From [Eubacterium] siraeum (lineage in GTDB: Bacteria; Bacillota; Clostridia; Oscillospirales; Ruminococcaceae): a stretch of DNA of 64,000 nt. The translations under genes and the position numbers were made by a program. The stretch lies in the NCBI GenBank assembly GCA_025150425.1, contig CP102281.1:2294001-2358000 (forward strand), given 5' to 3'. Shown one piece after another: positions 1 through 64,000 of this stretch (positions are counted from its first letter, which is position 1; each line of letters begins with the position of its first letter). The notes under the pieces were generated by a model. It had not been told where the DNA came from, did no database searches, and was given only the letters and a program-made list of their open reading frames with translations.

Positions 1-1650
1 CTCTATTGAAAGCAGACCGTCACTGGTCAGGCATACTGCATGGGACTTCAGTATCTTTGACAGTCTTACATCCTTTACCTTACCGCCGAGAGAATCCTTC
101 ATGAAAGCAAACATATCCTTGCTTTCCTCAGCCTTAGCCTTCATTTCTTCCTTTTCTTCGGGAGTTTCAAGGTCAAGGTCGCCTGCGGATACTGACTTGA
201 ACTGCTTTTCGTTATAGTCGACCATCATCTGTAAAGCAAACTCGTCAACGCTGTCGATAAGATAAAGTATCTCATAGCCCTTATCCTTTACAAGCTCGGT
301 CTGAGGGAGCTTGTCTATCTTATCGACCGTTTCACCGCTTGCAAAGTAGATGTATTTCTGATCTTCCTTCATTCTTGAAACATATTCTTCAAGAGTTACC
401 AGCTTCTTTTCGTATGAAGAATAGAACAGCAGCAGATCCTTAAGCAATTCCTTGCCTGCGCCGAAGCCGTTGTATACGCCGAACTTTATCTGAAGACCGA
501 ATACCTTCCAGAACTTTTCGTATCTCTCACGGTCGTTGCGGAGCATCTTTGTAAGCTCGTTCTTGATAGAACGCTCAAGGCTCTTTTCGATTATCTTAAG
601 CTGTCTGTCGTGCTGCAACATCTCACGGGAGATATTGAGCGACAGATCCGCAGAGTCAACAAGACCCTTTACAAAGCTGAAATAGTCGGGGAGCAGATCG
701 GGGCATTTATCCATTATAAGAACGCCGTTCGAATAAAGCTGTAAGCCCTTTTCATAGTCCTTTGAATAGTAGTCGAAGGGAGCTTTTGACGGAATGTACA
801 TCAGTGCATTATATGTTGCTGTACCCTCTGCCTTTGTGTGGATATGTGCGATAGGATCGTCATAGTCGAAGAACTTTTCCTTGTAGAACTGATTATAATC
901 CTCGTCTTTAAGCTCAGACTTGCTCTTGTTCCAGATAGGCACCATACTGTTGAGCGTTTCTATCTCGGTATGTGTTTCATACTCGTTCTCAGTACCTTCC
1001 TTAAGGTGCTGATGACTTACCTCCATCCTGATAGGATAACGGATATAGTCGGAATACTTCTTTACTATCATACGGAGCTTGTAGTCCTGAAGATACTCGT
1101 CGTACTCCTCTTCTTCGGTATTTTCCTTTATCTTAAGGGTTATCTTTGTGCCGACATCTTCCTTGTCACAGTCTGTGATAGTATAACCGTCTACACCCTG
1201 CGAATACCACTTATATGCCTGCTCACTGCCGTAAGCCTTAGACTCGACAGTAACCTCAGACGCTACCATAAAAGCAGAGTAGAAGCCTACACCGAACTGA
1301 CCGATAACGTTTATATCATCCTTTTCTGTATCGGTATTGTCGTTCTTGAATTTGAATGAACCGCTGTTTGCGATAACGCCGAGATTATTTTCAAGCTCGT
1401 CCTTTGTCATACCGATACCGTTATCGGTAATTGTTATAAGACGGTTGTCCTTGTCAACCGCAAGGTCTATGCCGAGGTCTTTTCTCTCTATGCCGAGATT
1501 CTCCGTCAATGACTTGAAATACAGCTTGTCAAGCGCATCGCTTGCATTTGAAATAAGCTCACGCAGAAATATCTCCTTATGAGTGTAGATCGAATTGATC
1601 ATCATATCAAGCAAACGCTTTGATTCTGCCTTGAATGCCTTTTTTGCCAT
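1..1650 (-). CDS. htpG: Molecular chaperone HtpG (Hsp90), C-terminus cut by window edge
   Basis: ATP-dependent cytosolic chaperone of the Hsp90 family. The gene reads leftward from an ATG at 1648-1650 and runs off the window start, so about 550 of the usual 620-640 residues are present. The N-terminal GHKL ATPase signatures are clear: the [12 protein letters not shown] helix, DNGIGM, and the lid glycine motif [13 protein letters not shown]. The middle domain follows, with the family motif NISREMLQ. The ribosome binding site is GAAAGGAAATG-like, a few bases before the ATG. Just upstream lie a perfect CIRCE operator and a sigma-A promoter, so the gene should be repressed by HrcA, which is encoded at the far end of this window. 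The family call is certain. The missing C-terminal dimerisation domain reflects only the window boundary. Confidence 0.97.
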
Positions 1651-1724
1651 AAAAATCATTTCCTTTCTATGCCTGCGCCTTATATAGCGGCGATAATACT
1701 GAATTTACACCGATCACAATCGGT

Positions 1725-1751
1725 TTAGCACTCTATCACTCTGAGTGCTAA
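1725..1751 (-). promoter_or_regulatory. CIRCE operator (HrcA binding site) of htpG
   Basis: TTAGCACTC, nine bases, then GAGTGCTAA: both half-sites match the CIRCE consensus perfectly. It lies just downstream of the htpG -10 box, where HrcA would block initiation. Confidence 0.95.
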
Positions 1752-1756
1752 AATAT

Positions 1757-1784
1757 ATTATAACACTATTTTTATATTTGTCAA
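1757..1784 (-). promoter_or_regulatory. Sigma-A promoter of htpG
   Basis: Read on the minus strand: TTGACA (1784-1779), a 16-base spacer, then TATAAT (1762-1757). The CIRCE element begins a few bases downstream, over the expected start of transcription. Confidence 0.8.
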
Positions 1785-1854
1785 GAGGTGTTTTTAAAAT
1801 GTTTGTAATTAAAACAAATCCGTGATTTCAAGCGGAAAGATTTAAAAGCGGCTA

Positions 1855-1907
1855 TTGACAATTGTTCATTTTTGAACTATAATTATATTGTTCAAATTTG
1901 AACAATA
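1855..1907 (+). promoter_or_regulatory. Promoter with two operator-like palindromes upstream of the marR-type gene
   Basis: TTGACA (1855-1860), a 17-base spacer and TATAAT (1878-1883) form a consensus promoter. A perfect 22-bp palindrome built on TTGTTCAA/TTGAACAA spans 1886-1907, just past the -10 box. A related imperfect copy (ATTGTTCA, four bases, TGAACTAT; 1861-1880) fills the spacer between -35 and -10. Two like sites covering the promoter suggest that the MarR-type product represses its own operon. Confidence 0.8.
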
Positions 1908-1933
1908 TCATCTTTCGACAGAAAGGACAGCAT

Positions 1934-2371
1934 ATGACTACAAGCAACTTCTGGAATTTCATCTCTGCCGCAGAGGACGAATACAGCGTGTACAGAAAGC
2001 GCATCATGGCAAAGTTTTCTCTCTCAGCCGCAGAAACGGATATAATTATGTTCCTTGCGAACAACCCCGACTATGACACGGCGGCGGATATTTCAAAGGT
2101 CCGCCGTATACTGAAATCGCAGGTTTCGGTTTCTGTAAAATCACTGTGCGAAAAGGGCTTGCTGACAGGTACTTATAAGGACGGAAACAAAAAAAGCGTG
2201 CATCTTTCACTGACGGCAAAGGCAAAACCTGTTGTCACATACGGCAAAAAGGAACAAAGCGATTTTGCGGCTGTTTTGTTTGACGGATTTACCGATGAAG
2301 AAATCGCCGCATTTGAAAGATACCATATTAAAATACTGGACAATATAAACAGAAAAAGGAGCGACAAATAA
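1934..2371 (+). CDS. MarR-family transcriptional regulator
   Basis: A 145-residue winged-helix protein of MarR type, a homodimeric DNA-binding repressor. Around residues 30-85 it has the expected helix-turn-helix and wing region (LSAAETDIIMFL, then a QVSVSVKSLCEKGLL recognition segment, then a wing with DGNKKSVHLSL). The C-terminal helix containing FTDEEIAAFERY serves dimerisation in this family. I chose the ATG at 1934 because AGAAAGGA lies eight bases upstream; an in-frame ATG at 1898 lies inside the operator palindrome. Its stop codon overlaps the next start (TAATG), so it is translationally coupled to the TSUP permease. The ligand is unknown. The palindromes upstream point to autoregulation. 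Confidence 0.88.
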   Translation: MTTSNFWNFISAAEDEYSVYRKRIMAKFSLSAAETDIIMFLANNPDYDTAADISKVRRILKSQVSVSVKSLCEKGLLTGTYKDGNKKSVHLSLTAKAKPVVTYGKKEQSDFAAVLFDGFTDEEIAAFERYHIKILDNINRKRSDK

Positions 2372-3147
2372 TGAAATATCTTATAACGACCGCCGTTTGT
2401 CTGCTTGCAGGTCTCGGCGCAGGTCTTGGAACAGGGTTTGCCGGTATGAGTGCGGCGGCGGTAATCACACCTATGCTTGTTACATTTCTCGGTATAGAGC
2501 CGTATACCGCTGTCGGAATCGCCCTTGCCTCAGATGTTCTGGCAAGTGCCGTATCGGCTTACACATACGGAAAGAACAAAAACCTTGATATTAAAAACGG
2601 GCTTGTGATGATGATAACAGTGCTTATTTTCACGGTTGTCGGCAGTTTCGTTTCAAGCCTTGTGCCGTCGGTTGCAATGGGCAATTTCTCGGTATTCATG
2701 ACGCTTTTGCTCGGCATTAAATTCATAGTAAGACCTGTAATGACCACAAAAACCGATATGAGCGCAAGATCCGCAAAATCGGTATTGATAAAGTCAATCA
2801 TCTGCGGTATTATCGTCGGCTTCATCTGCGGATTCATCGGTGCGGGCGGCGGTATGATGATGCTCCTCCTGCTTACAAGCGTAATGGGCTATGAGCTTAA
2901 AACGGCTGTAGGTACAAGCGTATTTATTATGACATTCACTGCACTTACAGGCTCGGTGTCGCACTTTGCGATAGGAGGTATGCCCGATATTCTTCCTTTC
3001 GTCCTCTGCATAGTTTTCACACTTGTTTTTGCAAGGATAGCCGCAAAGATAGCGAATAAGGCAAGTCCCGAAACGCTTAACCGTGTGACCGGCATTATCC
3101 TTGTGATACTGGGAATTGTAGTTCTCGGTTTTTCACTTATTAAATAA
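2371..3147 (+). CDS. TSUP-family (TauE/SafE) membrane permease
   Basis: A 258-residue polytopic membrane protein with two related halves, typical of the TauE/SafE (DUF81) family that exports sulfite, sulfoacetate or related organosulfur anions. The N-terminal half carries GLGAGLGTGFAGMSAAA and the second half repeats the glycine-rich pattern as GFICGFIGAGGGMMMLLL near residue 150, the family hallmark. About eight membrane helices are expected. The start overlaps the MarR stop codon by one base and follows AAAAGGAG. The regulator and permease form a two-gene unit ending at the hairpin at 3169. The substrate cannot be told from sequence; export of a compound sensed by the MarR protein is an inference. 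Confidence 0.85.
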   Translation: MKYLITTAVCLLAGLGAGLGTGFAGMSAAAVITPMLVTFLGIEPYTAVGIALASDVLASAVSAYTYGKNKNLDIKNGLVMMITVLIFTVVGSFVSSLVPSVAMGNFSVFMTLLLGIKFIVRPVMTTKTDMSARSAKSVLIKSIICGIIVGFICGFIGAGGGMMMLLLLTSVMGYELKTAVGTSVFIMTFTALTGSVSHFAIGGMPDILPFVLCIVFTLVFARIAAKIANKASPETLNRVTGIILVILGIVVLGFSLIK

Positions 3148-3168
3148 ATCCGGCAAATAAATATAACT

Positions 3169-3198
3169 AAAGCCACGATGATAAAAAATCGTGGCTTT
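3169..3198. terminator. Bidirectional intrinsic terminator
   Basis: Stem AAAGCCACGAT / ATCGTGGCTTT around a short A-rich loop, between the convergent TSUP gene and the DUF2798 gene. Confidence 0.8.
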
Positions 3199-3202
3199 GA
3201 TA

Positions 3203-3715
3203 TTACTGTACCTCTACCTCAGGCATTTCTTTCGTTTCATCCTTCTGTAAAGCTTTCTTCTCTCTGAATATAAGCGAGAAAACAGCTCTTACAACAGGAC
3301 CCGCAAAAAAGAGTTGCCAGCACAGAGCCATAGGAAAATTGGTTATCGTTGTCTGAATCCACACCGCAATAACTTCGCTTCCCGCATTTTTGAACAAAAG
3401 AGTTGCGGCAAGGCTCATAAGCGGACACATAAAGATAACTGAAATAACCGAGATACCGAGAACTATGAAAAACGGATTATCACGTTCAGGATTAATTATT
3501 TTAAAAGTCTTGTACTTTGCTATCCTGCCGACTAAAAAAATATCAAGCACGAAAGCAATAGGTCCCATTATCACAAGCTCCTTGAAAGCAAGTAAAAAGA
3601 CCTCGTTTGTCATGCCGCCGATATTAAGTGCTATATTATAGCATATCATGGCGTACACCATAACGAACACCATCATAACGGTAAACACGATTTCCTGAAA
3701 TAAGTTTTTTGGCAT
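3203..3715 (-). CDS. DUF2798-type small membrane protein
   Basis: A 170-residue integral membrane protein with four predicted helices arranged as two similar pairs (about residues 8-30, 42-65, 83-110 and 120-150). This pattern and the motifs MMVFVMVYAMICYN and MGPIAFVLDIFL fit the DUF2798 family, whose function is unknown. The C-terminus is a short charged cytoplasmic tail rich in Lys and Glu. An AGGAGG-like site (read on the minus strand) lies just before the ATG. The gene stands alone, convergent with the MarR-TSUP pair. A transport or membrane-stress role would be a guess. Confidence 0.7.
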   Translation of the reverse strand: MPKNLFQEIVFTVMMVFVMVYAMICYNIALNIGGMTNEVFLLAFKELVIMGPIAFVLDIFLVGRIAKYKTFKIINPERDNPFFIVLGISVISVIFMCPLMSLAATLLFKNAGSEVIAVWIQTTITNFPMALCWQLFFAGPVVRAVFSLIFREKKALQKDETKEMPEVEVQ

Positions 3716-3869
3716 AAAAAATTCCTCCTGATAATAACAATTTGCACTTTATTGTGTTGTTCGTTATCATCCGGGGGATGTGCGTTTCCAATTAGACCAA
3801 TATTCTTTTTACGCTATAGATTTTAACATATTCCGTACCCATAGTCAATTGTGAAGTGAAACGAAAAAA

Positions 3870-3887
3870 GCACCGCTTTGGCGGTGC
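3870..3887 (-). terminator. Intrinsic terminator after the repeat-protein gene
   Basis: GCACCGC / GCGGTGC hairpin with a TTTG loop. On the minus strand it is followed by a T-rich run. T-runs lie on both sides, so it may work in both directions. Confidence 0.85.
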
Positions 3888-3915
3888 CTTTTTGTATACA
3901 TATCACTTTTCCTTT

Positions 3916-6900
3916 TTACACTTTTTCGCTTCTGAATCTTCCGACAACATTTGCATTCTTGTCAATGTTTACCTCGAATCTCAGCGTACACGGCGAATAG
4001 TGAACATTTTCGCCCTCCGCAATAACCTCATAGAAGAATGCCAGAGCGCCTCCGTCCTCCATACGTCTTACTGCGCACTTGCAGAAGCCTTCGGCGATTG
4101 CCCTCTTTACATAAGGTATATCACGGTCGTATGTACAGAAATTGTCCTCCGTAACGGGAATATTAACATCCCCGTCAGAACAGCTGTTTTCTCTCAGCAT
4201 AGTTTCAAGCGGTGATACTTTCTTACGGCTGAATTCCGCAAACGGTGCTTTCTTGGCAATTTCGCCCTTTCTTGCAGGGTGTCCGTTTATTTTCCAGCAC
4301 GGCCGTGTAACAACGACAGTTTCACCTATATGGAAATCGTTGTTGAGATGCTCGCTCTGTGCCGAATAGAAATCAAGCGTATCCTTGTCTATCACGACCT
4401 CTTTTGCCTTATCACGCACTATTCCGACAAGCTCAAGCATAGAGAGCAGCTCGCCTGCCTTTTCCATGCACTTTTCATCGCTCCATATCTCATAATTGCG
4501 GAAGTTGTTTCTCCAGTACGTCTTTATCGGCAAATCGCCTATAAGCGCCTGTATTCTCATTTCCCAGTCGAACAGTATACCGCTCTTACTGCGTATCTTG
4601 TTCTCCTTGATGGCATTGAGCGGTTCAAGCAGCTGTGCAAACGATGCGATATTATCCGCAATATCCTGCGCTATGTACTTTCTTGTATCGCTGGTCTTCT
4701 TTTTCTCGCTTTCTTCCTCAATCTTTTCATCGCTGTACTTGTCGAAATCGTCCTGTCCGCCGTCAGCCGTATCGAACAGTGAAAATACCTCTGAGGGATC
4801 GTTAAATGTTTTCTTTACCTCAGGCTCGTCATCCATAAGCAGATTTCCGAACAGATCCTCTACCTCGGCAACATTCTCAGTGTGCTTTTCTTCGGTAAGC
4901 TGTACAGGCGTATATACTTCGTCCGGCAAATCGAAAAAGTCCATAGTTCTCGGCTTTTCGTCAGCGTCAATCGGCTCGTCCGGAGTTTCGGACAGCTCAT
5001 CGGATAATGTACTTTCCTCAAAAATACCGCTTGTCTGTTCAAGATCGTCATCCGAAATATCTTCGGAGCTACCGATGCTACCGGTGCTGTCAGCGGTTTC
5101 GGATAATCCTATAAAGTCGCCGAATTCTTTCAATGCATCCTCTACAGACTCGGCTGTACGAATAGAAGAAACAGGCTCGCTTGCGGTTTCCTCCTCCATT
5201 ATAGCGTGGAACTGTTCTTCGAGCGACTTTTCTTCGCTGTCGGCGGTTTCTTCCTGCTCGGCTATTTCTTCAAAAGCCTTTACTGCGTCCTCGACAGGCT
5301 CGCTTACGGCTTCTTCGGTGGCAGTGTCATTTTGTTCGCTGTCGATTTCAGTTTCGCTGTCGGCAGTTTCTTCCTGCTCGGCGATTTCTTCGAAAGCCTT
5401 TACCGCATCCTCGACAGGCTCGCTTACGGCTTCTTCGGTGGCAGTGTCATTTTGTTCATCGTCAATTACAGCTTCACTGTCAGCAGTTTCTTCCTGCTCA
5501 GCTATTTCTTCAAAAGCCTTTACTGCGTCCTCGACAGGCTCGCTTGCGGCTTCTTCGGTAGCAGTGTCATTTTGTTCGCTGTCGATTTCAGTTTCGCTGT
5601 CGGCAGTTTCTTCCTGCTCGGCGATTTCTTCAAAAGCCTTTACCGCATCCTCGACAGGCTCGCTTATCGGTTCTTCGGCGGCAGTGTCATTTTGTTTGCT
5701 TTCAGTTTCGCTGTCGGCGGTTTCTTCCTGCTCGGCTATTTCTTCAAAAGCCTTTACTGCGTCCTCAACAGGCTCGCTTACAGCTTCTTCGGCGGCAATG
5801 TCATTTTGTTCGCTTTCAGCTTCGCTGTCGGCGGTTTCTTCCTGCTCGGCGATTTCTTCAAGAGCCTTTACTGCGTCCTCGACAGGCTCGCTTGCGGCTT
5901 CTTCGACGGCAGTGTCATTTTGTTCGCTGTCAATTTCAGTTTTGCTGTCGGCGGTTTCTTCCTGCTCGGCGATTTCTTCAAAAGCCTTTACTGCGTCCTC
6001 GACTGGCTCGCTTACCGGTTCTTCGGTAGCGGTGTCGTTTTGTTCGCTTTCAGTTTCAATGTCGGCGGTTTCTTCCTGCTCGGCTATTTCTTCAAAAGCC
6101 TTTACTGCCTCCTCAACAGGCTCGCTTACGGCTTCTTCGGTAGCAGTGTCATTTTGTTCATCGTCAATTTCAGTTTCGATGTCAGCAGTTTCTTCCTGCT
6201 CGGCGATTTCTTCAAATGCCTTTACTGCGTCCTCGACAGGCTCGCTTACGGCTTCTTCGGTAGCAGTTTCATTTTGTTCGCTTTCAGCTTCGCTGTCGGC
6301 GGTTTCGTCCTGCTGTGCTATTTCCTCAAAAGCCTTTACCGCATCCTCGACAGGCTCGCTTACGGCTTCTTCGGTGGCGGTTTCATTTTGTTCGCTGTCA
6401 ATTTCAGTTTCAATGTCGGCAGTTTCTTTCTGCTCTGCGATTTCCTCAAAAGCCTTTACTGCGTCCTCGACAGGCTCGCTTACGGCTTCTTCGGTAGCAA
6501 TGTCATTTTGTTCGCTGTCAATTTCAGTTTCGCTGTCGGCGGTTTCTTCCTGCTCGGCTATTTCTTCAAAAGCCTTTACTGCGTCCTCGACAGGCTCGCT
6601 TGCATATAAATCGAAAATGCTCTCATCAACAGGCAGTCTTACGTCTTCAATTTCTTCATTATCCTGTATAACAGACGGCATTTCTGCAAGCTCCTGAACC
6701 GCATTTGCTATCGGAGCGGATGCCATTATCCCATTTTCAAGCAGCATCTGCTTCGGCATTCCGGCTTGCTCGTCAAAATTTTCCTCAACTGCCGTTGCCG
6801 TTACTGCGGATAAGGCTTCTTCGGCTGTATCCTCAGCTTTTTTGCCGCTTTCGCCTACATCCTCGCCTTCATTACCGACGGACGATTCAAGCCTGTTGAA

Positions 6901-7260
6901 ATGGTCGAATACACGCTCAAAGCTCACACCGGTATCGTCGTCATCTTCACTCTGAGTAAATGTAAAATTGACAGGCGATATTTCAGGCTCGGTTTCGGTT
7001 TCGCCGCTATCCCTTTCGGACATAGGCTTATACCGGCGTACAGCCTCATCAATGCGGCTGTTTATCGCATCGGTCTGTTCTTCCTCGCTTATAGGCTTTC
7101 TGATTATCTCCTTATGAGTTACCCCGCCGTTTTTCCATACGGTCAGGCTTTTCTTTCTGAGCGGAGTCTGTGTTTCCTCCAGCTTTTTCTTGGCGTATAC
7201 AGCCGCACCTACGGCAGCCGCCGCACCTACAGCGGCAACAATCGCCTTACTTATCTTCAT
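3916..7260 (-). CDS. Membrane-anchored acidic repeat protein of unknown function
   Basis: A 1114-residue protein with three parts. The N-terminus has one alanine-rich hydrophobic segment (about residues 6-22) followed by KKK, which suggests a membrane anchor or uncleaved signal. The centre (about residues 220-690) holds eleven full tandem units of 38 or 40 residues and a divergent twelfth. Each begins SEPVEDAVKAFEEIAEQEE and ends with an acidic Ser/Thr/Glu/Asp linker around EQNDTATEEA. The unit looks like one amphipathic helix plus a disordered spacer. The C-terminal 210 residues are non-repetitive with several Trp and Cys and look like a folded domain I do not recognise. The gene lies 32 bp after the ABC permease gene on the same strand and ends at the 3870 terminator. 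Topology is uncertain: without a clear signal cleavage site the repeats could be cytoplasmic. Confidence 0.75.
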   Translation of the reverse strand: MKISKAIVAAVGAAAAVGAAVYAKKKLEETQTPLRKKSLTVWKNGGVTHKEIIRKPISEEEQTDAINSRIDEAVRRYKPMSERDSGETETEPEISPVNFTFTQSEDDDDTGVSFERVFDHFNRLESSVGNEGEDVGESGKKAEDTAEEALSAVTATAVEENFDEQAGMPKQMLLENGIMASAPIANAVQELAEMPSVIQDNEEIEDVRLPVDESIFDLYASEPVEDAVKAFEEIAEQEETADSETEIDSEQNDIATEEAVSEPVEDAVKAFEEIAEQKETADIETEIDSEQNETATEEAVSEPVEDAVKAFEEIAQQDETADSEAESEQNETATEEAVSEPVEDAVKAFEEIAEQEETADIETEIDDEQNDTATEEAVSEPVEEAVKAFEEIAEQEETADIETESEQNDTATEEPVSEPVEDAVKAFEEIAEQEETADSKTEIDSEQNDTAVEEAASEPVEDAVKALEEIAEQEETADSEAESEQNDIAAEEAVSEPVEDAVKAFEEIAEQEETADSETESKQNDTAAEEPISEPVEDAVKAFEEIAEQEETADSETEIDSEQNDTATEEAASEPVEDAVKAFEEIAEQEETADSEAVIDDEQNDTATEEAVSEPVEDAVKAFEEIAEQEETADSETEIDSEQNDTATEEAVSEPVEDAVKAFEEIAEQEETADSEEKSLEEQFHAIMEEETASEPVSSIRTAESVEDALKEFGDFIGLSETADSTGSIGSSEDISDDDLEQTSGIFEESTLSDELSETPDEPIDADEKPRTMDFFDLPDEVYTPVQLTEEKHTENVAEVEDLFGNLLMDDEPEVKKTFNDPSEVFSLFDTADGGQDDFDKYSDEKIEEESEKKKTSDTRKYIAQDIADNIASFAQLLEPLNAIKENKIRSKSGILFDWEMRIQALIGDLPIKTYWRNNFRNYEIWSDEKCMEKAGELLSMLELVGIVRDKAKEVVIDKDTLDFYSAQSEHLNNDFHIGETVVVTRPCWKINGHPARKGEIAKKAPFAEFSRKKVSPLETMLRENSCSDGDVNIPVTEDNFCTYDRDIPYVKRAIAEGFCKCAVRRMEDGGALAFFYEVIAEGENVHYSPCTLRFEVNIDKNANVVGRFRSEKV
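5182..6600 (-). repeat. Tandem 114/120-bp coding repeats
   Basis: Eleven in-frame units (seven of 120 bp, four of 114 bp, total 1296 bp) from 6600 down to 5305, plus a decaying twelfth. The 114-bp units lack two codons of the acidic linker. The near-identity of units predicts copy-number variation between strains. Because the repeats avoid stops in several frames, long spurious open frames appear on the opposite strand. Confidence 0.92.
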
Positions 7261-7292
7261 ATATTATCAACCTCCCGGCTAACGCCGAAATA

Positions 7293-10200
7293 TTATTCAA
7301 CACTCTTGAGTGCCTCGACCATATTGACCTTCATAAGCCGTCTGTGCATAAACAGCATTACTATCACGGCAAAGCATATCGTTATAAGACCCGAGAATAC
7401 AAAGCTCATCGGATGCACCGTTCTGCCGAACATAACCATATCAATTTCAGCCGTCTTTACAACAAAGTCAACAAGGAATCTTCCGAATATCATACCTGCC
7501 ACTGTTCCTATAAGGGTAAGTATCACCGTTTCCCTGAACACATACATTGATACTTCCTTATCATAGAAGCCAAGCACCTTGAGCGATGCGATCTCCCTTA
7601 TACGCTCGTTTATATTGATGTTCGTAAGATTATAAAGCACAATGAACGCAAGTGCACCTGCACTTACTATAAGAACCACTATTACAAAAAGCAGTGATTT
7701 GAGCATAGAACTGAATGTTCCCGCAACGCTTGTCTTGAAGCTCACTCCCATAACTCCGTCTATCTTCATAAGCTCCTGTGCAAGCTCGTCCCTGTCACTT
7801 TCGGTCATATCGTCGCCGTCCTCAGAGTTGAAGAAGAAGCAGTTATACGGCAGTCCTTCCTCGCCGCTAAGCTCCTTGTACAGCTTTTCCGTTATATACA
7901 CATAGTGATGGGCGTAGTTTTCGCATATCTCGGTTACCGTAGCAGTAACTCGCTTCGTTTCCGACAAAGCTATCGTTACCGTATCGCCCTTCTTTATACC
8001 GCCGAGCAAAGATGCCAGCTTCTCGTTTATTATAACGCCGTCGTCGGTTACCGTGTACTGCTCGCCTGTCCGTCTGTCCTTTACCGTCACAAACTGTGCG
8101 ATGGTTTCGTTGTCCGCTCCGCCGAATATATACGCTTCTGTGCTTTTCTTACCGTTATATACCGTTATCTGCTTTTGATATATCCTGTTGCCCTCGCAGT
8201 CATAACGCTCAAGCATCTTTCCTATCTTCGCTGTCTGTTCGTCGGTCACGGTATTGTCATAAGCGGTAATACCGGTATAATTGCTTATCTCGCCGAACTG
8301 CTTTTGCAGAATATCGTTTACGCTGTCATACACGCCGAAGCCCGTCAGTACAAGTGCTGTACAGCCTGCAATGCCCACTATCGTCATAAGCATTCTTCTC
8401 TTGTAACGGAATATATTACGCATCGTTACCTTATAGCTGAACGAAAGCCTGTTCCATATAAAGCCTATGCGTTCAAGCAGTATCTTCTTACCGCTCTTTG
8501 GTGTTTTCGGCCGCATAAGCGCCGCAGGGCAGTCGTGAAGTATGCCGCCGCACGAGAAATAGACCGTGACCGCAGTAAGCAGTACAGATACCCCTGTGGT
8601 ACATATCATAAGTATATAGTCATACGGCAGAAGAATATCGGGGATAACGTACATCATTCCGTATGCGGTAATAATGATTGCCGGGAATATCTTCATTCCC
8701 ACAAGCATACCGGATACAGCACCTACCGTTGCCGCTGTCAGTGCATAAAGCAGATATTTGAATATAATAGCGCCGTTTTTATAGCCGAGCGCCTTGAGCG
8801 TTCCTATCTGAGTACGCTGTTCCTCTACCATTCGTGTCATCGTGGTAAGACATACAAGCGCCGCCACCATTACAAAGAACAGAGGGAACACCATAGCTAT
8901 ATTGCCTATTCTTTCGGCATTCTGACCGTATTCACTGTAACCCGGGTTATCATCACGGGTAAACAGATACCACTCAGGTTTACTCGTCTTTTCGAGCTTT
9001 TCCCTGCCGTCGTCTATCTTCTTCTGAGCATCGGCAAACTGCTTGTCTGCATCGGTTTTCGCCGTTTCAAGAGCCTTCTTGCCCTCGTTATACTCCTTCA
9101 GACCCTTTTCATAATCGGCATAATTCTTGTCATACTCCGCTTTACCGCTGTCATACTTTGCCTTGCCCGAAACATACTGTGCGTATCCTGCGTCATACTG
9201 AGCCTTTCCTGCGTCATACTGAGCCTTTGCGCTTTCGTACTGTGCAAGTCCGCTTGTGTACTGAGAATATCCGTCCTCGTACTGCTTTTTTCCGTCCTCA
9301 TATTTGGCATAACCGATTTCGTACTGCAGCTTTCCGTCATTATATTGCTTAAGCCCGTCATTATACTGCTCAAGTCCGCTTTCATACTGTTTCTTCTGCT
9401 TGTCAAGCTCCGCCTGCGAGCTGTCGAGCAGCTTTATGCCGGCATTATACGCCTCTTTGGTGATATTACCCTTCTTGTAGGAATCCTCCAGCGTTTCACG
9501 GCTCGTATTTATCATTGCCTGCTGACTTGTTATCTTTGCGTTTGCATCGTCAAGCTGAGCCTTGCTCGACTTCAACTGTGAGTCTGCGTTTTCAAGCTGT
9601 ATTTTAGTCGTAACAAGCTGTATATAGCTTTCGTCAAGCGTTTTCTTTCCGGCTTCAAGCTGCAGCTTCGTTTCGTCCAGCTTTTTCTTTGTGCTGTCAA
9701 GCACCTCTTTTGTCGCCGTCAGGGTAGCCCCGTTTGTGTCAAGCTCCTTTTTTGCCTCATCAAGCTGTTTTTTCGATTCATCAAGCGTTTTCTTGCCGCT
9801 TTCAAGCTGAGGCTTTGCTTCGTCAAGCTGTTTTTTTGCGTCAGACAGCTTCTTTTCGTTTTTCTCTATTTCTGCGTATGCTTCGCTCTTCTTTTTATCA
9901 AGCTCCTTCTGCCCGTCGTCAAGTTCCTTCTTTGCATCGCCTGCTATTTCGTCAAAACGCTCTTCTTCTCTTACATCCGCTATTTTCTGTATCTTCTTTT
10001 CAAGAGCGTCACGGGCATCCTCATATTCATCGCTGTAACAGCTGTACTGCCTTAGTTCGTCCGAGTTTATCATAACCTGAGTATATACCTCTGTCTTGAA
10101 ACAGCTTTCCGGTATATAGCATATCATATAGACTGAACCGCTTCCTATAGTCGTGTTTCCACGCTCCACGTCGGATATATACATAGGCGATGCGAATTTT

Positions 10201-10727
10201 CCGACTATAGTAAATTCCTTGACCGACAAAGTTCCGTCTATATCCGTGTCTTCATCGCCGCACAGTGTCAGCTTGTCCCCGACTTTATAATGAGCAAGCA
10301 GTTTACCGCTGTCGATAACGCACTCGTTTTCTTCTTCGGGAAGTCTGCCGTCAACTATCTGTAAAGAGCTGTACGGATTGTTTTCGCCCGTTTTGTCAAG
10401 AGAATATACCCTTGCGACCTTCTTTTCGCCCGAATCCGTGTTGACGTATGCGTCCGTGAAATATCCGGGATAAACATCAACATCCGGAAGCCCTTTTTTC
10501 AAAGCGTCTATATCGTTATCGTCAAATCCGTATGTAGATACCAGCCTGATATCCGACAGGGAAGTCCTGTCGTAATAATGATCCGACGATACCTTCATCG
10601 CAGGAGCGCTCTGCAGAAGTCCCGCAAAAAATCCTGTGCCGATAGCGATTATACCGAATATCGAAAGAAAACGGCTTTTCGTTTTCTTCATCTCGGCAAA
10701 CGCATTTTTCAGCATTGCATTTTTCAT
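7293..10727 (-). CDS. ABC transporter permease, FtsX/MacB type, with long heptad-repeat extracytoplasmic domain
   Basis: A 1144-residue permease with two FtsX-like cores. After an N-terminal helix (about residues 20-40) comes a MacB-like periplasmic region, then a very long repetitive section (about residues 255-580). This is followed by a first three-helix FtsX block (from about 605), a fourth helix before a second extracytoplasmic domain, and a final three-helix block ending VNMVEALKSVE. The repeats follow a seven-residue period: first KKQLDEA-like units typical of a coiled coil, later QYDAGKA-like units with Tyr at the second position and Gly at the fifth. With the ATPase 19 bp upstream it forms a complete exporter or mechanotransmission complex. 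Substrates of such large clostridial FtsX proteins are not established; extrusion of peptides or lipids, or control of cell-wall enzymes, are possible. Confidence 0.88.
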   Translation of the reverse strand: MKNAMLKNAFAEMKKTKSRFLSIFGIIAIGTGFFAGLLQSAPAMKVSSDHYYDRTSLSDIRLVSTYGFDDNDIDALKKGLPDVDVYPGYFTDAYVNTDSGEKKVARVYSLDKTGENNPYSSLQIVDGRLPEEENECVIDSGKLLAHYKVGDKLTLCGDEDTDIDGTLSVKEFTIVGKFASPMYISDVERGNTTIGSGSVYMICYIPESCFKTEVYTQVMINSDELRQYSCYSDEYEDARDALEKKIQKIADVREEERFDEIAGDAKKELDDGQKELDKKKSEAYAEIEKNEKKLSDAKKQLDEAKPQLESGKKTLDESKKQLDEAKKELDTNGATLTATKEVLDSTKKKLDETKLQLEAGKKTLDESYIQLVTTKIQLENADSQLKSSKAQLDDANAKITSQQAMINTSRETLEDSYKKGNITKEAYNAGIKLLDSSQAELDKQKKQYESGLEQYNDGLKQYNDGKLQYEIGYAKYEDGKKQYEDGYSQYTSGLAQYESAKAQYDAGKAQYDAGYAQYVSGKAKYDSGKAEYDKNYADYEKGLKEYNEGKKALETAKTDADKQFADAQKKIDDGREKLEKTSKPEWYLFTRDDNPGYSEYGQNAERIGNIAMVFPLFFVMVAALVCLTTMTRMVEEQRTQIGTLKALGYKNGAIIFKYLLYALTAATVGAVSGMLVGMKIFPAIIITAYGMMYVIPDILLPYDYILMICTTGVSVLLTAVTVYFSCGGILHDCPAALMRPKTPKSGKKILLERIGFIWNRLSFSYKVTMRNIFRYKRRMLMTIVGIAGCTALVLTGFGVYDSVNDILQKQFGEISNYTGITAYDNTVTDEQTAKIGKMLERYDCEGNRIYQKQITVYNGKKSTEAYIFGGADNETIAQFVTVKDRRTGEQYTVTDDGVIINEKLASLLGGIKKGDTVTIALSETKRVTATVTEICENYAHHYVYITEKLYKELSGEEGLPYNCFFFNSEDGDDMTESDRDELAQELMKIDGVMGVSFKTSVAGTFSSMLKSLLFVIVVLIVSAGALAFIVLYNLTNININERIREIASLKVLGFYDKEVSMYVFRETVILTLIGTVAGMIFGRFLVDFVVKTAEIDMVMFGRTVHPMSFVFSGLITICFAVIVMLFMHRRLMKVNMVEALKSVE

Positions 10728-10746
10728 ATCCGTTCCCTTTCCCCGC

Positions 10747-11448
10747 TTACCACTCTATTTCTTCAACGGGTGTCGGATGCTCGTTTACGACTATTTCGCT
10801 CACCTTACTGCTTTTCATGTGTATAACCCTGTCAGCCATAGGGCATATCGCCGTATTATGCGTTACGAGTATTACAGTCATATTTTCACTGCGGCAGGTG
10901 TCCTGAAGCAATTTCAGTATCATCTTGCCGGTGTTGTAATCAAGCGCACCCGTAGGTTCGTCGCACAGCAGCAGCTTGGGCTTTTTCGCAAGCGCTCTCG
11001 CTATAGCCACTCTCTGCTGTTCACCGCCCGAAAGCTGAGCCGGGAAGTTGTTTATTCTGTCGGTAAGTCCGACCTTTTCAAGTATCTCTACAGCAGGGAT
11101 ATAGTCCTCCACCGTCTGAGTAGACAGCTCAATATTCTCCTTTGCCGTAAGGTTCGGGATGAGATTATAGAACTGGAATATAAAACCTATATCGTATCTT
11201 CTGTAGTCGATAAGCTCTTTTCTGCTGTAACCGCTTATCTTACTTCCGTCTACATAAAAGCTTCCCGATGTAGCGGTATCCATACCGCCCAGTATATTAA
11301 GCACCGTAGTCTTGCCCGAACCGCTCGGTCCTACGATTATTGCAAATTCGCCCTTTTCAATGTCAAAGCTGACCTTATCGTTTGCGTTGATTATTATATC
11401 GCCCATACGGTACTGCTTTGTAATATCGCTCAGCGTAACAAAACTCAT
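10747..11448 (-). CDS. ABC transporter ATP-binding protein (MacB/LolD type)
   Basis: A 233-residue nucleotide-binding subunit that should drive the FtsX-type permease encoded just downstream. Walker A is GPSGSGKT (about residue 39), the signature is LSGGEQQR, Walker B is [12 protein letters not shown], and the switch His lies in [14 protein letters not shown] is characteristic of the MacB/LolD/FtsE group. I chose the ATG at 11448, which has AAGGA six bases upstream; an earlier TTG at 11463 would add five residues but lacks a clear ribosome binding site. ATPase and permease genes are 19 bp apart. Promoter elements lie about 60 bp upstream, back to back with the metK riboswitch promoter. Confidence 0.95.
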
Positions 11449-11502
11449 TGTAATTCCTTGCAACCTTTCGTCCGTTGTTTCCTGAAATCGTCACTCTATT
11501 AA

Positions 11503-11531
11503 ATTATACCATTTTTCACGGTACAATTCAA
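11503..11531 (-). promoter_or_regulatory. Promoter of the ABC exporter operon
   Basis: On the minus strand: TTGAAT (11531-11526), 17 bases, TATAAT (11508-11503). Confidence 0.65.
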
Positions 11532-11623
11532 CAGCCGTTCTATATTTATTTATAGTGTATTCCGACATTTTTAACTCCCTTTAAATTTCAATGCCGTTAA
11601 AATAAAAATTATTCTCATTTTAC

Positions 11624-11652
11624 TTGACAAACGCATTTGCTTATGCTACAAT
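11624..11652 (+). promoter_or_regulatory. Promoter of the metK transcript
   Basis: TTGACA (11624-11629), 17-base spacer, TACAAT (11647-11652), placed just before the riboswitch. Confidence 0.85.
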
Positions 11653-11667
11653 ATCAATCGGAAAAAT

Positions 11668-11854
11668 CCCTTATCAAGAGCGGTTTACATTTTCTGCATT
11701 AAAATGCAGATCGGGAGTCAGGCTCCGTAAACCCAGCAACCGTTTCGCTTAAGCTTTCTTTGCGAAAAATGGTGCTAATTCCTACGGCACAGCAAGGGCT
11801 GTGACCGAAAGATGAGGAGCAGGCAGTCAGCAAGCTCCGAAAGGGGCTTTTTTT
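11668..11854 (+). promoter_or_regulatory. SAM-I (S-box) riboswitch with terminator, upstream of metK
   Basis: All core SAM-I landmarks are present in order: CTTATCAAGAG at the start (11669), CCCAGCAACC, GGTGCTAATTCC, and GAAAGATGAGGA closing P1 near 11818. A terminator hairpin AAGCTCC-GAAA-GGGGCTT with a run of T (11832-11854) forms the expression platform. In this class, high S-adenosylmethionine favours the terminator, so the leader should shut off SAM synthetase when SAM is plentiful. Confidence 0.96.
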
Positions 11855-11922
11855 AATGCAGTTTTACGCAGGTATATGCGTATGGGATACGGTTTAAAAC
11901 CGCTATATGAAAGGAAAAATCA

Positions 11923-13104
11923 ATGGCAAAATACTTATTCACTTCCGAAAGCGTAACAGAGGGTCACCCCGACAAGATCTGCGACAGGATCTCGGACGGT
12001 GTGCTTGATGCGATATTAGCACAGGACAAGAACGCCCGTGTAGCCTGCGAAACCTGCGCCACAACAGGTATGGTTCTGATTATGGGCGAGATTACGACAA
12101 CGGCAAACGTTGACATTCCTGCAATAGCAAGAGATGTCATAAAGGAAACAGGCTACGATAACAGCGACTACGGCTTTGACTACAAGACCTGCGCTATCCT
12201 CACGACCCTTGACAAGCAGAGCCCGGATATAGCTATGGGCGTTGACAACGCTCTTGAGGGCAGAGATAACAATGAATTTGACACAGGTGCAGGCGATCAG
12301 GGTATGATGTTCGGCTATGCGTGTGATGAAACCGAGGAGCTTATGCCCCTTACGATTTCCCTTGCTCACGCACTTTCAAAGAAGCTCACAGCAGTAAGAA
12401 AGTCAGGCGAGATACCCTATCTTCTCCCCGACGGAAAGACACAGGTAACGGTAGAATATAACGAGGACGGCACTCCCTCAAGAATCGACACTGTAGTTGT
12501 TTCCTCGCAGCACAAGGCTGACGTTACGCAGGAACAGCTCAGAGCCGATATTATCGAAAAGGTTATAAAGACTACCGTTCCCGCTTCACTGCTTGACGAG
12601 AACACAAAGATGCTGATAAATCCCACAGGACGCTTTGTAGTAGGCGGCCCTCAGGGCGACAGCGGTCTTACGGGCAGAAAGATAATAGTAGATACATACG
12701 GCGGTGTCGGCAGACACGGCGGCGGCGCATTCTCGGGAAAAGATCCCACAAAGGTTGACCGTTCAGCCGCTTATGCCGCAAGACACGTTGCTAAGAACAT
12801 TGTAGCCGCAGGTATAGCGAAGCGTTGCGAGGTTGAGCTTGCGTATGCTATCGGCGTTGCACAGCCCGTATCTGTCTTTGTTGATACATTCGGCACAGGC
12901 ATAAAGCCCGACAGCGAAATTTCAGCCGCTGTAAGCAAGGTGTTCGACCTTCGCCCCAGTGCGATAATCAGCTCACTGAATTTAAGAAATACAAAGTACA
13001 GACCTCTTGCCGCTTACGGTCACATGGGACGTACAGACCTTGACGTTGCATGGGAAAAGACAGACAAGGTTGACGAGCTTAAATCAGCACTTGATATAAA
13101 GTAA
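11923..13104 (+). CDS. metK: S-adenosylmethionine synthetase
   Basis: MetK makes S-adenosylmethionine from methionine and ATP in the cytosol. The 393-residue length is typical. Signatures include the N-terminal [16 protein letters not shown], the central [12 protein letters not shown] and the glycine-rich [17 protein letters not shown]. The ATG follows GAAAGGAAAAATCA. The SAM-I riboswitch at 11668-11854 gives feedback control by the product. A hairpin at 13119 may end the transcript before the acetyltransferase gene, though its weak T-run may allow read-through. Confidence 0.99.
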
Positions 13105-13118
13105 TCAGCATATAGCAC

Positions 13119-13150
13119 TAAAGCCGTTACGGAATACCGCAACGGCTTTA
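13119..13150 (+). terminator. Possible intrinsic terminator after metK
   Basis: Ten-bp perfect stem TAAAGCCGTT / AACGGCTTTA with a 12-base loop; only a weak T-run follows. Confidence 0.6.
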
Positions 13151-13174
13151 ATCATAATCAAACGGAGAACAGAA

Positions 13175-13624
13175 ATGACACATATACGCCCCGCAACCGA
13201 GTCCGATGCTTCACGCATCGCAGAAATAATCGTCACAAATTACAGGGTAAATTTCTACCCGTTTTTCAGAAATGACGCCTTTTATTTCGGTGAACTGAAC
13301 GTTCTTGACACTGCCAAAGAATATTCCGCAGGCTCAGCCGCACTTAAAAACACATTTGTCTATGACGACGGTGTAATAAAAGGCATTATACGCATTTCGG
13401 GCAATGAGGTCGAAATGCTGTATGTAGAGCCGCTTTTTCAGAATCAGGGCATAGGCGCAGAGCTTCTCGGTTACGCTATCAACAATTTTGCCGTCAATGA
13501 GCTGTGGGTGCTTGAATACAACAAGCGTGGAATAGATTTTTATCGCCGCAACGGATTCAGCCTTACCGGCGAAAAAATCACAGAATACGAATTTGTGCCG
13601 CTTTTAAAGATGAAAAGAGAATAA
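13175..13624 (+). CDS. GNAT-family N-acetyltransferase
   Basis: A 149-residue single-domain acyl-CoA N-acyltransferase. It opens with the GNAT start pattern IRPATESDASRIAEII. The acetyl-CoA loop (motif A) is EMLYVEPLFQNQGIGAELL near residues 86-104, with the Q-x-x-G-I-G-A signature. The end FYRRNGFSLTGE is typical of the family's last strand. An AACGGAGAAC ribosome binding region precedes the ATG. It lies on the metK strand 70 bp after it but beyond a hairpin, so co-transcription is uncertain. The acceptor amine cannot be told from sequence. Confidence 0.88.
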   Translation: MTHIRPATESDASRIAEIIVTNYRVNFYPFFRNDAFYFGELNVLDTAKEYSAGSAALKNTFVYDDGVIKGIIRISGNEVEMLYVEPLFQNQGIGAELLGYAINNFAVNELWVLEYNKRGIDFYRRNGFSLTGEKITEYEFVPLLKMKRE

Positions 13625-13757
13625 GCCGACATTATTTCTTAAGGGCAGCATATTGTACAAGATGCTTTTTAATCCTCAATATCCTTCTGATCTTGTATTA
13701 TTATGTGACGAATTATCCGGTCGGCGAGCAGCTCATCGGCGGCTTTCGTATACGATT

Positions 13758-14798
13758 TTATGCGAACACGGTGAAATTTTCGTTTTCGGCAACGGGCTTT
13801 CCGTCGGGGGTGTCGCTGTACTCTATACGGTAATCTATACCGTGCTCTCTCAGCATATCAAAAAGCGGAGCGTACATGTCGAGAATACGTCCTGCGTTTT
13901 TTGCATTCAGCCATATACGGCTGTTTTCTTCGCATTCGGGCGGTGTCGGCAGTGAATCAAGCACCGGCATCATACGCTTTAATATCTTCTGCTCACGGTT
14001 TGTGAGAATACGCCTGTGAAATATCATCTTCATAAAGGCGACTATATCGTATTCACGTTCTTTATGTGGTACGAACACACGGATATATCTTGCGTAAGGC
14101 TCGCCGTTCACACGGTGGTCATACAGCATATCCGGACGTTTTCTGCGGGTAACCTCAAGGGCGGTTTCTTCCTGCCATTTTGCAACGGCATCGTGTGCGC
14201 CTGTCAGCAGAACAGCGGGAACGGCTCTGTCGTGCCATATCTCCGGACGGGTATACTGCGGATGCTCAAGCAGGCCGTTATAATGGCTCTCTATGCTGTA
14301 GGCATCGCTGTTGGGAAGCACTCCGTCCTGAAGTCTAGCTATCGCATCGGTCAGTATAAGCGCAGGAAGCTCGCCGCCGGTCAGAACGTAATCTCCTACC
14401 GAAATCTCCTCCGCATTCAGCTCGTCAAGCACTCTCTGGTCAACACCTTCATAATGTCCGCAAAGTATTATAAGGCTGTCCTCTGCGGCAAGCTCCTTTA
14501 CAATATCCTGCGTCAGCACTCTGCCCTGCGGCGACATATATATCACACGGGGAGAAGCATCAGACTCCTGCTTTATTGCGGTTATGCAGTCATATATAGG
14601 CTGTGCCTGCATGACCATACCCGTGCCGCCGCCGTATGCCTTGTCATCGACACGGTTGTGCTTGTTTCCGGCATAGTCACGGATATTGTGACAATGTATA
14701 TCTATATGACCTGCTTTTCTTCCTCTGCCGACTATGCTTTCCGACAGGTACGATTCGCACATATCGGGAAAGAGGGTAGCTATATCAATCCTTATCAT
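13758..14798 (-). CDS. trmD: tRNA (guanine-37-N1)-methyltransferase with C-terminal extension
   Basis: TrmD methylates G37 next to the anticodon using SAM and prevents frameshifting. The SPOUT-fold core covers residues 1-222: the N-terminal ATLFP, the knot motifs YMSPQGRVL, LCGHYEGVDQR and ISVGDYVLTGGELPA, and the linker SIESHYNGLLEHPQYTRPE. The usual protein ends at about 230-250 residues, but this one continues without a stop to 346. The extra 120 residues include HKEREYDIVAFMKMIF and a helical, charged tail that I do not recognise. The gene lies 11 bp after rimM, the classic arrangement in which both act on the translation machinery. Enzyme identity is secure; the tail's role is open. Confidence 0.96.
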   Translation of the reverse strand: MIRIDIATLFPDMCESYLSESIVGRGRKAGHIDIHCHNIRDYAGNKHNRVDDKAYGGGTGMVMQAQPIYDCITAIKQESDASPRVIYMSPQGRVLTQDIVKELAAEDSLIILCGHYEGVDQRVLDELNAEEISVGDYVLTGGELPALILTDAIARLQDGVLPNSDAYSIESHYNGLLEHPQYTRPEIWHDRAVPAVLLTGAHDAVAKWQEETALEVTRRKRPDMLYDHRVNGEPYARYIRVFVPHKEREYDIVAFMKMIFHRRILTNREQKILKRMMPVLDSLPTPPECEENSRIWLNAKNAGRILDMYAPLFDMLREHGIDYRIEYSDTPDGKPVAENENFTVFA

Positions 14799-14809
14799 AG
14801 GTTCTCCGT

Positions 14810-15322
14810 TTATTCTTCGTCAAACAAGCCGTCAAGCGGTCTTATAACAAGATAGCCGTCATCTATATTCTTTTCGAGCAGAACCTCAGGAATTGCAGGG
14901 AACATCAGTTCCTTGCCGTCGGGAGTTTTAAGCTCGTATACATCCGCCGCACCGTGCTGGTATATGTCTGTGACCTTGCCGTAAACCTTGCCCGTATCTG
15001 CGTCACGGACTTCAAGGCCGATAAGATCCTGAATGAAGTTTACGCCCTCGGGCAGTTCTACATCATCACGATCCATATACAGCATTTTGCCGACTATCGT
15101 CTTAGCCTCGTCAACATTATCTATACCGCCGAGCTTAAGCACGGCGAGAGTTTTATGGGGACGTGCCTTTTCGACCTCAAGCTCCTGCTTGTCCTTTCCC
15201 AAAAACAGCCTGTCAAAGCTGCATATAACATCGGCGCTGTCGCAGTAATACTGTACTCTGACTTCGCCGCCAAGTCCTTGCGTTGCTACTATCTTACCTA
15301 TCTCAAGAAACTGTTTTCTCAT
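14810..15322 (-). CDS. rimM: 16S rRNA processing protein RimM
   Basis: A 170-residue ribosome maturation factor that helps assemble the 30S head near ribosomal protein S19. The N-terminal half starts EIGKIVATQGLGGEVRVQ, the RimM signature. The second half contains a PRC-barrel-like region with IGLEVRDADTGKVYGKVTDIYQ and ends LVIRPLDGLFDEE. It lies between the HAD phosphatase gene (18 bp upstream) and trmD (11 bp downstream), as in many Firmicutes, although rpsP and rplS are absent next to it. Confidence 0.96.
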   Translation of the reverse strand: MRKQFLEIGKIVATQGLGGEVRVQYYCDSADVICSFDRLFLGKDKQELEVEKARPHKTLAVLKLGGIDNVDEAKTIVGKMLYMDRDDVELPEGVNFIQDLIGLEVRDADTGKVYGKVTDIYQHGAADVYELKTPDGKELMFPAIPEVLLEKNIDDGYLVIRPLDGLFDEE

Positions 15323-15340
15323 ACTGTCCTCACTCTGTCC

Positions 15341-15991
15341 TCACTTGCTCATTATTTCAAGAATGTCTGCGGGCTTACGGGCGATATACTTTGCACCGTT
15401 GTCACGAAGCTCCTTTTCGGTGCGAAAGCCCCACAAAACTCCGCAGGAGGTAAAGCCTGCATTTACGGCGGTTTGCATATCGACTCCGCTGTCGCCTATG
15501 TACAGCACCTCGCAGGGCTGTACGCCCAGCTTTTCAGCTACGTCAAGCGCACCGTCGGGACAAGGCTTCGCCTTTATCCTGTCGTCAAGTCCTCTTATAT
15601 AATCGAACACACCGCCGCCTAAAAAATGCGGAACGACCTGCTGTGCTATATCGTGCGCCTTGTTGGTTATGACGCCAAGCTTCATACCCTTTTCACGAGC
15701 GGAGCGTAAAAGCTCGGGTATGCCGTCATATGGGGCGGTCTTATCCTCGCTGTGAGCGGAATAATACTCCATAAACATAGCGAGCGCCTGCTCCTTATAC
15801 TCCTGCCTGTCGGGCGGTAAGCACCGCTCTATCAGCTTAGGTATGCCGTTTCCGACAAAATATTTGTATTCGTCTATCGTGTGGGTAGGAAATCCTAATT
15901 TGCACAAAACGTGATTTGCGCTGTCGCCCAGATCGTCAATCGTATTCAAAAGCGTACCGTCAAGGTCAAAAATAAGTGCTTTATAACTCAT
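15341..15991 (-). CDS. HAD-superfamily hydrolase, phosphoglycolate phosphatase-like
   Basis: A 216-residue phosphatase of HAD subfamily IA. Motif I is DLDGTLLNT (residues 9-17), with the first Asp as nucleophile. Motif II is LGVITNKAH, and motif IV is YIGDSGVDMQTAVNAGF. The alpha-helical cap between motifs I and II fits Gph/PpaX-type enzymes, which remove phosphate from phosphoglycolate or pyrophosphate. It is the first gene of the HAD-rimM-trmD transcript, starting from the promoter at 16025-16053. The substrate is not certain. Confidence 0.88.
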   Translation of the reverse strand: MSYKALIFDLDGTLLNTIDDLGDSANHVLCKLGFPTHTIDEYKYFVGNGIPKLIERCLPPDRQEYKEQALAMFMEYYSAHSEDKTAPYDGIPELLRSAREKGMKLGVITNKAHDIAQQVVPHFLGGGVFDYIRGLDDRIKAKPCPDGALDVAEKLGVQPCEVLYIGDSGVDMQTAVNAGFTSCGVLWGFRTEKELRDNGAKYIARKPADILEIMSK

Positions 15992-16024
15992 AAAATACCT
16001 CTTTTCTATGCTGTTTTCTATAAT

Positions 16025-16053
16025 ATTATATAGCTTTACCCTGTTTGTGTCAA
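16025..16053 (-). promoter_or_regulatory. Promoter of the HAD-rimM-trmD operon
   Basis: On the minus strand: TTGACA (16053-16048), 17 bases, TATAAT (16030-16025): a consensus promoter. Confidence 0.85.
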
Positions 16054-16096
16054 CCGAGCCAACAAATTAAATTGTGTGAATTTGCATAAAAAGTTA

Positions 16097-16125
16097 TTGA
16101 TTAAATGCCGTTATTATGCTAAAAT
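16097..16125 (+). promoter_or_regulatory. Promoter of the abfA operon
   Basis: TTGATT (16097-16102), 17 bases, TAAAAT (16120-16125). It diverges from the HAD operon promoter 45 bp away. Confidence 0.6.
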
Positions 16126-16189
16126 CGGTACATACGGCAAGATGTGTCGTAAACAGGCTTTGCATAAAACATCAAGAAAGGAAAAAGCT

Positions 16190-17665
16190 ATGAGCATAAA
16201 AATGTACGTAAACGGCAGTGACAGAAAGGGGCATATAAACCCGGAGATCTACGGTCATTTTTCGGAGCATCTGGGCAGATGTATCTATAACGGTATCTAT
16301 GTCGGGGAGGACAGCAATATTCCGAACACGAAGGGCATCAGAAACGATATAGTCGAGGCGTTTAAGAATATTAAGATGCCTGTTCTGCGCTGGCCGGGCG
16401 GATGCTTTGCGGACGAGTATCACTGGAAGGACGGCATAGGGGAAAAGTCACAGCGCAAGAAGATGATAAATACCCACTGGGGCGGAGTGACGGAGGACAA
16501 CAGCTTCGGCACACACGAATTCTTCGATTTCTGCGAGATGGTAGGCTGTGAGCCGTATCTGTCGGGCAATCTCGGCTCGGGTACTGTGCGGGAAATGTCA
16601 GAGTGGATAGAATATATCACCTCGGACAACGATTCGCCTATGACGCAGTTAAGAAAGAAGAACGGCAGGGAAAAGCCGTGGAAGCTGAAATATCTCGGAG
16701 TCGGAAACGAAAGCTGGGGCTGCGGAGGAAATATGTCGCCGGAGCAGTATTCCGCACTTTACAAGCAGTATCAGACGTATTGCAGGAACTACGGGACAAA
16801 TCAGCTTTACAAGGTCGCCTGCGGACCGAATGGGGATGATTATAACTGGACGAAGGTTATAACAGAGAATATCACGCCGTGGCATACGAATGCGGTGAGC
16901 CTGCACTACTATACTGTGCCTACGGGAAAATGGGAAGATAAGGGCAACGCTACCGGATTTACCGACGAGGAATATTACATAACGCTTGAAAAAACGTGGT
17001 ATATGGAAACTCTTGTAAAGCGTCACTGCGATATTCTTAATGTAAATAATCCCGAAAATAACATAAAACTGGTTGTAGACGAGTGGGGAACGTGGTATAA
17101 TGTAGAGGAAGGCACTAATCCGGGATTTTTATTCCAGCAGAATACGATGCGTGACGCTATGGTGGCATCGATCAATCTGAACATTTTCAACAGCCACTGT
17201 GACAGGATCTCTATGGCAAATCTTGCGCAGGCGGTGAACGTTCTTCAGGCGCTTATCCTTACGGAAGGCGAAAAAATGATACTGACACCTACATATCATG
17301 TGTTCGACCTGTACAAGAACCACCAGAACGCAGAGCTGTGCTACAGCAGTATAGAGGACGAAAAGCAGGAGGGATATAATCTTCCCGTTATTTCGCAGAG
17401 CGTATCGGTAAACAGCGACAACGAAATGACTTTAACGGTTTCAAACTGCTCGCTTACGGAATGCAGAACGATTGAAGCGGACATACGCGGATTCAGTTTT
17501 GACTCTGTAAGGGCAAGGATACTGAGCGCAGAGAGCAATGCTCACAACACCTTTGATGAGCCGGAAAACGTTACAATCACGGAATTTGACAAGATAACAA
17601 AGATCGACAGCGGAATAACATTCACGCTTCCGCCCTGCAGTGTTGTTGAAATAATTCTTTCATGA
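16190..17665 (+). CDS. abfA: GH51 alpha-L-arabinofuranosidase, intracellular
   Basis: A 491-residue retaining glycosidase that frees L-arabinose from arabinoxylan or arabinan oligosaccharides. There is no signal peptide, so imported oligosaccharides are the likely substrate. The (beta/alpha)8 domain shows [13 protein letters not shown], the acid/base Glu in GVGNES (about E174) and the nucleophile in VDEWG (about E298). A C-terminal beta-domain follows and ends [14 protein letters not shown]. The ATG at 16190 is preceded by AAGAAAGGAAAAAG; an earlier in-frame ATG at 16076 would overlap the promoter. Its stop overlaps the next start by 4 bp. No arabinose regulator or transporter is encoded nearby. 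Confidence 0.96.
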
Positions 17666-17907
17666 ACGTCTGCAAAAGATGTCTGCTGAGCCGTATGAGT
17701 GCCGAAGCGTTTCAGAATATCAAAGAGAATATAGAACTTATTCCCGACGAGAAAAAAGCTGATGAAGCGCTGTACAAAAAACGTCTTGAAATATGTACGG
17801 AGTGCGACTGCCTTATTAACGGTATGTGCAGTAAATGCGGTTGTTTTGTGGAGATGAGGGCAGCTTATGCTATCAACCGATGTCCGCACGAAGACAAGCT
17901 CTGGTAA
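17662..17907 (+). CDS. Small Cys-rich protein, DUF6171-like
   Basis: An 81-residue protein with seven cysteines: CKRC near the N-terminus, then CTECDC, CSKCGC and a final C-P-H near the end. This arrangement suggests one or two zinc-binding knuckles. The middle holds a helical segment ([16 protein letters not shown]). The pattern resembles the DUF6171 family of Clostridia, whose function is unknown. It overlaps the abfA stop by 4 bp (ATGA), so it is translationally coupled to the arabinofuranosidase, which may only reflect operon packing. Confidence 0.7.
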
Positions 17908-17924
17908 GCGAAAGGAAAAATGTT

Positions 17925-18374
17925 ATGGCTAATATGAAAAAACTCGAGCGTGATTACGGCGAAATTCTGTGGACCGGCAAAAAGTGCATAATGGGTATGC
18001 CTATCTCATTTACAAGATATATAATTACGTCAAGCGTATTATATACGAAGGTGGGATTTCTCAATATCAAGGAGGACGAAATCGAGCTTTACAAGATAGT
18101 AGACAAGACTATGAAGCTGTCACTGGGTCAGAGGATGGTAGGATGCGGTACTATCGTGGTAACGTCAAGGGATTGCGATACTCCGAACAAGGAGCTTAAA
18201 TCCGTCAAAAAGCCGAGAGAAGTTAAGAAGATTCTTGATGAGGCGGTAAAGCTGGAGCGTGACAAGTATATGGTAAGAGGCAGAGATATGGTCGGTGCAA
18301 ACCTGCACGGTCACGGCGATATGGGCGAGGACAATCTGCACAGCGAAGATTTTGACGAAATGGCGGATATGTAA
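17925..18374 (+). CDS. Bacterial PH-domain-like protein
   Basis: A 149-residue soluble protein. The first 90 residues (GEILWTGKKCIMGMPISFTRYIITSSVLYTK and on) look like a bacterial pleckstrin-homology fold (bPH/DUF304 type), with paired beta-strands and the motif TRYIITSSVLY, seen where such domains begin. A charged helix with REVKKILDEAVKLERDKYMV follows and the tail is His/Asp rich. The ATG at 17925 has AAAGGA nine bases upstream; an in-frame start at 17835 would lie inside the previous gene. It is third in the abfA transcript. Function is unknown. Confidence 0.65.
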   Translation: MANMKKLERDYGEILWTGKKCIMGMPISFTRYIITSSVLYTKVGFLNIKEDEIELYKIVDKTMKLSLGQRMVGCGTIVVTSRDCDTPNKELKSVKKPREVKKILDEAVKLERDKYMVRGRDMVGANLHGHGDMGEDNLHSEDFDEMADM

Positions 18375-18401
18375 TTGGACAAGATAAAGGAAATATTTAA
18401 A

Positions 18402-18914
18402 ATGGCTCTGCACCCGTCACAGTGGAAGGAGCTTTTCACAAGATACCGTGAGATAATAATGTATGTTATCTTCGGGGCGCTTACTACGCTTGTGTCGATA
18501 GTGACATACTTTATAATCCGCTGTATATTCCCGAGTGAAGAAAGCGTACCTACGTTTTTAAAATGGACGTACAGGCTCAATTTCAGCGGAGGGGATTCTT
18601 CAACGGTATTGCCCAACATCATATCATGGATAGTGTCGGTGACATTTGCGTATATCACAAACAGGATATGGGTATTTCAAAGCAAGGTAAAGGGCTTTGC
18701 AAAAAACACCCTTCAGGCGCTGTCATTCTATGCGGCAAGGCTGTTCACGCTGTTTGTTGACCTTATAATAATGTTCCTGCTTGTAAATCTTCCGGGCATC
18801 GAGAACGGGCTTTATGAGTTCTGTGCGAAGGTATTCTCGAACATTGTCGTGCTGGTACTGAACTATGTTTTCAGCAAGGTGTTTGTGTTCAGGAAAGAGA
18901 AGAAAGAAAATTAA
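18402..18914 (+). CDS. GtrA-family membrane protein
   Basis: About 170 residues with four transmembrane helices, matching the GtrA family of small membrane proteins thought to move polyprenyl-linked sugars across the membrane or assist cell-wall glycosylation. Helix 1 starts IIMYVIFGALTTLVSIVTYF, and the family pattern FAYITNRIWVF and NYVFSKVFVF (end of helix 4) is clear. A TTG at 18375, directly after the previous stop, is a possible start, but the ATG at 18402 has AAAGGA ten bases upstream. It is the last gene before the 18951 terminator. Links to the neighbouring arabinofuranosidase are not evident. Confidence 0.85.
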   Translation: MALHPSQWKELFTRYREIIMYVIFGALTTLVSIVTYFIIRCIFPSEESVPTFLKWTYRLNFSGGDSSTVLPNIISWIVSVTFAYITNRIWVFQSKVKGFAKNTLQALSFYAARLFTLFVDLIIMFLLVNLPGIENGLYEFCAKVFSNIVVLVLNYVFSKVFVFRKEKKEN

Positions 18915-18950
18915 CGGCGGAAAATGCAGCAAATCCGATATATCAGAAAT

Positions 18951-18985
18951 AAACCGTATGCACTTTATCGGGGCATACGGTTTTT
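18951..18985 (+). terminator. Intrinsic terminator of the abfA operon
   Basis: AAACCGTATGC / GCATACGGTTT stem with a T-run (TTTTTGC). Repeat element A starts directly after it. Confidence 0.9.
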
Positions 18986-18988
18986 GCT

Positions 18989-19550
18989 TGTTGAAAAAGT
19001 TTTTTGTCTGATGCGGCTATGCTATATTGTTCAGTTCTGACTATGATAATAAGCTACCGATAGTTCTTTTTGTCGGATAGCACTTCTCGGGTTCGCTATT
19101 CCAATCAATGCACCTGTCAATATGAAAGAGGGAGACAACCAAAGGGATCAGGTACAAGTCTGAGCCTCGCTTACGCAAGGCTCGTGCACTCCGCTAAAGC
19201 TCCGCTGGACTTGACAGCCCCTCTCCCTGTCCCTTAGGTTTTCTCCCTCTTGCTCCCTCTTGCTCCCTCTTTCCTTACCCATACCCACACCCCGTCGGGG
19301 TGTTAGTGAAACTCGAATAACCACCTGAACATTGTACATCCTGTCAAATCAGGGACGCTTAACGCTACACGTCCGCAGGTTAGTACATATATCTCAGGTT
19401 AGTGGCGTTTTTTTGAAAGGTCAATGTTAGAGCAGTTGTACAGATATACTCACGAAATTATTAATGCCTTGTCGGTACGGAAACTGTTTTAAGCAGTGTT
19501 GGCGATACATTTCATTATGCTGTATTAATAATCGGTTTATATTTTTATAG
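18989..19550 (+). mobile_element. Dispersed structured repeat, copy A
   Basis: This intergenic element has no plausible gene. It recurs at about 26.1, 47.0, 53.3 and 63.6 kb in the same orientation. Landmarks: GCTACCGA / TCGGATAGC stem-loop (19053-19081); a long stem pairing 19126-19152 with 19226-19251; a hairpin arm between them (19153-19213); CACCCCG-TC-GGGGTG (19288-19302); GGACG / CGTCC (19353-19374); and GTGGCGT followed by seven T (19402-19414). The ends, TTGTTGAAAAAG at left and TTTTTATAG at right, are imperfect inverted repeats. It sits between the abfA-operon terminator and the recD2 stop codon. I read it as a mobile, RNA-structured element. Confidence 0.8.
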
Positions 19551-19560
19551 CACGGGGATA

Positions 19561-21822
19561 TTAATCGCTCTGTGTTTTTTCGTCATCGGTTTCTTCGGTA
19601 TCCTTGCGGTTCATCTCTTTTTCAAGCAGCGGTCTTAACAGCGAATAACGCAGCATCTTCCTGTTGTTATCCACCATTGTTTTCACAAGCTCCTTTGTGC
19701 CGATAACTATTATCATTTTCTTAGCACGGGTAACTCCCGTGTAAAGCAGATTTCTGTAAAGCAGGTTATGTGTGAAGGCGGTTATCGGAATTATCACCGC
19801 ATCATACTCGCTGCCCTGACTTTTATGTATCGTGATGGCATAAGCGTGTTCGAGCCTTCTCAGCATTTCGGAGGTGTATATCGCTACTCTGCCCTCAAAG
19901 TCTATAGTCACGTTCTGGGAAAAGCGGTCTACCGAGCGGATGATTCCTATATCTCCGTTGAAAATTCCGCTTCCCTTTTCATTGTTTTTTGTCCACAGCA
20001 CATCATAATCATTCTTCGTCTGCATTACCTTGTCACCTGTTCTGAAAATAACATCGAAGAATTTCAGCTCCGCCTTGTTCTGTGACGGCGGGTTCAGGGC
20101 TGACTGAAGCTGTTTATTAAGCTCTTTCGTTCCTGCCATACCCATTTTTGTGGGGCAAAGCACCTGTATATCGTCTATTGGCGAAAAACCGTAGGTATCG
20201 GGCAGACGCTGTTTTGCAAGCTGTATCACAAGCCCGGCAATATCGCTTTCAAGCGACTTGTTCATAAAGAAGAAGTCGTTCTGTCTGTCATCAAGTACGG
20301 GAAATTCGCCATTTACTATCCTGTGGGCATTTGTTACTATAAGGCTCTGTGCCGCCTGTCTGAATATCTCTTTAAGCTCCACTGACGGAATATAATGCGA
20401 CGCTATAAGATCTTTCAGCACGTTTCCTGCGCCTACGGACGGAAGCTGATTTGAGTCGCCTACCATAATGAATTTAGATGTGGGCTTAATCGCTCTTACA
20501 AGCGAACACATAAGAAGTGCGTCAACCATCGACATTTCATCGGCTATTACAACATCGGCAGGGAGCGGATTTGTTTCGTTGCGCTTGAATTTAAGCTCGC
20601 CCTTTGCGGTAAAATCGACCTCAAGCAATCTGTGGATAGTTCGTGCAGGCTCGCCTGTGAGATCAGACATACGCTTTGCCGCTCTGCCTGTCGGGGCGCA
20701 CAGAAGTATGCGTTTCTTCTGCGCTTTAAGAATCTTGATAACACCGTTCAGGGTCGTGGTTTTACCTGTGCCGGGACCGCCTGTCAGAATAAATACAGAG
20801 CCTGTAAGGCAGGCGCTGATAGCCGCACGCTGAAGATCCTCGTACTGTATATTCTCCGAAAATTCTACTCCTCTTATCTCATCGGAATAATCCTTTTCGT
20901 ACTGTGCGGAGGTTCTCAGCATAAAGGCAAGTTTTTTCGCAATATAGGTTTCCGCAAGGTAGTATTCGGGGAGATACACAAACTCACGCTTTCCGAGCGT
21001 TATTCTTACTACCCAGTCCTTCTCCTCGCAGTCGTCAAGGCAGGATTCAAACTGTCTGCGTTCAATCCCGAGATTATCGCAGACAGATTCACGCAGTTTT
21101 TCAGTCGGCAGGCAGGTATGACCTGCGTTTGCGTTTTCGTGCAGGACGTACACTATTCCTGCCCGTACACGATCGCTGTTCTCCGCATCAAAGCCGAGAT
21201 CTGCCGCCATACGATCGACCGAGCGAAAATCTATATCTATGCCGCTTGTGCATAGTATATAGGGATTTGTCTTAATCTGCTTTATGCTGTCGTGCTCAAA
21301 TGCAGACCATACACTTATTGCGTGGGCAGGTCCGAAATTATATTCGCCGAGAAATTTTATTACCTCGTTTACGCCTGTTATCTTGTGATATTCGTTTGAT
21401 ATGTACAGTGCCTTGTCGGATGTTATGCCTTTTATCACGGTGAGCTGCATACAATCGTTATCTATTATATCCAGTGCTTCCGTACCGAACTGCTTTACTA
21501 TTTTCTTTGCTATGGCTGGACCGAGCCCTTTTATAACGCCTGAGCCGAGATAGGCGGATATTTCGCTTTCAGTTTCCGGCATTGAGCGCTCGCACATTGC
21601 CGCCTTGAACTGTCTGCCGTACTTCGGGCTTGTTATCCATACGCCACGCAGACTAAGCCGTTCGCCCTCGTTCACATCTCCCAGATTTCCGACTACTGCT
21701 ATAAGTCCTTCGTCACAGCCGAGATTTATGACAGTATAGCCGTTATCGGCATTTTTATATATAACGTCCTCCACAGAGCCGCTCAGCTCTACGGAAATAT
21801 CGACCTTCTGATTATCCAACAC
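19561..21822 (-). CDS. recD2: RecD2-type ATP-dependent DNA helicase
   Basis: A 753-residue superfamily 1B 5'-3' helicase of the RecD/TraA group. Without RecB and RecC such proteins (RecD2) act alone in repair and replication-fork processing. An N-terminal OB-like domain and tandem helix-hairpin-helix segments (about residues 90-200, including LGSGVIKGLGPAIAKKIV) precede the helicase core. Walker A is GGPGTGKTTT (about 350), followed by VVIADEMSM and MVGDSNQLPSVGAG. The C-terminal HAYAITIHKSQGSEYD and LYTGVTRAKKM are motifs V and VI. It ends the prmA-small protein-recD2 gene row and stops 11 bp from repeat A. Confidence 0.94.
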   Translation of the reverse strand: MLDNQKVDISVELSGSVEDVIYKNADNGYTVINLGCDEGLIAVVGNLGDVNEGERLSLRGVWITSPKYGRQFKAAMCERSMPETESEISAYLGSGVIKGLGPAIAKKIVKQFGTEALDIIDNDCMQLTVIKGITSDKALYISNEYHKITGVNEVIKFLGEYNFGPAHAISVWSAFEHDSIKQIKTNPYILCTSGIDIDFRSVDRMAADLGFDAENSDRVRAGIVYVLHENANAGHTCLPTEKLRESVCDNLGIERRQFESCLDDCEEKDWVVRITLGKREFVYLPEYYLAETYIAKKLAFMLRTSAQYEKDYSDEIRGVEFSENIQYEDLQRAAISACLTGSVFILTGGPGTGKTTTLNGVIKILKAQKKRILLCAPTGRAAKRMSDLTGEPARTIHRLLEVDFTAKGELKFKRNETNPLPADVVIADEMSMVDALLMCSLVRAIKPTSKFIMVGDSNQLPSVGAGNVLKDLIASHYIPSVELKEIFRQAAQSLIVTNAHRIVNGEFPVLDDRQNDFFFMNKSLESDIAGLVIQLAKQRLPDTYGFSPIDDIQVLCPTKMGMAGTKELNKQLQSALNPPSQNKAELKFFDVIFRTGDKVMQTKNDYDVLWTKNNEKGSGIFNGDIGIIRSVDRFSQNVTIDFEGRVAIYTSEMLRRLEHAYAITIHKSQGSEYDAVIIPITAFTHNLLYRNLLYTGVTRAKKMIIVIGTKELVKTMVDNNRKMLRYSLLRPLLEKEMNRKDTEETDDEKTQSD

Positions 21823-21844
21823 GCAGCCTCCAGTTCTTCAGATT

Positions 21845-22147
21845 CTATATCTGTTTTTTCTTTGTCGCTCTAAGTGTCACTCTCGGACAGTCGGCGATAA
21901 GATTACGGCATATAACGGCGAACTCGCTGTCGCTGAGCAATTCTTCGCCGGCATTTATTATAACCTTGCCGTCTGTCGCTTTAAGGGCGGCTCTTACCTT
22001 TCCCTCAACATCGTCACAGCCGTCGGGCGTTACGCTGACAGGCGGTGCGGCGGGCATGCCGAGATTTCCGATGAAAAGAATAACGTTAACAGCCCCCATA
22101 ATACCGAGAAAAATCATAGCGAAAAGCATTAAGTATGCACCACTCAT
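21845..22147 (-). CDS. Small membrane protein of unknown function
   Basis: A 100-residue protein with one N-terminal transmembrane helix (about residues 5-28) and a 70-residue soluble part containing LLSDSEFAVICRNLIADCPRVTL. It is rich in Pro and Ala just after the membrane helix. I do not recognise a family. It lies 22 bp before recD2 and 55 bp after prmA on the same strand, so all three are probably co-transcribed. The ATG has a plausible AAGGAG site upstream (GAAGGAGTTGATCTT on the minus strand). Confidence 0.65.
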   Translation of the reverse strand: MSGAYLMLFAMIFLGIMGAVNVILFIGNLGMPAAPPVSVTPDGCDDVEGKVRAALKATDGKVIINAGEELLSDSEFAVICRNLIADCPRVTLRATKKKQI

Positions 22148-22202
22148 AAGATCAACTCCTTCTGACAGTTTATCTCATTATATGGTGCATACGCATTTTA
22201 CG

Positions 22203-23174
22203 TTACGGATTGCAGGTGCAAAGAATAGCGTTCCAGCCCTCTTTTTCCGATATGCTTTCAACCTTTATATTGTTTTCCTTCAGTGCCGACAGCACCTCGT
22301 CAAGTCGCTCGGTGATAATGCCCGACACTATCAGCTTGCCGTTCTTCTTTAAAAATCCGCTGAAATAGGGCGACATTGACACAATTACATCTGCTACTAT
22401 ATTGGCGGTAATTATATCAAAGCCTGTGCCTATCTTCTCTCTGAGCGGCTCATCATCGCTGATATTTCCTATATAAGCGGAAACCATATCACTGCCGAAG
22501 CCGTTCTTTTCGGTATTTTCCTTTGCGGTGCGTACCGAGTTTTCGAATATATCCACCATTACCGCCTGCTTTGCACCGAGCAGAAGTCCTGCGATGGACA
22601 GTATGCCGCTTCCCGTGCCGAGATCGAGCATTCTGTCGCCCTCGTGTATCTGCTTTTCGAGAAGCTCCATTACAAGACGGGTGGTGTGGTGCTGACCTGT
22701 TCCGAATGACGAAGCGGGGTCGATCTCAAGTATCTTTCTGCCGTCTGTATTCTCTACTTCTTCCCAGCTCGGCTTTACTATCAGCTTTTCGCCTACCGTG
22801 AATGGCTTGTAATACTGTTTCCAGTTATTTGCCCAGTCCTCCTCACGCACGCAATCTATCGTTACGTCAAGGCTTCCGTAAAAATCATCCGTATCGTTTT
22901 CCTTAAGCTCATCAAGAGTGCCGCCGAGCGCAGAGAGCATTTCCGCACCCTGCTCATTATCCTGCACATAGCAGGTTATGTGCGGTTCTACGGTTTTAAG
23001 TCCCATAAGGCTGTCATCTACATAATCCCAGTTATATTCCTTGTTTTCGAGGAACTCCTCAAAATCGGCGGGATCGTGAATTATAAATCCGTTAAGTCCA
23101 AGCTCGGACAGGCGCATTACAAGCACCTGTATTGCTTCACTTTTCGTATATACATCTACCTGTCTGAATTGCAT
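22203..23174 (-). CDS. prmA: Ribosomal protein L11 methyltransferase
   Basis: PrmA uses SAM to methylate ribosomal protein L11. The 323-residue length is normal. The N-terminal substrate-recognition part (about 1-100) includes EDWANNWKQYYKPF near residue 115, a family signature. The Rossmann methyltransferase domain shows DPASSFGTGQHHTT, LDLGTGSGILSIAG (motif I) and ITANIVADVI (motif IV). It is the first gene of the row leading to recD2. An AAGAGG-like site precedes the ATG. Confidence 0.95.
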   Translation of the reverse strand: MQFRQVDVYTKSEAIQVLVMRLSELGLNGFIIHDPADFEEFLENKEYNWDYVDDSLMGLKTVEPHITCYVQDNEQGAEMLSALGGTLDELKENDTDDFYGSLDVTIDCVREEDWANNWKQYYKPFTVGEKLIVKPSWEEVENTDGRKILEIDPASSFGTGQHHTTRLVMELLEKQIHEGDRMLDLGTGSGILSIAGLLLGAKQAVMVDIFENSVRTAKENTEKNGFGSDMVSAYIGNISDDEPLREKIGTGFDIITANIVADVIVSMSPYFSGFLKKNGKLIVSGIITERLDEVLSALKENNIKVESISEKEGWNAILCTCNP

Positions 23175-23230
23175 AGTAATACCTCTTGTTTTTTATTTGC
23201 CGACGGGGCATAAATATCTATAGTATATTA

Positions 23231-23408
23231 CAGCTTGTAGAAAAAGTCTGTTATTTAAAAGAATAGAACAAGTTCTCTATCCCTATCCCCAAACCCCTTC
23301 CCCCTGGGAAGGGGCTATATTACTGGGGCTACCGCCCCTTGACCCTGTTGGGGGCTACGCCCCTCAACCCCATTTTTTTGATAACGATAGAGATTTTTCC
23401 ACAGTCTG
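23231..23408. mobile_element. GC-rich intergenic repeat, family 2 copy 1
   Basis: This non-coding block begins CTTGTAGAAAAAGTCTG and ends TTTTTCCACAGTCTG; the ends are imperfect inverted repeats. Inside are three strong hairpins: CCCCTTCCC / GGGAAGGGG, GGGGCTACCGCCCC, and GTTGGGGGC / GCCCCTCAAC. The element is flanked by a perfect 19-bp direct repeat, AAATATCTATAGTATATTA, at 23212-23230 and 23409-23427, as expected of a target-site duplication. A longer relative lies at 31148-31383. Confidence 0.7.
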
Positions 23409-23469
23409 AAATATCTATAGTATATTATCCTACATTTCGGAGAAAAAAGCAAGTGTTTAACGCAAAAAT

Positions 23470-23496
23470 GCACCGTCCTTATAAAAAGGACGGTGC
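23470..23496 (-). terminator. Intrinsic terminator of the amt-P-II gene
   Basis: GCACCGTCCTT / AAGGACGGTGC perfect 11-bp stem; on the minus strand an ATTTTTG tract follows. Confidence 0.88.
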
Positions 23497-23538
23497 AAAA
23501 CATTCAAGGAAGAACCAATGTTAAATTCCGGATTACCG

Positions 23539-25323
23539 TTAATCGTTATCCTGCAGAGCCTCGTAAGCCTCTTCGCCTGTACGAACCTTGATTACGTTTT
23601 CAACGTCGTATACGAAAATCTTACCGTCGCCTATCTTACCGGTATAGAGTGCATTCTTGGCAACCTCTACGACCTTTTCAACAGGAACCTTGCAAACTAC
23701 GATCTCGACCTTCATCTTGGGAAGAAGTCTTGCGTCTACGGGAACACCACGATAGAACTCAGTTGAACCCTTCTGCATACCGCAGCCCATTACATGAGAT
23801 ACCGTCATACCGGTGATGCCGATAGATGAAAGGGCGTGCTTGAGGACTTCGAACTTCTCCTGGTTTGCGATAATGTCTACCTTTGTCATCTTTACATCGC
23901 TGTCGCTGATAGGAGCTCTTGCCTTCGAAACGTGCTGTACGGGTACAGAGGTTTCAACAGGAGCAGCCGTAGTAACAACTGCAGTATCTTCTGCGGAAGA
24001 ACCACTGTATACGCTGTCGCCTGCGATAACGAAATCTGCGTAGGAACTCGGCAGACCGTGTTCTGTTGTATCAAGACCCTTGAGCTCTTCTTCTCTTGAA
24101 GCTCTGAGGCCGATTGTGTGCTTTAAGATATAGAATGTCAGGAACATCGTTACTGCTGCGAATGCGCAAACAGCAACTACGCCGAGTGCCTGTATGCCAA
24201 GCTGTTTAAATCCGCCGCCGTAGAACAGACCCGTGATGCCGTTCTGACCTTTACCTGTTGCGAATAAGCCTACTGCGAGCGAGCCCCATACACCGTTGAA
24301 GAAGTGTACTGCTACTGCGCCGACAGGGTCATCAACTTTGAGCTTGTAGTCGAGCAGCCAAACACCGAAGCAAACCAGTAAGCCTGAAACAATACCGATT
24401 ATTGCTGAGCCGAGTGCGTCTGTATCTGCACAGGGAGCTGTGATAGCTACAAGTCCTGCGAGTGATGCGTTAAGGCACATTGAAACATCGGGCTTGCCGT
24501 TTTTAAGCCAAGTGAAAATCATCGTTACTACCGTTGCAACTGCGGGAGCAATTGTTGTGGTAAGGAATATATCTGCGAGGTAATCTACGTTGGAAGCTGC
24601 GGCACCGTTGAATCCGTACCAACCGAACCAGAGGATGAATACACCGAGTGCGCCGAGAGGGATAGAGTGACCTAAGATAGCTCTGGGCTTACCGTCCTTG
24701 CTGAACTTGCCGATACGGGGTCCGACCATTGCGGCACCGATAAGAGCCGTAAGACCGCCGACCATATGTATTGCCGTTGAGCCTGCAAAGTCAACGAAGC
24801 CGAGCTGTGCGAGCCAGCCGCCGCCCCAGATCCAGTGAGCCTCGATAGGATAAACAACAAGGCTGATAACGAATGAGTAGATGCAGTAGCTGATGAACTT
24901 TGTACGCTCTGCCATAGCACCTGAAACTATCGTTGCTGCGGTAGCGCAGAATACTAAGTTGAATACGAACTCCGCACATCTGTTGAAGTCTGAAAGCTGA
25001 GTAAGAACGTCAAGATTCGGAACACCGATAAGTCCGAAGAATGTATCTTCGCCAAGCATCAGACCGAAGCCGAGAAGTACGAATGCAATCGTACCGAGGC
25101 AGAAGTCCATTAAGTTTTTCATTATAATGTTGCCGGCATTCTTTGCTCTGGTGAAACCTGTTTCAACCATTGCGAAACCGCACTGCATAAAGAATACCAA
25201 TGCGGCACCGATAAGGTACCATATACCGTTGCCGTCGCCGACGTTGAACATCGTGGCGTTAACGGTTTCCTGAATTTTGTCTGCCGACTCGGCAGCAAGA
25301 GTTAGCGTGGATAAGAAATCCAT
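23539..25323 (-). CDS. amt: Ammonium channel (Amt) fused to a P-II signalling domain
   Basis: A 594-residue membrane protein. Residues ~25-430 are an Amt/Rh-type ammonium channel with eleven expected helices and the twin pore histidines in AIHMVGGLTALIG and AVHFFNGVWGSL. A Thr/Val/Ala-rich linker follows. Residues ~478-594 form a complete P-II domain (GlnB/GlnK), ending KIGDGKIFVYDVENVIKVRTGEE. In most bacteria GlnK is a separate trimer that plugs the channel from the cytosol; here the plug is tethered. Its T-loop reads TEFYRGVPVDARLLPK: the usual GAEY is replaced by GVPV, so the uridylylated Tyr51 is missing. Control is therefore likely by ATP/ADP/2-oxoglutarate binding alone. No glnB, glnA or ntr genes lie nearby. 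Confidence 0.95.
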   Translation of the reverse strand: MDFLSTLTLAAESADKIQETVNATMFNVGDGNGIWYLIGAALVFFMQCGFAMVETGFTRAKNAGNIIMKNLMDFCLGTIAFVLLGFGLMLGEDTFFGLIGVPNLDVLTQLSDFNRCAEFVFNLVFCATAATIVSGAMAERTKFISYCIYSFVISLVVYPIEAHWIWGGGWLAQLGFVDFAGSTAIHMVGGLTALIGAAMVGPRIGKFSKDGKPRAILGHSIPLGALGVFILWFGWYGFNGAAASNVDYLADIFLTTTIAPAVATVVTMIFTWLKNGKPDVSMCLNASLAGLVAITAPCADTDALGSAIIGIVSGLLVCFGVWLLDYKLKVDDPVGAVAVHFFNGVWGSLAVGLFATGKGQNGITGLFYGGGFKQLGIQALGVVAVCAFAAVTMFLTFYILKHTIGLRASREEELKGLDTTEHGLPSSYADFVIAGDSVYSGSSAEDTAVVTTAAPVETSVPVQHVSKARAPISDSDVKMTKVDIIANQEKFEVLKHALSSIGITGMTVSHVMGCGMQKGSTEFYRGVPVDARLLPKMKVEIVVCKVPVEKVVEVAKNALYTGKIGDGKIFVYDVENVIKVRTGEEAYEALQDND

Positions 25324-25394
25324 TGATAACCGCCCCTTTCAATAGGTAATTTTCTGACTGCGGCTGTGCCGCTTTTTTCTTGAAACGGGTCTGA

Positions 25395-25546
25395 AAAAAT
25401 TCTATCTGCACCCCTCTGCGCCTTTGCAGATACTGCAGAACTTTTGCAATCCCGCTTAAAACAAAAGGAGCCGCACGAACTTTTTGTGTTCGTGTAGCTC
25501 CGTTGCTTACAAGTATTATTATACTGACGGCGGGGTGATTTGTCAA
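25395..25546 (-). promoter_or_regulatory. Promoter and attenuator-like leader of amt-P-II
   Basis: On the minus strand a perfect TTGACA (25546-25541), 17 bases, TATAAT (25523-25518) begins a leader of about 185 bases. Two hairpins with U-rich 3' sides follow. The first, GGAGC...ACGAAC / GTTCGTG...GCTCC (25501-25468), is followed by TTTTGTTTT. The second, TATCTGCA / TGCAGATA (25432-25403), is followed by GAATTTTTT. Two terminators in a leader suggest regulated antitermination, as in ANTAR-controlled nitrogen genes of Clostridia. I could not confirm the ANTAR hexaloop consensus. Confidence 0.65.
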
Positions 25547-25888
25547 CGCTTTTTTGCAAGTTTTTAATTTGTTTCTTGCATTTTGTGAAATCTGCATAAT
25601 ATCTTGATGAGTTTTTCGTAAAGCGGTTATGCAGTTGTGCCAACAATATGTCGGAAATTGGATTGCGAATATGACTGATTTTTGGGTTTTTCACTTAGTT
25701 TTATCGGAATCTGGACGTTTTTTGCCAATTATGACGTATGAATGTAAATATCCGTCATACTGCAAATTCCTGCATTTTTAATTCATTTTTCGGTGTTTAT
25801 CCTGAATAACGGATGGATTTTTGCAACAGGAGTTTAAATTTCTCGCAATATTTATGTAAAAACTACCGCCTGTACGGGTTCTGAAATC

Positions 25889-25958
25889 AAAAAAGCGACA
25901 GGTAAAGCCATGTACGGCAATTCAAGGGCGGAGCCACCGTAACTTCTGTCGCTTTTTT
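25889..25958. terminator. Long isolated hairpin with T-runs on both strands
   Basis: A 12-bp outer stem AAAAAGCGACAG / CTGTCGCTTTTT encloses a second stem TACGG / CCGTA. Either strand would end in a U-run. It lies in a 1.2-kb gap with no gene (25324-26538), between the amt promoter and repeat B. The rest of that gap, 25550-25885, is AT-rich and shows nothing I can name. The hairpin could be a small RNA end or an orphan terminator. Confidence 0.55.
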
Positions 25959-26098
25959 AGTATTATATGCGTAACTTTTGGAGGGGTGAATTGCCTATCC
26001 CAAACAGCACGGAATATGCCATTGAAACGCTTTATACAGGGGAAATCCGACTCAGCAGTATTTTTATTGTAAGCGCAGCAAAATATGACTGTTTCAAA

Positions 26099-26451
26099 GC
26101 TACCGATAGTTCTGTTTATCGGATAGCACTTCTCGGGTTCGCTATTCGAGTGAATGCACCTGTCAATATTGACGAGGGAAAGAACCAAAGAGACTAGGGC
26201 AAGGGACTTGACAGCCCCTCTCCCTATCTCTTAGGTTCTCTCCCTCGTGGCTCCCTCTTTCCTTACTCACACCCCCACCCCGTCGGGGTGTTGGTTGAAC
26301 TAGTAAAACTACCCGAACATTGTATATCCTTTCGATGCAGGGACGCTTAACGCTACATGTCCGCAGGTTAGTACATATATCTAAGGTTAGTGGCGTTTTT
26401 TTGAAAGGTCAATGTTAGTGCAGTTGCACCGATATACTCACGAATTTATTA
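26099..26451 (+). mobile_element. Dispersed structured repeat, copy B (short core form)
   Basis: This is the most compact copy, from GCTACCGATAG to CACGAATTTATTAA. It lacks both outer ends found in the other copies and the inner hairpin arm (here only GGGCAAGGGACTTGACAGCCC). The long stem pairs 26172-26198 with 26223-26248. GGACG / TGTCC (one G-U pair) and GTGGCGT plus seven T are kept, so this copy defines the minimal core of about 350 bp. It lies 88 bp beyond the stop codon of the unknown gene at 26539. Confidence 0.8.
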
Positions 26452-26538
26452 ACCGCCTCAAAGCACAAAAATTGTTGCGTTTAAGTTCGTTATAAAACAA
26501 GCCTTTCCGCTATAATATTAAAAAGCAATAGAATTTTA

Positions 26539-27144
26539 TTATTCCTCGCATCTTTCCGCCATATACATTCCAAGCTCGGCGAACACGGGCGGTATATCGT
26601 AGACCGTCCTGCCGTCCTGTTCGCACATCGTGCATTCGCCCGGAGTTGCGGGAGAGAGCATATCCGATGCGGTGACGAGGTTATTCTCCTTGCGTATGCC
26701 GGCATTTTCGAAAAATCCGTCATAAAGGGTGCTTTGCTCATCGTTACGATACAGATTGACTATATTGTACTTGCATATCATCATTTCATCGTTTGTTATA
26801 TGAGAGCCGACACCGAACTGTGATATTCCGTCATCGAGAAGTATTTTCCCGACAATATCCAGCACATCTCTTATCATAGCGGAGGTGCAATCGTCAAGAT
26901 AATAAATATCCTTGTGGAAAGCGATGATGTTCCCGTTTTCGTCCTTAGGCTCGGCGGTTTGGGGAGTGGGAAGCTCCAGAATAAAGAACAGCCTCTCGTT
27001 TTCGTGCAGTTTTATGAAATCCTCAAGCAACGGCAGAGTTTTTTGTGCCGATACGTTTGCGGTGAAGATTTTTCTGTCCGTTTTATAACCTTCGCTGAGC
27101 TTATCGGCAAAGGAAATCGAAAAGCCTTTTCTCATAGTAAGCAT
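26539..27144 (-). CDS. Unknown soluble protein
   Basis: A 201-residue acidic protein without membrane segments. I do not recognise a family. It contains a strand-helix pattern with ERLFFILELPTP, HKDIYYLDDCTSAMIRDVL and FGVGSHITNDEMMICKYNIVNLY, and two Cys near the end (ECTMCEQDG). It starts 12 bp after the preceding membrane-protein gene on the same strand, so the two probably form an operon and may act together. A second in-frame ATG lies three codons in. Downstream is repeat B. Confidence 0.6.
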   Translation of the reverse strand: MLTMRKGFSISFADKLSEGYKTDRKIFTANVSAQKTLPLLEDFIKLHENERLFFILELPTPQTAEPKDENGNIIAFHKDIYYLDDCTSAMIRDVLDIVGKILLDDGISQFGVGSHITNDEMMICKYNIVNLYRNDEQSTLYDGFFENAGIRKENNLVTASDMLSPATPGECTMCEQDGRTVYDIPPVFAELGMYMAERCEE

Positions 27145-27156
27145 AATTTATACCTC

Positions 27157-28524
27157 TTATTTTCTTCCTGCCAAATACATTAAAACCGTCATTGCAAGCC
27201 CGAACGCAAGTCCGGATGCTCCGAACGCACAGAGCCACCTACTGTCAACTATCGCTTGTAACGCCTCAACGGCACTGCTCCCGACAAACATTTCAAACAG
27301 GAACAAAACAATCATCATACCGAGCGCCAAGAAAACGCCGAATAACAGACCCATCAGCATTCCGACAGGAAGGAACGACAAAAGATTCTTATCAACGTCA
27401 CCCGCTTTACATTCCTTTCGTGTAAGCTTTTTCAGTTCTGCTCTCTTTACAGCTATTTCGGCGGCTTGTGAAATATCCTCGTTTCCTGCACAGCACGAAA
27501 AGCTTTTTTCTATATGATAACCGCCATTGCGGAACATACTTGAATAAATATCAGCATTACTATAGTCAAAGCCGTCTTTCATTATAATAGTTCCGCTCCT
27601 GAATATGATTACAGGCTCACCGTCGGAGCACATTTCATCGCAGTGTACCATATAAAGGACATTCTTCTCACAACCGACCAAATACGCCTTATCATGACTT
27701 TGAGTCAGATGCACACCTTTAAGCTCACCTGTTTTTCTGAAATCGGGATAAACGCCCTCATAGCCGGCTTTATAAAGCGTATCGGTGATATTTTTTCTTA
27801 TCCGAATGTTTTCGGGTTCAAGTCCGATTATTTCCGATATAGTGGGATAATCCTTGCAAAGCACCCAAAAAATCATATACAGTTCACGCCAGAGCGGTTC
27901 GTATTTCACATCATCAAGCCCACTGAAACGTTTATTTGAAATTCCTGTTTTAGCACGTCTGACATTCTTTAAGATGATTGCGGTAAACTCATTCAAGCCG
28001 TACTTTTCGGCATAAGCTGTAAGAACCGGTAATTCAGGTTTCGCTTTAGAGCTGTCTGTAATTTCCATAAGTTCAAGTACAAGCGGTAAGTAATTACGCT
28101 CGGCTTCGCTGATAAGAGTTTCATCAAAGCTGTATCTGTCATATATATTAGCCGCCATACAAACTACTATATCCCATACGCCATCGGAGTTATATGTTTT
28201 CCTGCACGGCATCATTTCCGCATTCGCCCGATCAAACTTCAGTTCAAAATCTTCATCACCTCGTTCTTCGCTCCATACTGAGAAATGAATCACATTTTCA
28301 TTTTCATCAATACACATCTCAGAAACAAGTACATAGCTGTCTTCAGGCATTGTATATTCGGTTTTAACTTTGTCAAGGCAAACCTTTAAAACGAAACCTT
28401 CCATATCGAAGAGAACAACCGCATTGTTTTCTTCCGTTCCGGTCAGATATATATTGCAATAGAATAACGAATCGTCATTGAATTTGCTGAATATTTTTTG
28501 CGTGAGCTTATCAATATTATTCAT
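27157..28524 (-). CDS. Unknown protein with C-terminal membrane hairpin
   Basis: A 455-residue protein. Residues 1-380 are soluble and acidic, and the last 75 residues form two hydrophobic helices (LLSFLPVGMLMGLLFGVFLA onward and WLCAFGASGLAFGLAMTVLMY), ending GRK. It is probably a tail-anchored cytoplasmic protein. I chose the ATG at 28524 because GGAGG lies six bases upstream; an in-frame ATG at 28563 lacks one. No family is recognised. It leads a two-gene operon with the 201-residue protein. Confidence 0.6.
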   Translation of the reverse strand: MNNIDKLTQKIFSKFNDDSLFYCNIYLTGTEENNAVVLFDMEGFVLKVCLDKVKTEYTMPEDSYVLVSEMCIDENENVIHFSVWSEERGDEDFELKFDRANAEMMPCRKTYNSDGVWDIVVCMAANIYDRYSFDETLISEAERNYLPLVLELMEITDSSKAKPELPVLTAYAEKYGLNEFTAIILKNVRRAKTGISNKRFSGLDDVKYEPLWRELYMIFWVLCKDYPTISEIIGLEPENIRIRKNITDTLYKAGYEGVYPDFRKTGELKGVHLTQSHDKAYLVGCEKNVLYMVHCDEMCSDGEPVIIFRSGTIIMKDGFDYSNADIYSSMFRNGGYHIEKSFSCCAGNEDISQAAEIAVKRAELKKLTRKECKAGDVDKNLLSFLPVGMLMGLLFGVFLALGMMIVLFLFEMFVGSSAVEALQAIVDSRWLCAFGASGLAFGLAMTVLMYLAGRK

Positions 28525-28598
28525 AACTGCCTCCTGTATTATTTTGTACTTACATTTTACCATAACTGCCCCGACAGTGCAACCACAAACGCAAAAAA

Positions 28599-28622
28599 CA
28601 CCGCAGCGGAAACACTGCGGTG
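28599..28622 (-). terminator. Intrinsic terminator of cysE-cysS
   Basis: CACCGCAG / CTGCGGTG stem, followed on the minus strand by TTTTTTG. Confidence 0.88.
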
Positions 28623-28684
28623 AATGTTAATGCGGGAAGCTCCTGAATAAAGAACAGCCTCTTGTTTTTGCCATATTAACCTGC

Positions 28685-30103
28685 TTACTTCTTCTTTATA
28701 ACCGTTCCCTGTCTTGTTTCCTCGACGGTGTAGCCCATTGCGGTTATCTTATCTCTAAGCTCATCGGCAAGTGCGAAGTTCTTATCCTTTCGTGCCTGCT
28801 TTCTCTGCTCGGCAAGCTCAAGAATTTCGGCAGGAAGCTCCTCGGCTGTATCGGTGGGCTTTTCGTTTACTGCCTTTGCCTTTTCGATAAGCGACAGTGA
28901 AAGCACCTTGTCGAAGTCGGCGATAAGTGCCAGCTTTGTTGCGGGTGTTGTGTCAGCCTTTAATACGTCATACAGCGCAGTGATTGCAAGCGATGTGTTT
29001 ATATCGTTGTCCATAGCGGCGGTGAAGCCCTCACGGAGTTTATCGTAAGCCGCCTTGTCAACCTCGCCCTGCTCCGCCTTTAAAAGCTGTGCTATTCTTG
29101 CGACCAGCTTTTCGTATGCGCCCTTTGCGTTGTCAAGATTTTCATAAGAGAATACGAGCGACTTTCTGTAGTGTGACAGCAGGCAGAAGAAACGGTATAT
29201 CACGGGGTCGTAGCCCTTGCTTTCAAGCAGGGATACCGTAAGGAATTCGCCCTTTGACTTGCTCATCTTGCCGCTGTTTGTATTAAGGTGGTGAACATGG
29301 AACCAGTAGTTGCACCACTTATGACCGAGATAAGCCTCGCTCTGTGCTATCTCGTTTGTGTGGTGGGGGAATGCGTTGTCGATGCCGCCGCAGTGAATGT
29401 CCAGATATTCACCGAGATGCTTCATGCTTATGCAGCTGCACTCGATATGCCAGCCGGGGTAACCTACTCCCCACGGGCTGTCCCACTTGAGTTCCTGATC
29501 GTCAAACTTTGACTTTGTGAACCACAGAACAAAGTCTGCCTTATTTCTCTTGTTGCCGTCCTCCTCAACTCCTTCACGGACGCCTACCGCAAGGTCTTCC
29601 TCCTTGAAATCGTTGAAAACATAATATTTTTCGAGCTTGGAGGTATCAAAATAGATATTTCCGCCTGCTTCGTAAGCGTAGCCCTTTTTAATGAGAGAAG
29701 AAATTACCTTGATGAAATCTGCGATACAGTGCGTTGCAGGCTCTACAACATCGGGACGTTTGATGTTCAGCTTCGTGCAGTCATCAAAGAAGGCATCTGT
29801 GTAATACTTCGCTATCTCCATAACCGTCTTATGCTCACGCTTTGCACCCTTCAGCATCTTGTCATCGCCCGTGTCGCCGTCGCTTGTCAGATGTCCTACA
29901 TCGGTAATGTTCATTACACGCTTTACATCATAGCCGACATAGCGCAGGTACTTTTCAAGCACATCCTCCATAATGTAGCTGCGCAGATTTCCTATGTGTG
30001 CAAAGTGGTACACGGTAGGTCCGCAGGTGTACATATTTACCTTGCCCTCAACATTCGGCACGAATTCTTCCTTTTTGTGTGACAGTGAATTATATAACTG
30101 CAT
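28685..30103 (-). CDS. cysS: Cysteinyl-tRNA synthetase
   Basis: Class I aminoacyl-tRNA synthetase (472 residues) that charges tRNA-Cys. The HIGH motif appears as HIGNLR at about residue 36 after CGPTVY. The zinc site includes C28-type TCGPTVY, WHIECS and HHTNEIAQSE. KMSKS is in NTNSGKMSKSKGEFLT near 270. The C-terminal anticodon-binding helices end with GYTVEETRQGTVIKKK. It starts 16 bp after cysE, and both are behind a T-box leader, coupling cysteine synthesis and tRNA charging. Confidence 0.98.
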   Translation of the reverse strand: MQLYNSLSHKKEEFVPNVEGKVNMYTCGPTVYHFAHIGNLRSYIMEDVLEKYLRYVGYDVKRVMNITDVGHLTSDGDTGDDKMLKGAKREHKTVMEIAKYYTDAFFDDCTKLNIKRPDVVEPATHCIADFIKVISSLIKKGYAYEAGGNIYFDTSKLEKYYVFNDFKEEDLAVGVREGVEEDGNKRNKADFVLWFTKSKFDDQELKWDSPWGVGYPGWHIECSCISMKHLGEYLDIHCGGIDNAFPHHTNEIAQSEAYLGHKWCNYWFHVHHLNTNSGKMSKSKGEFLTVSLLESKGYDPVIYRFFCLLSHYRKSLVFSYENLDNAKGAYEKLVARIAQLLKAEQGEVDKAAYDKLREGFTAAMDNDINTSLAITALYDVLKADTTPATKLALIADFDKVLSLSLIEKAKAVNEKPTDTAEELPAEILELAEQRKQARKDKNFALADELRDKITAMGYTVEETRQGTVIKKK

Positions 30104-30119
30104 TTTCTTATCCTCGCTT

Positions 30120-30782
30120 TTATTTAATATTGTTTTCTTTAAGTTCTTCTCTGAGCAGGTCTATCTCGCTCTGCATTGTTTCAAGCCTGCTCTGCAAGGC
30201 ACATATCTGCTGTGCCACAGGGTCGGGAATGTGTATCTGGTCAAGGTCGCAGGCATTTACCCTCTGACCGTCACGGCGGACTATCCTTGCAGGAACGCCG
30301 ACCGCAGTTGAGTTAGGCGGTACCTCCGACAGCACAACGGCATTTGCGGCTATCTTTGCGTTATCGCCCACCTTGAAAGGACCGAGAACCCTTGCTCCTG
30401 AGCCTACCATTACATTGTTGCCGAGCGTCGGGTGACGTTTACCGGTATCTTTACCCGTACCGCCGAGCGTTACGTTCTGATAAAGCGTGCAATAGTCGCC
30501 TATCTCGGTAGTTTCGCCTATTACAACGCCGCTTCCGTGGTCGATGAACAAGCCCTTTCCTATCGTTGCGCCGGGGTGTATCTCTATACCCGTTTTTCGC
30601 AAAGCACGCTGTGATATCCACCTTGCAATGAAATAATGCTTTTTAAGGTACCATTTATGCGCCCTGCGGTATGCCCTTACAGCCTTGAAGCTGGGATACA
30701 GGAAAAACACCTCAAGATCGCTCTTTACGGCAGGATCTCGTTCTCTGACCGATTTTATATCCGCTTTAATTTTATCGAACAT
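30120..30782 (-). CDS. cysE: Serine O-acetyltransferase
   Basis: CysE acetylates serine with acetyl-CoA, the first step of cysteine synthesis. The ATG at 30782 gives 220 residues; longer open frame upstream runs into the T-box terminator and is not translated. The N-terminal helical part is short, as in Firmicute enzymes. The left-handed beta-helix hexapeptide repeats are clear (GIEIHPGATIGKGLFIDHGSGVVIGE in sections), with the catalytic His in DHGSGVVIG and the GKRHPTLGNNVMVGSGA region. A C-terminal amphipathic helix with ALQSRLETMQSEIDLL may form a coiled coil. It is first in the cysE-cysS operon. Confidence 0.96.
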   Translation of the reverse strand: MFDKIKADIKSVRERDPAVKSDLEVFFLYPSFKAVRAYRRAHKWYLKKHYFIARWISQRALRKTGIEIHPGATIGKGLFIDHGSGVVIGETTEIGDYCTLYQNVTLGGTGKDTGKRHPTLGNNVMVGSGARVLGPFKVGDNAKIAANAVVLSEVPPNSTAVGVPARIVRRDGQRVNACDLDQIHIPDPVAQQICALQSRLETMQSEIDLLREELKENNIK

Positions 30783-30802
30783 ATGTTTCCTACCCTTCTC
30801 CG

Positions 30803-31080
30803 AAAATAAAAACGCCCTCGTCTGCATAACAGACGAAGGCGATATTTCTATCACGGTTCCACTTCGCTTCGGAGCTTACACTCCCTTTATGTCTTTAACG
30901 CAGACTACACGGGCAGAGATACTGATAAGTCTAACGTTCCCTCTGCCGACCCGGATAAAAAATCCGTACAGCCGCACTTCACCGCAAATCAGTCTGCCGT
31001 CTTTCACCTTACACGGCTCTCTGTGAAACTTTTTCCCGGTTACTCTTGCCATACACGGTCTTTGCACTTATGCTTCATTA
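30803..31080 (-). promoter_or_regulatory. T-box leader of cysE-cysS (tRNA-Cys sensing)
   Basis: The leader has the T-box motif as AAGTGGAACCGTGA (minus strand, 30864-30851), preceded by a stem I region and followed by a terminator CGCC-C-TCGTCTG / CAGACGA-A-GGCG (30841-30813) with TTTTTATTTT. The downstream genes imply cysteine; TGC codons in the stem I region (GAAGTGCGG) fit a Cys specifier. Uncharged tRNA-Cys should pair with the T-box sequence and prevent termination. Confidence 0.9.
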
Positions 31081-31087
31081 TATGTTT

Positions 31088-31116
31088 AGTGTATCATAAA
31101 TGCAACGCTGTGTCAA
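31088..31116 (-). promoter_or_regulatory. Promoter of the cysE T-box transcript
   Basis: On the minus strand: TTGACA (31116-31111), 17 bases, TACACT (31093-31088). Confidence 0.75.
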
Positions 31117-31147
31117 GCGAAAAAATATGAATTAAGAAGCTTACCTA

Positions 31148-31383
31148 TTTATAGAAAAAGTCTGCTTTTAAGAAAACAGCTTATTCTCAAACCCTAACCA
31201 CAAACCCCTTCCCCATGGTGAAGGGCTGTGTATGCTTGGTTGGCTTTGCGTCCTTGCAAAGCCCTTGGGCATACACGCCCGGCATCTGTGCCGGGGCTAT
31301 TTCGCTGGGGCTACCGCCCCTAGTCCCTGTTGGGGGCTACGCCCCTCAACCTTTTTTAGCAAAGATAGCAATTTTTCTATAAA
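31148..31383. mobile_element. GC-rich intergenic repeat, family 2 copy 2
   Basis: This non-coding block is bounded by a perfect 12-bp inverted repeat, TTTATAGAAAAA (31148-31159) and TTTTTCTATAAA (31372-31383). Inside it shares with the copy at 23231 the CCCCTTCCCC box, GGGGCTACCGCCCCT and the GTTGGGGGCTACGCCCCTCAAC segment in sections, and has an extra 60-bp hairpin arm based on GGCTTTGC / GCAAAGCC and CCCGGCA / TGCCGGG. No flanking direct repeat is obvious. It ends 8 bp from the phoR stop. Confidence 0.7.
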
Positions 31384-31391
31384 CTAAGAGA

Positions 31392-33137
31392 TTACTCCAT
31401 TATATTCTTCACGATCGGCAGTCTTACGCAGACAAGCGTTCCCTTGCCAAGCTCGCTGTCAAGCGTCACCGTGCCGCCGTAGCAGTTGACGATATGCTTT
31501 ACTATGGAAAGACCGAGTCCGGTACTGCCCTCTTTGGTGCTTCTGCCCTTATCCACTCTGTAGAAACGCTCAAATACACGGTTAAGCGATTCCTTAGGGA
31601 TGCCTATGCCGTTATCCCTTACATAGATACAGCCTGTCTCGCCCACATCGTGAAGCGTTATCTCTACTCTGCCGCCGTCCTTGTTGTACTTTATAGCGTT
31701 GCTGACTATGTTTTCGACAAGCTCGTATATGTGCTTGTATGCGGCACGGACGGTAAAGCTGTCGCCGGACAGTTCTATCGTAACGTTCTTTGCAGAAGCC
31801 GCAGGCTCCAGACATTCCTTTACCGCTGTGCATATCTCGGACAGCTTGCAGTCGGTCACTTCCTCGGCTGTGGTCTTGTTTTCAAGGGAGGATATTTCAA
31901 GAATGTCGCTGATGATTGTTGACATTCTCTTTGCCTCGGTAAGAATTTTTCCGATGTAATAATCCTTCTTATCCTTAGGCACAAGTCCGTTTTCAAGAAG
32001 CTCGGCAAAGCCCGAAATTGCCGTCAACGGCGTTTTCAGCTCGTGACCGGCATTTGCAAAGAAATCGGCTTTTAGCTGTTCGGACATACGCTTGTCGGTA
32101 ACGTCACGGATAACCATAAGTCCGCCGTGCATTGCGTCTATTCCGCTCTTGGATACGGGGAATACCTGCACGAGCAAGATCCTGCCGTCAACTGTGCTTT
32201 CTATAGTTACCGTCCTGTCTTCGTTTGCCGCTTTTTCCGCTCCGCTGATTATCTCGGGCTTTCTTGCAAGCTCGGGTACGGTTGAAGCACAGTTTTCATC
32301 AGAAGCACCGAGCAGCTTTAGTCCGGCACGGTTTATCGAAATTACCGAAAGATCGTTATCGTAAAGAATTACACCGTCCTGAAGGCTTTCAAGTATGAAG
32401 CGTTCCTTTTCACGCTCGTCTTCAAGCGTCTTCATATTATCCTGTATGCTTTTACGCATAAAATTGAACATTGTGACAAATTCATCAAGTTCTGGGTATT
32501 TGTGCGACGGTATCTCCTCAAGTTCCGCAGAGACTTTTTCGTCACCGACATATTTCATGCCGCTCATAGCCTTTGATATGCTGTTTATCGGCTTCATTAT
32601 CTGGCGGGCAACACTGCTTACCGCTATAAGTCCTGCTATTATGCCTATTGCGGCGGCTATCAGCATGGGCGCTATGAACATTGACGCAAAATCCATATAG
32701 CTGTTTATATTGTAGCTTATTCTGATTATATCGTCATCCTTAACCTTCATAGCGGCATAGATCTGATTTTTGCCGAGCGTCTTGGAATATCTTACGGCTA
32801 CTCCGCTTCCTGTAAGTTCTGCCTGCTTTATCTCCTCACGGGTGCTGTGGTTATCGTCCGGCTCGCCGTCGATATAGGTATCTACAAATACAGTTCCGTC
32901 CTTATTGATAAAGCTCACTCTGGCGTTGCCGACAAGTGAGCTTAATCTGTTCGCAAGGTCATAGTCGTGGTCGGTTTCGTCCTCATAAATCACACGGATA
33001 AGTCCGAGAGAAGTCAGCATATCGCTTTTTCTGACGTTCTGCTCCGTGCTTGAAAGAAGTGCGGTAGCAGATACAACGCACACCGACATAACTATCGCAA
33101 TTACTATAAGAAAACGTACTATAAGTGCTTTTTTCAT
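31392..33137 (-). CDS. phoR: Phosphate sensor histidine kinase PhoR
   Basis: A 581-residue membrane sensor kinase of the PhoR/WalK type, last gene of the pst-pho row. It has an N-terminal membrane helix (~6-28), an extracytoplasmic sensor region (~30-150), a second helix (~155-175), HAMP and a PAS domain (~245-345). The HisKA phospho-acceptor is the His in FFANAGHELKTPLTAISGF (about 364), and HATPase_c shows NIVSNAIKYN, DNGIGIP and STGLGLSIVKH. It is expected to phosphorylate the PhoB regulator encoded 15 bp upstream when phosphate is low, with PhoU and the Pst transporter as the sensing complex. Confidence 0.93.
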   Translation of the reverse strand: MKKALIVRFLIVIAIVMSVCVVSATALLSSTEQNVRKSDMLTSLGLIRVIYEDETDHDYDLANRLSSLVGNARVSFINKDGTVFVDTYIDGEPDDNHSTREEIKQAELTGSGVAVRYSKTLGKNQIYAAMKVKDDDIIRISYNINSYMDFASMFIAPMLIAAAIGIIAGLIAVSSVARQIMKPINSISKAMSGMKYVGDEKVSAELEEIPSHKYPELDEFVTMFNFMRKSIQDNMKTLEDEREKERFILESLQDGVILYDNDLSVISINRAGLKLLGASDENCASTVPELARKPEIISGAEKAANEDRTVTIESTVDGRILLVQVFPVSKSGIDAMHGGLMVIRDVTDKRMSEQLKADFFANAGHELKTPLTAISGFAELLENGLVPKDKKDYYIGKILTEAKRMSTIISDILEISSLENKTTAEEVTDCKLSEICTAVKECLEPAASAKNVTIELSGDSFTVRAAYKHIYELVENIVSNAIKYNKDGGRVEITLHDVGETGCIYVRDNGIGIPKESLNRVFERFYRVDKGRSTKEGSTGLGLSIVKHIVNCYGGTVTLDSELGKGTLVCVRLPIVKNIME

Positions 33138-33152
33138 CTGTACGTCCTCCTG

Positions 33153-33851
33153 TTATTCTCCTATAAATCTGTAGCCTACTCCTCTTACCGTTTTGATAAG
33201 ATGAGCGTTCTCGGCATCATCGCTGAGTTTTTTTCTGAGCGTTCCTATGTGCATATCGAGCGTTCTTGTTTCACCGACAAAATCTATGCCCCACACTTTC
33301 GTGAGAAGCTCCTCACGGCTGACAACTCTTGCCCTGTTCTTAAGAAGATACAAAAGAAGCTCGTATTCCTTCAGCGTAAGCTCTATCGGTCTGCCGTCAC
33401 GGCTAACCTCTCTGAGAGATGTGTTTACCGTTATGCCGCCTGCCGTAATCTTATCGGAAGCACTGTCTGATGTGCTTCTGCCGGAACGCCTTAAAAGCGC
33501 CTTTATTCTTGCGGCAAGCTCCATAATTCCGAAGGGCTTTGTGAGATAATCGTCTGCGCCGTTTTCAAGCCCGAACACCTTGTCTATCTCGGCTGATTTT
33601 GCTGTCAGCATAAGTATAGGCGTATTCTTTGTCTGCTCGTTTTCACGAAGAATCTTCACTGCCTGCACACCGTCCATACCCGGCAGCATTATGTCGAACA
33701 GGAATATATCCGGCACCTGCTTTTCGGTTGCAGCAAGGCAATCCTCCGCACTGACAAAGCTCTCCACCTCGTATGAATAAGCCGAAAGAGCGACCGTCAC
33801 AAGCTCTCTTATACTGTCATCGTCCTCAGTTATATAGATACGTTCAGCCAT
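33153..33851 (-). CDS. phoB: Phosphate response regulator PhoB/PhoP
   Basis: A 232-residue OmpR-type response regulator. The receiver domain shows ITEDDDSIRELV, the phosphorylated Asp in DIFLFDIMLPGMDG (about residue 52), and conserved Thr and Lys (MLTAKS, DDYLTKPFG). The C-terminal winged helix contains LTLKEYELLLYLLKNRARVVSREELLTKVWG in sections and ends RGVGYRFIGE. I chose the ATG at 33851 because GGAGG lies eight bases upstream; an earlier TTG overlaps that site. Position between phoU and phoR, downstream of pst, makes phosphate control very likely. Candidate targets are the TTTACA boxes upstream of pstS. Confidence 0.93.
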   Translation of the reverse strand: MAERIYITEDDDSIRELVTVALSAYSYEVESFVSAEDCLAATEKQVPDIFLFDIMLPGMDGVQAVKILRENEQTKNTPILMLTAKSAEIDKVFGLENGADDYLTKPFGIMELAARIKALLRRSGRSTSDSASDKITAGGITVNTSLREVSRDGRPIELTLKEYELLLYLLKNRARVVSREELLTKVWGIDFVGETRTLDMHIGTLRKKLSDDAENAHLIKTVRGVGYRFIGE

Positions 33852-33869
33852 TATATCAGCCTCCAAAGT

Positions 33870-34526
33870 TTATATAATACGGGTATTCTTGTATTCTCCC
33901 GTCTTGAAGAATTCCACCCACTCGCAGATATTTACCGCATGGTCGGCTATTCTTTCAAGATATTTTACTATCATAAGGGCATCGACCGCAACATCGCCGC
34001 TGCAATGCTCGCTCTTTATAAGCTCTACTATGCGGTTTCTTATAGAAACGAACAGTTCGTCAACCTCATCGTCAGCCTTTATCGTTTCATTCGCAAGCTC
34101 CATATCGGTTGTTACGAATGAATCTATAGAGTGCGAAACCATTATTATTACCTTTTCGCTCATAGTCTGAATCTCTTTTACTATGTGCATAATAGCGGAT
34201 ACGTCTGCGGTAAGGCTGATCTCCGCAATATCTGCGGCATTGTCGGCTATACGCTCCATATCTGTCACCATTTTGAGTGCCGCAGAAACCTTACGAAGAT
34301 CTCTTGCGACAGGCTGTTCACGAAGTATTATGGACAGGCACTGGCTCTCGATGTTCTTCTCTTCCTCATCTACCGCTCTGTCGCCGTCTACTACCTTTTT
34401 TGCAAGAACGGCATCGCTGTCACGAAGTGCTGTGATAGCTGAAGCTATCGCCTCCTCTATCATTCCGCCCATACGGATAAGGTCGTTATTCAGCTTGCCG
34501 AGCTTATGTTCAAATGTTTCTCTCAT
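33870..34526 (-). CDS. phoU: Phosphate transport regulator PhoU
   Basis: A 218-residue all-helical protein formed by two three-helix bundles. The metal-binding motifs appear twice in the family form: DRAVDEEEKNIE in the first half and KADDEVDELFVSI in the second. It also has the typical start FEHKLGKLNNDLIRMGGMIE. PhoU couples the Pst transporter to the PhoR kinase and prevents excess phosphate uptake. It sits between pstB and phoB, which is its usual place. Confidence 0.96.
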   Translation of the reverse strand: MRETFEHKLGKLNNDLIRMGGMIEEAIASAITALRDSDAVLAKKVVDGDRAVDEEEKNIESQCLSIILREQPVARDLRKVSAALKMVTDMERIADNAADIAEISLTADVSAIMHIVKEIQTMSEKVIIMVSHSIDSFVTTDMELANETIKADDEVDELFVSIRNRIVELIKSEHCSGDVAVDALMIVKYLERIADHAVNICEWVEFFKTGEYKNTRII

Positions 34527-34571
34527 TTCTGTTTGCCCTTTCTAATATAATATCACACATAACGTATAAAA

Positions 34572-35351
34572 TCAACCGAAACGTCCTGTGATATAATCTT
34601 CCGTCCGCTTATCAACGGGACGTGAGAACAGTTCGTCTGTCGGTGCGTACTCGACCATTTCTCCTACAAGGAAGAAGGCCGTGTAGTCCGAAATTCTTGT
34701 TGCCTGCTGCATATTGTGAGTTACAATAGCTACCGTGTACTTTTCCTTGAGCGTGTTCATAAGCTCCTCGATTTTAAGCGTTGATACAGGGTCGAGCGCC
34801 GATGTAGGTTCGTCCATAAGAATGACCTCAGGCTGAACGGCGATTGCTCTTGCGATACAGATTCTCTGCTGCTGGCCGCCCGAAAGGCTGAGTGCGGATT
34901 TATGAAGTCTGTCCTTTACCTCGTCAAAAACAGCCGCACCGATAAGGCTCTCCTCGACTATCCTGTCAAGCTTTGCCTTGCTCTTTATGCCGTGCACTCT
35001 CGGTCCGTATGCTATGTTATCGTAAATGCTCATCGGGAAGGGGTTGGGCTTCTGGAACACCATTCCTATCCTGCGGCGCAGTACGTTTGTATCAACGCCG
35101 TCAGCGTAGATGTCCTCGCCGTCAAGCAGGAACTGACCTGTTATCTTACAATCCGGTATCAGATCGTTCATACGGTTAAGGCTTTTCAGATATGTGGATT
35201 TGCCGCAGCCCGAAGGACCGATGAAGGCGGTTATCTTATTTGTCTTTATATCAAGGTTTATATCCTTGAGAGCGTGGTTTTCTCCGTAATATAGATTTAC
35301 ATTTCTTGTACAGAGCTTCACATCGCTCTGAGGTACGATTATATCTGACAT
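34572..35351 (-). CDS. pstB: Phosphate ABC transporter ATPase PstB
   Basis: A 259-residue ATPase of the high-affinity phosphate importer. Walker A is GPSGCGKST, the signature is LSGGQQQR, Walker B is [13 protein letters not shown], and the PstB-specific [12 protein letters not shown] and [11 protein letters not shown] are present. The C-terminus ends EDYITGRFG as in other PstB proteins. It acts with PstA and PstC encoded upstream, and is followed by phoU. Confidence 0.98.
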
Positions 35352-35378
35352 TGTTTATCCTCTTTTCTTTTTACGGCA

Positions 35379-36275
35379 TTATACCGAGCGTTTCTTTCTT
35401 ATTCTGTAAGCGACCAGCTTTGCGCATATGTTGATTATAAGCACTGTTACAAGCAGTACAAGCGCTGTAGAGAATGCGTACTTCATTTCGGCACCGCCAC
35501 GCTGTGCGTACTGGTAAAGCTGAACAGTGAGTGAGCCGCCCTGATTCATCACCTTGCCGAAAATATCGCCAAGCGAATTTATACCTACCTCAGCGGCAAT
35601 ACCTGCTGTGAAGATAAGCGCCGCAGACTCGCCTACTATTCTGCCTATGGACAGGATTACCGAGGTCAGTATACCGTCTATACAGCTTGGAAGAACAACG
35701 GTCCTTATAGTATGCCACTTAGGTGCGCCAAGTCCGACAGCACCCTCTCTGTAGCCCATAGGAACGGTCTTTATCGCCTCCTGCGTGGTACGGATTATGG
35801 TGGGCAGTACCATTATTGACAACGTCAGCGCACCTGTAAGCAGTGAGTAGTTTACCTTGAAAATATTGTAGAAGAACACACTGCCGAAAAGTCCGTATAT
35901 AATTGAGGGGATACCTGCAAGCGTTTCGGTAGTGAATTCTATAATTCTTGTAAGTCTGCCCTGCTTTGCGTATTCGGTAAGATATATTGCCGCACCTACA
36001 CCGACAGGTGTTGCAATGATAAGCGTAATCACTACAAGATAAAGCGTATTGATTATATTGCCGAGTACGCCGTAGTTTTCATAAGGATATGAGAACGCCG
36101 GAGTTGTAAGGAAGTTCAGGCTCATTCCCTCTGTGCCTTTTACGGCTATGTATATAATCATACCGAGCGTCAGCGCAACGACTATACCGGACGAAAGAAA
36201 AATCAGAGCCTTCAGCACTATGTCGCTTACTCTTCTGTGCTTTTTAGTAAGAGAATTCGTAACTGCTTTTGCCAT
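35379..36275 (-). CDS. pstA: Phosphate ABC transporter permease PstA
   Basis: A 298-residue inner-membrane permease with six expected helices. The ABC permease EAA loop is EAIKTVPMGYREGAVGLGAPKW (shown in part: VPMGYREGAVGLGA), and PstA-type ETLAGIPSIIYGLFG is present. It pairs with PstC to form the phosphate channel. The pstC-pstA gap is 6 bp and pstA-pstB 27 bp. Confidence 0.97.
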   Translation of the reverse strand: MAKAVTNSLTKKHRRVSDIVLKALIFLSSGIVVALTLGMIIYIAVKGTEGMSLNFLTTPAFSYPYENYGVLGNIINTLYLVVITLIIATPVGVGAAIYLTEYAKQGRLTRIIEFTTETLAGIPSIIYGLFGSVFFYNIFKVNYSLLTGALTLSIMVLPTIIRTTQEAIKTVPMGYREGAVGLGAPKWHTIRTVVLPSCIDGILTSVILSIGRIVGESAALIFTAGIAAEVGINSLGDIFGKVMNQGGSLTVQLYQYAQRGGAEMKYAFSTALVLLVTVLIINICAKLVAYRIRKKRSV

Positions 36276-36281
36276 AATCTA

Positions 36282-37277
36282 TCACGCCTTTCCTGCGGTT
36301 TTTGCCGCTTTTTCCTTTTTGCCGCCCTTTTTTAGAATGCCGTTGAGTATCAGATTTATTATCATAATGAACACGAACAGCACAAGTCCTATCGCAAAGA
36401 GCGCCTCTCTGTGAAGTCCGCTCGAATACGGGAATTCGGCAACGATACCTGTTGTGAGGAATTTTACTGATGAGAACAGCTCCGGCATATTTGCGCTGTT
36501 GCCTGCAACAAGGATGATAGCCATAGCCTCACCTATTGCTCTGCCGACACCGAGAACGACACCGGACGCAATACCCGACTTTGCGGCGGGGATAACTACC
36601 TTGAAGATAGTCTGTATCCTGGTTGCTCCCAGCCCATAGCTTGCCTCTCTGTATTCAGAAGGAACGGCGGATATTGCGTTCTCCGAAATGTTTATGATAG
36701 TGGGAAGTATCATTATGGCAAGTACGATTATTGCACTTGCAAGGTTTGCGCCGCCTGTGAACTGATGTGTAGGATCATTAGCATAAATGACCTCCTCCAG
36801 TGCGTACATAAGCGGCTTTACAAGATTTGCGCCGAGCAAACCGTATATAACCGACGGGATACCCGCAAGAAGCTCGACCGCAGGCTTTACTACGTTCTTC
36901 ATAGCCTTAGGCGCAAGCTCGGACAGGAACACCGCTGTGAGAAGTCCTATCGGAACACCGATCACTATTGCACCGAGAGTACCGAATACCGATGTGAGAA
37001 TCAGCGGGAGGATACCGAACTGTTCTTTTTTTGCGTACCAAGTATCACCGAACAGAAAATCGGTCAATCCGATTTTTCCGATAGCGGGAGCACCCGATAT
37101 TATCATATAAATTGTTATCATCAGGACGCACGCTACCGCTGTGATCCCACACACGGTAAATATGTACTTCATTACACGCTCTGTAACGTTTGTGAATCCC
37201 GATTTTTTACTTCTTATAGCAGATCTCTGCTTTCCGACCGAGCCTACCGCAACTGCTGCGCCGCTTGTCTTTTCCAA
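36282..37277 (-). CDS. pstC: Phosphate ABC transporter permease PstC
   Basis: A permease of about 331 residues with six membrane helices. It shows the PstC motif ELLAGIPSVIYGLLGAN and the EAA loop VPSEYREASYGLGATR. The start is unclear. A TTG at 37277 has AAAGG nine bases upstream and is preferred here; ATGs at 37286 and 37304 are in frame, but the first touches that ribosome site and the second has none. It is the second gene of the pst row, about 75-100 bp after pstS. Confidence 0.95.
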   Translation of the reverse strand: MEKTSGAAVAVGSVGKQRSAIRSKKSGFTNVTERVMKYIFTVCGITAVACVLMITIYMIISGAPAIGKIGLTDFLFGDTWYAKKEQFGILPLILTSVFGTLGAIVIGVPIGLLTAVFLSELAPKAMKNVVKPAVELLAGIPSVIYGLLGANLVKPLMYALEEVIYANDPTHQFTGGANLASAIIVLAIMILPTIINISENAISAVPSEYREASYGLGATRIQTIFKVVIPAAKSGIASGVVLGVGRAIGEAMAIILVAGNSANMPELFSSVKFLTTGIVAEFPYSSGLHREALFAIGLVLFVFIMIINLILNGILKKGGKKEKAAKTAGKA

Positions 37278-37377
37278 GTAAACCATCCTTTCAGGGCTAT
37301 ACATACTTATACAGCAAATTCCGGTAACGGATTGCTACCGGAAAAGTGCTTACTGTACAGGAATTATCGACTTGTTT

Positions 37378-38235
37378 TTACTTTACGGGAACTGCACCCT
37401 GTGCAAGTACGAGTGCCTGACCTTCTTCTGAGAGAATGAAGTCGAGGTAAGCCTTAACGAGCTTGTTGTCGGAACCCTTGAGCGTTGCGCAGATGAAGGG
37501 TCTCTGTACCTCGTAAGTGCCGCTCTTTATGTTTTCTTCTGTAGCTTCAACACCGCCGACCTTGAGCGCTTTTACTGTTTCGTCAACGTTTGCAAGTGAA
37601 GCGTAACCGATAGCGCCGTCTGTTGTTGCTACCGCGTTGATAACCGAACCTGTAGATTCAAGCTCCTGCGCGTACTTCGGTTCCTTGTCGCCCATTACGA
37701 TAGACTCGAAACCGTCTCTTGTACCCGAACCGTCCTCACGACCGATAACTACGATAGCCTTGTCATCGCCGCCAAGCTCCTTCCAGTTTGTAATCTCGCC
37801 GGAATATACCTTTGCAAGATCCTGGAGTGTGATGTCTTCGAGCTTGTTTACGGGGTTTACTACAAGAGCGATACCGTCAAGTCCTACTACTGTAGCGTCG
37901 AGCTTTTCAGCTTCTTCGTCCTTGAGTTTTCTTGATGAGTTACCGATGTCGCACTTGCCCTCTGAGGCTTCCTGGATACCTGTACCCGAACCTGTGAGGT
38001 TTAAGTTAACTGTTACGCCCTTGTTCTTTTCCATAAATGCGCCGTTAACAGCCTTGATAACTTTTTCCATTGATGTTGAGCCGTTCATTGACAGTGTGCC
38101 GCTGAGTTCCTCTGTAGCTGTAGATGATGCTTCGGAAGATGTGCCTGCTACGCTGCTTGTTGCAGTTTGGGAACAGCCTGTTGCTGCAGCAACTAAAGCT
38201 GCGCCTGCGATAAGTGATATTAACTTCTTGTTCAT
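37378..38235 (-). CDS. pstS: Phosphate-binding lipoprotein PstS
   Basis: A 285-residue substrate-binding protein of the phosphate importer. It has a lipoprotein signal: MNKKLISLIAGAALVAAATGC, with Cys at position 21 as the lipid attachment site, then a Ser/Thr-rich linker. The binding region contains NGSTSMEK, GSGTGIQEASEGKCDIGNSS and GREDGSGTRDGFES, the phosphate-contact loops of PstS. It is the first gene of the row and faces the 38591 gene across a control region rich in TTTACA boxes. Confidence 0.97.
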   Translation of the reverse strand: MNKKLISLIAGAALVAAATGCSQTATSSVAGTSSEASSTATEELSGTLSMNGSTSMEKVIKAVNGAFMEKNKGVTVNLNLTGSGTGIQEASEGKCDIGNSSRKLKDEEAEKLDATVVGLDGIALVVNPVNKLEDITLQDLAKVYSGEITNWKELGGDDKAIVVIGREDGSGTRDGFESIVMGDKEPKYAQELESTGSVINAVATTDGAIGYASLANVDETVKALKVGGVEATEENIKSGTYEVQRPFICATLKGSDNKLVKAYLDFILSEEGQALVLAQGAVPVK

Positions 38236-38342
38236 GTTGTTTCCTTTCTTAAGGGCGATACCCCTCGGAGTTTTCCTGATACTCCATAATGTTTATGTAC
38301 ATTTTTATCTGCCGTTCGGTTTCCCTCCCGACTACATTTCAT

Positions 38343-38558
38343 ATTATAGTCACAACGGGCTTTACATTAAAGCAAGGAATGGTATAAAGTCGGTAAAGTT
38401 TTTGTAAAGCCGCATATTCCGCATAGCAAAGCCAAACTATACACCGACTTTACATTTTTGCCGTGCGACTTTACATTCGATTTTTAACGCTTTACAGTTT
38501 TCAGCCGTCACTCTGAATAGCTTTATATCTTGATTTGGCGGTTAATTTATGGTAGAAT
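38343..38558. promoter_or_regulatory. Divergent pstS / 38591 control region with Pho-box-like sites
   Basis: Toward pstS there is a minus-strand TATAAT (38348-38343), a palindrome GCTTTA-CAT-TAAAGC (38359-38373), and on the minus strand CTTTACAAAAACTTTACC (38409-38392), a direct repeat with the 11-bp period of Pho boxes. Toward the 38591 gene a promoter TTGATT-17-TAGAAT (38530-38558) is preceded by three CTTTACA boxes whose TTTACA cores begin at 38449, 38470 and 38491, exactly 21 bp apart. PhoB control of both directions is inferred. Confidence 0.65.
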
Positions 38559-38590
38559 AATATCAAAAGTCACACGAAAGAAGGTATAAT

Positions 38591-39670
38591 ATGCCACACT
38601 CATCGGGCGGAGGCTCTCACGGGGGCGGAAGCCACCACTCCTCCTCATCACACAGCTCGTCACACCGTTCATCATCGGGAGGCGGCTCAAGCAGAATAAG
38701 GACCAGCCGCACATATTTCCCCGGTGCAAGAAGATTCGTCTATTACAGAAACGGCGTTCCGAACTACGTCTACTCGGATACCGATTTATCAAAAGGTCCG
38801 AGCAAGCTGAGATTTTTAATGCTCATATTCTATGTACCGTTTGTTCTGGCGGCATTTTTGATGATATTCACGTCTTTCGGCGTACCAGAAAAGCTGAAGG
38901 TTGATTATAACTCGCAGATAGTTATACAGGACGATGCTAACGTACTCGGAGATACAACGAAGCTCAGTGACGCACTTGAGGATTTCTTCAACACAACGGG
39001 TATTTCTCCTGCGGTAATGACTGTGTACAACTCCGACTGGGAGGATAACTATACCAACCTTGAGAAGTACGCTTATGAGCTTTATGTAAACCGGTTCTAT
39101 GACGAAAAGCACTGGCTGATAGTGTATTCTCAGCCGAAAGATCCCGACGATGAATTCAACAACTGGTACTGGGAGGGTATGCAGGGCGATGATACCGACA
39201 GTATCATTACTTCATCCGTAGCATACGATTTTACAAACGATCTGCACAAGAGGCTGCTTGTCGAGGGAACAAAGGTAAATGACGCTATCACCGACAGCTT
39301 TAACGCACTTACTCCTACTGTAATGAAGTTCAGATTTGATGGCGAAACCTTCGGAATAGGAATCTTTATGCTCCTGTTCGTCTGCATACACGCATTCTTT
39401 ATGGTATTCTTCCGACCTGACGCAAAGAAATACAAGGGAGCAAAGGAAGTGCCGCTTGACGACAACTACGCTCCTCCTCAGCAGACTGCACCGCAGCCGC
39501 AATCTGTCGTAATGAAACAGGCCTCCTGCGAATACTGCGGAGGCGTCTATACCGTAGGCAGCTGCAACGCCTGCCCTCACTGCGGCGCACCTATTCAGCC
39601 GCAGGATTACACTGTTCCCGTACATAACGGCACGAGTACAGCAAACACAACAAGCACAAACATGCATTAA
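38591..39670 (+). CDS. TPM-like membrane protein with Ser/His/Gly-rich N-terminus and zinc ribbon
   Basis: A 359-residue protein. The first 37 residues are almost only Ser, Gly and His. A membrane helix (~75-95) follows, then an extracytoplasmic domain (~105-245) resembling TPM domains (DDANVLGDTTKLSDALEDFF and HWLIVYS), a second helix (~250-270), a Pro/Gln-rich linker, and a C-terminal zinc ribbon CEYCGG ... CPHCGAP. TPM domains occur in thylakoid and cell-envelope maintenance proteins, some with phosphatase activity. Its promoter region is shared with pstS and carries TTTACA boxes, so it may be induced by phosphate starvation. Exact function is unknown. Confidence 0.7.
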   Translation: MPHSSGGGSHGGGSHHSSSSHSSSHRSSSGGGSSRIRTSRTYFPGARRFVYYRNGVPNYVYSDTDLSKGPSKLRFLMLIFYVPFVLAAFLMIFTSFGVPEKLKVDYNSQIVIQDDANVLGDTTKLSDALEDFFNTTGISPAVMTVYNSDWEDNYTNLEKYAYELYVNRFYDEKHWLIVYSQPKDPDDEFNNWYWEGMQGDDTDSIITSSVAYDFTNDLHKRLLVEGTKVNDAITDSFNALTPTVMKFRFDGETFGIGIFMLLFVCIHAFFMVFFRPDAKKYKGAKEVPLDDNYAPPQQTAPQPQSVVMKQASCEYCGGVYTVGSCNACPHCGAPIQPQDYTVPVHNGTSTANTTSTNMH

Positions 39671-39688
39671 CAATCATTGAGGTATAAT

Positions 39689-40177
39689 ATGAACGACTCA
39701 AGGATAACAGATTCACCGATAGGCGCTGTACTGCTTATAATCGGCTCGGTCATAGCGGTTATGGCGCTTGTCTGTGTCATCATTCAGATTTACAAAAATC
39801 ATATTTCAGACAGAAGTATGTGTCGTGAAATTTACGGTACAGATAAGCCTGCCAAGCATAAAAGTGTGCCGAAAAAATTAAAGTCTCTCGAAGAACGTTT
39901 TCGGGAGCTTAATATTCCGCCGGTTTATTCGTTCACAGGTAATTGCTACTGCGAACATTTCACGATAACGGTGAAGCGTGAATTTATATTTTATGTATGC
40001 TGTCACACGGTTGGCGGCGAAACGCTTGACAAAAAGCTGTTTTTAAATTTCGAAAAAGCAAGGCGGTACATTTTCCGTGAGGTTATGGATATAGTTCTGA
40101 ACAGTTACGGAGAAGAAGGGTATCAGGTATACGCTTCAAAGCTCACCGCCGAAGAAAAAGAGACAATGGGTATATAA
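39689..40177 (+). CDS. Small membrane-anchored protein of unknown function
   Basis: A 162-residue protein with one N-terminal helix (about residues 10-35) and a soluble domain containing GNCYCEHFTITVKREFIFYVCCHT and KARRYIFREVMDIVLNSYG. I do not recognise a family. The ATG at 39689 follows GAGG at seven bases; the same GAGG/AAGG-TATAATATG arrangement precedes the upstream gene, 18 bp away. The two are probably co-transcribed and end at the 40211 terminator. Confidence 0.6.
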   Translation: MNDSRITDSPIGAVLLIIGSVIAVMALVCVIIQIYKNHISDRSMCREIYGTDKPAKHKSVPKKLKSLEERFRELNIPPVYSFTGNCYCEHFTITVKREFIFYVCCHTVGGETLDKKLFLNFEKARRYIFREVMDIVLNSYGEEGYQVYASKLTAEEKETMGI

Positions 40178-40210
40178 TCCGCAGGACTCAAGCCGCATAT
40201 AAACGCAAAA

Positions 40211-40236
40211 ATCCCCTCCGCAAAAGCGGAGGGGAT
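40211..40236. terminator. Bidirectional intrinsic terminator
   Basis: ATCCCCTCCGC-AAAA-GCGGAGGGGAT, between the convergent 39689 and GH130 genes. Confidence 0.9.
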
Positions 40237-40258
40237 AGTTTTATGCTTTGTCTGTCAA

Positions 40259-41266
40259 TCAGACACTGCTGTGCTTCTTAACGTAGTCTACAACCTCGTC
40301 AACAGTTGTGAATGCCATGCTTACGCAGGTATCTGCACAACCGTAGTAGATAGCGATTCTGCCTGTATCAGCGTCGCAGAGTGCTGCACAGGGGAATGTA
40401 ACGTTCTGAACGTCGCCTACGCACTCATAATACTCTCTGGGGTTGAGAAGGTACTCAGCGCAACGATACTTAACCTTCCAGGGCTTGTCGATGTCGAGGA
40501 TAGCAGCTGAGAAGCTGTATACATAGCCGTTGCAGCTCTGGAGAACGCCGTGGTAGAATACCAGCCAGCCTTCGCTTGTCTCTATCGGGATAGGACCTGC
40601 ACCGATCTTGAGTGATTCCCAGCCCTTCATAGGAGCCATAACGTGTCTGTGTTCGCCCCAGTACTTCATATCGGGCGACTGTGAAAGGTACATATCGCCG
40701 AAAGGTGTGTGACCGCTGTCTGAAGGACGGCTGAACATAACGTACTTGCCGTTTATCTTACGGGGGAACAGAACACCGTTTCTGTTAAAGGGAAGGAATG
40801 CGTTCTCGCACTGGTGGAACTCCTTGAAGTCCTTTGTCCAGCCCACACCGATTGTAGGCTTCCAGCCGTATGCGTTGCACCATGTAATCCAGAATCTGTC
40901 CTCGATCCATACGCATCTGGGGTCGTAACCGTACTGCCAGGGGTTAGCTTCTGCAGTTTCGGGATCGTCGTTTATCCATTCAACCTTTTCTTCGTTGAGG
41001 TTCCAGTGTACGCCGTCCTCAGAGAAGCCTGCGTGGATAGCCATATTTCTTTCCTTGTCGTCAACACGGAAAACACCTGCGAACTTGCCCTTTTCGCTCT
41101 CGAAAGGAACAACTGCGCTGTTGAAGATAGAGTTGCTGGTAGGAAGAAGGTCACGGGGGATTATGGGGTTGTTGTCTGCACGCCAGATAACGTCCTTACA
41201 GCCTGCGGGTCTGTCCTGCCAGGGAATGTTCGGTAATGATGTACCGTTGATAACTTTTACGTTCAT
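40259..41266 (-). CDS. GH130 beta-1,4-mannooligosaccharide phosphorylase-type enzyme
   Basis: A 335-residue five-bladed beta-propeller glycoside phosphorylase of family GH130. Such enzymes split beta-mannosides with phosphate to give mannose 1-phosphate. Recognisable segments are the N-terminal [31 protein letters not shown] (catalytic Asp region), [24 protein letters not shown] and [22 protein letters not shown]. There is no signal peptide, so mannooligosaccharides must be imported. The length fits subfamily 2 (mannooligosaccharide phosphorylase) better than mannosylglucose phosphorylase. I chose the ATG at 41266 because AAGGAG lies nine bases upstream. It stands alone, with its own promoter. 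Confidence 0.9.
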
Positions 41267-41326
41267 ACTTGATTCTCCTTGATAAGTCATATTTCCGTTA
41301 AGAAGCGTAAATCGCTCTTTGTATTA

Positions 41327-41355
41327 AGTATATCATAGCCATTCTTCAAATGCAA
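41327..41355 (-). promoter_or_regulatory. Promoter of the GH130 gene
   Basis: On the minus strand: TTGCAT (41355-41350), 17 bases, TATACT (41332-41327). Confidence 0.6.
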
Positions 41356-41562
41356 GAGTTTTTGTTAAATTTTTTTACTTAATTTTTAGGCTAATAAACT
41401 AAAAACAGATTAAATTTTGATTACAAATCTACATTGCGTATTATAGCAGAGCATTCTGTGCTGTTGCTTATATCCGATGCGTTGAAAAACGAAAATAACA
41501 AAATTGCGGATAAAATTACAGCACCTGTAAATCGGGCATTCGGAAATTTTCACAAACGAGCA

Positions 41563-41740
41563 GTTAGAACATACTAACGATTTGAGTTAGAATAAACAAA
41601 CTTTTTGTATTTGCGTTAGTCGGTTTGATTTTTGCTTGACAAACCGCTCTGCTGTGAGTACAATATTTTTTGTTAGCAGGTGCTAACCTTTTATTTGGCA
41701 ATCAAGTTAGCTTGTTCTAATTTAATTAGCATTAACTAAT
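41563..41740 (+). promoter_or_regulatory. feo promoter with array of GTTAG-N6-CTAAC operators
   Basis: A perfect promoter TTGACA-17-TACAAT spans 41636-41664. Around it are four sites with the same half-sites and six-base spacing: GTTAG-AACATA-CTAAC (41563-41578), GTTAG-CAGGTG-CTAAC (41672-41687, over the start point), GTTAG-CTTGTT-CTAAT (41706-41721) and ATTAG-CATTAA-CTAAT (41725-41740). A weaker one is GTTAG-AATAAA-CAAAC (41586-41601). The half-sites recall DtxR/IdeR-type iron repressor boxes, so iron repression is inferred. Confidence 0.78.
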
Positions 41741-41795
41741 AAGGTTAGCCAAGACTATAAGCAGACAGTCGGAACAAAAGAAAGGATGACGTTCT

Positions 41796-42008
41796 ATGAT
41801 GCCGCTCATACTCGCATCTGAGGGTGACGAAAATATCATAAGGAAAATCGGCGGAAGTCCTGAGGTCAAGAAGCATCTTGAAAACTTAGGATTTGTAGTC
41901 GGTGGCAACGTAAAAGTCGTTACAACTGTAAACGGTAACCTTATCGTGAATGTCAAAGAGGCAAGGGTTGCGATAAGCAAGGAAATGGCACAAAGAATCA
42001 TGATATGA
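41796..42008 (+). CDS. feoA: FeoA domain protein (first copy)
   Basis: A 70-residue SH3-like FeoA protein, cytosolic partner of the ferrous iron transporter FeoB. It has the family pattern GGSPEVKKHLENLGFVVGGNVKVV and NLIVNVKEARVAISKEMAQRI. AAAGGA lies about ten bases before the double ATG (41796 and 41799). A second feoA follows 25 bp downstream; two feoA genes before feoB are common in Firmicutes. Confidence 0.94.
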   Translation: MMPLILASEGDENIIRKIGGSPEVKKHLENLGFVVGGNVKVVTTVNGNLIVNVKEARVAISKEMAQRIMI

Positions 42009-42033
42009 TTCTTATTATAGAGGAGGATAACCG

Positions 42034-42255
42034 ATGAAGACATTAAAACAGGCAACTGTCGGAGAAACCGTTAAGGTTGTCAAGCTGCACGGCGAGGGCG
42101 CTATCAAGCGCAGAATTATGGATATGGGGCTTACAAAGGGCGTAGAGGTATACGTCCGCAAGGTAGCACCCTTAGGCGACCCTGTTGAAGTAACGGTAAG
42201 AGGCTATGAGCTTTCGCTCAGAAAAGCCGACGCCGAAATGGTAGAGGTTGAATAA
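42034..42255 (+). CDS. feoA: FeoA domain protein (second copy)
   Basis: A 73-residue FeoA protein with AIKRRIMDMGLTKGVEVYVRKVAPLGDPVEVTVRGYELSLRK (in part GLTKGVEVYVRKVAPLGDP), closer to the canonical FeoA than the first copy. GAGGAGG lies eight bases upstream of the ATG. About 94 bp separate it from feoB; that gap holds another GTTAG-N6-CTAAG site. Confidence 0.95.
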   Translation: MKTLKQATVGETVKVVKLHGEGAIKRRIMDMGLTKGVEVYVRKVAPLGDPVEVTVRGYELSLRKADAEMVEVE

Positions 42256-42297
42256 TCTCTGTGTTTCAACAATTTGATCAGGTAATAAACTTAAATG

Positions 42298-42313
42298 GTT
42301 AGTGAAAGCTAAG
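42298..42313 (+). promoter_or_regulatory. Operator-like GTTAG-N6-CTAAG site before feoB
   Basis: GTTAG-TGAAAG-CTAAG repeats the spacing of the feo promoter operators, 37 bp before the feoB start. It could serve a secondary feoB control point. Confidence 0.5.
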
Positions 42314-42349
42314 ACTTTTATGGCTTTATGAAAGAGAGGAATTTTCCCG

Positions 42350-44872
42350 ATGAGTTTAAAAATCGCGCTCGCAGGTAACCCTAACTGCGGCAAAACCACA
42401 TTGTTCAACGCTCTGACGGGCTCAAACCAGTTTGTAGGTAACTGGCCCGGCGTTACCGTTGAAAAGAAGGAGGGTAAGCTCAAAAAGAGCGACGGAGTAG
42501 TAATTACCGACTTACCCGGTATCTATTCACTGTCACCCTACACACTTGAAGAAGTAGTTGCAAGAAACTATCTTATCGAGGAGCGTCCCGACGCTATACT
42601 CAATATCATTGACGGTACGAACCTTGAAAGAAACCTTTACCTTACAACACAGCTCACAGAGCTTGGCATTCCTGTTGTTATTGCCATCAATATGATGGAT
42701 ATAGTAAAGAAGAACGGCGACAAGATAAACATTGAGGAGCTTTCAAGGGAGCTTGGATGTAAAGTTGTCGAAATCTCGGCTCTTAAGGGCACGGGAATAA
42801 AGGAAGCCGCAGACGCTGCGGTTGAAGCGGCTAAGAACGGCAAGACAGTTCCTATGCACACATTCTCAGGTCCTGTTGAGCATACGATAGCTCACATAGA
42901 GGAAGCTGCAGTACACAATATGCCTGAAGAACAGCAGAGATGGTATGCTATAAAGCTGTTCGAGCGTGACGACAAGGTTATTGAAAAGCTGAATCTTGAC
43001 AGCGCTGTAATGGCTCACATTGACGAGGATATAAAGAATGTCGAAAAAGAGCTTGACGACGACGCAGAAAGCATTATAACAAACGAAAGATACGTTTACA
43101 TAGCTGAGCTTATCAAGGGCTGTTACAAGAAGAAATCGGCTGGTCAGCTGACAACCTCGGATAAGATTGACAAGGTCGTTACAAACCGTTTTGCCGCTCT
43201 TCCGATATTCGCTGTAATAATGTTCCTCGTTTACTATATTTCAATGGTAACGGTAGGTACAGCCGCAACAGACTGGGCTAATGATGGACTGTTCGGTGAC
43301 GGCTGGCACTTGTTCGGAATAGGCTCGTCGGATTATGAGGACGCATCGGGCGCTTACTCTGACGCTTTGGAGGCTGTTAACGGTTTCGTTACAATAGAGC
43401 CTGACAGTGAGGATTTTGAGCCGGGTACTGCTCTTGAAACACTCAAGTCATACAAGCCCGAAGGCGAGAATCCTTCAGTGCAGATAGATGTAGAGGACGA
43501 GGAAACACTTGAAGTAAGCCAGCTTACAGTTTACTACAAGGAGATCCCTGCAAACGCAGATGAAGACACGACACTCGGCATCACATATCTTGACGCTGTT
43601 AAGTACTTTGAAGAAGGCGGCGAAAGCGCATTTGAAGAACCCGATCCCGCAAGCTACGGCGTATGGGTACCCGGTATCCCCGTACTTATCGAGCAGGGTC
43701 TTGACGCTGTTAACTGCGTAGACTGGTTAAAGGGTCTTATCCTTGACGGTATTGTTGCCGGTGTAGGCGCTGTACTCGGCTTCGTTCCGCAGATGCTCGT
43801 ACTGTTCATTCTGCTTGCTATTCTTGAGGCTTGCGGTTATATGGCACGTATCGCATTCGTGCTTGACCGTATCTTCAGAAAGTTCGGTCTTTCAGGTAAA
43901 TCGTTCATACCGATACTTGTCGGCACAGGCTGCGGTATCCCCGGTATCATGGCATCAAGAACAATTGAAAACGAGCGTGACCGCCGTATGACGATCATGA
44001 CAACAACATTTATCCCCTGCGGCGCTAAGCAGCCGTTCATAGCAATGATAGCAGGCGCTATCTTCGGCGGTTCTCCGTGGATTGCAACGGGCGCATACTT
44101 CTTAGGTATGGCGGCTATCATCGTTTCGGGTATCATTCTTAAGAAGACAAAGATGTTCGCAGGAGATCCCGCTCCGTTCGTAATGGAGCTTCCCGCATAC
44201 CACATTCCTACAGTTGGAAACGTACTGCGTTCAATGTGGGAGCGTGGCTGGTCATTCATCAAGAAGGCAGGTACTATCATCCTCCTTTCAACTATCTTTG
44301 TTTGGTTCACATCATTCTTCGGCTGGGTAGACGGTGCATTCACAATGCTCGATGAATCACAGATGGATTGCAGTATCTTAGCTAATATCGGTAAGGCTAT
44401 CTGCTGGATATTCGCACCTCTCGGCTGGGGCGACTGGCAGGCGACTGTTGCGGCTGTTACAGGTCTTGTTGCAAAGGAAAATATCGTTGCGACAATGGGT
44501 ATCCTTTACGGAAGCGGCGACGCTACTGTATGGCAGACGCTTGCAAGCAGCTTCACAGCTGTAACAGGTATGTCGTTCCTCGTATTCAACCTTCTGTGCG
44601 CTCCCTGCTTTGCCGCAATGGGTGCTATCAAGCGTGAAATGAACAACGCTAAGTGGTTCTGGTTTGCAATCGGTTATGAGTGCGGTTTTGCTTATGTAAT
44701 CGCTCTTATGATAAACTATTTCGGCAAGCTGTTCACAGGCGCACTTGCAGGTGCAGGCGACATAATCGGTCTTATCGTTGCATTCCTTCTCCTTGCCGCT
44801 CTTATCTACCTTCTCGTTCGTCCTTACAAGGAAAGCAAGAAGCTCGGCGTTAAGGTCAAGGTTACAAAGTAA
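42350..44872 (+). CDS. feoB: Ferrous iron transporter FeoB with acidic extracytoplasmic insertion
   Basis: An 840-residue GTP-driven ferrous iron permease. The G domain has GNPNCGKTTLFNALTG (G1, residue 9), NWPGVTVEKKEG, DLPG (G3) and NMMD (G4). After the first membrane helix (~284-303) there is an unusual acidic region up to about residue 437 (with DSEDFEPGTALE and VEDEETLEVS), roughly 110 residues longer than in E. coli FeoB. The rest is the usual transporter core with two Gate-like segments: GLSGKSFIPILVGTGCGIPG and FIPCGAKQPF, then GAIKREMNNAKWFWFAIGYE. GAGAGGAATTTTCCCG precedes the ATG. Iron import in the anaerobic gut is the expected role. Confidence 0.97.
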   Translation: MSLKIALAGNPNCGKTTLFNALTGSNQFVGNWPGVTVEKKEGKLKKSDGVVITDLPGIYSLSPYTLEEVVARNYLIEERPDAILNIIDGTNLERNLYLTTQLTELGIPVVIAINMMDIVKKNGDKINIEELSRELGCKVVEISALKGTGIKEAADAAVEAAKNGKTVPMHTFSGPVEHTIAHIEEAAVHNMPEEQQRWYAIKLFERDDKVIEKLNLDSAVMAHIDEDIKNVEKELDDDAESIITNERYVYIAELIKGCYKKKSAGQLTTSDKIDKVVTNRFAALPIFAVIMFLVYYISMVTVGTAATDWANDGLFGDGWHLFGIGSSDYEDASGAYSDALEAVNGFVTIEPDSEDFEPGTALETLKSYKPEGENPSVQIDVEDEETLEVSQLTVYYKEIPANADEDTTLGITYLDAVKYFEEGGESAFEEPDPASYGVWVPGIPVLIEQGLDAVNCVDWLKGLILDGIVAGVGAVLGFVPQMLVLFILLAILEACGYMARIAFVLDRIFRKFGLSGKSFIPILVGTGCGIPGIMASRTIENERDRRMTIMTTTFIPCGAKQPFIAMIAGAIFGGSPWIATGAYFLGMAAIIVSGIILKKTKMFAGDPAPFVMELPAYHIPTVGNVLRSMWERGWSFIKKAGTIILLSTIFVWFTSFFGWVDGAFTMLDESQMDCSILANIGKAICWIFAPLGWGDWQATVAAVTGLVAKENIVATMGILYGSGDATVWQTLASSFTAVTGMSFLVFNLLCAPCFAAMGAIKREMNNAKWFWFAIGYECGFAYVIALMINYFGKLFTGALAGAGDIIGLIVAFLLLAALIYLLVRPYKESKKLGVKVKVTK

Positions 44873-44897
44873 GGTCTTATTTCTGAAATAAAAAGGA

Positions 44898-45101
44898 GTG
44901 ATCTTTATGGATCCTGTTGTAGGTTCAATAATCGTAGCGGTAATTTTACTTGCGGTGATCATACTGATCATTCACAAGCTGGTAAGCGACAAGAAAAAGG
45001 GCAAGTTCTCTTGCGGTGGCTGCGTCGGATGCAGCGGTCACTGCGCCGAATGCCACGGCTGCGGTTCAGCCCCTGAGTCGCAGGCGAAGAAAAGCAAATA
45101 A
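44898..45101 (+). CDS. FeoB-associated Cys-rich membrane protein
   Basis: A 67-residue protein with one membrane helix (about residues 8-28), a KKKGK stop-transfer segment and then CGGCVGCSGHCAECHGCG, six cysteines in 18 residues. This is the small FeoB-associated protein found after feoB in many Firmicutes; it may hand over Fe(II) or help FeoB oligomers. AAAGGAG precedes the ATG, 25 bp after feoB. The operon ends at the 45121 hairpin. Confidence 0.92.
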   Translation: MIFMDPVVGSIIVAVILLAVIILIIHKLVSDKKKGKFSCGGCVGCSGHCAECHGCGSAPESQAKKSK

Positions 45102-45120
45102 GTAATCAATAAAAGTATGA

Positions 45121-45145
45121 AGCGGAGCCGTGTGGTTCCGCTTTT
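45121..45145 (+). terminator. Intrinsic terminator of the feo operon
   Basis: AGCGGAGCC / GGTTCCGCT (one G-U pair), followed by TTTTGCTTT. Confidence 0.85.
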
Positions 45146-45170
45146 GCTTTGAAAAGGAAGATAAAAAATA

Positions 45171-45206
45171 TCCGCACTGCCGTGCAGCATTTAGTGGCAG
45201 TGCGGA
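45171..45206 (-). terminator. Intrinsic terminator of the symporter gene
   Basis: TCCGCACTGCC / GGCAGTGCGGA perfect stem; on the minus strand ATATTTTTT follows. Confidence 0.88.
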
Positions 45207-45219
45207 TAAATTTATCTGT

Positions 45220-46770
45220 TTATTTCAGCTTTTCGGCATCGGGTATGGCGTCTGTTACCTCTACCTCAGCCTTCTGCTTGTAGCAAGCGAATATCTCGTC
45301 AAGCTCGAGCTTTTTCATCTTAGGTGTGACAAGGCTCACAAGCGGTACGATTATAAGTCCTGCGACCATAAGGAACATACCGAAGTTTACGGGAGATGCA
45401 ACGTTGAAGCCGAGTATAGTACCTGCAGGCTTGATTATCATATGCAGTACGGTGCCGATGACGCCTACGCCGAAGCTGACGTAAACGCTTATCTTGGTAA
45501 CGCCCTTCCAGAAAAGGCCGTACATAAACGGTGCTAAGAACGCACCTGCAAGCGCACCCCACGAATAGCCCATAAGGTCGGAGATAAGAGCGTTCTTGTT
45601 GAGGGCGATTATTACCGATATTGCAAGGAAGATTGCTATGAAGGCACGCATTACTATAAGCGACTTCTTTTCGTCGAGCTTATTCTTGCAAAGCGGATTT
45701 ATAAGGTCGAGCGTCAGCGTTGAGCTTGATGTAAGCACAAGCGATGACAGCGTTGACATTGATGCGGAAAGAACGAGGATAACGACAATACCGATAAGTA
45801 TTTCGGGGAGCGATTCGAGCATCTTCGGGATAATTCCGTCAGAGCCTATCTGCGTAAGCTCCTCATCAGATACGAATATTCTGCCGAAGCCGCCGAGGAA
45901 GTAGCTTCCGCCTGCAACTACAAGTGCAAAGACAGTTGATACTATAGTGCCTGTTCTGATAGAACGCTCGTCCTTTATCGTATAGAACTTATGTACCATC
46001 TGAGGAAGTCCCCACGTTCCGAGCGATGTGAGTATAATTACGCCGAGCAGGTTTATCGGATCGGGTCCGAAGAACGAAACAAATCCGCCGTTGAGACCGG
46101 GAGAAGCCGTACCCTCCGTGCTGATATGCGACAGCTGATTCAAAGCCTCGCTGAAACCGCCCTTTGAGGCAAGCGTAGCCGCAATTACCGCAACTATGCC
46201 GACAAGCATTATAATTCCCTGCACAAAGTCGTTAAGCGCCGTTGCCTTATAGCCGCCGACAATAACATATACTGCGGTAATTACCGCCATACCGATAACG
46301 CAGAACGAATAATCAATATTGAACGCCATTCCGAACAGTCTTGACAGACCGTTATAAACGCTCGCTGTGTACGGGATAAGAAATACGAATACGATTATCG
46401 CCGAGATTATCTTCATAGCCTTGCTGTTGAAGCGTCTGCCGAAAAATTCGGGCATTGTGGCTGATTCAAGATGCTTTGACATTACTCTTGTCCGTCTGCC
46501 TAATATAAGCCACGGCAGAAGCGAGCCGAGTATTGCGTTTCCTATGCCTATCCAGGTTGAAGCAAGTCCGAAGTTCCAGCCGAATTTGCCTGCATAGCCG
46601 ACAAAGATAACAGCCGAAAAATAAGATGTACCGTATGCAAAAGCCGTGAACCACGGTCCTACGCTTCTGCCGCCGAGTACGAAGTCATTAACTGTGGAAG
46701 TCTTTTTACGGCAGTATATGCCTATGCCGACTACCGACAGAATGTACAGGATGAGTATTGCTAATATCAT
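45220..46770 (-). CDS. Sodium:solute symporter (SSS family)
   Basis: A 516-residue integral membrane protein with about 13 helices. It belongs to the SSS family (PutP, PanF and related carriers), which imports a solute with sodium. Recognisable segments are the N-terminal DFVLGGRSVGPWFTAFAYGTSYFSAV, the family core GWNFGLASTWIGIGNAI, and GSYFLGGFGRIFVSD near the middle. It ends with a cytoplasmic Lys/Glu tail. The substrate cannot be told; the proBA genes 1.6 kb away might hint at proline but lie beyond repeat C. It has its own promoter with an inverted repeat in the leader. Confidence 0.9.
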   Translation of the reverse strand: MILAILILYILSVVGIGIYCRKKTSTVNDFVLGGRSVGPWFTAFAYGTSYFSAVIFVGYAGKFGWNFGLASTWIGIGNAILGSLLPWLILGRRTRVMSKHLESATMPEFFGRRFNSKAMKIISAIIVFVFLIPYTASVYNGLSRLFGMAFNIDYSFCVIGMAVITAVYVIVGGYKATALNDFVQGIIMLVGIVAVIAATLASKGGFSEALNQLSHISTEGTASPGLNGGFVSFFGPDPINLLGVIILTSLGTWGLPQMVHKFYTIKDERSIRTGTIVSTVFALVVAGGSYFLGGFGRIFVSDEELTQIGSDGIIPKMLESLPEILIGIVVILVLSASMSTLSSLVLTSSSTLTLDLINPLCKNKLDEKKSLIVMRAFIAIFLAISVIIALNKNALISDLMGYSWGALAGAFLAPFMYGLFWKGVTKISVYVSFGVGVIGTVLHMIIKPAGTILGFNVASPVNFGMFLMVAGLIIVPLVSLVTPKMKKLELDEIFACYKQKAEVEVTDAIPDAEKLK

Positions 46771-46802
46771 TTTCTGTCCCCTTATAAAAGAAATAATTAT
46801 GA

Positions 46803-46883
46803 CCGTTTAAAGTGTTATCGCTTTCAAGTTACGTCACTTTAAACGGCTAAAATGATTATATACGAAAAAACCCTCTTTGTCAA
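46803..46883 (-). promoter_or_regulatory. Promoter and leader inverted repeat of the symporter gene
   Basis: Minus-strand promoter TTGACA (46883-46878), 17 bases, TATAAT (46860-46855). Downstream is a perfect 12-bp inverted repeat, CCGTTTAAAGTG (46803-46814) and CACTTTAAACGG (46835-46846), with a 20-base gap, overlapping the start point. It may be a paired operator or an RNA hairpin. Confidence 0.65.
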
Positions 46884-46961
46884 GCGAATGACAGGAGGGT
46901 TTTAAATAATTGTTATTTGTTACAAAAGAGGTAGGGGGAAATTATGCAAGATTACATCTTG

Positions 46962-47527
46962 GCTAAGCGTAGGAAAAGTTTTTAGTTTGATGTGCTTCTA
47001 TTATGTCCTTTTAACATTTTTCTATCGTGGAAAGCTACCGATAGTTCTTTTTGTCGGATAGCACTTCTTGGGCTCGCTATTCGAAGCGATGCACTTGTCA
47101 ATATTAACGAGGGAAAGAACCAAAGAGACTAGGTGCAAGTCTGAGCCTCGCTTACGCAAGGCTCGTGCACTCCGCTAAAGCTCCGCTGGACTTGACAGCC
47201 CCTCTCCCTATCTCTTAGGTTCTCTCCCTCGTGGCTCCCTCTTTCCTTACTCACACCCCCACCCCGTCGGGGTGTTGGCTAAACTCGAATAACCACCTGA
47301 ACATTGTATATCTTGTCAATGCAGGGACGCTTAACGCTACACGTCCGCAGGTTAGTACATATATCTCAAGTTAGTGGCGTTTTTTTGAAAGGTCAATGTC
47401 AGTGCAGTTGCACTGATATACTCACGAAAATATTAATGCCTTGTCGTACGGAAAATGTTTTCAGCGGTGTTGGTGATGTGTTTAACGTTACAAATTAAAT
47501 AATAATCGTTTTTTCAACAGACTGATA
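46962..47527 (+). mobile_element. Dispersed structured repeat, copy C
   Basis: Complete copy with both ends. It is flanked by a perfect 15-bp direct repeat of the palindromic CAAGATTACATCTTG (46947-46961 and 47528-47542), as expected if insertion duplicated a hairpin target. The ends are GTAGGAAAAGTTTTTAG at left and GTTTTTTCAACAGACTG at right, roughly inverted. The core runs from GCTACCGATAG (47034) to GGTGATGTG (47480). It includes the ACGAGGG / CCCTCGT long stem, the extra hairpin arm, CACCCCG-TC-GGGGTG and GTGGCGT plus seven T. It separates the symporter promoter from the end of the five-gene operon. Confidence 0.85.
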
Positions 47528-47543
47528 CAAGATTACATCTTGC

Positions 47544-48359
47544 TTAGCCGTCTTCCCTTGTTACCTTATCAAGAGCGATTGATGTTATGATCTTTTTATC
47601 TCCGCTCTTTGTGACAACATAAGTCATAGACTTACTTGAAACCTGCTCATTGACAAGGCCGGGTATAGATACCGTAGGCGGATAATAATCAACGGTGAGC
47701 GTGTATGTTTCGCCGACATTGCTTATTTTCGAAACTACGGGGTAGTAGTTCGGGATACGGTTTGTGTCTGCCACGATGTATACCTTTTTCTCGGAATTGT
47801 AGGTTGCGAGATCCTGCACATGACCTACTGTCTGGTGCTTTACCTCGATACTGCTTCCGAAAATATTCTTTGCCGCAGTTTCAACGTCAAATTCGGGGAT
47901 ATACATTACGCCCGTGTCCGTTTCATAGTTGGACGTGTCGCCCGTGAGAAGTATCTTTGAAACGGCTATCTTAATTATAGTGGATTGTGTAAGCGTTGAC
48001 GCATCCTCAAAGCTGGGGGGATCGGTTGCAACAACGGGATAAAGGTAAAGGGCAAACTCTTCTTTAAGGTCGGTCTGATTGGCTATCCTGCCTATCCCGC
48101 CGCTGATCGCTATTACGGTATTTACCGCACCGACTACAGCGAACACGATAATGAGAAGTCCGACAACAAAGTATGCTATCTTCTTTGCAAGCCCTTTGTG
48201 ACGGTGTTCGGGAACATCGACAACGATGACCTCGTCCTGCTCGATCTCGCTCGGATCCTCCGACAGTGCCTCCTCTATAGAGCCTGCAAGTCCGTGAAGA
48301 ACCTTGTTCTCGCTTTTTGCCTCTATACGATTTTTATTCTTAATCCTCTTTTTTGCCAT
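47544..48359 (-). CDS. Single-pass membrane protein of unknown function
   Basis: A 271-residue protein: a basic and acidic cytoplasmic N-terminus (~1-58), one membrane helix (~59-82, KKIAYFVVGLLIIVFAVVGAV) and a 185-residue extracytoplasmic domain rich in beta-strands. The outer part has YYPVVSKISNVGETYTLTVDYYPP but no motif I recognise. It is the last gene of the operon starting at the sugar phosphotransferase, 15 bp after proA. A role in the cell envelope is plausible from topology only. Confidence 0.6.
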   Translation of the reverse strand: MAKKRIKNKNRIEAKSENKVLHGLAGSIEEALSEDPSEIEQDEVIVVDVPEHRHKGLAKKIAYFVVGLLIIVFAVVGAVNTVIAISGGIGRIANQTDLKEEFALYLYPVVATDPPSFEDASTLTQSTIIKIAVSKILLTGDTSNYETDTGVMYIPEFDVETAAKNIFGSSIEVKHQTVGHVQDLATYNSEKKVYIVADTNRIPNYYPVVSKISNVGETYTLTVDYYPPTVSIPGLVNEQVSSKSMTYVVTKSGDKKIITSIALDKVTREDG

Positions 48360-48374
48360 TTATAAGCGTTCCTC

Positions 48375-49619
48375 CTACCCTCTTGTCTGACCGTTTCCGT
48401 TGACAAGATATTTGAACGTTGTCAGAGCCTCAAGGCCCATAGGTCCTCGTACGTGGAGCTTCTGCGTTGATATGCCTATCTCTGCTCCCAGTCCGAATTC
48501 AAAGCCGTCCGTAAAGCGTGTGCTGGCATTAACATATACAGCCGCCGCATCGACTTCACGCTGGAATTTCTCAGCATTACGCAGATACTCGGTCACTATA
48601 CACTCGCTGTGGCCTGTGCCGAAGCGGTTGATATGAGCTATAGCTTCATCTATATCATCTACTATCTTTACGGCAATCTTAAGGTCGAGGAACTCTCTGC
48701 GGTAATCTTCATCATCGGCTATCTTTTCAAGTGTGATATATGCACTGCTTGCTTCATCGCCGACAAAGGTCACATTTCCGTTCCACCTTTCAGCGAGCTT
48801 CTTCAAAAAGCCCTCAGCTATATTCTTATGCACAAGTACGTTTTCGATGGCGTTGCATACAGACGGGCGCTGTGTCTTTGCGTTATCTACTATATCCACT
48901 GCCATATCAATGTCGGCAAAGCGGTCAACATAAACGTGGCAGTTACCCTCTCCTGTCTGTATTACGGGTACTGTAGCATTCTTTATTACGGCGTTTATAA
49001 GTCCGCCGCCGCCTCTTGGGATAAGCACGTCAACATACTCGTTTGCTTTCATAAGCTCGGTTGCGGTATCTCTTGAGGTATTCTCTACAAGCTGTACGAT
49101 GTCGGGATTGACGCCGTGCTTTTCAGCCGCCGCTCTCATAATACCGACAAGGCACTTGTTTGAATTTATCGCATCACTGCCGCCACGCAGAATTACAGTA
49201 TTGCCGGCTTTAAGGCAAAGGCATCCTGCGTCTACCGTAACATTGGGGCGTGACTCGAAAATAATGCCGATAACGCCGAGCGGTACAGATTTTTTTATTA
49301 CAGTAAGTCCGTTGGGCAAGGTGTTTCCGCCGAGAATTTTTCCTACGGGGTCGGGCAATGCCGCAACCTGTCTTACGCCCTCAGCCATACCGTCTATTCT
49401 GGCATCGGTAAGGGTAAGACGGTCTACCATTGCCGCCGCCATATTGTTTTCATGCGCCGCAGTTATATCAAGCTCGTTTGCCTTTTTTATTTCATCTCTG
49501 TCGTTTTCAAGCATTACGGCGATAGTGGCGAGTATATCGTTTTTAAGCGACTGCGACAGCATTGCCGAGTTTTTAGCCGCCGATTTTGCCTTTTTTCCGA
49601 GTTCGTCTATGTAGCTCAT
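48375..49619 (-). CDS. proA: Gamma-glutamyl phosphate reductase
   Basis: Second enzyme of proline synthesis: reduces glutamyl 5-phosphate with NADPH to the semialdehyde. The ATG at 49619 (GAAAGGAAAAAT upstream) gives 414 residues, the usual size. Signatures are VPLGVIGIIFESRPNVTVDA, RGGSDAINSN and the active-site Cys in QRPSVCNAIENVLVH, then the C-terminal RFTDGFEFGLGAEIGIST. It follows proB by 10 bp. Confidence 0.98.
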   Translation of the reverse strand: MSYIDELGKKAKSAAKNSAMLSQSLKNDILATIAVMLENDRDEIKKANELDITAAHENNMAAAMVDRLTLTDARIDGMAEGVRQVAALPDPVGKILGGNTLPNGLTVIKKSVPLGVIGIIFESRPNVTVDAGCLCLKAGNTVILRGGSDAINSNKCLVGIMRAAAEKHGVNPDIVQLVENTSRDTATELMKANEYVDVLIPRGGGGLINAVIKNATVPVIQTGEGNCHVYVDRFADIDMAVDIVDNAKTQRPSVCNAIENVLVHKNIAEGFLKKLAERWNGNVTFVGDEASSAYITLEKIADDEDYRREFLDLKIAVKIVDDIDEAIAHINRFGTGHSECIVTEYLRNAEKFQREVDAAAVYVNASTRFTDGFEFGLGAEIGISTQKLHVRGPMGLEALTTFKYLVNGNGQTRG

Positions 49620-49629
49620 ATTTTTCCTT

Positions 49630-50418
49630 TCAGTCCTCGTCTGCGGTGAATACTGTGCAGACAGCCTTATTCTCAAACAGATCGTAAAGTATTTCGGGAC
49701 GCTGACCGTTGATTATTACAGTCGGTATGCCGTGCTCCTTTGCGATAGTAGCCGCCTCAAGCTTTGTTATCATACCGCCGCTTGCAAACTCACTGCCCTT
49801 GTCCTTTGCTGAGCTTATCATCTCGCTTGTTATCTGCTTTACCTCAGGAATCAGCTTTGCACCGGGAAGTTTAGGGTTCTTGTCATATAAGCCGTCAACA
49901 TCGGTAAGGATTATCAGCAGATCGGCACTGCACAGCGCCGCTACTATTGCGGATAACGTATCGTTCTCGTCAAAGTCAAGCTCCTGTATCGAAACGGTAT
50001 CGTTTGCATTGATTATAGGCACTATGCCCATATCAAGAAGCGTATTGAACGTATTTATAACGTTCTCTTTTCTTGTCTTGTTGCTGATAACGTCACGGGT
50101 AAGGAGCACCTGTGCGACCGTGTGATTGTAGTTTGCGAATTCACGGTCGTAAATGTGCATAAGCTCGCACTGACCTATAGCGGCACAAGCCTGCTTTTTC
50201 GGCATCTCCTTAGGCTTCGAGTGAAGTCCTGCCTTTGCCGCACCTACACCCTGTGCGCCTGATGTAACAAATATCACGTCCTTGCCGGAATTTTTCAGAT
50301 CCGACATTACCTCTATCAGCTTTGAAACACGTCTTATATTAAGATTGCCTGTGTTATGGGCAAGCGTGCTTGTGCCTACCTTTATAACAATTCTCTTTAC
50401 GCTTGAAAAATCCATCAT
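49630..50418 (-). CDS. proB: Glutamate 5-kinase (no PUA domain)
   Basis: First enzyme of proline synthesis: phosphorylates glutamate with ATP. It is 262 residues long and comprises only the amino-acid kinase domain (RIVIKVGTSTL at the start, FVTSGAQGVGAAKAGL, NANDTVS, LIILTDVDGLYDKNP, GGMITKLEAATIA). The C-terminal PUA domain of the E. coli enzyme is absent, as in a number of other bacteria. It lies 14 bp after pyrB and 10 bp before proA. Confidence 0.97.
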   Translation of the reverse strand: MMDFSSVKRIVIKVGTSTLAHNTGNLNIRRVSKLIEVMSDLKNSGKDVIFVTSGAQGVGAAKAGLHSKPKEMPKKQACAAIGQCELMHIYDREFANYNHTVAQVLLTRDVISNKTRKENVINTFNTLLDMGIVPIINANDTVSIQELDFDENDTLSAIVAALCSADLLIILTDVDGLYDKNPKLPGAKLIPEVKQITSEMISSAKDKGSEFASGGMITKLEAATIAKEHGIPTVIINGQRPEILYDLFENKAVCTVFTADED

Positions 50419-50432
50419 ATATTTCCTCTTGC

Positions 50433-51527
50433 TTAGTCGAGCAGAATACGCTCGTCACAATATTCACATTCGCATATATCGCCCTGTACCTTGAAGCTGT
50501 GGGGGAGATAATGCTCGGTCTTTGTAATGCACTTGGGGTTTGTGCATTCAACATCGTTCTTTATCGTACCTGTCAACAGCTTAGGCGCACCGAGCCTGCC
50601 CTCAAGCACGGATATTATAAGTGCCATACGCACGAACATTCCGTTCTTTGCCTGAGTAAAGTACATCGCTCTCGGATCGTCATCCACATCCATTGCTATC
50701 TCGTCTACTCTGGGGAGCGGATGCATAACTATCATATCCTTTGGCGCTTTCTTCATTTTTTCGGTATCAAGGCGGAATACGTCCTTCTGCCTGTTATATT
50801 CCTCCTCGCTTGAAAAACGCTCCTTCTGTATTCTTGTCATATAGAGCATATCGAGCGATTCGCCTGTTATCGCCTCGTCAAGAGAATATATCTCCTTATA
50901 AGTACAGCCTCTTGCGTTAAGCACGTCCTTGATATATGACGGCAGAGCAAGCTCGGGTGTTGATATAAGTATGAACTCGTTGCCCTCATAGCGTGACAGT
51001 GCCTTAAGCTGTGAGTGTACCGTTCTTCCGTAACGCAGATCGCCGCATAGACCTATCTTCAAGTGGTCAAGCCTGCCCTTTTCGTTTTTCAGCGTCAGCA
51101 TATCGGTAAGCGTCTGCGTCGGGTGCAGATGTCCGCCGTCGCCTGCGTTTATAACAGGGCAATCAGCTGTGAGAGCCGCCGCTTTTGCACTGCCCTCGTA
51201 TGGATTTCTCATTACGAGAATATCGGCATAGCTGCTGACTATTTTCGTTGTATCCTTGATATTTTCGCCTTTGGAAACAGAGGATGTTGACGGATTATCA
51301 AATCCTATTATCGTACCGCCGAGCCTCAGCATTGCAGTCTGAAAGCTCATCTGCGTTCTTGTTGACGGCTCGTAGAACAGAGTACCCATTATCTTTCCGC
51401 TGCATCTTGAACGGTAAAGCGCGGGGTTCTTCTGAATCTGCTGTGCCAGCTCAACTATCATATTCCACTCATCAGGTGAATATGAATCGAGGTCGATAAG
51501 ATTACTGAACGTTTCCATTGTTGTCAT
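50433..51527 (-). CDS. pyrB: Aspartate carbamoyltransferase with PyrI-like zinc tail
   Basis: PyrB joins carbamoyl phosphate and aspartate in pyrimidine synthesis. The catalytic part shows FYEPSTRTQMSFQTA, STSSVSKGENIKDT, GDGGHLHPTQTLTD, GDLRYGRTVHS and MHPLPRVDEIA. After the normal end near residue 310 comes a 45-residue tail with C-x4-C (VECTNPKCI) and C-x2-C (CECEYCDERI), which looks like the zinc domain of the PyrI regulatory chain without its nucleotide-binding domain. The ATG at 51527 has AAGGA five bases upstream; ATG 51518 is an alternative. It overlaps the end of the upstream gene by 26 bp. Confidence 0.95.
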   Translation of the reverse strand: MTTMETFSNLIDLDSYSPDEWNMIVELAQQIQKNPALYRSRCSGKIMGTLFYEPSTRTQMSFQTAMLRLGGTIIGFDNPSTSSVSKGENIKDTTKIVSSYADILVMRNPYEGSAKAAALTADCPVINAGDGGHLHPTQTLTDMLTLKNEKGRLDHLKIGLCGDLRYGRTVHSQLKALSRYEGNEFILISTPELALPSYIKDVLNARGCTYKEIYSLDEAITGESLDMLYMTRIQKERFSSEEEYNRQKDVFRLDTEKMKKAPKDMIVMHPLPRVDEIAMDVDDDPRAMYFTQAKNGMFVRMALIISVLEGRLGAPKLLTGTIKNDVECTNPKCITKTEHYLPHSFKVQGDICECEYCDERILLD

Positions 51528-52920
51528 TTCCTTCCTTGCTTTGCGCATCCTCGCCTTTTTGGAGGGGAGTTATATATCCTTCCTTTATGCCCTCTGTACT
51601 TTCTTCGGGCATAAAGATAATCTTGACGGTTTTAAGTATAAGCAGAATATCTTTGGCAAGTGTATATTTTTCAATATACATAAGATCGAGCTTCAGCTTA
51701 TCGTAAGGAGTAGTGTTATACTTGCCGACAACCTGTGCATTACCGGTAAGTCCTGCCTTGACTTTAAGGCGGAATGCAAACTCGGGCATTTCCTTTTCGT
51801 ACTCACGGCTGATCTCGGGTCGCTCGGGACGGGGTCCTACGACCGACATATCGCCCTTGAAGATATTGAACAACTGCGGAAGCTCATCGAGTCTTACTTT
51901 TCTTATGAACTTTCCGACAGGGGTCACTCGCTTATCGCCGTCGCTTGCAAGTCGTGCCACACCGTCGCTCTCGGCGTTTACAACCATGCTTCTGAATTTA
52001 AGGAGTTTGAATTCCTTTCCGTCCTTTGTAAGACGCACCTGCTTATAAAGCACGGGACCGTGATCGCACAGCTTTATAGCAATAGCTGTTATCAGCATAA
52101 ACGGAGAAGCGATAATAATGCCTATCGAGGACAGGAGGATGTCAAAGCAACGCTTGACGAAACGCTGTTCAATACCAAGTCCGTAATTTTTGGAGATAAT
52201 AAGCGGAGTGTCGAACAGCTCCATATTATCTCCGCCTCTTACGATAATATCGCTGATTTTCGGCACAAGATAGGTTCTTATTGATGTCTTGAAGCAGAAC
52301 TTCAATATATCGTTCCTTATCTCGTTAGGGGTGTCGCAGATAACCACGCCGTCATAATTCGGTATCTCGGAAATTATCTTTTCAAGTCCCTCGGATACAT
52401 TTATCATTCGTGTTATATTGTACTTGTCACGGCGCCTGCTCATTTTTTCAACAAGCATTCTTGCAGGCTGTTCAAGTCCGTATATCATTATCACGTTCTT
52501 TGCAGGGTATAAGGCACGGAATATCTTTCCGCTTATAAACGCCCACAAAGCTATGACCACCGCCTGATACAGCGTTCCGACAAGAAGCGGTCGGGGGTCA
52601 AGCATAGAGCGTGATATAAGACATATCTGGATATAGGTTATGAAGTTTGTGCAAAGTGTAGCAAGAATCTGCGACACTATAATATCGGTGGTCTTATGAG
52701 AGCCGATCTTAAGTCCCTTGTATATTCTTGAGAAAACATAAAGAATTGCAAAGTACAATCCGAATAACAGCCAGTTTCCTTTTCTAAAGAAGCTGAAAGC
52801 CATCTCGCTGTTATAGTAATTCAGCCATATAATGCCGAAGGTGGAGGTTTCCCATGTAAGAAGTACCAGAGCATCTACTATAAGAGCGGTACGTTTGTAT
52901 TTTTCTTTATCCTTATTCAA
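51502..52920 (-). CDS. Polyprenyl glycosylphosphotransferase (initiating sugar transferase)
   Basis: A 472-residue membrane enzyme that starts exopolysaccharide or glycan synthesis by moving a sugar phosphate to undecaprenyl phosphate. The N-terminal half has four helices (about 15-150) and a CoA-binding-like domain (ALYPAKNVIMIYGLEQPARML). The C-terminal catalytic domain starts KRCFDILLSSIGIIIASPFML and has the family hallmarks KFRSMVVNA, RKVRLDELPQLFNIFKGDMSVVGPRPERP (in part) and KAGLTGNAQV. It leads the five-gene row with pyrB, proB and proA, but no other glycan genes are near. Confidence 0.93.
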   Translation of the reverse strand: MNKDKEKYKRTALIVDALVLLTWETSTFGIIWLNYYNSEMAFSFFRKGNWLLFGLYFAILYVFSRIYKGLKIGSHKTTDIIVSQILATLCTNFITYIQICLISRSMLDPRPLLVGTLYQAVVIALWAFISGKIFRALYPAKNVIMIYGLEQPARMLVEKMSRRRDKYNITRMINVSEGLEKIISEIPNYDGVVICDTPNEIRNDILKFCFKTSIRTYLVPKISDIIVRGGDNMELFDTPLIISKNYGLGIEQRFVKRCFDILLSSIGIIIASPFMLITAIAIKLCDHGPVLYKQVRLTKDGKEFKLLKFRSMVVNAESDGVARLASDGDKRVTPVGKFIRKVRLDELPQLFNIFKGDMSVVGPRPERPEISREYEKEMPEFAFRLKVKAGLTGNAQVVGKYNTTPYDKLKLDLMYIEKYTLAKDILLILKTVKIIFMPEESTEGIKEGYITPLQKGEDAQSKEGNDNNGNVQ

Positions 52921-52973
52921 TACGACACATCCTTGAAACCGCTTTTAAGCGGAAGTAGTTTATAATCGAATTT

Positions 52974-53002
52974 AGTATAGCACAATTTGTCGTAATAATC
53001 AA
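52974..53002 (-). promoter_or_regulatory. Promoter of the sugar transferase-pyrB-proBA operon
   Basis: On the minus strand: TTGATT (53002-52997), 17 bases, TATACT (52979-52974). A CCGCTTTTAAGCGG palindrome follows in the leader. Confidence 0.6.
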
Positions 53003-53054
53003 GACTTTTGCCGTTATATCACAAAACGCTCATCTTATATATTTCGGAAAACAA

Positions 53055-53142
53055 TGACAGCCCACTGTAAAACAGCAGGCTGTCACCTGGAAATAAGGAA
53101 ATAAGGAAAATACAAAAGAAAGTGTCGCTTTCTTTTTGTATT
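53055..53142. other. Two intergenic hairpins
   Basis: TGACAGCC / GGCTGTCA (53055-53085) and a long AT-rich stem ATACAAAAGAAAG / CTTTCTTTTTGTAT (53110-53142). They lie upstream of the sugar transferase promoter, in the gap before repeat D. No gene is seen here; a role as terminators is possible. Confidence 0.45.
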
Positions 53143-53200
53143 GTCTTGAGTATATCATAGCAGGTGTACTATAAAAAGGACAGGCTTAAGCCTGTTTGCC

Positions 53201-53892
53201 GCAATTTGTAGAAAAAGTATTTTGTTTAACGTGCTTCTGTTATATCGTTCAGCTTTGACAATGATAACAGGCTACCGATAGTGCTATTTGTCGGACAGCA
53301 CTTCTCGGGTTCGCTATTCAAATCAATGCACCTGTCAATATGAAAGAGGGAGACAACCAAAGGGATCAGGGAGAGTCTGAGCCTCGCTTACGCAAGGCTC
53401 GTGCACTCCGCTAAAGCTCCGCTGGACTGCCGCAGTGAAGCAAAGCGAAACGATTGAGCAATTGCCAAAGGTTAGTGCTCAGCCCTATACCCTGTCCCTT
53501 AGGTTTTCTCCCAAATCAGTTATTCCTCTTGAGCGACGTGAGGAGCGGGAGCATTGCTAAAGCAATGCTCTGCGTGGCATCCCTCTTTCCTTACCCATAC
53601 CCTTACCCCGCTGGGGTGTTGGCGAAACTCGTAAAACTACCTGAACATTGTATATCTTGTCAATGCAAGGACGCTTAACGCTACACGTCCGCAAGTTAGT
53701 ACATATATCTCAGGTTAGTGGCGTTTTTTTGAAGAGTCAATGTTAGAGCAGTTGCACCGATACACTCACGAAAATATTAATACCTTGTCGATACGGAAAC
53801 TGTTTTCGGCGGTGTTGGCGATATATTTCACTGTACACTTTAACAATAATAGACTTACCGACAGACTGAGCAAGCAGGCTTACCGGTAAGGG
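53201..53892 (+). mobile_element. Dispersed structured repeat, copy D (largest)
   Basis: Left end TTTGTAGAAAAAG (53206), core from GCTACCGATAG (53271) to GGCGATATATT (53828). A 14-bp direct repeat, TAAGCCTGTTTGCC, flanks it at 53187-53200 and 53893-53906. At both sites it is half of a hairpin: CAGGCTTAAGCCTG at left and CAGGCTTACC / GGTAAGCCTG at right. This copy carries extra insertions inside the long stem (53437-53485 and 53510-53580), so the 3' strand is interrupted. The stem side AAGAGGG...CAGG resembles copy A, not B, C and E. CCCCGCTGGGG and GTGGCGT plus seven T are kept. Confidence 0.8.
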
Positions 53893-53906
53893 TAAGCCTG
53901 TTTGCC

Positions 53907-54699
53907 AAATACATAAAATGGATGATAACAAAAACACTGAAAGGGATTTATCGAAAACGCTTGCCCGAAGAATTTAACAGGCAGCGTATCTTCCGTTTCC
54001 CGTATCGGTAAAGTATGATACGGGAAGTTAAAAAGGAGAATACATCTGTGCCGAAAAATGATGAAAAACAGCACAGAACTATGTAAACAGTGAACAGATA
54101 AAGACCTTTCACGATGGGTTGTCAGGCCATCAGCCTTTAACGTTCATATCCGCCGCAGCGGACTGTAAATTTCGGTTGGCAGTCTGTATTTTGCAGACCG
54201 CCGTTTGAAAAGGAAGGTAAACAATGTATACAGGAGCGAATGCTCCTTCGTTATGATTATATTTTAACATCTTACCTGTCCGATAAAACGGACTTGATAA
54301 GTAATTTTCGTATTGCAGATCTGCCCGGAATAACCGATACGAAAACTCCGGGCAATTCTGCAATGACTTGGAAAGCCAAGACAGCCAAACACAGAAGGGA
54401 GAAAGAGGAAAAATATCGGTTTTATTTCAACATTCCGCAAAGAATGTTCATTGTCGGGGCAACGGCGGTAACAGCGTCACTGCCGTTGCAGAAAAGGAAG
54501 GTTTTATGTACTACATTTCGGAGCTTGTCGCTCCTTCGTTATGATTATATTTTAACATCTTTGCTGTCCGATAAAACGGACTGATGATAGTTTTTGATTT
54601 GCAGTCACCGTAGCCGATGACCGCAAAACGAAAGAATGTGAATATTGTCCGGAGCTTTTCGCTCCCTCGTTATGTTTATATTATAACAGAGGTTGTGTC
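53907..54699 (+). other. Array of hairpins, Shine-Dalgarno sites and micro-ORFs
   Basis: About 0.8 kb with no ordinary gene. A hairpin followed by a strong ribosome site and a tiny reading frame recurs. (0) Stem 53997-54026, AAAAAGGAG, GTG frame 54048-54086 (12 codons). (1) Stem 54178-54202, AAAAGGAAGG, ATG frame 54224-54256 (10 codons, ending APSL). (2) Stem 54459-54489, AAAAGGAAGG, ATG frame 54506-54544 (12 codons, ending APSL). (3) Stem 54598-54627, then a degenerate copy. Units 1-3 share GGAGC-N-GCTCC, TCGTTATG, an AT-rich block and GTCC...ATAAAACGGACT. Another 19-codon frame is at 53918-53977. A strong hairpin is also at 54312-54364. Function unknown. Confidence 0.5.
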
Positions 54700-55062
54700 C
54701 TATAAAACGGACTGCTTTTCCAGTTTCCAATAATATTTTCTGTTTGCACGGGGGAAATCACTCATAACCCCATGTTCTGGGTCGTAGAATGTGCCATCGG
54801 CATACAGCGACCAGTGCCAGCAACGCGGCGTTTCAAGACTTAGCAGGCAAAGGGGAGGCAGCTGTTCCTTTTTCTGTACCGCTATACGTTCATCCGACAT
54901 ATGAACGCCGTGCTCTCTGAACGTTCTTTTCATCTCGGCAAGGGTGGTTTCACGGTCATTTTGAAGAAATATAACTATCTCTTCTACCGTCTTTCCGAGT
55001 ACCATAGCAAGCACAGCCTGACCGCACTGTAAGTCTGTAGGCTCGTGAATATACTCTATCAT
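54700..55062 (-). CDS. Small C39-like papain-fold protein
   Basis: A 120-residue protein resembling a minimal peptidase C39-like domain. The N-terminal DLQCGQAVLAMVLGKTVEEI has the catalytic-type Cys after a Gln, and WHWSLYADGTFYDPEHG supplies the His and Asp in the expected order. No signal or transporter domain is attached, so cytosolic processing of a peptide or a structural role are both possible. The ATG lies 8 bp after the lipid kinase stop, so they are likely one transcript. Its last codons and stop lie within the third copy of the repeat unit described at 53907. Confidence 0.7.
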   Translation of the reverse strand: MIEYIHEPTDLQCGQAVLAMVLGKTVEEIVIFLQNDRETTLAEMKRTFREHGVHMSDERIAVQKKEQLPPLCLLSLETPRCWHWSLYADGTFYDPEHGVMSDFPRANRKYYWKLEKQSVL

Positions 55063-55070
55063 ACCGTTGC

Positions 55071-55967
55071 CTATCCTCTTTTCTTAGGAAGAATAATATT
55101 CACCGACTCGTGCAATACCTCGATATGAGTATCTTTTCCTCCGTCTGCTTCTTCTCCGTCAAGCGACCACGGCAGAGCCTCATCACTGTGGATATCAAGC
55201 TGTTTCGTGTGGAAGAAATCAAGAAATTCATTATCGTAATTTCCGCTGAGAAGAGCCTTTGCCATAAGGCTTATCTGGACAGGCGTTTTCGGGCAACGTA
55301 CAAGCATCACTTCAAAAACTCCGTCGCTCAGATCTACAAGATTCTCGTCAAGCTTGATTATTCCGCCGACAGATGTTGCATTGCAAGCCGCACCGAATAT
55401 ATAATCGCCCTCGTGCAGTATTCCGTCCGAATCATATACGCTCATATGATACGGCTTTATCTCGGCAAGCTCCTTTATTCCGCTTAAGATGTACGCAAAA
55501 TGACCGAATGCGTTTTTGAGATTCTGCGGTGTGCCGTAAGAGCTTTGAGTAAATGCGCCGAAAGAGGCTATATACATAAATTCACGCTCGTTGAATCTTC
55601 CTGCATCAAACGCCTTGGGCGCTCCGCTTACAATATCGTCAGCCGCTGTCATAATATCTGACGAAAGTCCTATGCCGTATGCAAAATCATTTGTTGTGCC
55701 GGACGGAATGTAACCGATTTTTGTCTTGTGACCGCCCTTTATCATACCGTTTGCCGTTTCGCTGAGCGTTCCGTCGCCGCCGCAGCAGACAATCACATCA
55801 TATTCACCGCCGTGTATCCTTGCGGTTTCGGTAGCGTCACCTCGTCTTTCGGTAACGTGTACGGTAGTTACATATCCGCCCTTTTCAAGACGGCTGATTA
55901 TCTCTACAAGCTCACCGGTTATTCTCCTTTTTCCCGAAACGGGATTCACTATCAGTAAGGCTTTCAT
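55071..55967 (-). CDS. Diacylglycerol kinase-family lipid kinase (YegS/BmrU type)
   Basis: A 298-residue soluble lipid kinase. The N-terminal domain starts LLIVNPVSGKRR and carries VCCGGDGTLSETANG, the nucleotide-binding loop of this family; GYIPSGTTNDFA follows. The C-terminal beta-sandwich includes EVMLVRCPKTP and SLDGEEADGG. Such enzymes phosphorylate diacylglycerol, undecaprenol or related lipids. It is followed by the C39-like gene. Confidence 0.92.
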   Translation of the reverse strand: MKALLIVNPVSGKRRITGELVEIISRLEKGGYVTTVHVTERRGDATETARIHGGEYDVIVCCGGDGTLSETANGMIKGGHKTKIGYIPSGTTNDFAYGIGLSSDIMTAADDIVSGAPKAFDAGRFNEREFMYIASFGAFTQSSYGTPQNLKNAFGHFAYILSGIKELAEIKPYHMSVYDSDGILHEGDYIFGAACNATSVGGIIKLDENLVDLSDGVFEVMLVRCPKTPVQISLMAKALLSGNYDNEFLDFFHTKQLDIHSDEALPWSLDGEEADGGKDTHIEVLHESVNIILPKKRG

Positions 55968-56047
55968 ATTAAAATTCCTCCGATATAATTTTCTTATATT
56001 ATATTACACGATTTTTAACTGTCGGTCAACTGTGGCGCAAAAATAAT

Positions 56048-56073
56048 ACCGCACAGCGTTTTTACCGTGCGGT
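56048..56073 (-). terminator. Intrinsic terminator of the deacetylase gene
   Basis: ACCGCAC / GTGCGGT stem; on the minus strand ATTATTTTTG follows. Confidence 0.8.
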
Positions 56074-56086
56074 GAAATATTATTTT

Positions 56087-57142
56087 TCAGTCTTTGATTA
56101 TCGGCTCGGTCGAGCTTCCCGGAACGGCGTTTTCACGGGCATATACTGCCTCTTTCAGCTTTATAAAGCCGTTGTAAAGGCTTTCTTCGGGCAATGCCTT
56201 CAGCGCCGCTATCTGCTCTTGCGTAAGATATGACGCTAATTTACGGGCGGTTTCCATCGAAACGTCCTTGCTCAACAATGCGTTTATATCGCTTATGCTC
56301 AGCTTTTCGGCAAGCGCTTCAAAAGCCAGATTCGCATCATGATTATCGCTGTAAATTATCTGATTTACCGTTGTTTTGCTTTTCGGCATCATAGTTCCGT
56401 TTGAGTCGATAGTATAATCTCCCTCAAGCAAAAGCTCGCTCACGGTGCAAAGTTCAAAACCCTGTTCCTTTAGACTTTTAAGCACGGTCGGCAGTGCCTG
56501 AGTCGTGTTTTCAAGGTCGTTATGGAAAAGCAGTATCGATCCGCCCGAAATATTCTTTGTTGTACGCTCGATTATTGTTTCGGGGGTCGGCTTATCCCAG
56601 TCTATACTGTCCTTGTTCCACTGGATAACGCTCATTCCCATTCCGAAAAGCGTAGTTACCGCCTTGTCGTCATATTCTCCGTAGGGCGCACGGTAAAGCG
56701 TGGGAGCATTGCCCGTTATCATCTTTATCTTGCGTGAGCATTCCTTCGTATCGGCTATGAGGTCGTTTACGTTCATACCCTTGATATGCGGATGCTTGTC
56801 GCTGTGGTTTGCTATCTCGTGGCCTGCATCGCTGAGCTTCTTTATATCGTCGGCATATTTATCGGCAAATTCGCCCGTAACAAAGAATGTAGCCTTCGCA
56901 TCGGCTTCGGCAAGTATCGAGATCAGCTTGTCGGTGTTGCTGTTTCCCCACGCACAGTCAAACGTAATGCTGATTTTGTTGTCGGTGCGTTTTACATTAT
57001 ATATCGGCAGCTTTACGTTTTCCGCACCGGTGTCTATAGACGAAAGTATGGCGAATACACCTATAGCGATGCCGGTAATCAGCACTAACACAAACATGAC
57101 CGCACGGATAAGCTTACGCTTGGTCATAGTCATAACGAACAT
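56087..57142 (-). CDS. CE4 polysaccharide deacetylase, PdaB/YlxY-like, membrane anchored
   Basis: A 351-residue protein with an N-terminal membrane helix (~10-32) and an extracytoplasmic NodB domain. CE4 motifs are ISITFDCAWGNSNTDKL (motif 1), NHSDKHPHI (H-S-x3-H, motif 2), RAPYGEYDDKA (motif 3) and LLFHND (motif 5). Motif 1 has Cys where classic enzymes have the metal-binding Asp, as in the PdaB/YlxY branch with its D-x-x-W-G form. It should act on peptidoglycan or another N-acetylated wall glycan. A 120-residue helical C-terminal part follows the domain. I chose the ATG at 57142, with GAGGAGG seven bases upstream. Confidence 0.88.
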   Translation of the reverse strand: MFVMTMTKRKLIRAVMFVLVLITGIAIGVFAILSSIDTGAENVKLPIYNVKRTDNKISITFDCAWGNSNTDKLISILAEADAKATFFVTGEFADKYADDIKKLSDAGHEIANHSDKHPHIKGMNVNDLIADTKECSRKIKMITGNAPTLYRAPYGEYDDKAVTTLFGMGMSVIQWNKDSIDWDKPTPETIIERTTKNISGGSILLFHNDLENTTQALPTVLKSLKEQGFELCTVSELLLEGDYTIDSNGTMMPKSKTTVNQIIYSDNHDANLAFEALAEKLSISDINALLSKDVSMETARKLASYLTQEQIAALKALPEESLYNGFIKLKEAVYARENAVPGSSTEPIIKD

Positions 57143-57222
57143 AATAAATCCTCCTCGCTTTTTCATCTGAAGAATTATATGTCCGCGTCCGGAAGAAAAT
57201 GACAAGCAAGCAAAATTTTAAT

Positions 57223-57930
57223 TTACGGAATCAGTGTGAATTTTTCCTCATCCGCTACACCGTGTATATTTTTAACCGTGCAGATAATAAGCACCACAAA
57301 GAGTATTATCATACTTTCGCTCATTAATCCGTTTTTGAAACCGAGCCTTGCGGGGATATCGGGCATAATAAGCGAAACAACGTACAGCACACCGTAATTC
57401 ACCAATACATTTGCACCGAAAAATCCGCCGAGCCTTGAAAAATATGTCTTTCCCCTGAGCTGCAGATACATATAATAGATAAACGGCGGCAACATAAACG
57501 CTTCGGAAAGCGGTACTATCCACGACAGCGAGGAGTACACAGCGTGGCATATCTCATCTGCCCCCTGATAGCCGTTGCTTCCCATATAGGCATAGATTGC
57601 AAGTAATAATATGTAAAAAATATGCAGGCACAGCCACGGTGTAAGTCCGAATATGTTCAGCACCCGATATATCTTTCTATCTCTGCTATCCTTTATAAAT
57701 CCTGCCATTGCGAAAAGTCCTGTTCCGTAACAGATTATACCCGGAAAAGCAAACGCCATAGCAATTGCGTTTCTTGCCGGAGATATTCCGATTACGCCCT
57801 GTGTGAGCCAGTAAATCTCGCCTGTATGCGCCGTATTGCCGTATATCATCAGCCAGTCACCGCCGCCGAAGCACAGACAGCCTACCATTCCAAGCACAAA
57901 GCAGATTATCATTTTCTTTTTCTTGTTCAT
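57223..57930 (-). CDS. Multi-pass membrane protein, possibly DUF6796-like
   Basis: A 235-residue protein with six or seven membrane helices. The start is KKKKMIICFVLGMVGCLCFGGGDWLMIYGNTAHTGEIYW (in part CLCFGGGDWLMIYG), a pattern I associate loosely with DUF6796. No catalytic motif is seen. It has a consensus promoter overlapped by GTTAG-TATCAA-CTAAC, the same operator form found around the feo promoter. This hints at control by the same repressor, though a separate TetR-like regulator is possible. It lies 80 bp upstream of the deacetylase gene on the same strand. Confidence 0.6.
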   Translation of the reverse strand: MNKKKKMIICFVLGMVGCLCFGGGDWLMIYGNTAHTGEIYWLTQGVIGISPARNAIAMAFAFPGIICYGTGLFAMAGFIKDSRDRKIYRVLNIFGLTPWLCLHIFYILLLAIYAYMGSNGYQGADEICHAVYSSLSWIVPLSEAFMLPPFIYYMYLQLRGKTYFSRLGGFFGANVLVNYGVLYVVSLIMPDIPARLGFKNGLMSESMIILFVVLIICTVKNIHGVADEEKFTLIP

Positions 57931-57950
57931 AAATATATCCTCACAATTAA

Positions 57951-57998
57951 GTTAGTATCAACTAACGCGATTATATCACTATTGTTCCTTGATGTCAA
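57951..57998 (-). promoter_or_regulatory. Promoter and operator of the 57223 membrane-protein gene
   Basis: On the minus strand: TTGACA (57998-57993), 17 bases, TATAAT (57975-57970). A palindrome GTTAGT-ATCA-ACTAAC (57951-57966) covers the expected start point. Half-sites and spacing match the feo operators. Confidence 0.8.
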
Positions 57999-58010
57999 CA
58001 AGCAAAAGAA

Positions 58011-58042
58011 AAGCTGTCACACGTCTTACCGCATGACAGCTT
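58011..58042 (-). terminator. Intrinsic terminator of the hrcA-grpE-dnaK-dnaJ operon
   Basis: AAGCTGTCA / TGACAGCTT stem; on the minus strand TTTTCTTTT follows. Confidence 0.88.
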
Positions 58043-58049
58043 ATATTAA

Positions 58050-59234
58050 TTACTGGAAATTCTTTTTAAGATCGTCGCCGAACTTCTTTATCTTATCAAA
58101 GAAGCTGGTACGCTTTTCATAGTTTGACGGAGTAAGCTCCTTTTCAAAGCTCAGCAATGCGTCCTTCTGCTTCTTGTTCAGCTTCTTGGGTACTTCGATA
58201 ACCACCCTTACCATCTGGTCGCCCCTGCCTTCACGCTGGAGCTTCTTTATGCCCTTGCCTCTCAGCCTGAAAACAGTACCCGGCTGTGTACCCTCGGGTA
58301 TGCTGTACTTAACGTTGCCGTCTATTGTAGGCACTGTAAGCTCGTCACCGAGAACCGCCTGTGAATATGTTATCGGTATCTCGCACCATACATCGAAGCC
58401 CTTACGTTCGAATATCGGGTCTTTGCGTACCGTAATGCGTACATTAAGGTCGCCCTTGGGGCCGCCGTTTGTACCGCAGTTACCCTCACCTCTTACGCAG
58501 AGCGTCTGACCGTTATCTATACCTGCGGGTACATTGATAACGACTTTCTTACGGCGCTGTACTCTGCCCTGACCGTTACAGGTGGGACAGGGAGTTTCTA
58601 TTATCTTGCCCTTACCGCCGCAACGTGAGCACGGACGTGTGGAGGACATCATACCGAACATACTTCTCTGCTGTACTCTTACCTGACCGCTTCCGTGACA
58701 ATCGGGGCAAGTCTTGGGAGTTGTGCCTGCCTTTGCACCCGAGCCGTGACAGCTGTCGCAGGTTTCGGCACGGTTTATCTCAACCTCGTGCGACAGACCC
58801 TTGCACGCTTCCATAAAGCTGATGTCAAGGCTTATGGCTATATCCGAGCCTTGTCTTGGGGCATTGGGGTTGGAGCGCTGTCCGCCGCCACCGCCGAATA
58901 TAGAGTCGAAAATATCGCCGAGGTCTATGCCGTCCGCTGACGAGAATCCGCCGGAAAATCCGCCGAATCCGCCGCCGAATCCGCCTGCACCGCCGCCGTA
59001 TGACGGATCTACACCTGCGTGGCCGAACTGGTCATACTTTGCACGTTTCTGCGGGTCGGAGAGAACGTCGTTTGCCTCGTTTATCTCCTTGAACTTGGCT
59101 TCAGCCTCAGGATTATCGGGGTTAAGGTCGGGGTGATACTGCTTGGCGAGCTTACGGTAGGCTTTCTTTATTTCATCGTCGGTCGCACCTTTCTGCAAAC
59201 CGAGCACTTCGTAATAATCTCTTTTTTCTGCCAT
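58050..59234 (-). CDS. dnaJ: Chaperone DnaJ (Hsp40)
   Basis: A 394-residue type I J-protein that delivers clients to DnaK and stimulates its ATPase. The J domain (residues 1-70) has [29 protein letters not shown] in sections with HPD at about 33-35. A Gly/Phe-rich linker (~75-120) follows, then four CxxCxGxG zinc repeats ([32 protein letters not shown]) and the C-terminal substrate domains. Last gene of the heat-shock operon; a hairpin at 59297-59320 without a T-run lies between dnaK and dnaJ. Confidence 0.98.
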
Positions 59235-59335
59235 AATGGTCTAACCTTCCCGACAGAATTATCTGCCGTATTATAAAGTATTGCAAAATCAGCAATATGA
59301 GCCGAGAGTTCCCGGCTCATACGCAATGTTATTGA

Positions 59336-61183
59336 TTAGTTGGCATCTGTGTAATCAGCGTCAACCACATTATCATCCGAACCGCCTGCGGCATTTGTGC
59401 CTTCGCCCTGAACATCTGTCTGAGCAGCCTCAGCCTGCTGTGCTGCAGCGCCCTGTTCCTTGTAGATTCTCTCGGCTACTGCGTAGAACGCTGTCTGAAG
59501 CTCTTCCTGAGCCTTCTTGATAGCCTCAACGTCTGTACCCTTGAGAGCTTCCTTAAGAGCGTCGAGCTTGGGATTTACGGAATCCTTATCAGCCTGTGTA
59601 ACCTTGTCGCCGAATTCGTTCATCGACTTTTCAGTCTGGTAAACCATCTGATCTGCGGCGTTACGAGCCTCAACCTCTTCCTTCTTCTTCTTATCCTCAG
59701 CGGCGAATGCTTCAGCTTCCTTAACAGCCTTATCAATATCGTCCTTGCTCATATTTGTTGAAGCGGTGATGCTGATGTGCTGTTCCTTACCTGTGCCGAG
59801 ATCCTTAGCGGATACGTTTACGATACCGTTGGCATCTATATCGAATGTTACTTCGATCTGGGGGATACCACGGGGAGCGGGAGCGATACCGTCAAGTCTG
59901 AATGTACCGATAGACTTGTTATCCTTGGCAAATTCACGTTCACCCTGTAAGATGTTTATATCAACTGAGGGCTGGTTATCCGAATAAGTCGAGAATATCT
60001 GGCTGTGCTTTGTAGGAATGGTCTTGTTTCTCTCAATCATTCTTGTGCAGACACCACCTGCTGTTTCGATACCGAGTGACAGAGGAGTTACATCGAGCAG
60101 TAACAGACCTGTTACTTCCTTGTTGAGAACGCCGCCCTGCAGAGCCGCACCCATAGCAACGCACTCATCGGGGTTGATTCCCTTGAAGGGATCCTTGCCT
60201 GTATATTTCTTTACGGCTTCCTGTACAGCGGGGATTCTTGTAGAACCGCCGACTAACAGTACCTTGTCGATCTCGTTCATTGAAAGACCGGAATCGCTGA
60301 TTGCCTGCTTGAAGGGACCCATTGTTGCTTCAACAAGGTCGGCTGTCAGCTCGTTGAACTTTGCTCTTGTGAGCTGAACGTTCAGGTGCTTGGGGCCTGT
60401 AGCGTCTGCTGTGATATAAGGAATATTTACGTTTACCGAAGGAGCGTTTGAAAGTGCAATCTTTGCCTTTTCTGCTTCGTCCTTTAATCTCTGCATAGCG
60501 AACTTATCGTTCTTAAGGTCGATACCGTCGCTCTTCTTGAATTCTGCTACAAAGTAGTCGATAAGACGCTGGTCGAAGTCATCGCCGCCTAAGTGGTTGT
60601 TACCTGCTGTAGCAAGAACCTCCTGTACGCCGTCGCCTATTTCGATAACGGATACATCGAATGTACCGCCGCCGAGGTCGTATACAACTATCTTCTGCTC
60701 GTTTTCCTTATCAATGCCGTAAGCTAAAGCTGCGGCTGTAGGCTCGTTGATGATACGCTGAACGTTAAGGCCTGCTATCTGACCTGCGTCCTTTGTTGCC
60801 TGACGCTGTGAGTCTGTGAAGTATGCGGGAACGGTGATAACAGCATCTGTTACCTTTTCACCGAGGTAGCCCTCAGCCTCTGTCTTCAGCTTCTGAAGAA
60901 TCATAGCTGAAATCTCCTGAGGTGTGTACTTCTTGCCGTCAATGTCTACCTTGTAGTCACTGCCCATGTGACGCTTGATCGAAATGACCGTTCTGTCGGG
61001 GTTTGTAACTGCCTGGTTCTTTGCGAGCTGACCTACAAGACGCTCGCCGTCCTTAGTGAAAGCAACAACTGAAGGAGTTGTTCTTGAACCCTCGCTGTTT
61101 GTGATAACAGTAGGTTCGCCGCCTTCGATAACTGCTACACATGAATTTGTTGTACCTAAGTCAATACCTATTATTTTTCCCAT
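59336..61183 (-). CDS. dnaK: Chaperone DnaK (Hsp70)
   Basis: A 615-residue Hsp70. The ATPase domain starts [18 protein letters not shown] and contains [12 protein letters not shown] and [13 protein letters not shown]. The substrate-binding domain (~360-480) has [15 protein letters not shown] and the lid ends in a Gln/Ala/Gly-rich tail with DDNVVDADY. It folds and refolds proteins with DnaJ and GrpE. The ATG follows GGAGATAATTAT. Confidence 0.99.
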
Positions 61184-61256
61184 GATAATTATCTCCTTAC
61201 CGTAAGGTTCTTACAGAACCGTTTATTCTTCGGGCTTAAGCCCATTTGATTGCTTT

Positions 61257-61817
61257 TTACTTTACGACTGCTACCATCGCAAAACGGAGAACCTTTTCTC
61301 CTATTTTATAGCCTTTCTGGAATGTGGCGGCTATAGTGCCTTCTTCCTTGCTGTCATCCTCAACCTGCTGTACAGCCTGATGATACGAAGGATTGAACTG
61401 TGCGCCGTCCGATTCAATCACCTCAACGCCTAAGTTCTGAAGAGCCGTAACAAAGCTCTCGTGTATCATCTCAACGCCCTTCTTGTAGTCGGGGTCTTTA
61501 CACTCCGCCGCAAGCGCTCTGTCGAGATTGTCCATAACGGGTAAAAACTCCGTTAAGTTTCTTGCCGTAATCTCGGGGGAAAGCTCCATTCTTTCCTTGG
61601 CGGTACGCTTTCTGTAGTTGTCGAATTCCGCCATAGTCCTGAGCAGCTTATCCTTAAGGTCGGCAATTTCGAGATCCTTAGGATCTACCTTGATTTCTTC
61701 GGCTTTTGCTTCAGCCTTTTCTTCTGTCACCTCTCCGGTTGTTTCAGCTACCTTTTCGGTGGCTGTGTCTGCGGTCTGCTGAGTTTCTTCCTTGGTTTCC
61801 TTTTCCTTCTTACTCAA
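61257..61817 (-). CDS. grpE: Nucleotide exchange factor GrpE
   Basis: A 186-residue partner of DnaK that releases ADP. The N-terminal 60 residues are highly charged (Lys, Glu, Thr) and disordered-looking. The coiled-coil stalk and the beta-domain signature (RTMAEFDNYRKRTAKE; FNPSYHQAVQ; FQKGYKIGEKVLRFAMV) are clear. The start overlaps the hrcA stop by 4 bp. Confidence 0.97.
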   Translation of the reverse strand: MSKKEKETKEETQQTADTATEKVAETTGEVTEEKAEAKAEEIKVDPKDLEIADLKDKLLRTMAEFDNYRKRTAKERMELSPEITARNLTEFLPVMDNLDRALAAECKDPDYKKGVEMIHESFVTALQNLGVEVIESDGAQFNPSYHQAVQQVEDDSKEEGTIAATFQKGYKIGEKVLRFAMVAVVK

Positions 61818-62863
61818 ACTGAATCCGCCTCCTTTTCTTCGTTCTTTTCTTCTTCGTCATTGCCTGCCGACAATGCATCGGTGACCTTTGACGAGAAATA
61901 TTCAATATACGGGATCAGCTTCTTGTAATCCAGTCTTACAGGGCCTATAACTCCGAAAGAGCCTGCCTTTCGTCCGTCCTTATTGAAGCTTGCCGCTATC
62001 AGACTGGAATTGGTAACGGCGAATGTATCGCTTTCGGCTCCGAACTTTATCTGTATGCCTGAGAACGTATCGTCAAGCCAGCTGCAAAGCTCGTTCTTGC
62101 CGTCAAGTATCGTTGCTATCTGAGTGTTCGAGAAATCAGAACAGGTCAGCAGATTCTTTTCTCCGCTGAACTCTACCTGCTGCTGCATTTCAGCCGATAT
62201 ATCGACTACCGCTTTGAGAAGCGGCGATAACGTCATCATATATCCGCCCATTGCCTGCGTCAGCTTATCTATATATTCATCGGACAGCTCATCAAGGTTT
62301 ACGCCTTTGAGGTTCTCGTTTACAAACTGCGTGAAGAAATCCATCTGCTCGTTTGTAAGATCAAAGCTCAGCCTGCATACCCTGTTTCTGATATTGCCCT
62401 CGGAGGTTATCAGAAGAAGAACATACATTCTTTTGCCTGTGGGGATAACGTCTACCTTTGTTATTACCGAAAACTTGTTTACGGTGTTGGTAGAAACTAT
62501 CGCACATTTCGTAATATCCGCAAGAGCCCTTGACGCATTGTCGATTATCTCGTCATCGGTCGCTCCGCCGATATTATCAAATATACGGTCTATCTCCTCT
62601 TTTTCTTCATCGGGCAACTGTGCGGGTGACATTACCTTTTCTATATAAAGCCTCAGTCCCTGATATGTCGGAAGTCGTCCCGAGCTTGTGTGCGTATGTT
62701 CAAGATAGCCCTGCTGTTCAAGAGCCGCCATCTCATTTCTTATAGTTGCACTTGAAACTGCATTATCCAGCTTTTCGGCTATCAGCTTTGAGCCGACCGC
62801 CTCGCCGGTGCGTATATATTCGTCAACTATCGCTTCAAGGATTCTGAGTGTACGGTTTTCCAT
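61814..62863 (-). CDS. hrcA: Heat-inducible transcription repressor HrcA
   Basis: A 349-residue repressor of class I heat-shock genes. The N-terminal winged helix (~1-75) contains RILEAIVDEYIRTGEAVGSKLIAEKL in sections and SSATIRNEMAALEQQGYLEHTHTSSGR. The GAF-like and insertion domains follow, with FGVIGPVRLDYKKLIPYIEYFS near the end. It binds CIRCE with GroEL as co-repressor in known systems. Here it should control its own operon and htpG at the other end of the window. Confidence 0.98.
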   Translation of the reverse strand: MENRTLRILEAIVDEYIRTGEAVGSKLIAEKLDNAVSSATIRNEMAALEQQGYLEHTHTSSGRLPTYQGLRLYIEKVMSPAQLPDEEKEEIDRIFDNIGGATDDEIIDNASRALADITKCAIVSTNTVNKFSVITKVDVIPTGKRMYVLLLITSEGNIRNRVCRLSFDLTNEQMDFFTQFVNENLKGVNLDELSDEYIDKLTQAMGGYMMTLSPLLKAVVDISAEMQQQVEFSGEKNLLTCSDFSNTQIATILDGKNELCSWLDDTFSGIQIKFGAESDTFAVTNSSLIAASFNKDGRKAGSFGVIGPVRLDYKKLIPYIEYFSSKVTDALSAGNDEEEKNEEKEADSV

Positions 62864-62908
62864 ATTCCTTTTCCCTTCTTTCAGCGGTACTCCGCTGTTT
62901 CCGGCTGG

Positions 62909-62991
62909 TTAGCACTCATAATTTTTATCTGCTAGCACTCTACCTCTCTGAGTGCTAAACACAATATAACACACTTTCAGCACTTTGTCAA
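62909..62991 (-). promoter_or_regulatory. Promoter and CIRCE operator of the hrcA operon, with an extra half-site
   Basis: Minus-strand promoter TTGACA (62991-62986), 17 bases, TATATT (62968-62963). The CIRCE element CTAGCACTC-N9-GAGTGCTAA spans 62932-62958 with one mismatch in the first half. A further isolated half-site, TTAGCACTC, lies at 62909-62917. Confidence 0.9.
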
Positions 62992-63210
62992 GAGATTTTT
63001 TAATAAAATTTGCACAAATTATTATTAATTTCTGTGTACGAATTTGTGCATTTGCATTTTTTAGAATTCGATACAACTTCTGTCATAATAATGATGCGGA
63101 TTTTCACGCATACTATTCACGAATCACGAAACTCACACAACTCACGCAACTCACGCAACGCTGTGCCGTTTTAAAACGGCAACCGATTTTACATTATGAA
63201 AGGAACAACA

Positions 63211-63495
63211 ATGGATAATAACGATTTAAAAAAGCAAAACAGGCTTATGAAAAAGCCCGTCCCCGAAACGCCTGAGGAACGCAGTGAAACGGAAGAAATA
63301 ATTCTTGATAATTTCTGCGGATGCTGTTCCTCATCGGACTGCACGGGGCTTATTCCTTCCGATCCGACAAGCAAAACGGCGGCCGATGAATACCGTAATG
63401 TTTATCCCTATGCCGTACCGGACAGTGACGGGGTACCGTATACCAAGAACAAGAAAAAGACTTACGGGAAAGAGGGTACACACGGCGGTGTGTAA
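63211..63495 (+). CDS. Small hydrophilic protein of unknown function
   Basis: A 94-residue soluble protein, Lys/Glu/Pro-rich, with a CGCCSSSDC cluster at its centre (about residues 35-43). No signal or membrane segment. The rest is likely disordered: the end is KNKKKTYGKEGTHGGV. The ATG at 63211 has AAAGGA six bases upstream; an in-frame ATG at 63196 precedes that site. A perfect 16-bp palindrome GCCGTTTTAAAACGGC (63165-63180) and three tandem 9-mers (ACTCACACA / ACTCACGCA) lie just upstream. I do not recognise the family. Confidence 0.6.
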   Translation: MDNNDLKKQNRLMKKPVPETPEERSETEEIILDNFCGCCSSSDCTGLIPSDPTSKTAADEYRNVYPYAVPDSDGVPYTKNKKKTYGKEGTHGGV

Positions 63496-63502
63496 ATATA
63501 AA

Positions 63503-63532
63503 AGGCTGTCGGCTTATGCGTGCCGACAGCCT
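63503..63532 (+). terminator. Intrinsic terminator of the 63211 gene
   Basis: AGGCTGTCGGC / GCCGACAGCCT perfect 11-bp stem, followed by a weak T-run (CGATTTAT). Repeat E starts directly after. Confidence 0.75.
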
Positions 63533-63535
63533 CGA

Positions 63536-64000
63536 TTTATAAAAAAGTCTTGTATTTGATATACTTCTATTATATCGTTCAGTTCTGACAATGATAGCAA
63601 GCTACCGATAGTTCTTTTTGTCGGGCAGCACTTCTCGGGTTCGCTATTCAAATCAATACAGTTGTCAATATTAACGAGGGAAAGAACCAAAGAGACTAGG
63701 GCAAGGGACTTGACAGCCCCTCTCCCTATCTCTTAGGTTCTCTCCCTCGTGGCTCCTTCTTTCCTTACTCACACCCCCACCCCGTCGGGGTGTTGGATAA
63801 ACTCGAATAACCACCCAAACATTGTATATCCTGTCAATACAGGGACGCTTAACGCTACACGTCCGCATATTAGTACATATATCTCAGGTTAGTGGCGTTT
63901 TTTTGAAGATTAATGTCAGTGCAGTTGCACTGATATACTCACGAAAATATTAATGCCTTGTCGGTACGGAAAATGTTTCCGGCGGTGTTGGCGATATATT
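63536..64000 (+). mobile_element. Dispersed structured repeat, copy E (cut by window edge)
   Basis: Left end TTTATAAAAAAGTC right after the terminator; core from GCTACCGATAG (63601) to the window end. Like copy B it lacks the inner hairpin arm (GGGCAAGGGACTTGACAGCCC), but it has the same left extension as A and D. The ACGAGGG / CCCTCGT stem, CACCCCG-TC-GGGGTG, GGACG / CGTCC and GTGGCGT plus seven T are intact. Confidence 0.8.

Follow-up and report, generated by a model that had tools for sequence, protein, structure and literature searches.

The systems closest to the elements described here are IS1272 and TnSha1, which by name belong to the IS1182 family and which insert into stem-loops with no requirement for a particular primary sequence; several of the targets are confirmed terminators (PMC4923244, PMC5678879). 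IS1272 and TnSha1 are reported to replace or partly delete the hairpin and to leave no target duplication, whereas here the whole stem-loop is duplicated, which is not replacement of the IS1272 type. Direct repeats of 2-60 bp are recorded for the IS1182 family (cited in PMC7335449), and according to citations in PMC4923244 and PMC5678879 palindromes are the targets of some of its members, so that hairpin targeting by the family and its range of duplication lengths are already known. The passages that cite the ISfinder range for IS1182 give no rule for the length, whereas here the duplication is as long as the palindrome and occurs mainly in one transposase clade.

Insertion into palindromic intergenic repeats is also described for the REP-targeting insertion sequences ISPa11, ISPpu9, ISPpu10 and ISRm22, which according to passages of PMC1525189 enter a conserved REP at a fixed place and produce no repeat (ISPa11) or one of 2 or 6 bp. 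The palindromes found here are locus-specific and wholly duplicated, and these insertion sequences were set aside. The PATEs and SMR-A of Haloquadratum resemble our elements in being small, palindrome-linked and without a transposase gene, but according to PMC3119063 PATEs are related to IS605 and carry their own palindromes, and SMR-A enters the palindromes of other elements and leaves the target unduplicated. Neither PATEs nor SMRs were kept as candidates. Group IIC introns insert beside terminator stem-loops and are retroelements that are not known to have inverted ends or to duplicate their target; group II introns were set aside, as no Rfam family reached the gathering score in the window. 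Within the open-licence literature searched we found no report of the mini-transposons described here or of whole-stem-loop duplication as an observed outcome. What is new is this duplication as the trait of a clade, together with the mini-transposons that go with it.

Repeat copies in the window and in the genome

The window, which is the whole stretch of 64,000 nucleotides of [Eubacterium] siraeum DNA that was analysed, holds five copies (A to E) of one repeat family, the long type, all on the plus strand. By their sequence features they are non-autonomous mini-transposons (MITEs): the elements of this genome are short, multicopy and too short for a transposase gene, they have terminal inverted repeats and, at 44 of 68 end pairs, target-site duplications, and their ends are common to autonomous IS1182-family elements in related genomes (L142, L143, L144 and others). 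A partner transposase in the same genome was not found by profile and sequence searches of that genome.

Copy C is a long-type MITE of about 563 bp at 46962-47524, with an eroded left end (GCTAAGCGTAGGAAAAG) and a right end (TTTTTTCAACAGACTG) at 47509-47524. The initial annotation placed it between two perfect copies of a palindromic 15-mer, and CAAGATTACATCTTG (CAAGAT-TAC-ATCTTG, stem 6, loop 3, identified by exact match and DNA folding) does occur exactly at 46947-46961 and at 47528-47542. The left palindrome directly adjoins the eroded left end and the right one lies 3 nt beyond the right end, stopping 1 nt before the stop codon that forms the 3' end of minus-strand ORF 47544-48359. No ORF of at least 100 aa was present inside copy C among the listed ORFs. 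Synteny around copy C is not kept in the relatives searched for an empty site.

Copy D (53202-53868) exceeds copy C by about 105 bp (663 vs 558). As had been noted, it lies between two copies of TAAGCCTGTTTGCC (53187-53200 and 53893-53906), each of which belongs to a hairpin recognised from sequence and folding. The right hairpin (53870-53906) is complete, with a 15-bp stem and a free energy of -14.6 kcal/mol when folded as DNA. The left one (53180-53200) is shortened to a 6-bp stem at -5 kcal/mol, and equally good folds arose in 15 of 200 shuffles. Because the two hairpin copies are unequal in length, copy D falls below the ungapped direct-repeat score used in the next section. Shortly past copy D, a 53-nt repeat (GCTCCTTCGTTATGATTATATTTTAACATC...) is present in three copies at 54242-54713. 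Elsewhere in the window (5112-6587), a degenerate repeat array with 114-120 nt spacing lies inside the minus-strand ORF 3916-7260.

Copies A (18984-19530, right limit approximate owing to an eroded right end) and E (63533-64000, recognised by sequence comparison and continuing beyond the end of the window) start directly behind terminator-like hairpins, as first read. These were seen in sequence and fold at 18951-18983 and, with an 11-bp stem, at 63503-63532; a complete second hairpin was seen at neither copy. The left flank of copy A is not syntenic in locus L046 of Ruminiclostridium sp. RGIG9130 (genome G262). Copy B (25974-26538) is absent at the syntenic place in L046, where 21 bp separate two matches that are 565 bp apart in the window, and both its ends are too eroded for a hairpin to show.

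The window also holds two plus-strand MITEs of a second, shorter type. The first (23231-23408, 178 bp) has ends like those of the long type and is flanked by 19-bp target copies (AAATATCTATAGTATATTA) at 23212-23230 and 23409-23427. Its target is a weak dyad with a 5-bp stem, which at -0.3 kcal/mol folds little or no better than shuffled sequence. The element is present in L046 and was not seen in the corresponding locus L041, where by eye there is one diverged target copy. The second (31149-31388) has diverged ends, and no target duplication was recognised.

Across the genome, a single contig of 2.69 Mb, the family of copies A to E gave at least 50 matching pieces that merge to about 40 places, a count that is a lower bound with 40 of 49 candidates scored. 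Complete long-type copies are usually 0.5-0.7 kb and, with variation, start with CAGnTTGTAGAAAAAGTC and finish with GGTTTTTCGACAGTCTG. The short set, for which 60 further stretches were read, is mostly 160-380 bp with an internal stretch of the CCCCAAACCCCTTCCCC type. Both sets share the end types CAGnnTGTnGAAAAA...TTTTTCnACAnnCTG, and the left 18-mer, with up to three mismatches allowed, has 101 matches in the genome compared to 15 for the reversed pattern.

Duplication of the flanking palindromes

To score the flanks genome-wide, left and right ends not more than 1 kb apart were joined into end pairs, the right ends being picked by motif alone and blind to the flanks. This gave 68 pairs of 147-879 bp. 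Direct repeats lying directly outside the element with a score of at least 11 were found at 44 of the 68 pairs and at none of 680 controls that had been given a foreign left flank. The genome-wide data thus support what the initial annotation had proposed, namely that the elements enter stem-loops and duplicate them. The set leaves out copies with eroded motifs, among them A, B, C, E, L004, L008, L019, L022b and L032, of which the last five have, by eye, a hairpin on both sides. A few of the 68 are probably chance pairings; six have at least three left and at least four right mismatches, and two of these six are still flanked by repeats.

The 44 repeats measure 13-35 bp (mean 26.3, sd 4.4) and are identical throughout in 28 cases; the elements between them are 162-831 bp long, 32 being of 400 bp or less. 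Repeat length and the span of the enclosed palindrome vary together (r = 0.95), the two feet of the palindrome lying on average 0.64 and 0.68 nt from the start and the end of the repeat. A stem score of at least 6 was reached by 40 of the 44 repeats; among random windows matched in length the figure was 35 of 880. The palindromes are specific to their locus, with no match at score 11 between left and right flanks of loci more than 1.5 kb apart. Identical flanks at all copies, which would have made the repeats part of the element, are therefore not what is found.

Outside the feet of the 42 long repeats, 21 have an A-rich tail on the left together with a T-rich tail on the right, nine have the T tail only, nine the A tail only and three neither. 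Terminator-like tails (at least 4 A in 8 nt on the left and/or at least 4 T in 8 nt on the right) thus accompany 39 of the 42, a count taken without a control. The element shows no preferred orientation relative to the tail. The duplicated palindromes are usually terminator-like hairpins, which by their form would act as terminators, and some targets are weak AT-rich dyads. At one locus (L003, G000:C1:1336732-1337497) a single terminator holds two tandem MITEs that differ in type, with three copies of one 29-bp hairpin, one of them with two changed bases, around them; this arrangement indicates one terminator hit twice.

The 24 end pairs below the repeat score are of several kinds. In five, the element ends are bordered by an exact 7-10 bp repeat, compared to one of 4532 control pairs, which suggests, on five cases, a default stagger at non-palindromic sites. 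Four (copy D, which is L025, and L081, L088 and L097) have, by eye, whole hairpins with an indel or a changed loop. L079 (G000:C1:2226206-2226945) runs in the order hairpin, short MITE, hairpin, second MITE, hairpin, and its first and last hairpins are exact reverse complements of each other, so that the loop is inverted. By eye, a complete but different hairpin lies on each side of L084, L087, L103, L121 and L024, and such elements are perhaps products of recombination between copies; swapped partner flanks were sought between the copies of the genome and none scored. In other failing pairs, such as L077 and L010, by eye the hairpin is one-sided or missing, and a few are weak pairings that are possibly no element at all.

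Comparison with relatives supplied the empty sites that the initial annotation had asked for. Five paired elements in two stretches were compared with the genomes G262 and G263. At two of the five places G262 lacks the element and holds one hairpin, not two: a single 32-bp hairpin in place of the element at 715857 and a single 28-bp hairpin in place of that at 616793. No clean empty site was found in G262 for the elements at 613796, 630609 and 712116. Long-type copies give 31 matching pieces in G262 and none in G263 at 1e-5, and short-type matches are many in both. When L186 is compared with contig C42 of G262, the long-type copy 712116 (9553-10115 of L186) lies where the matches switch order and strand, as at an inversion breakpoint.

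IS1182-family transposases with similar ends

The IS1182 family of insertion sequences is the likely mobiliser of the MITEs, and it fits the initial guess of a group that inserts into palindromes and makes long duplications. The transposase gene that the initial annotation proposed to look for in the genome was found, with ends of the TGTnGAAAAA type, in IS1182-family elements of related genomes and as broken remnants in the genus; no intact one was found in the genome itself. The searches there covered IS1182-type transposases (NF033551, PF13751, PF05598 and the clade protein) and returned two weak NF033551 matches only, at C1:242979-243902, and a PF05598 match at 243765-243938. PF13751 had no match, and the clade transposase had none at 1e-10.

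Within the genus, DUF772 was matched in 13 of 60 genomes. When the PF05598 loci were compared with the MITE ends at up to four mismatches, 13 of the 14 listed loci had no match and L140 had two weak ones. A wider inverted-repeat search revealed a broken transposase in the same genus (L129) between ends CAACCTGTCGAAAAAGTC and CAGCTTGTCGAAAAAGTC. The clade transposase was matched at 1e-10 in 12 of 71 genomes of the genus, the nearer matches (41-70% identity) being fragments of 56-135 aa, some of them at contig ends, and the longer ones being distant (25-34% identity). Four of the 12 listed loci have an end with two mismatches or fewer (L275, L276, L277 and L279), and in L275, L277 and L279 the matching end adjoins a hairpin.

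In related genomes, the NCBIfam IS1182 model NF033551 gave elements with open frames, and L142, L143 and L144 score above its cut-off. L142 (495-aa frame) and L143 (478 aa) have MITE-like ends and identical stem-loops of 29 and 31 bp, respectively, on both sides. At L144 (487 aa), a 39-bp stem-loop that the scripted screen missed is seen by eye at each side. The L144 protein contains DDE_Tnp_1_6 (PF13751), DUF772 (PF05598) and DDE_Tnp_1 (PF01609) domains, and a sequence search found no solved structure related to it. IS1182-type matches with E of 1e-60 or better occur in 31 of 394 genomes at the level of the order and in 81 of 398 at the level of the phylum.

From the best-scoring matches listed, 65 IS1182 loci were examined, L142-L148 being the only NF033551 loci counted. 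Whole-stem-loop duplication is present at 17 of them, 16 by script (21-35 bp, 14 exact) plus L144. By eye, the others comprise three with two different hairpins, five with repeats of 5-9 bp, 15 whose usable ends lack a repeat of at least 5 bp, and 25 without usable ends. A complete but different hairpin on each side, perhaps from recombination between copies, is seen at L215, L218 and L254. The ends start with CAG in all 17 duplicating loci except L244 and L271, and CAGnnTGTnGA[AC]AAA is found at one end at least in 11 of the 17, with a variant in the others. The CAG-end clade is distinguished from a group with GGGGCTGT ends.

A first tree was built from 39 of 40 classified rows, L263 being dropped as too short in one frame and L144 being in the wrong frame. 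It united 14 hairpin rows and three two-hairpin rows in a clade with support of 100/99; L271 lay outside. In a second tree L271 was omitted as a long branch, L144 was in the right frame and the L129 piece was added. There a single clade unites all 18 hairpin-flanked rows (support 98/99, present in 96% of 200 bootstrap trees), and none of 500 shuffles scored as low. L129, from the genus of the window, falls inside this clade with a row that fills 26% of the columns. IS1182 rows with repeats of 5-9 bp or none fall outside it, in a region of the tree that carries a warning on long branches meeting. Whole-stem-loop duplication as a trait mainly of one IS1182 clade is thus supported by the sequences. 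The divergent IS1182-type transposase L271 (G847), which lies between two 32-bp hairpins outside the main clade, is a possible second origin of the trait.

Proposed joining at the palindrome, alternatives and meaning

We consider it probable that the MITEs are mobilised in trans by the DDE transposase of one IS1182 clade, with a stagger that spans the whole palindrome. Since no intact partner was found in the genome and those of the genus are broken or distant, we infer trans-mobilisation from the shared ends. The transposase would bring both element ends to a palindrome, typically the stem-loop of a transcription terminator, and link each 3' end of the element to one of the 5' feet of the stem-loop, the two joints lying on opposite strands. 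The stagger would then equal the full palindrome length, and gap filling would leave one complete stem-loop on each side. A stagger that varies with palindrome length points to a target whose feet are brought together, and thus to an extruded four-way (cruciform) structure. In a cruciform the 5' feet would be close whatever the length of the stem, and an enzyme of fixed geometry could give duplications of 13-35 bp. Joining at the 5' feet appears in PMC5678879 as possible pathway b, which would duplicate the whole stem-loop, and for this IS1182 clade our data fit that pathway. That the clade reads DNA shape, with joining at the 5' feet of a cruciform, duplication set by the palindrome and a fallback to 7-10 bp where there is no palindrome, has in our view an even chance of being right.

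The target might instead be a single-stranded hairpin, on the lagging strand or in a transcription bubble, or a terminator complex, with the duplication arising from repair around the hairpin. We regard this as unlikely, though it deserves some weight: the terminator-like tails of 39 of the 42 long repeats, counted without a control, would suit such a target, and the sequence data here do not separate a single-stranded hairpin from a cruciform. Set against it are the even orientation of elements relative to the tail (nine T-only, nine A-only, 21 both, three neither) and the staggered joining of two strands at symmetric feet, for which a single-stranded target alone does not account. It is improbable that an unrelated transposase, whose ends resemble those of the IS1182 clade by chance, moves the MITEs. 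The lack of a PF13751 match or of any intact IS1182-family transposase found in the genome would agree with this, but IS1182 elements have in common with the MITEs both the ends and the unusual duplication of whole stem-loops, and IS1182-type pieces with MITE-like ends are present in the same genus.

Two further explanations carry next to no weight. Many complete copies have a hairpin on both sides, as they would if the hairpins were part of the element, but this is already contradicted by hairpins that differ from locus to locus and by the single hairpin that a relative has at each of two empty sites. The other explanation, that neighbouring terminators later recombined or underwent gene conversion, could be read from L084, L087, L103, L121, L024 and L079, where by eye the hairpins differ or the loop is inverted, but it is hardly compatible with 44 locus-specific repeats at element ends, two one-copy empty sites and the failure to find a swapped partner flank in the genome.

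The length of the target duplication made by a DDE transposase is normally held to be near-fixed, and here it follows the structure of the target. Duplication set by the palindrome can, if true, explain the 2-60 bp range recorded for IS1182. If the transposase reads shape, terminators would stay working in both directions: insertion between two complete hairpins keeps the original A-rich and T-rich tails outside, so that transcription from either side should meet a hairpin and tail after crossing the element. As the terminator is duplicated and not deleted, insertion should cost the host little, and this low cost could explain the tens of copies in the genome. It may further be that these elements serve as natural markers for palindromes that can extrude in living cells.
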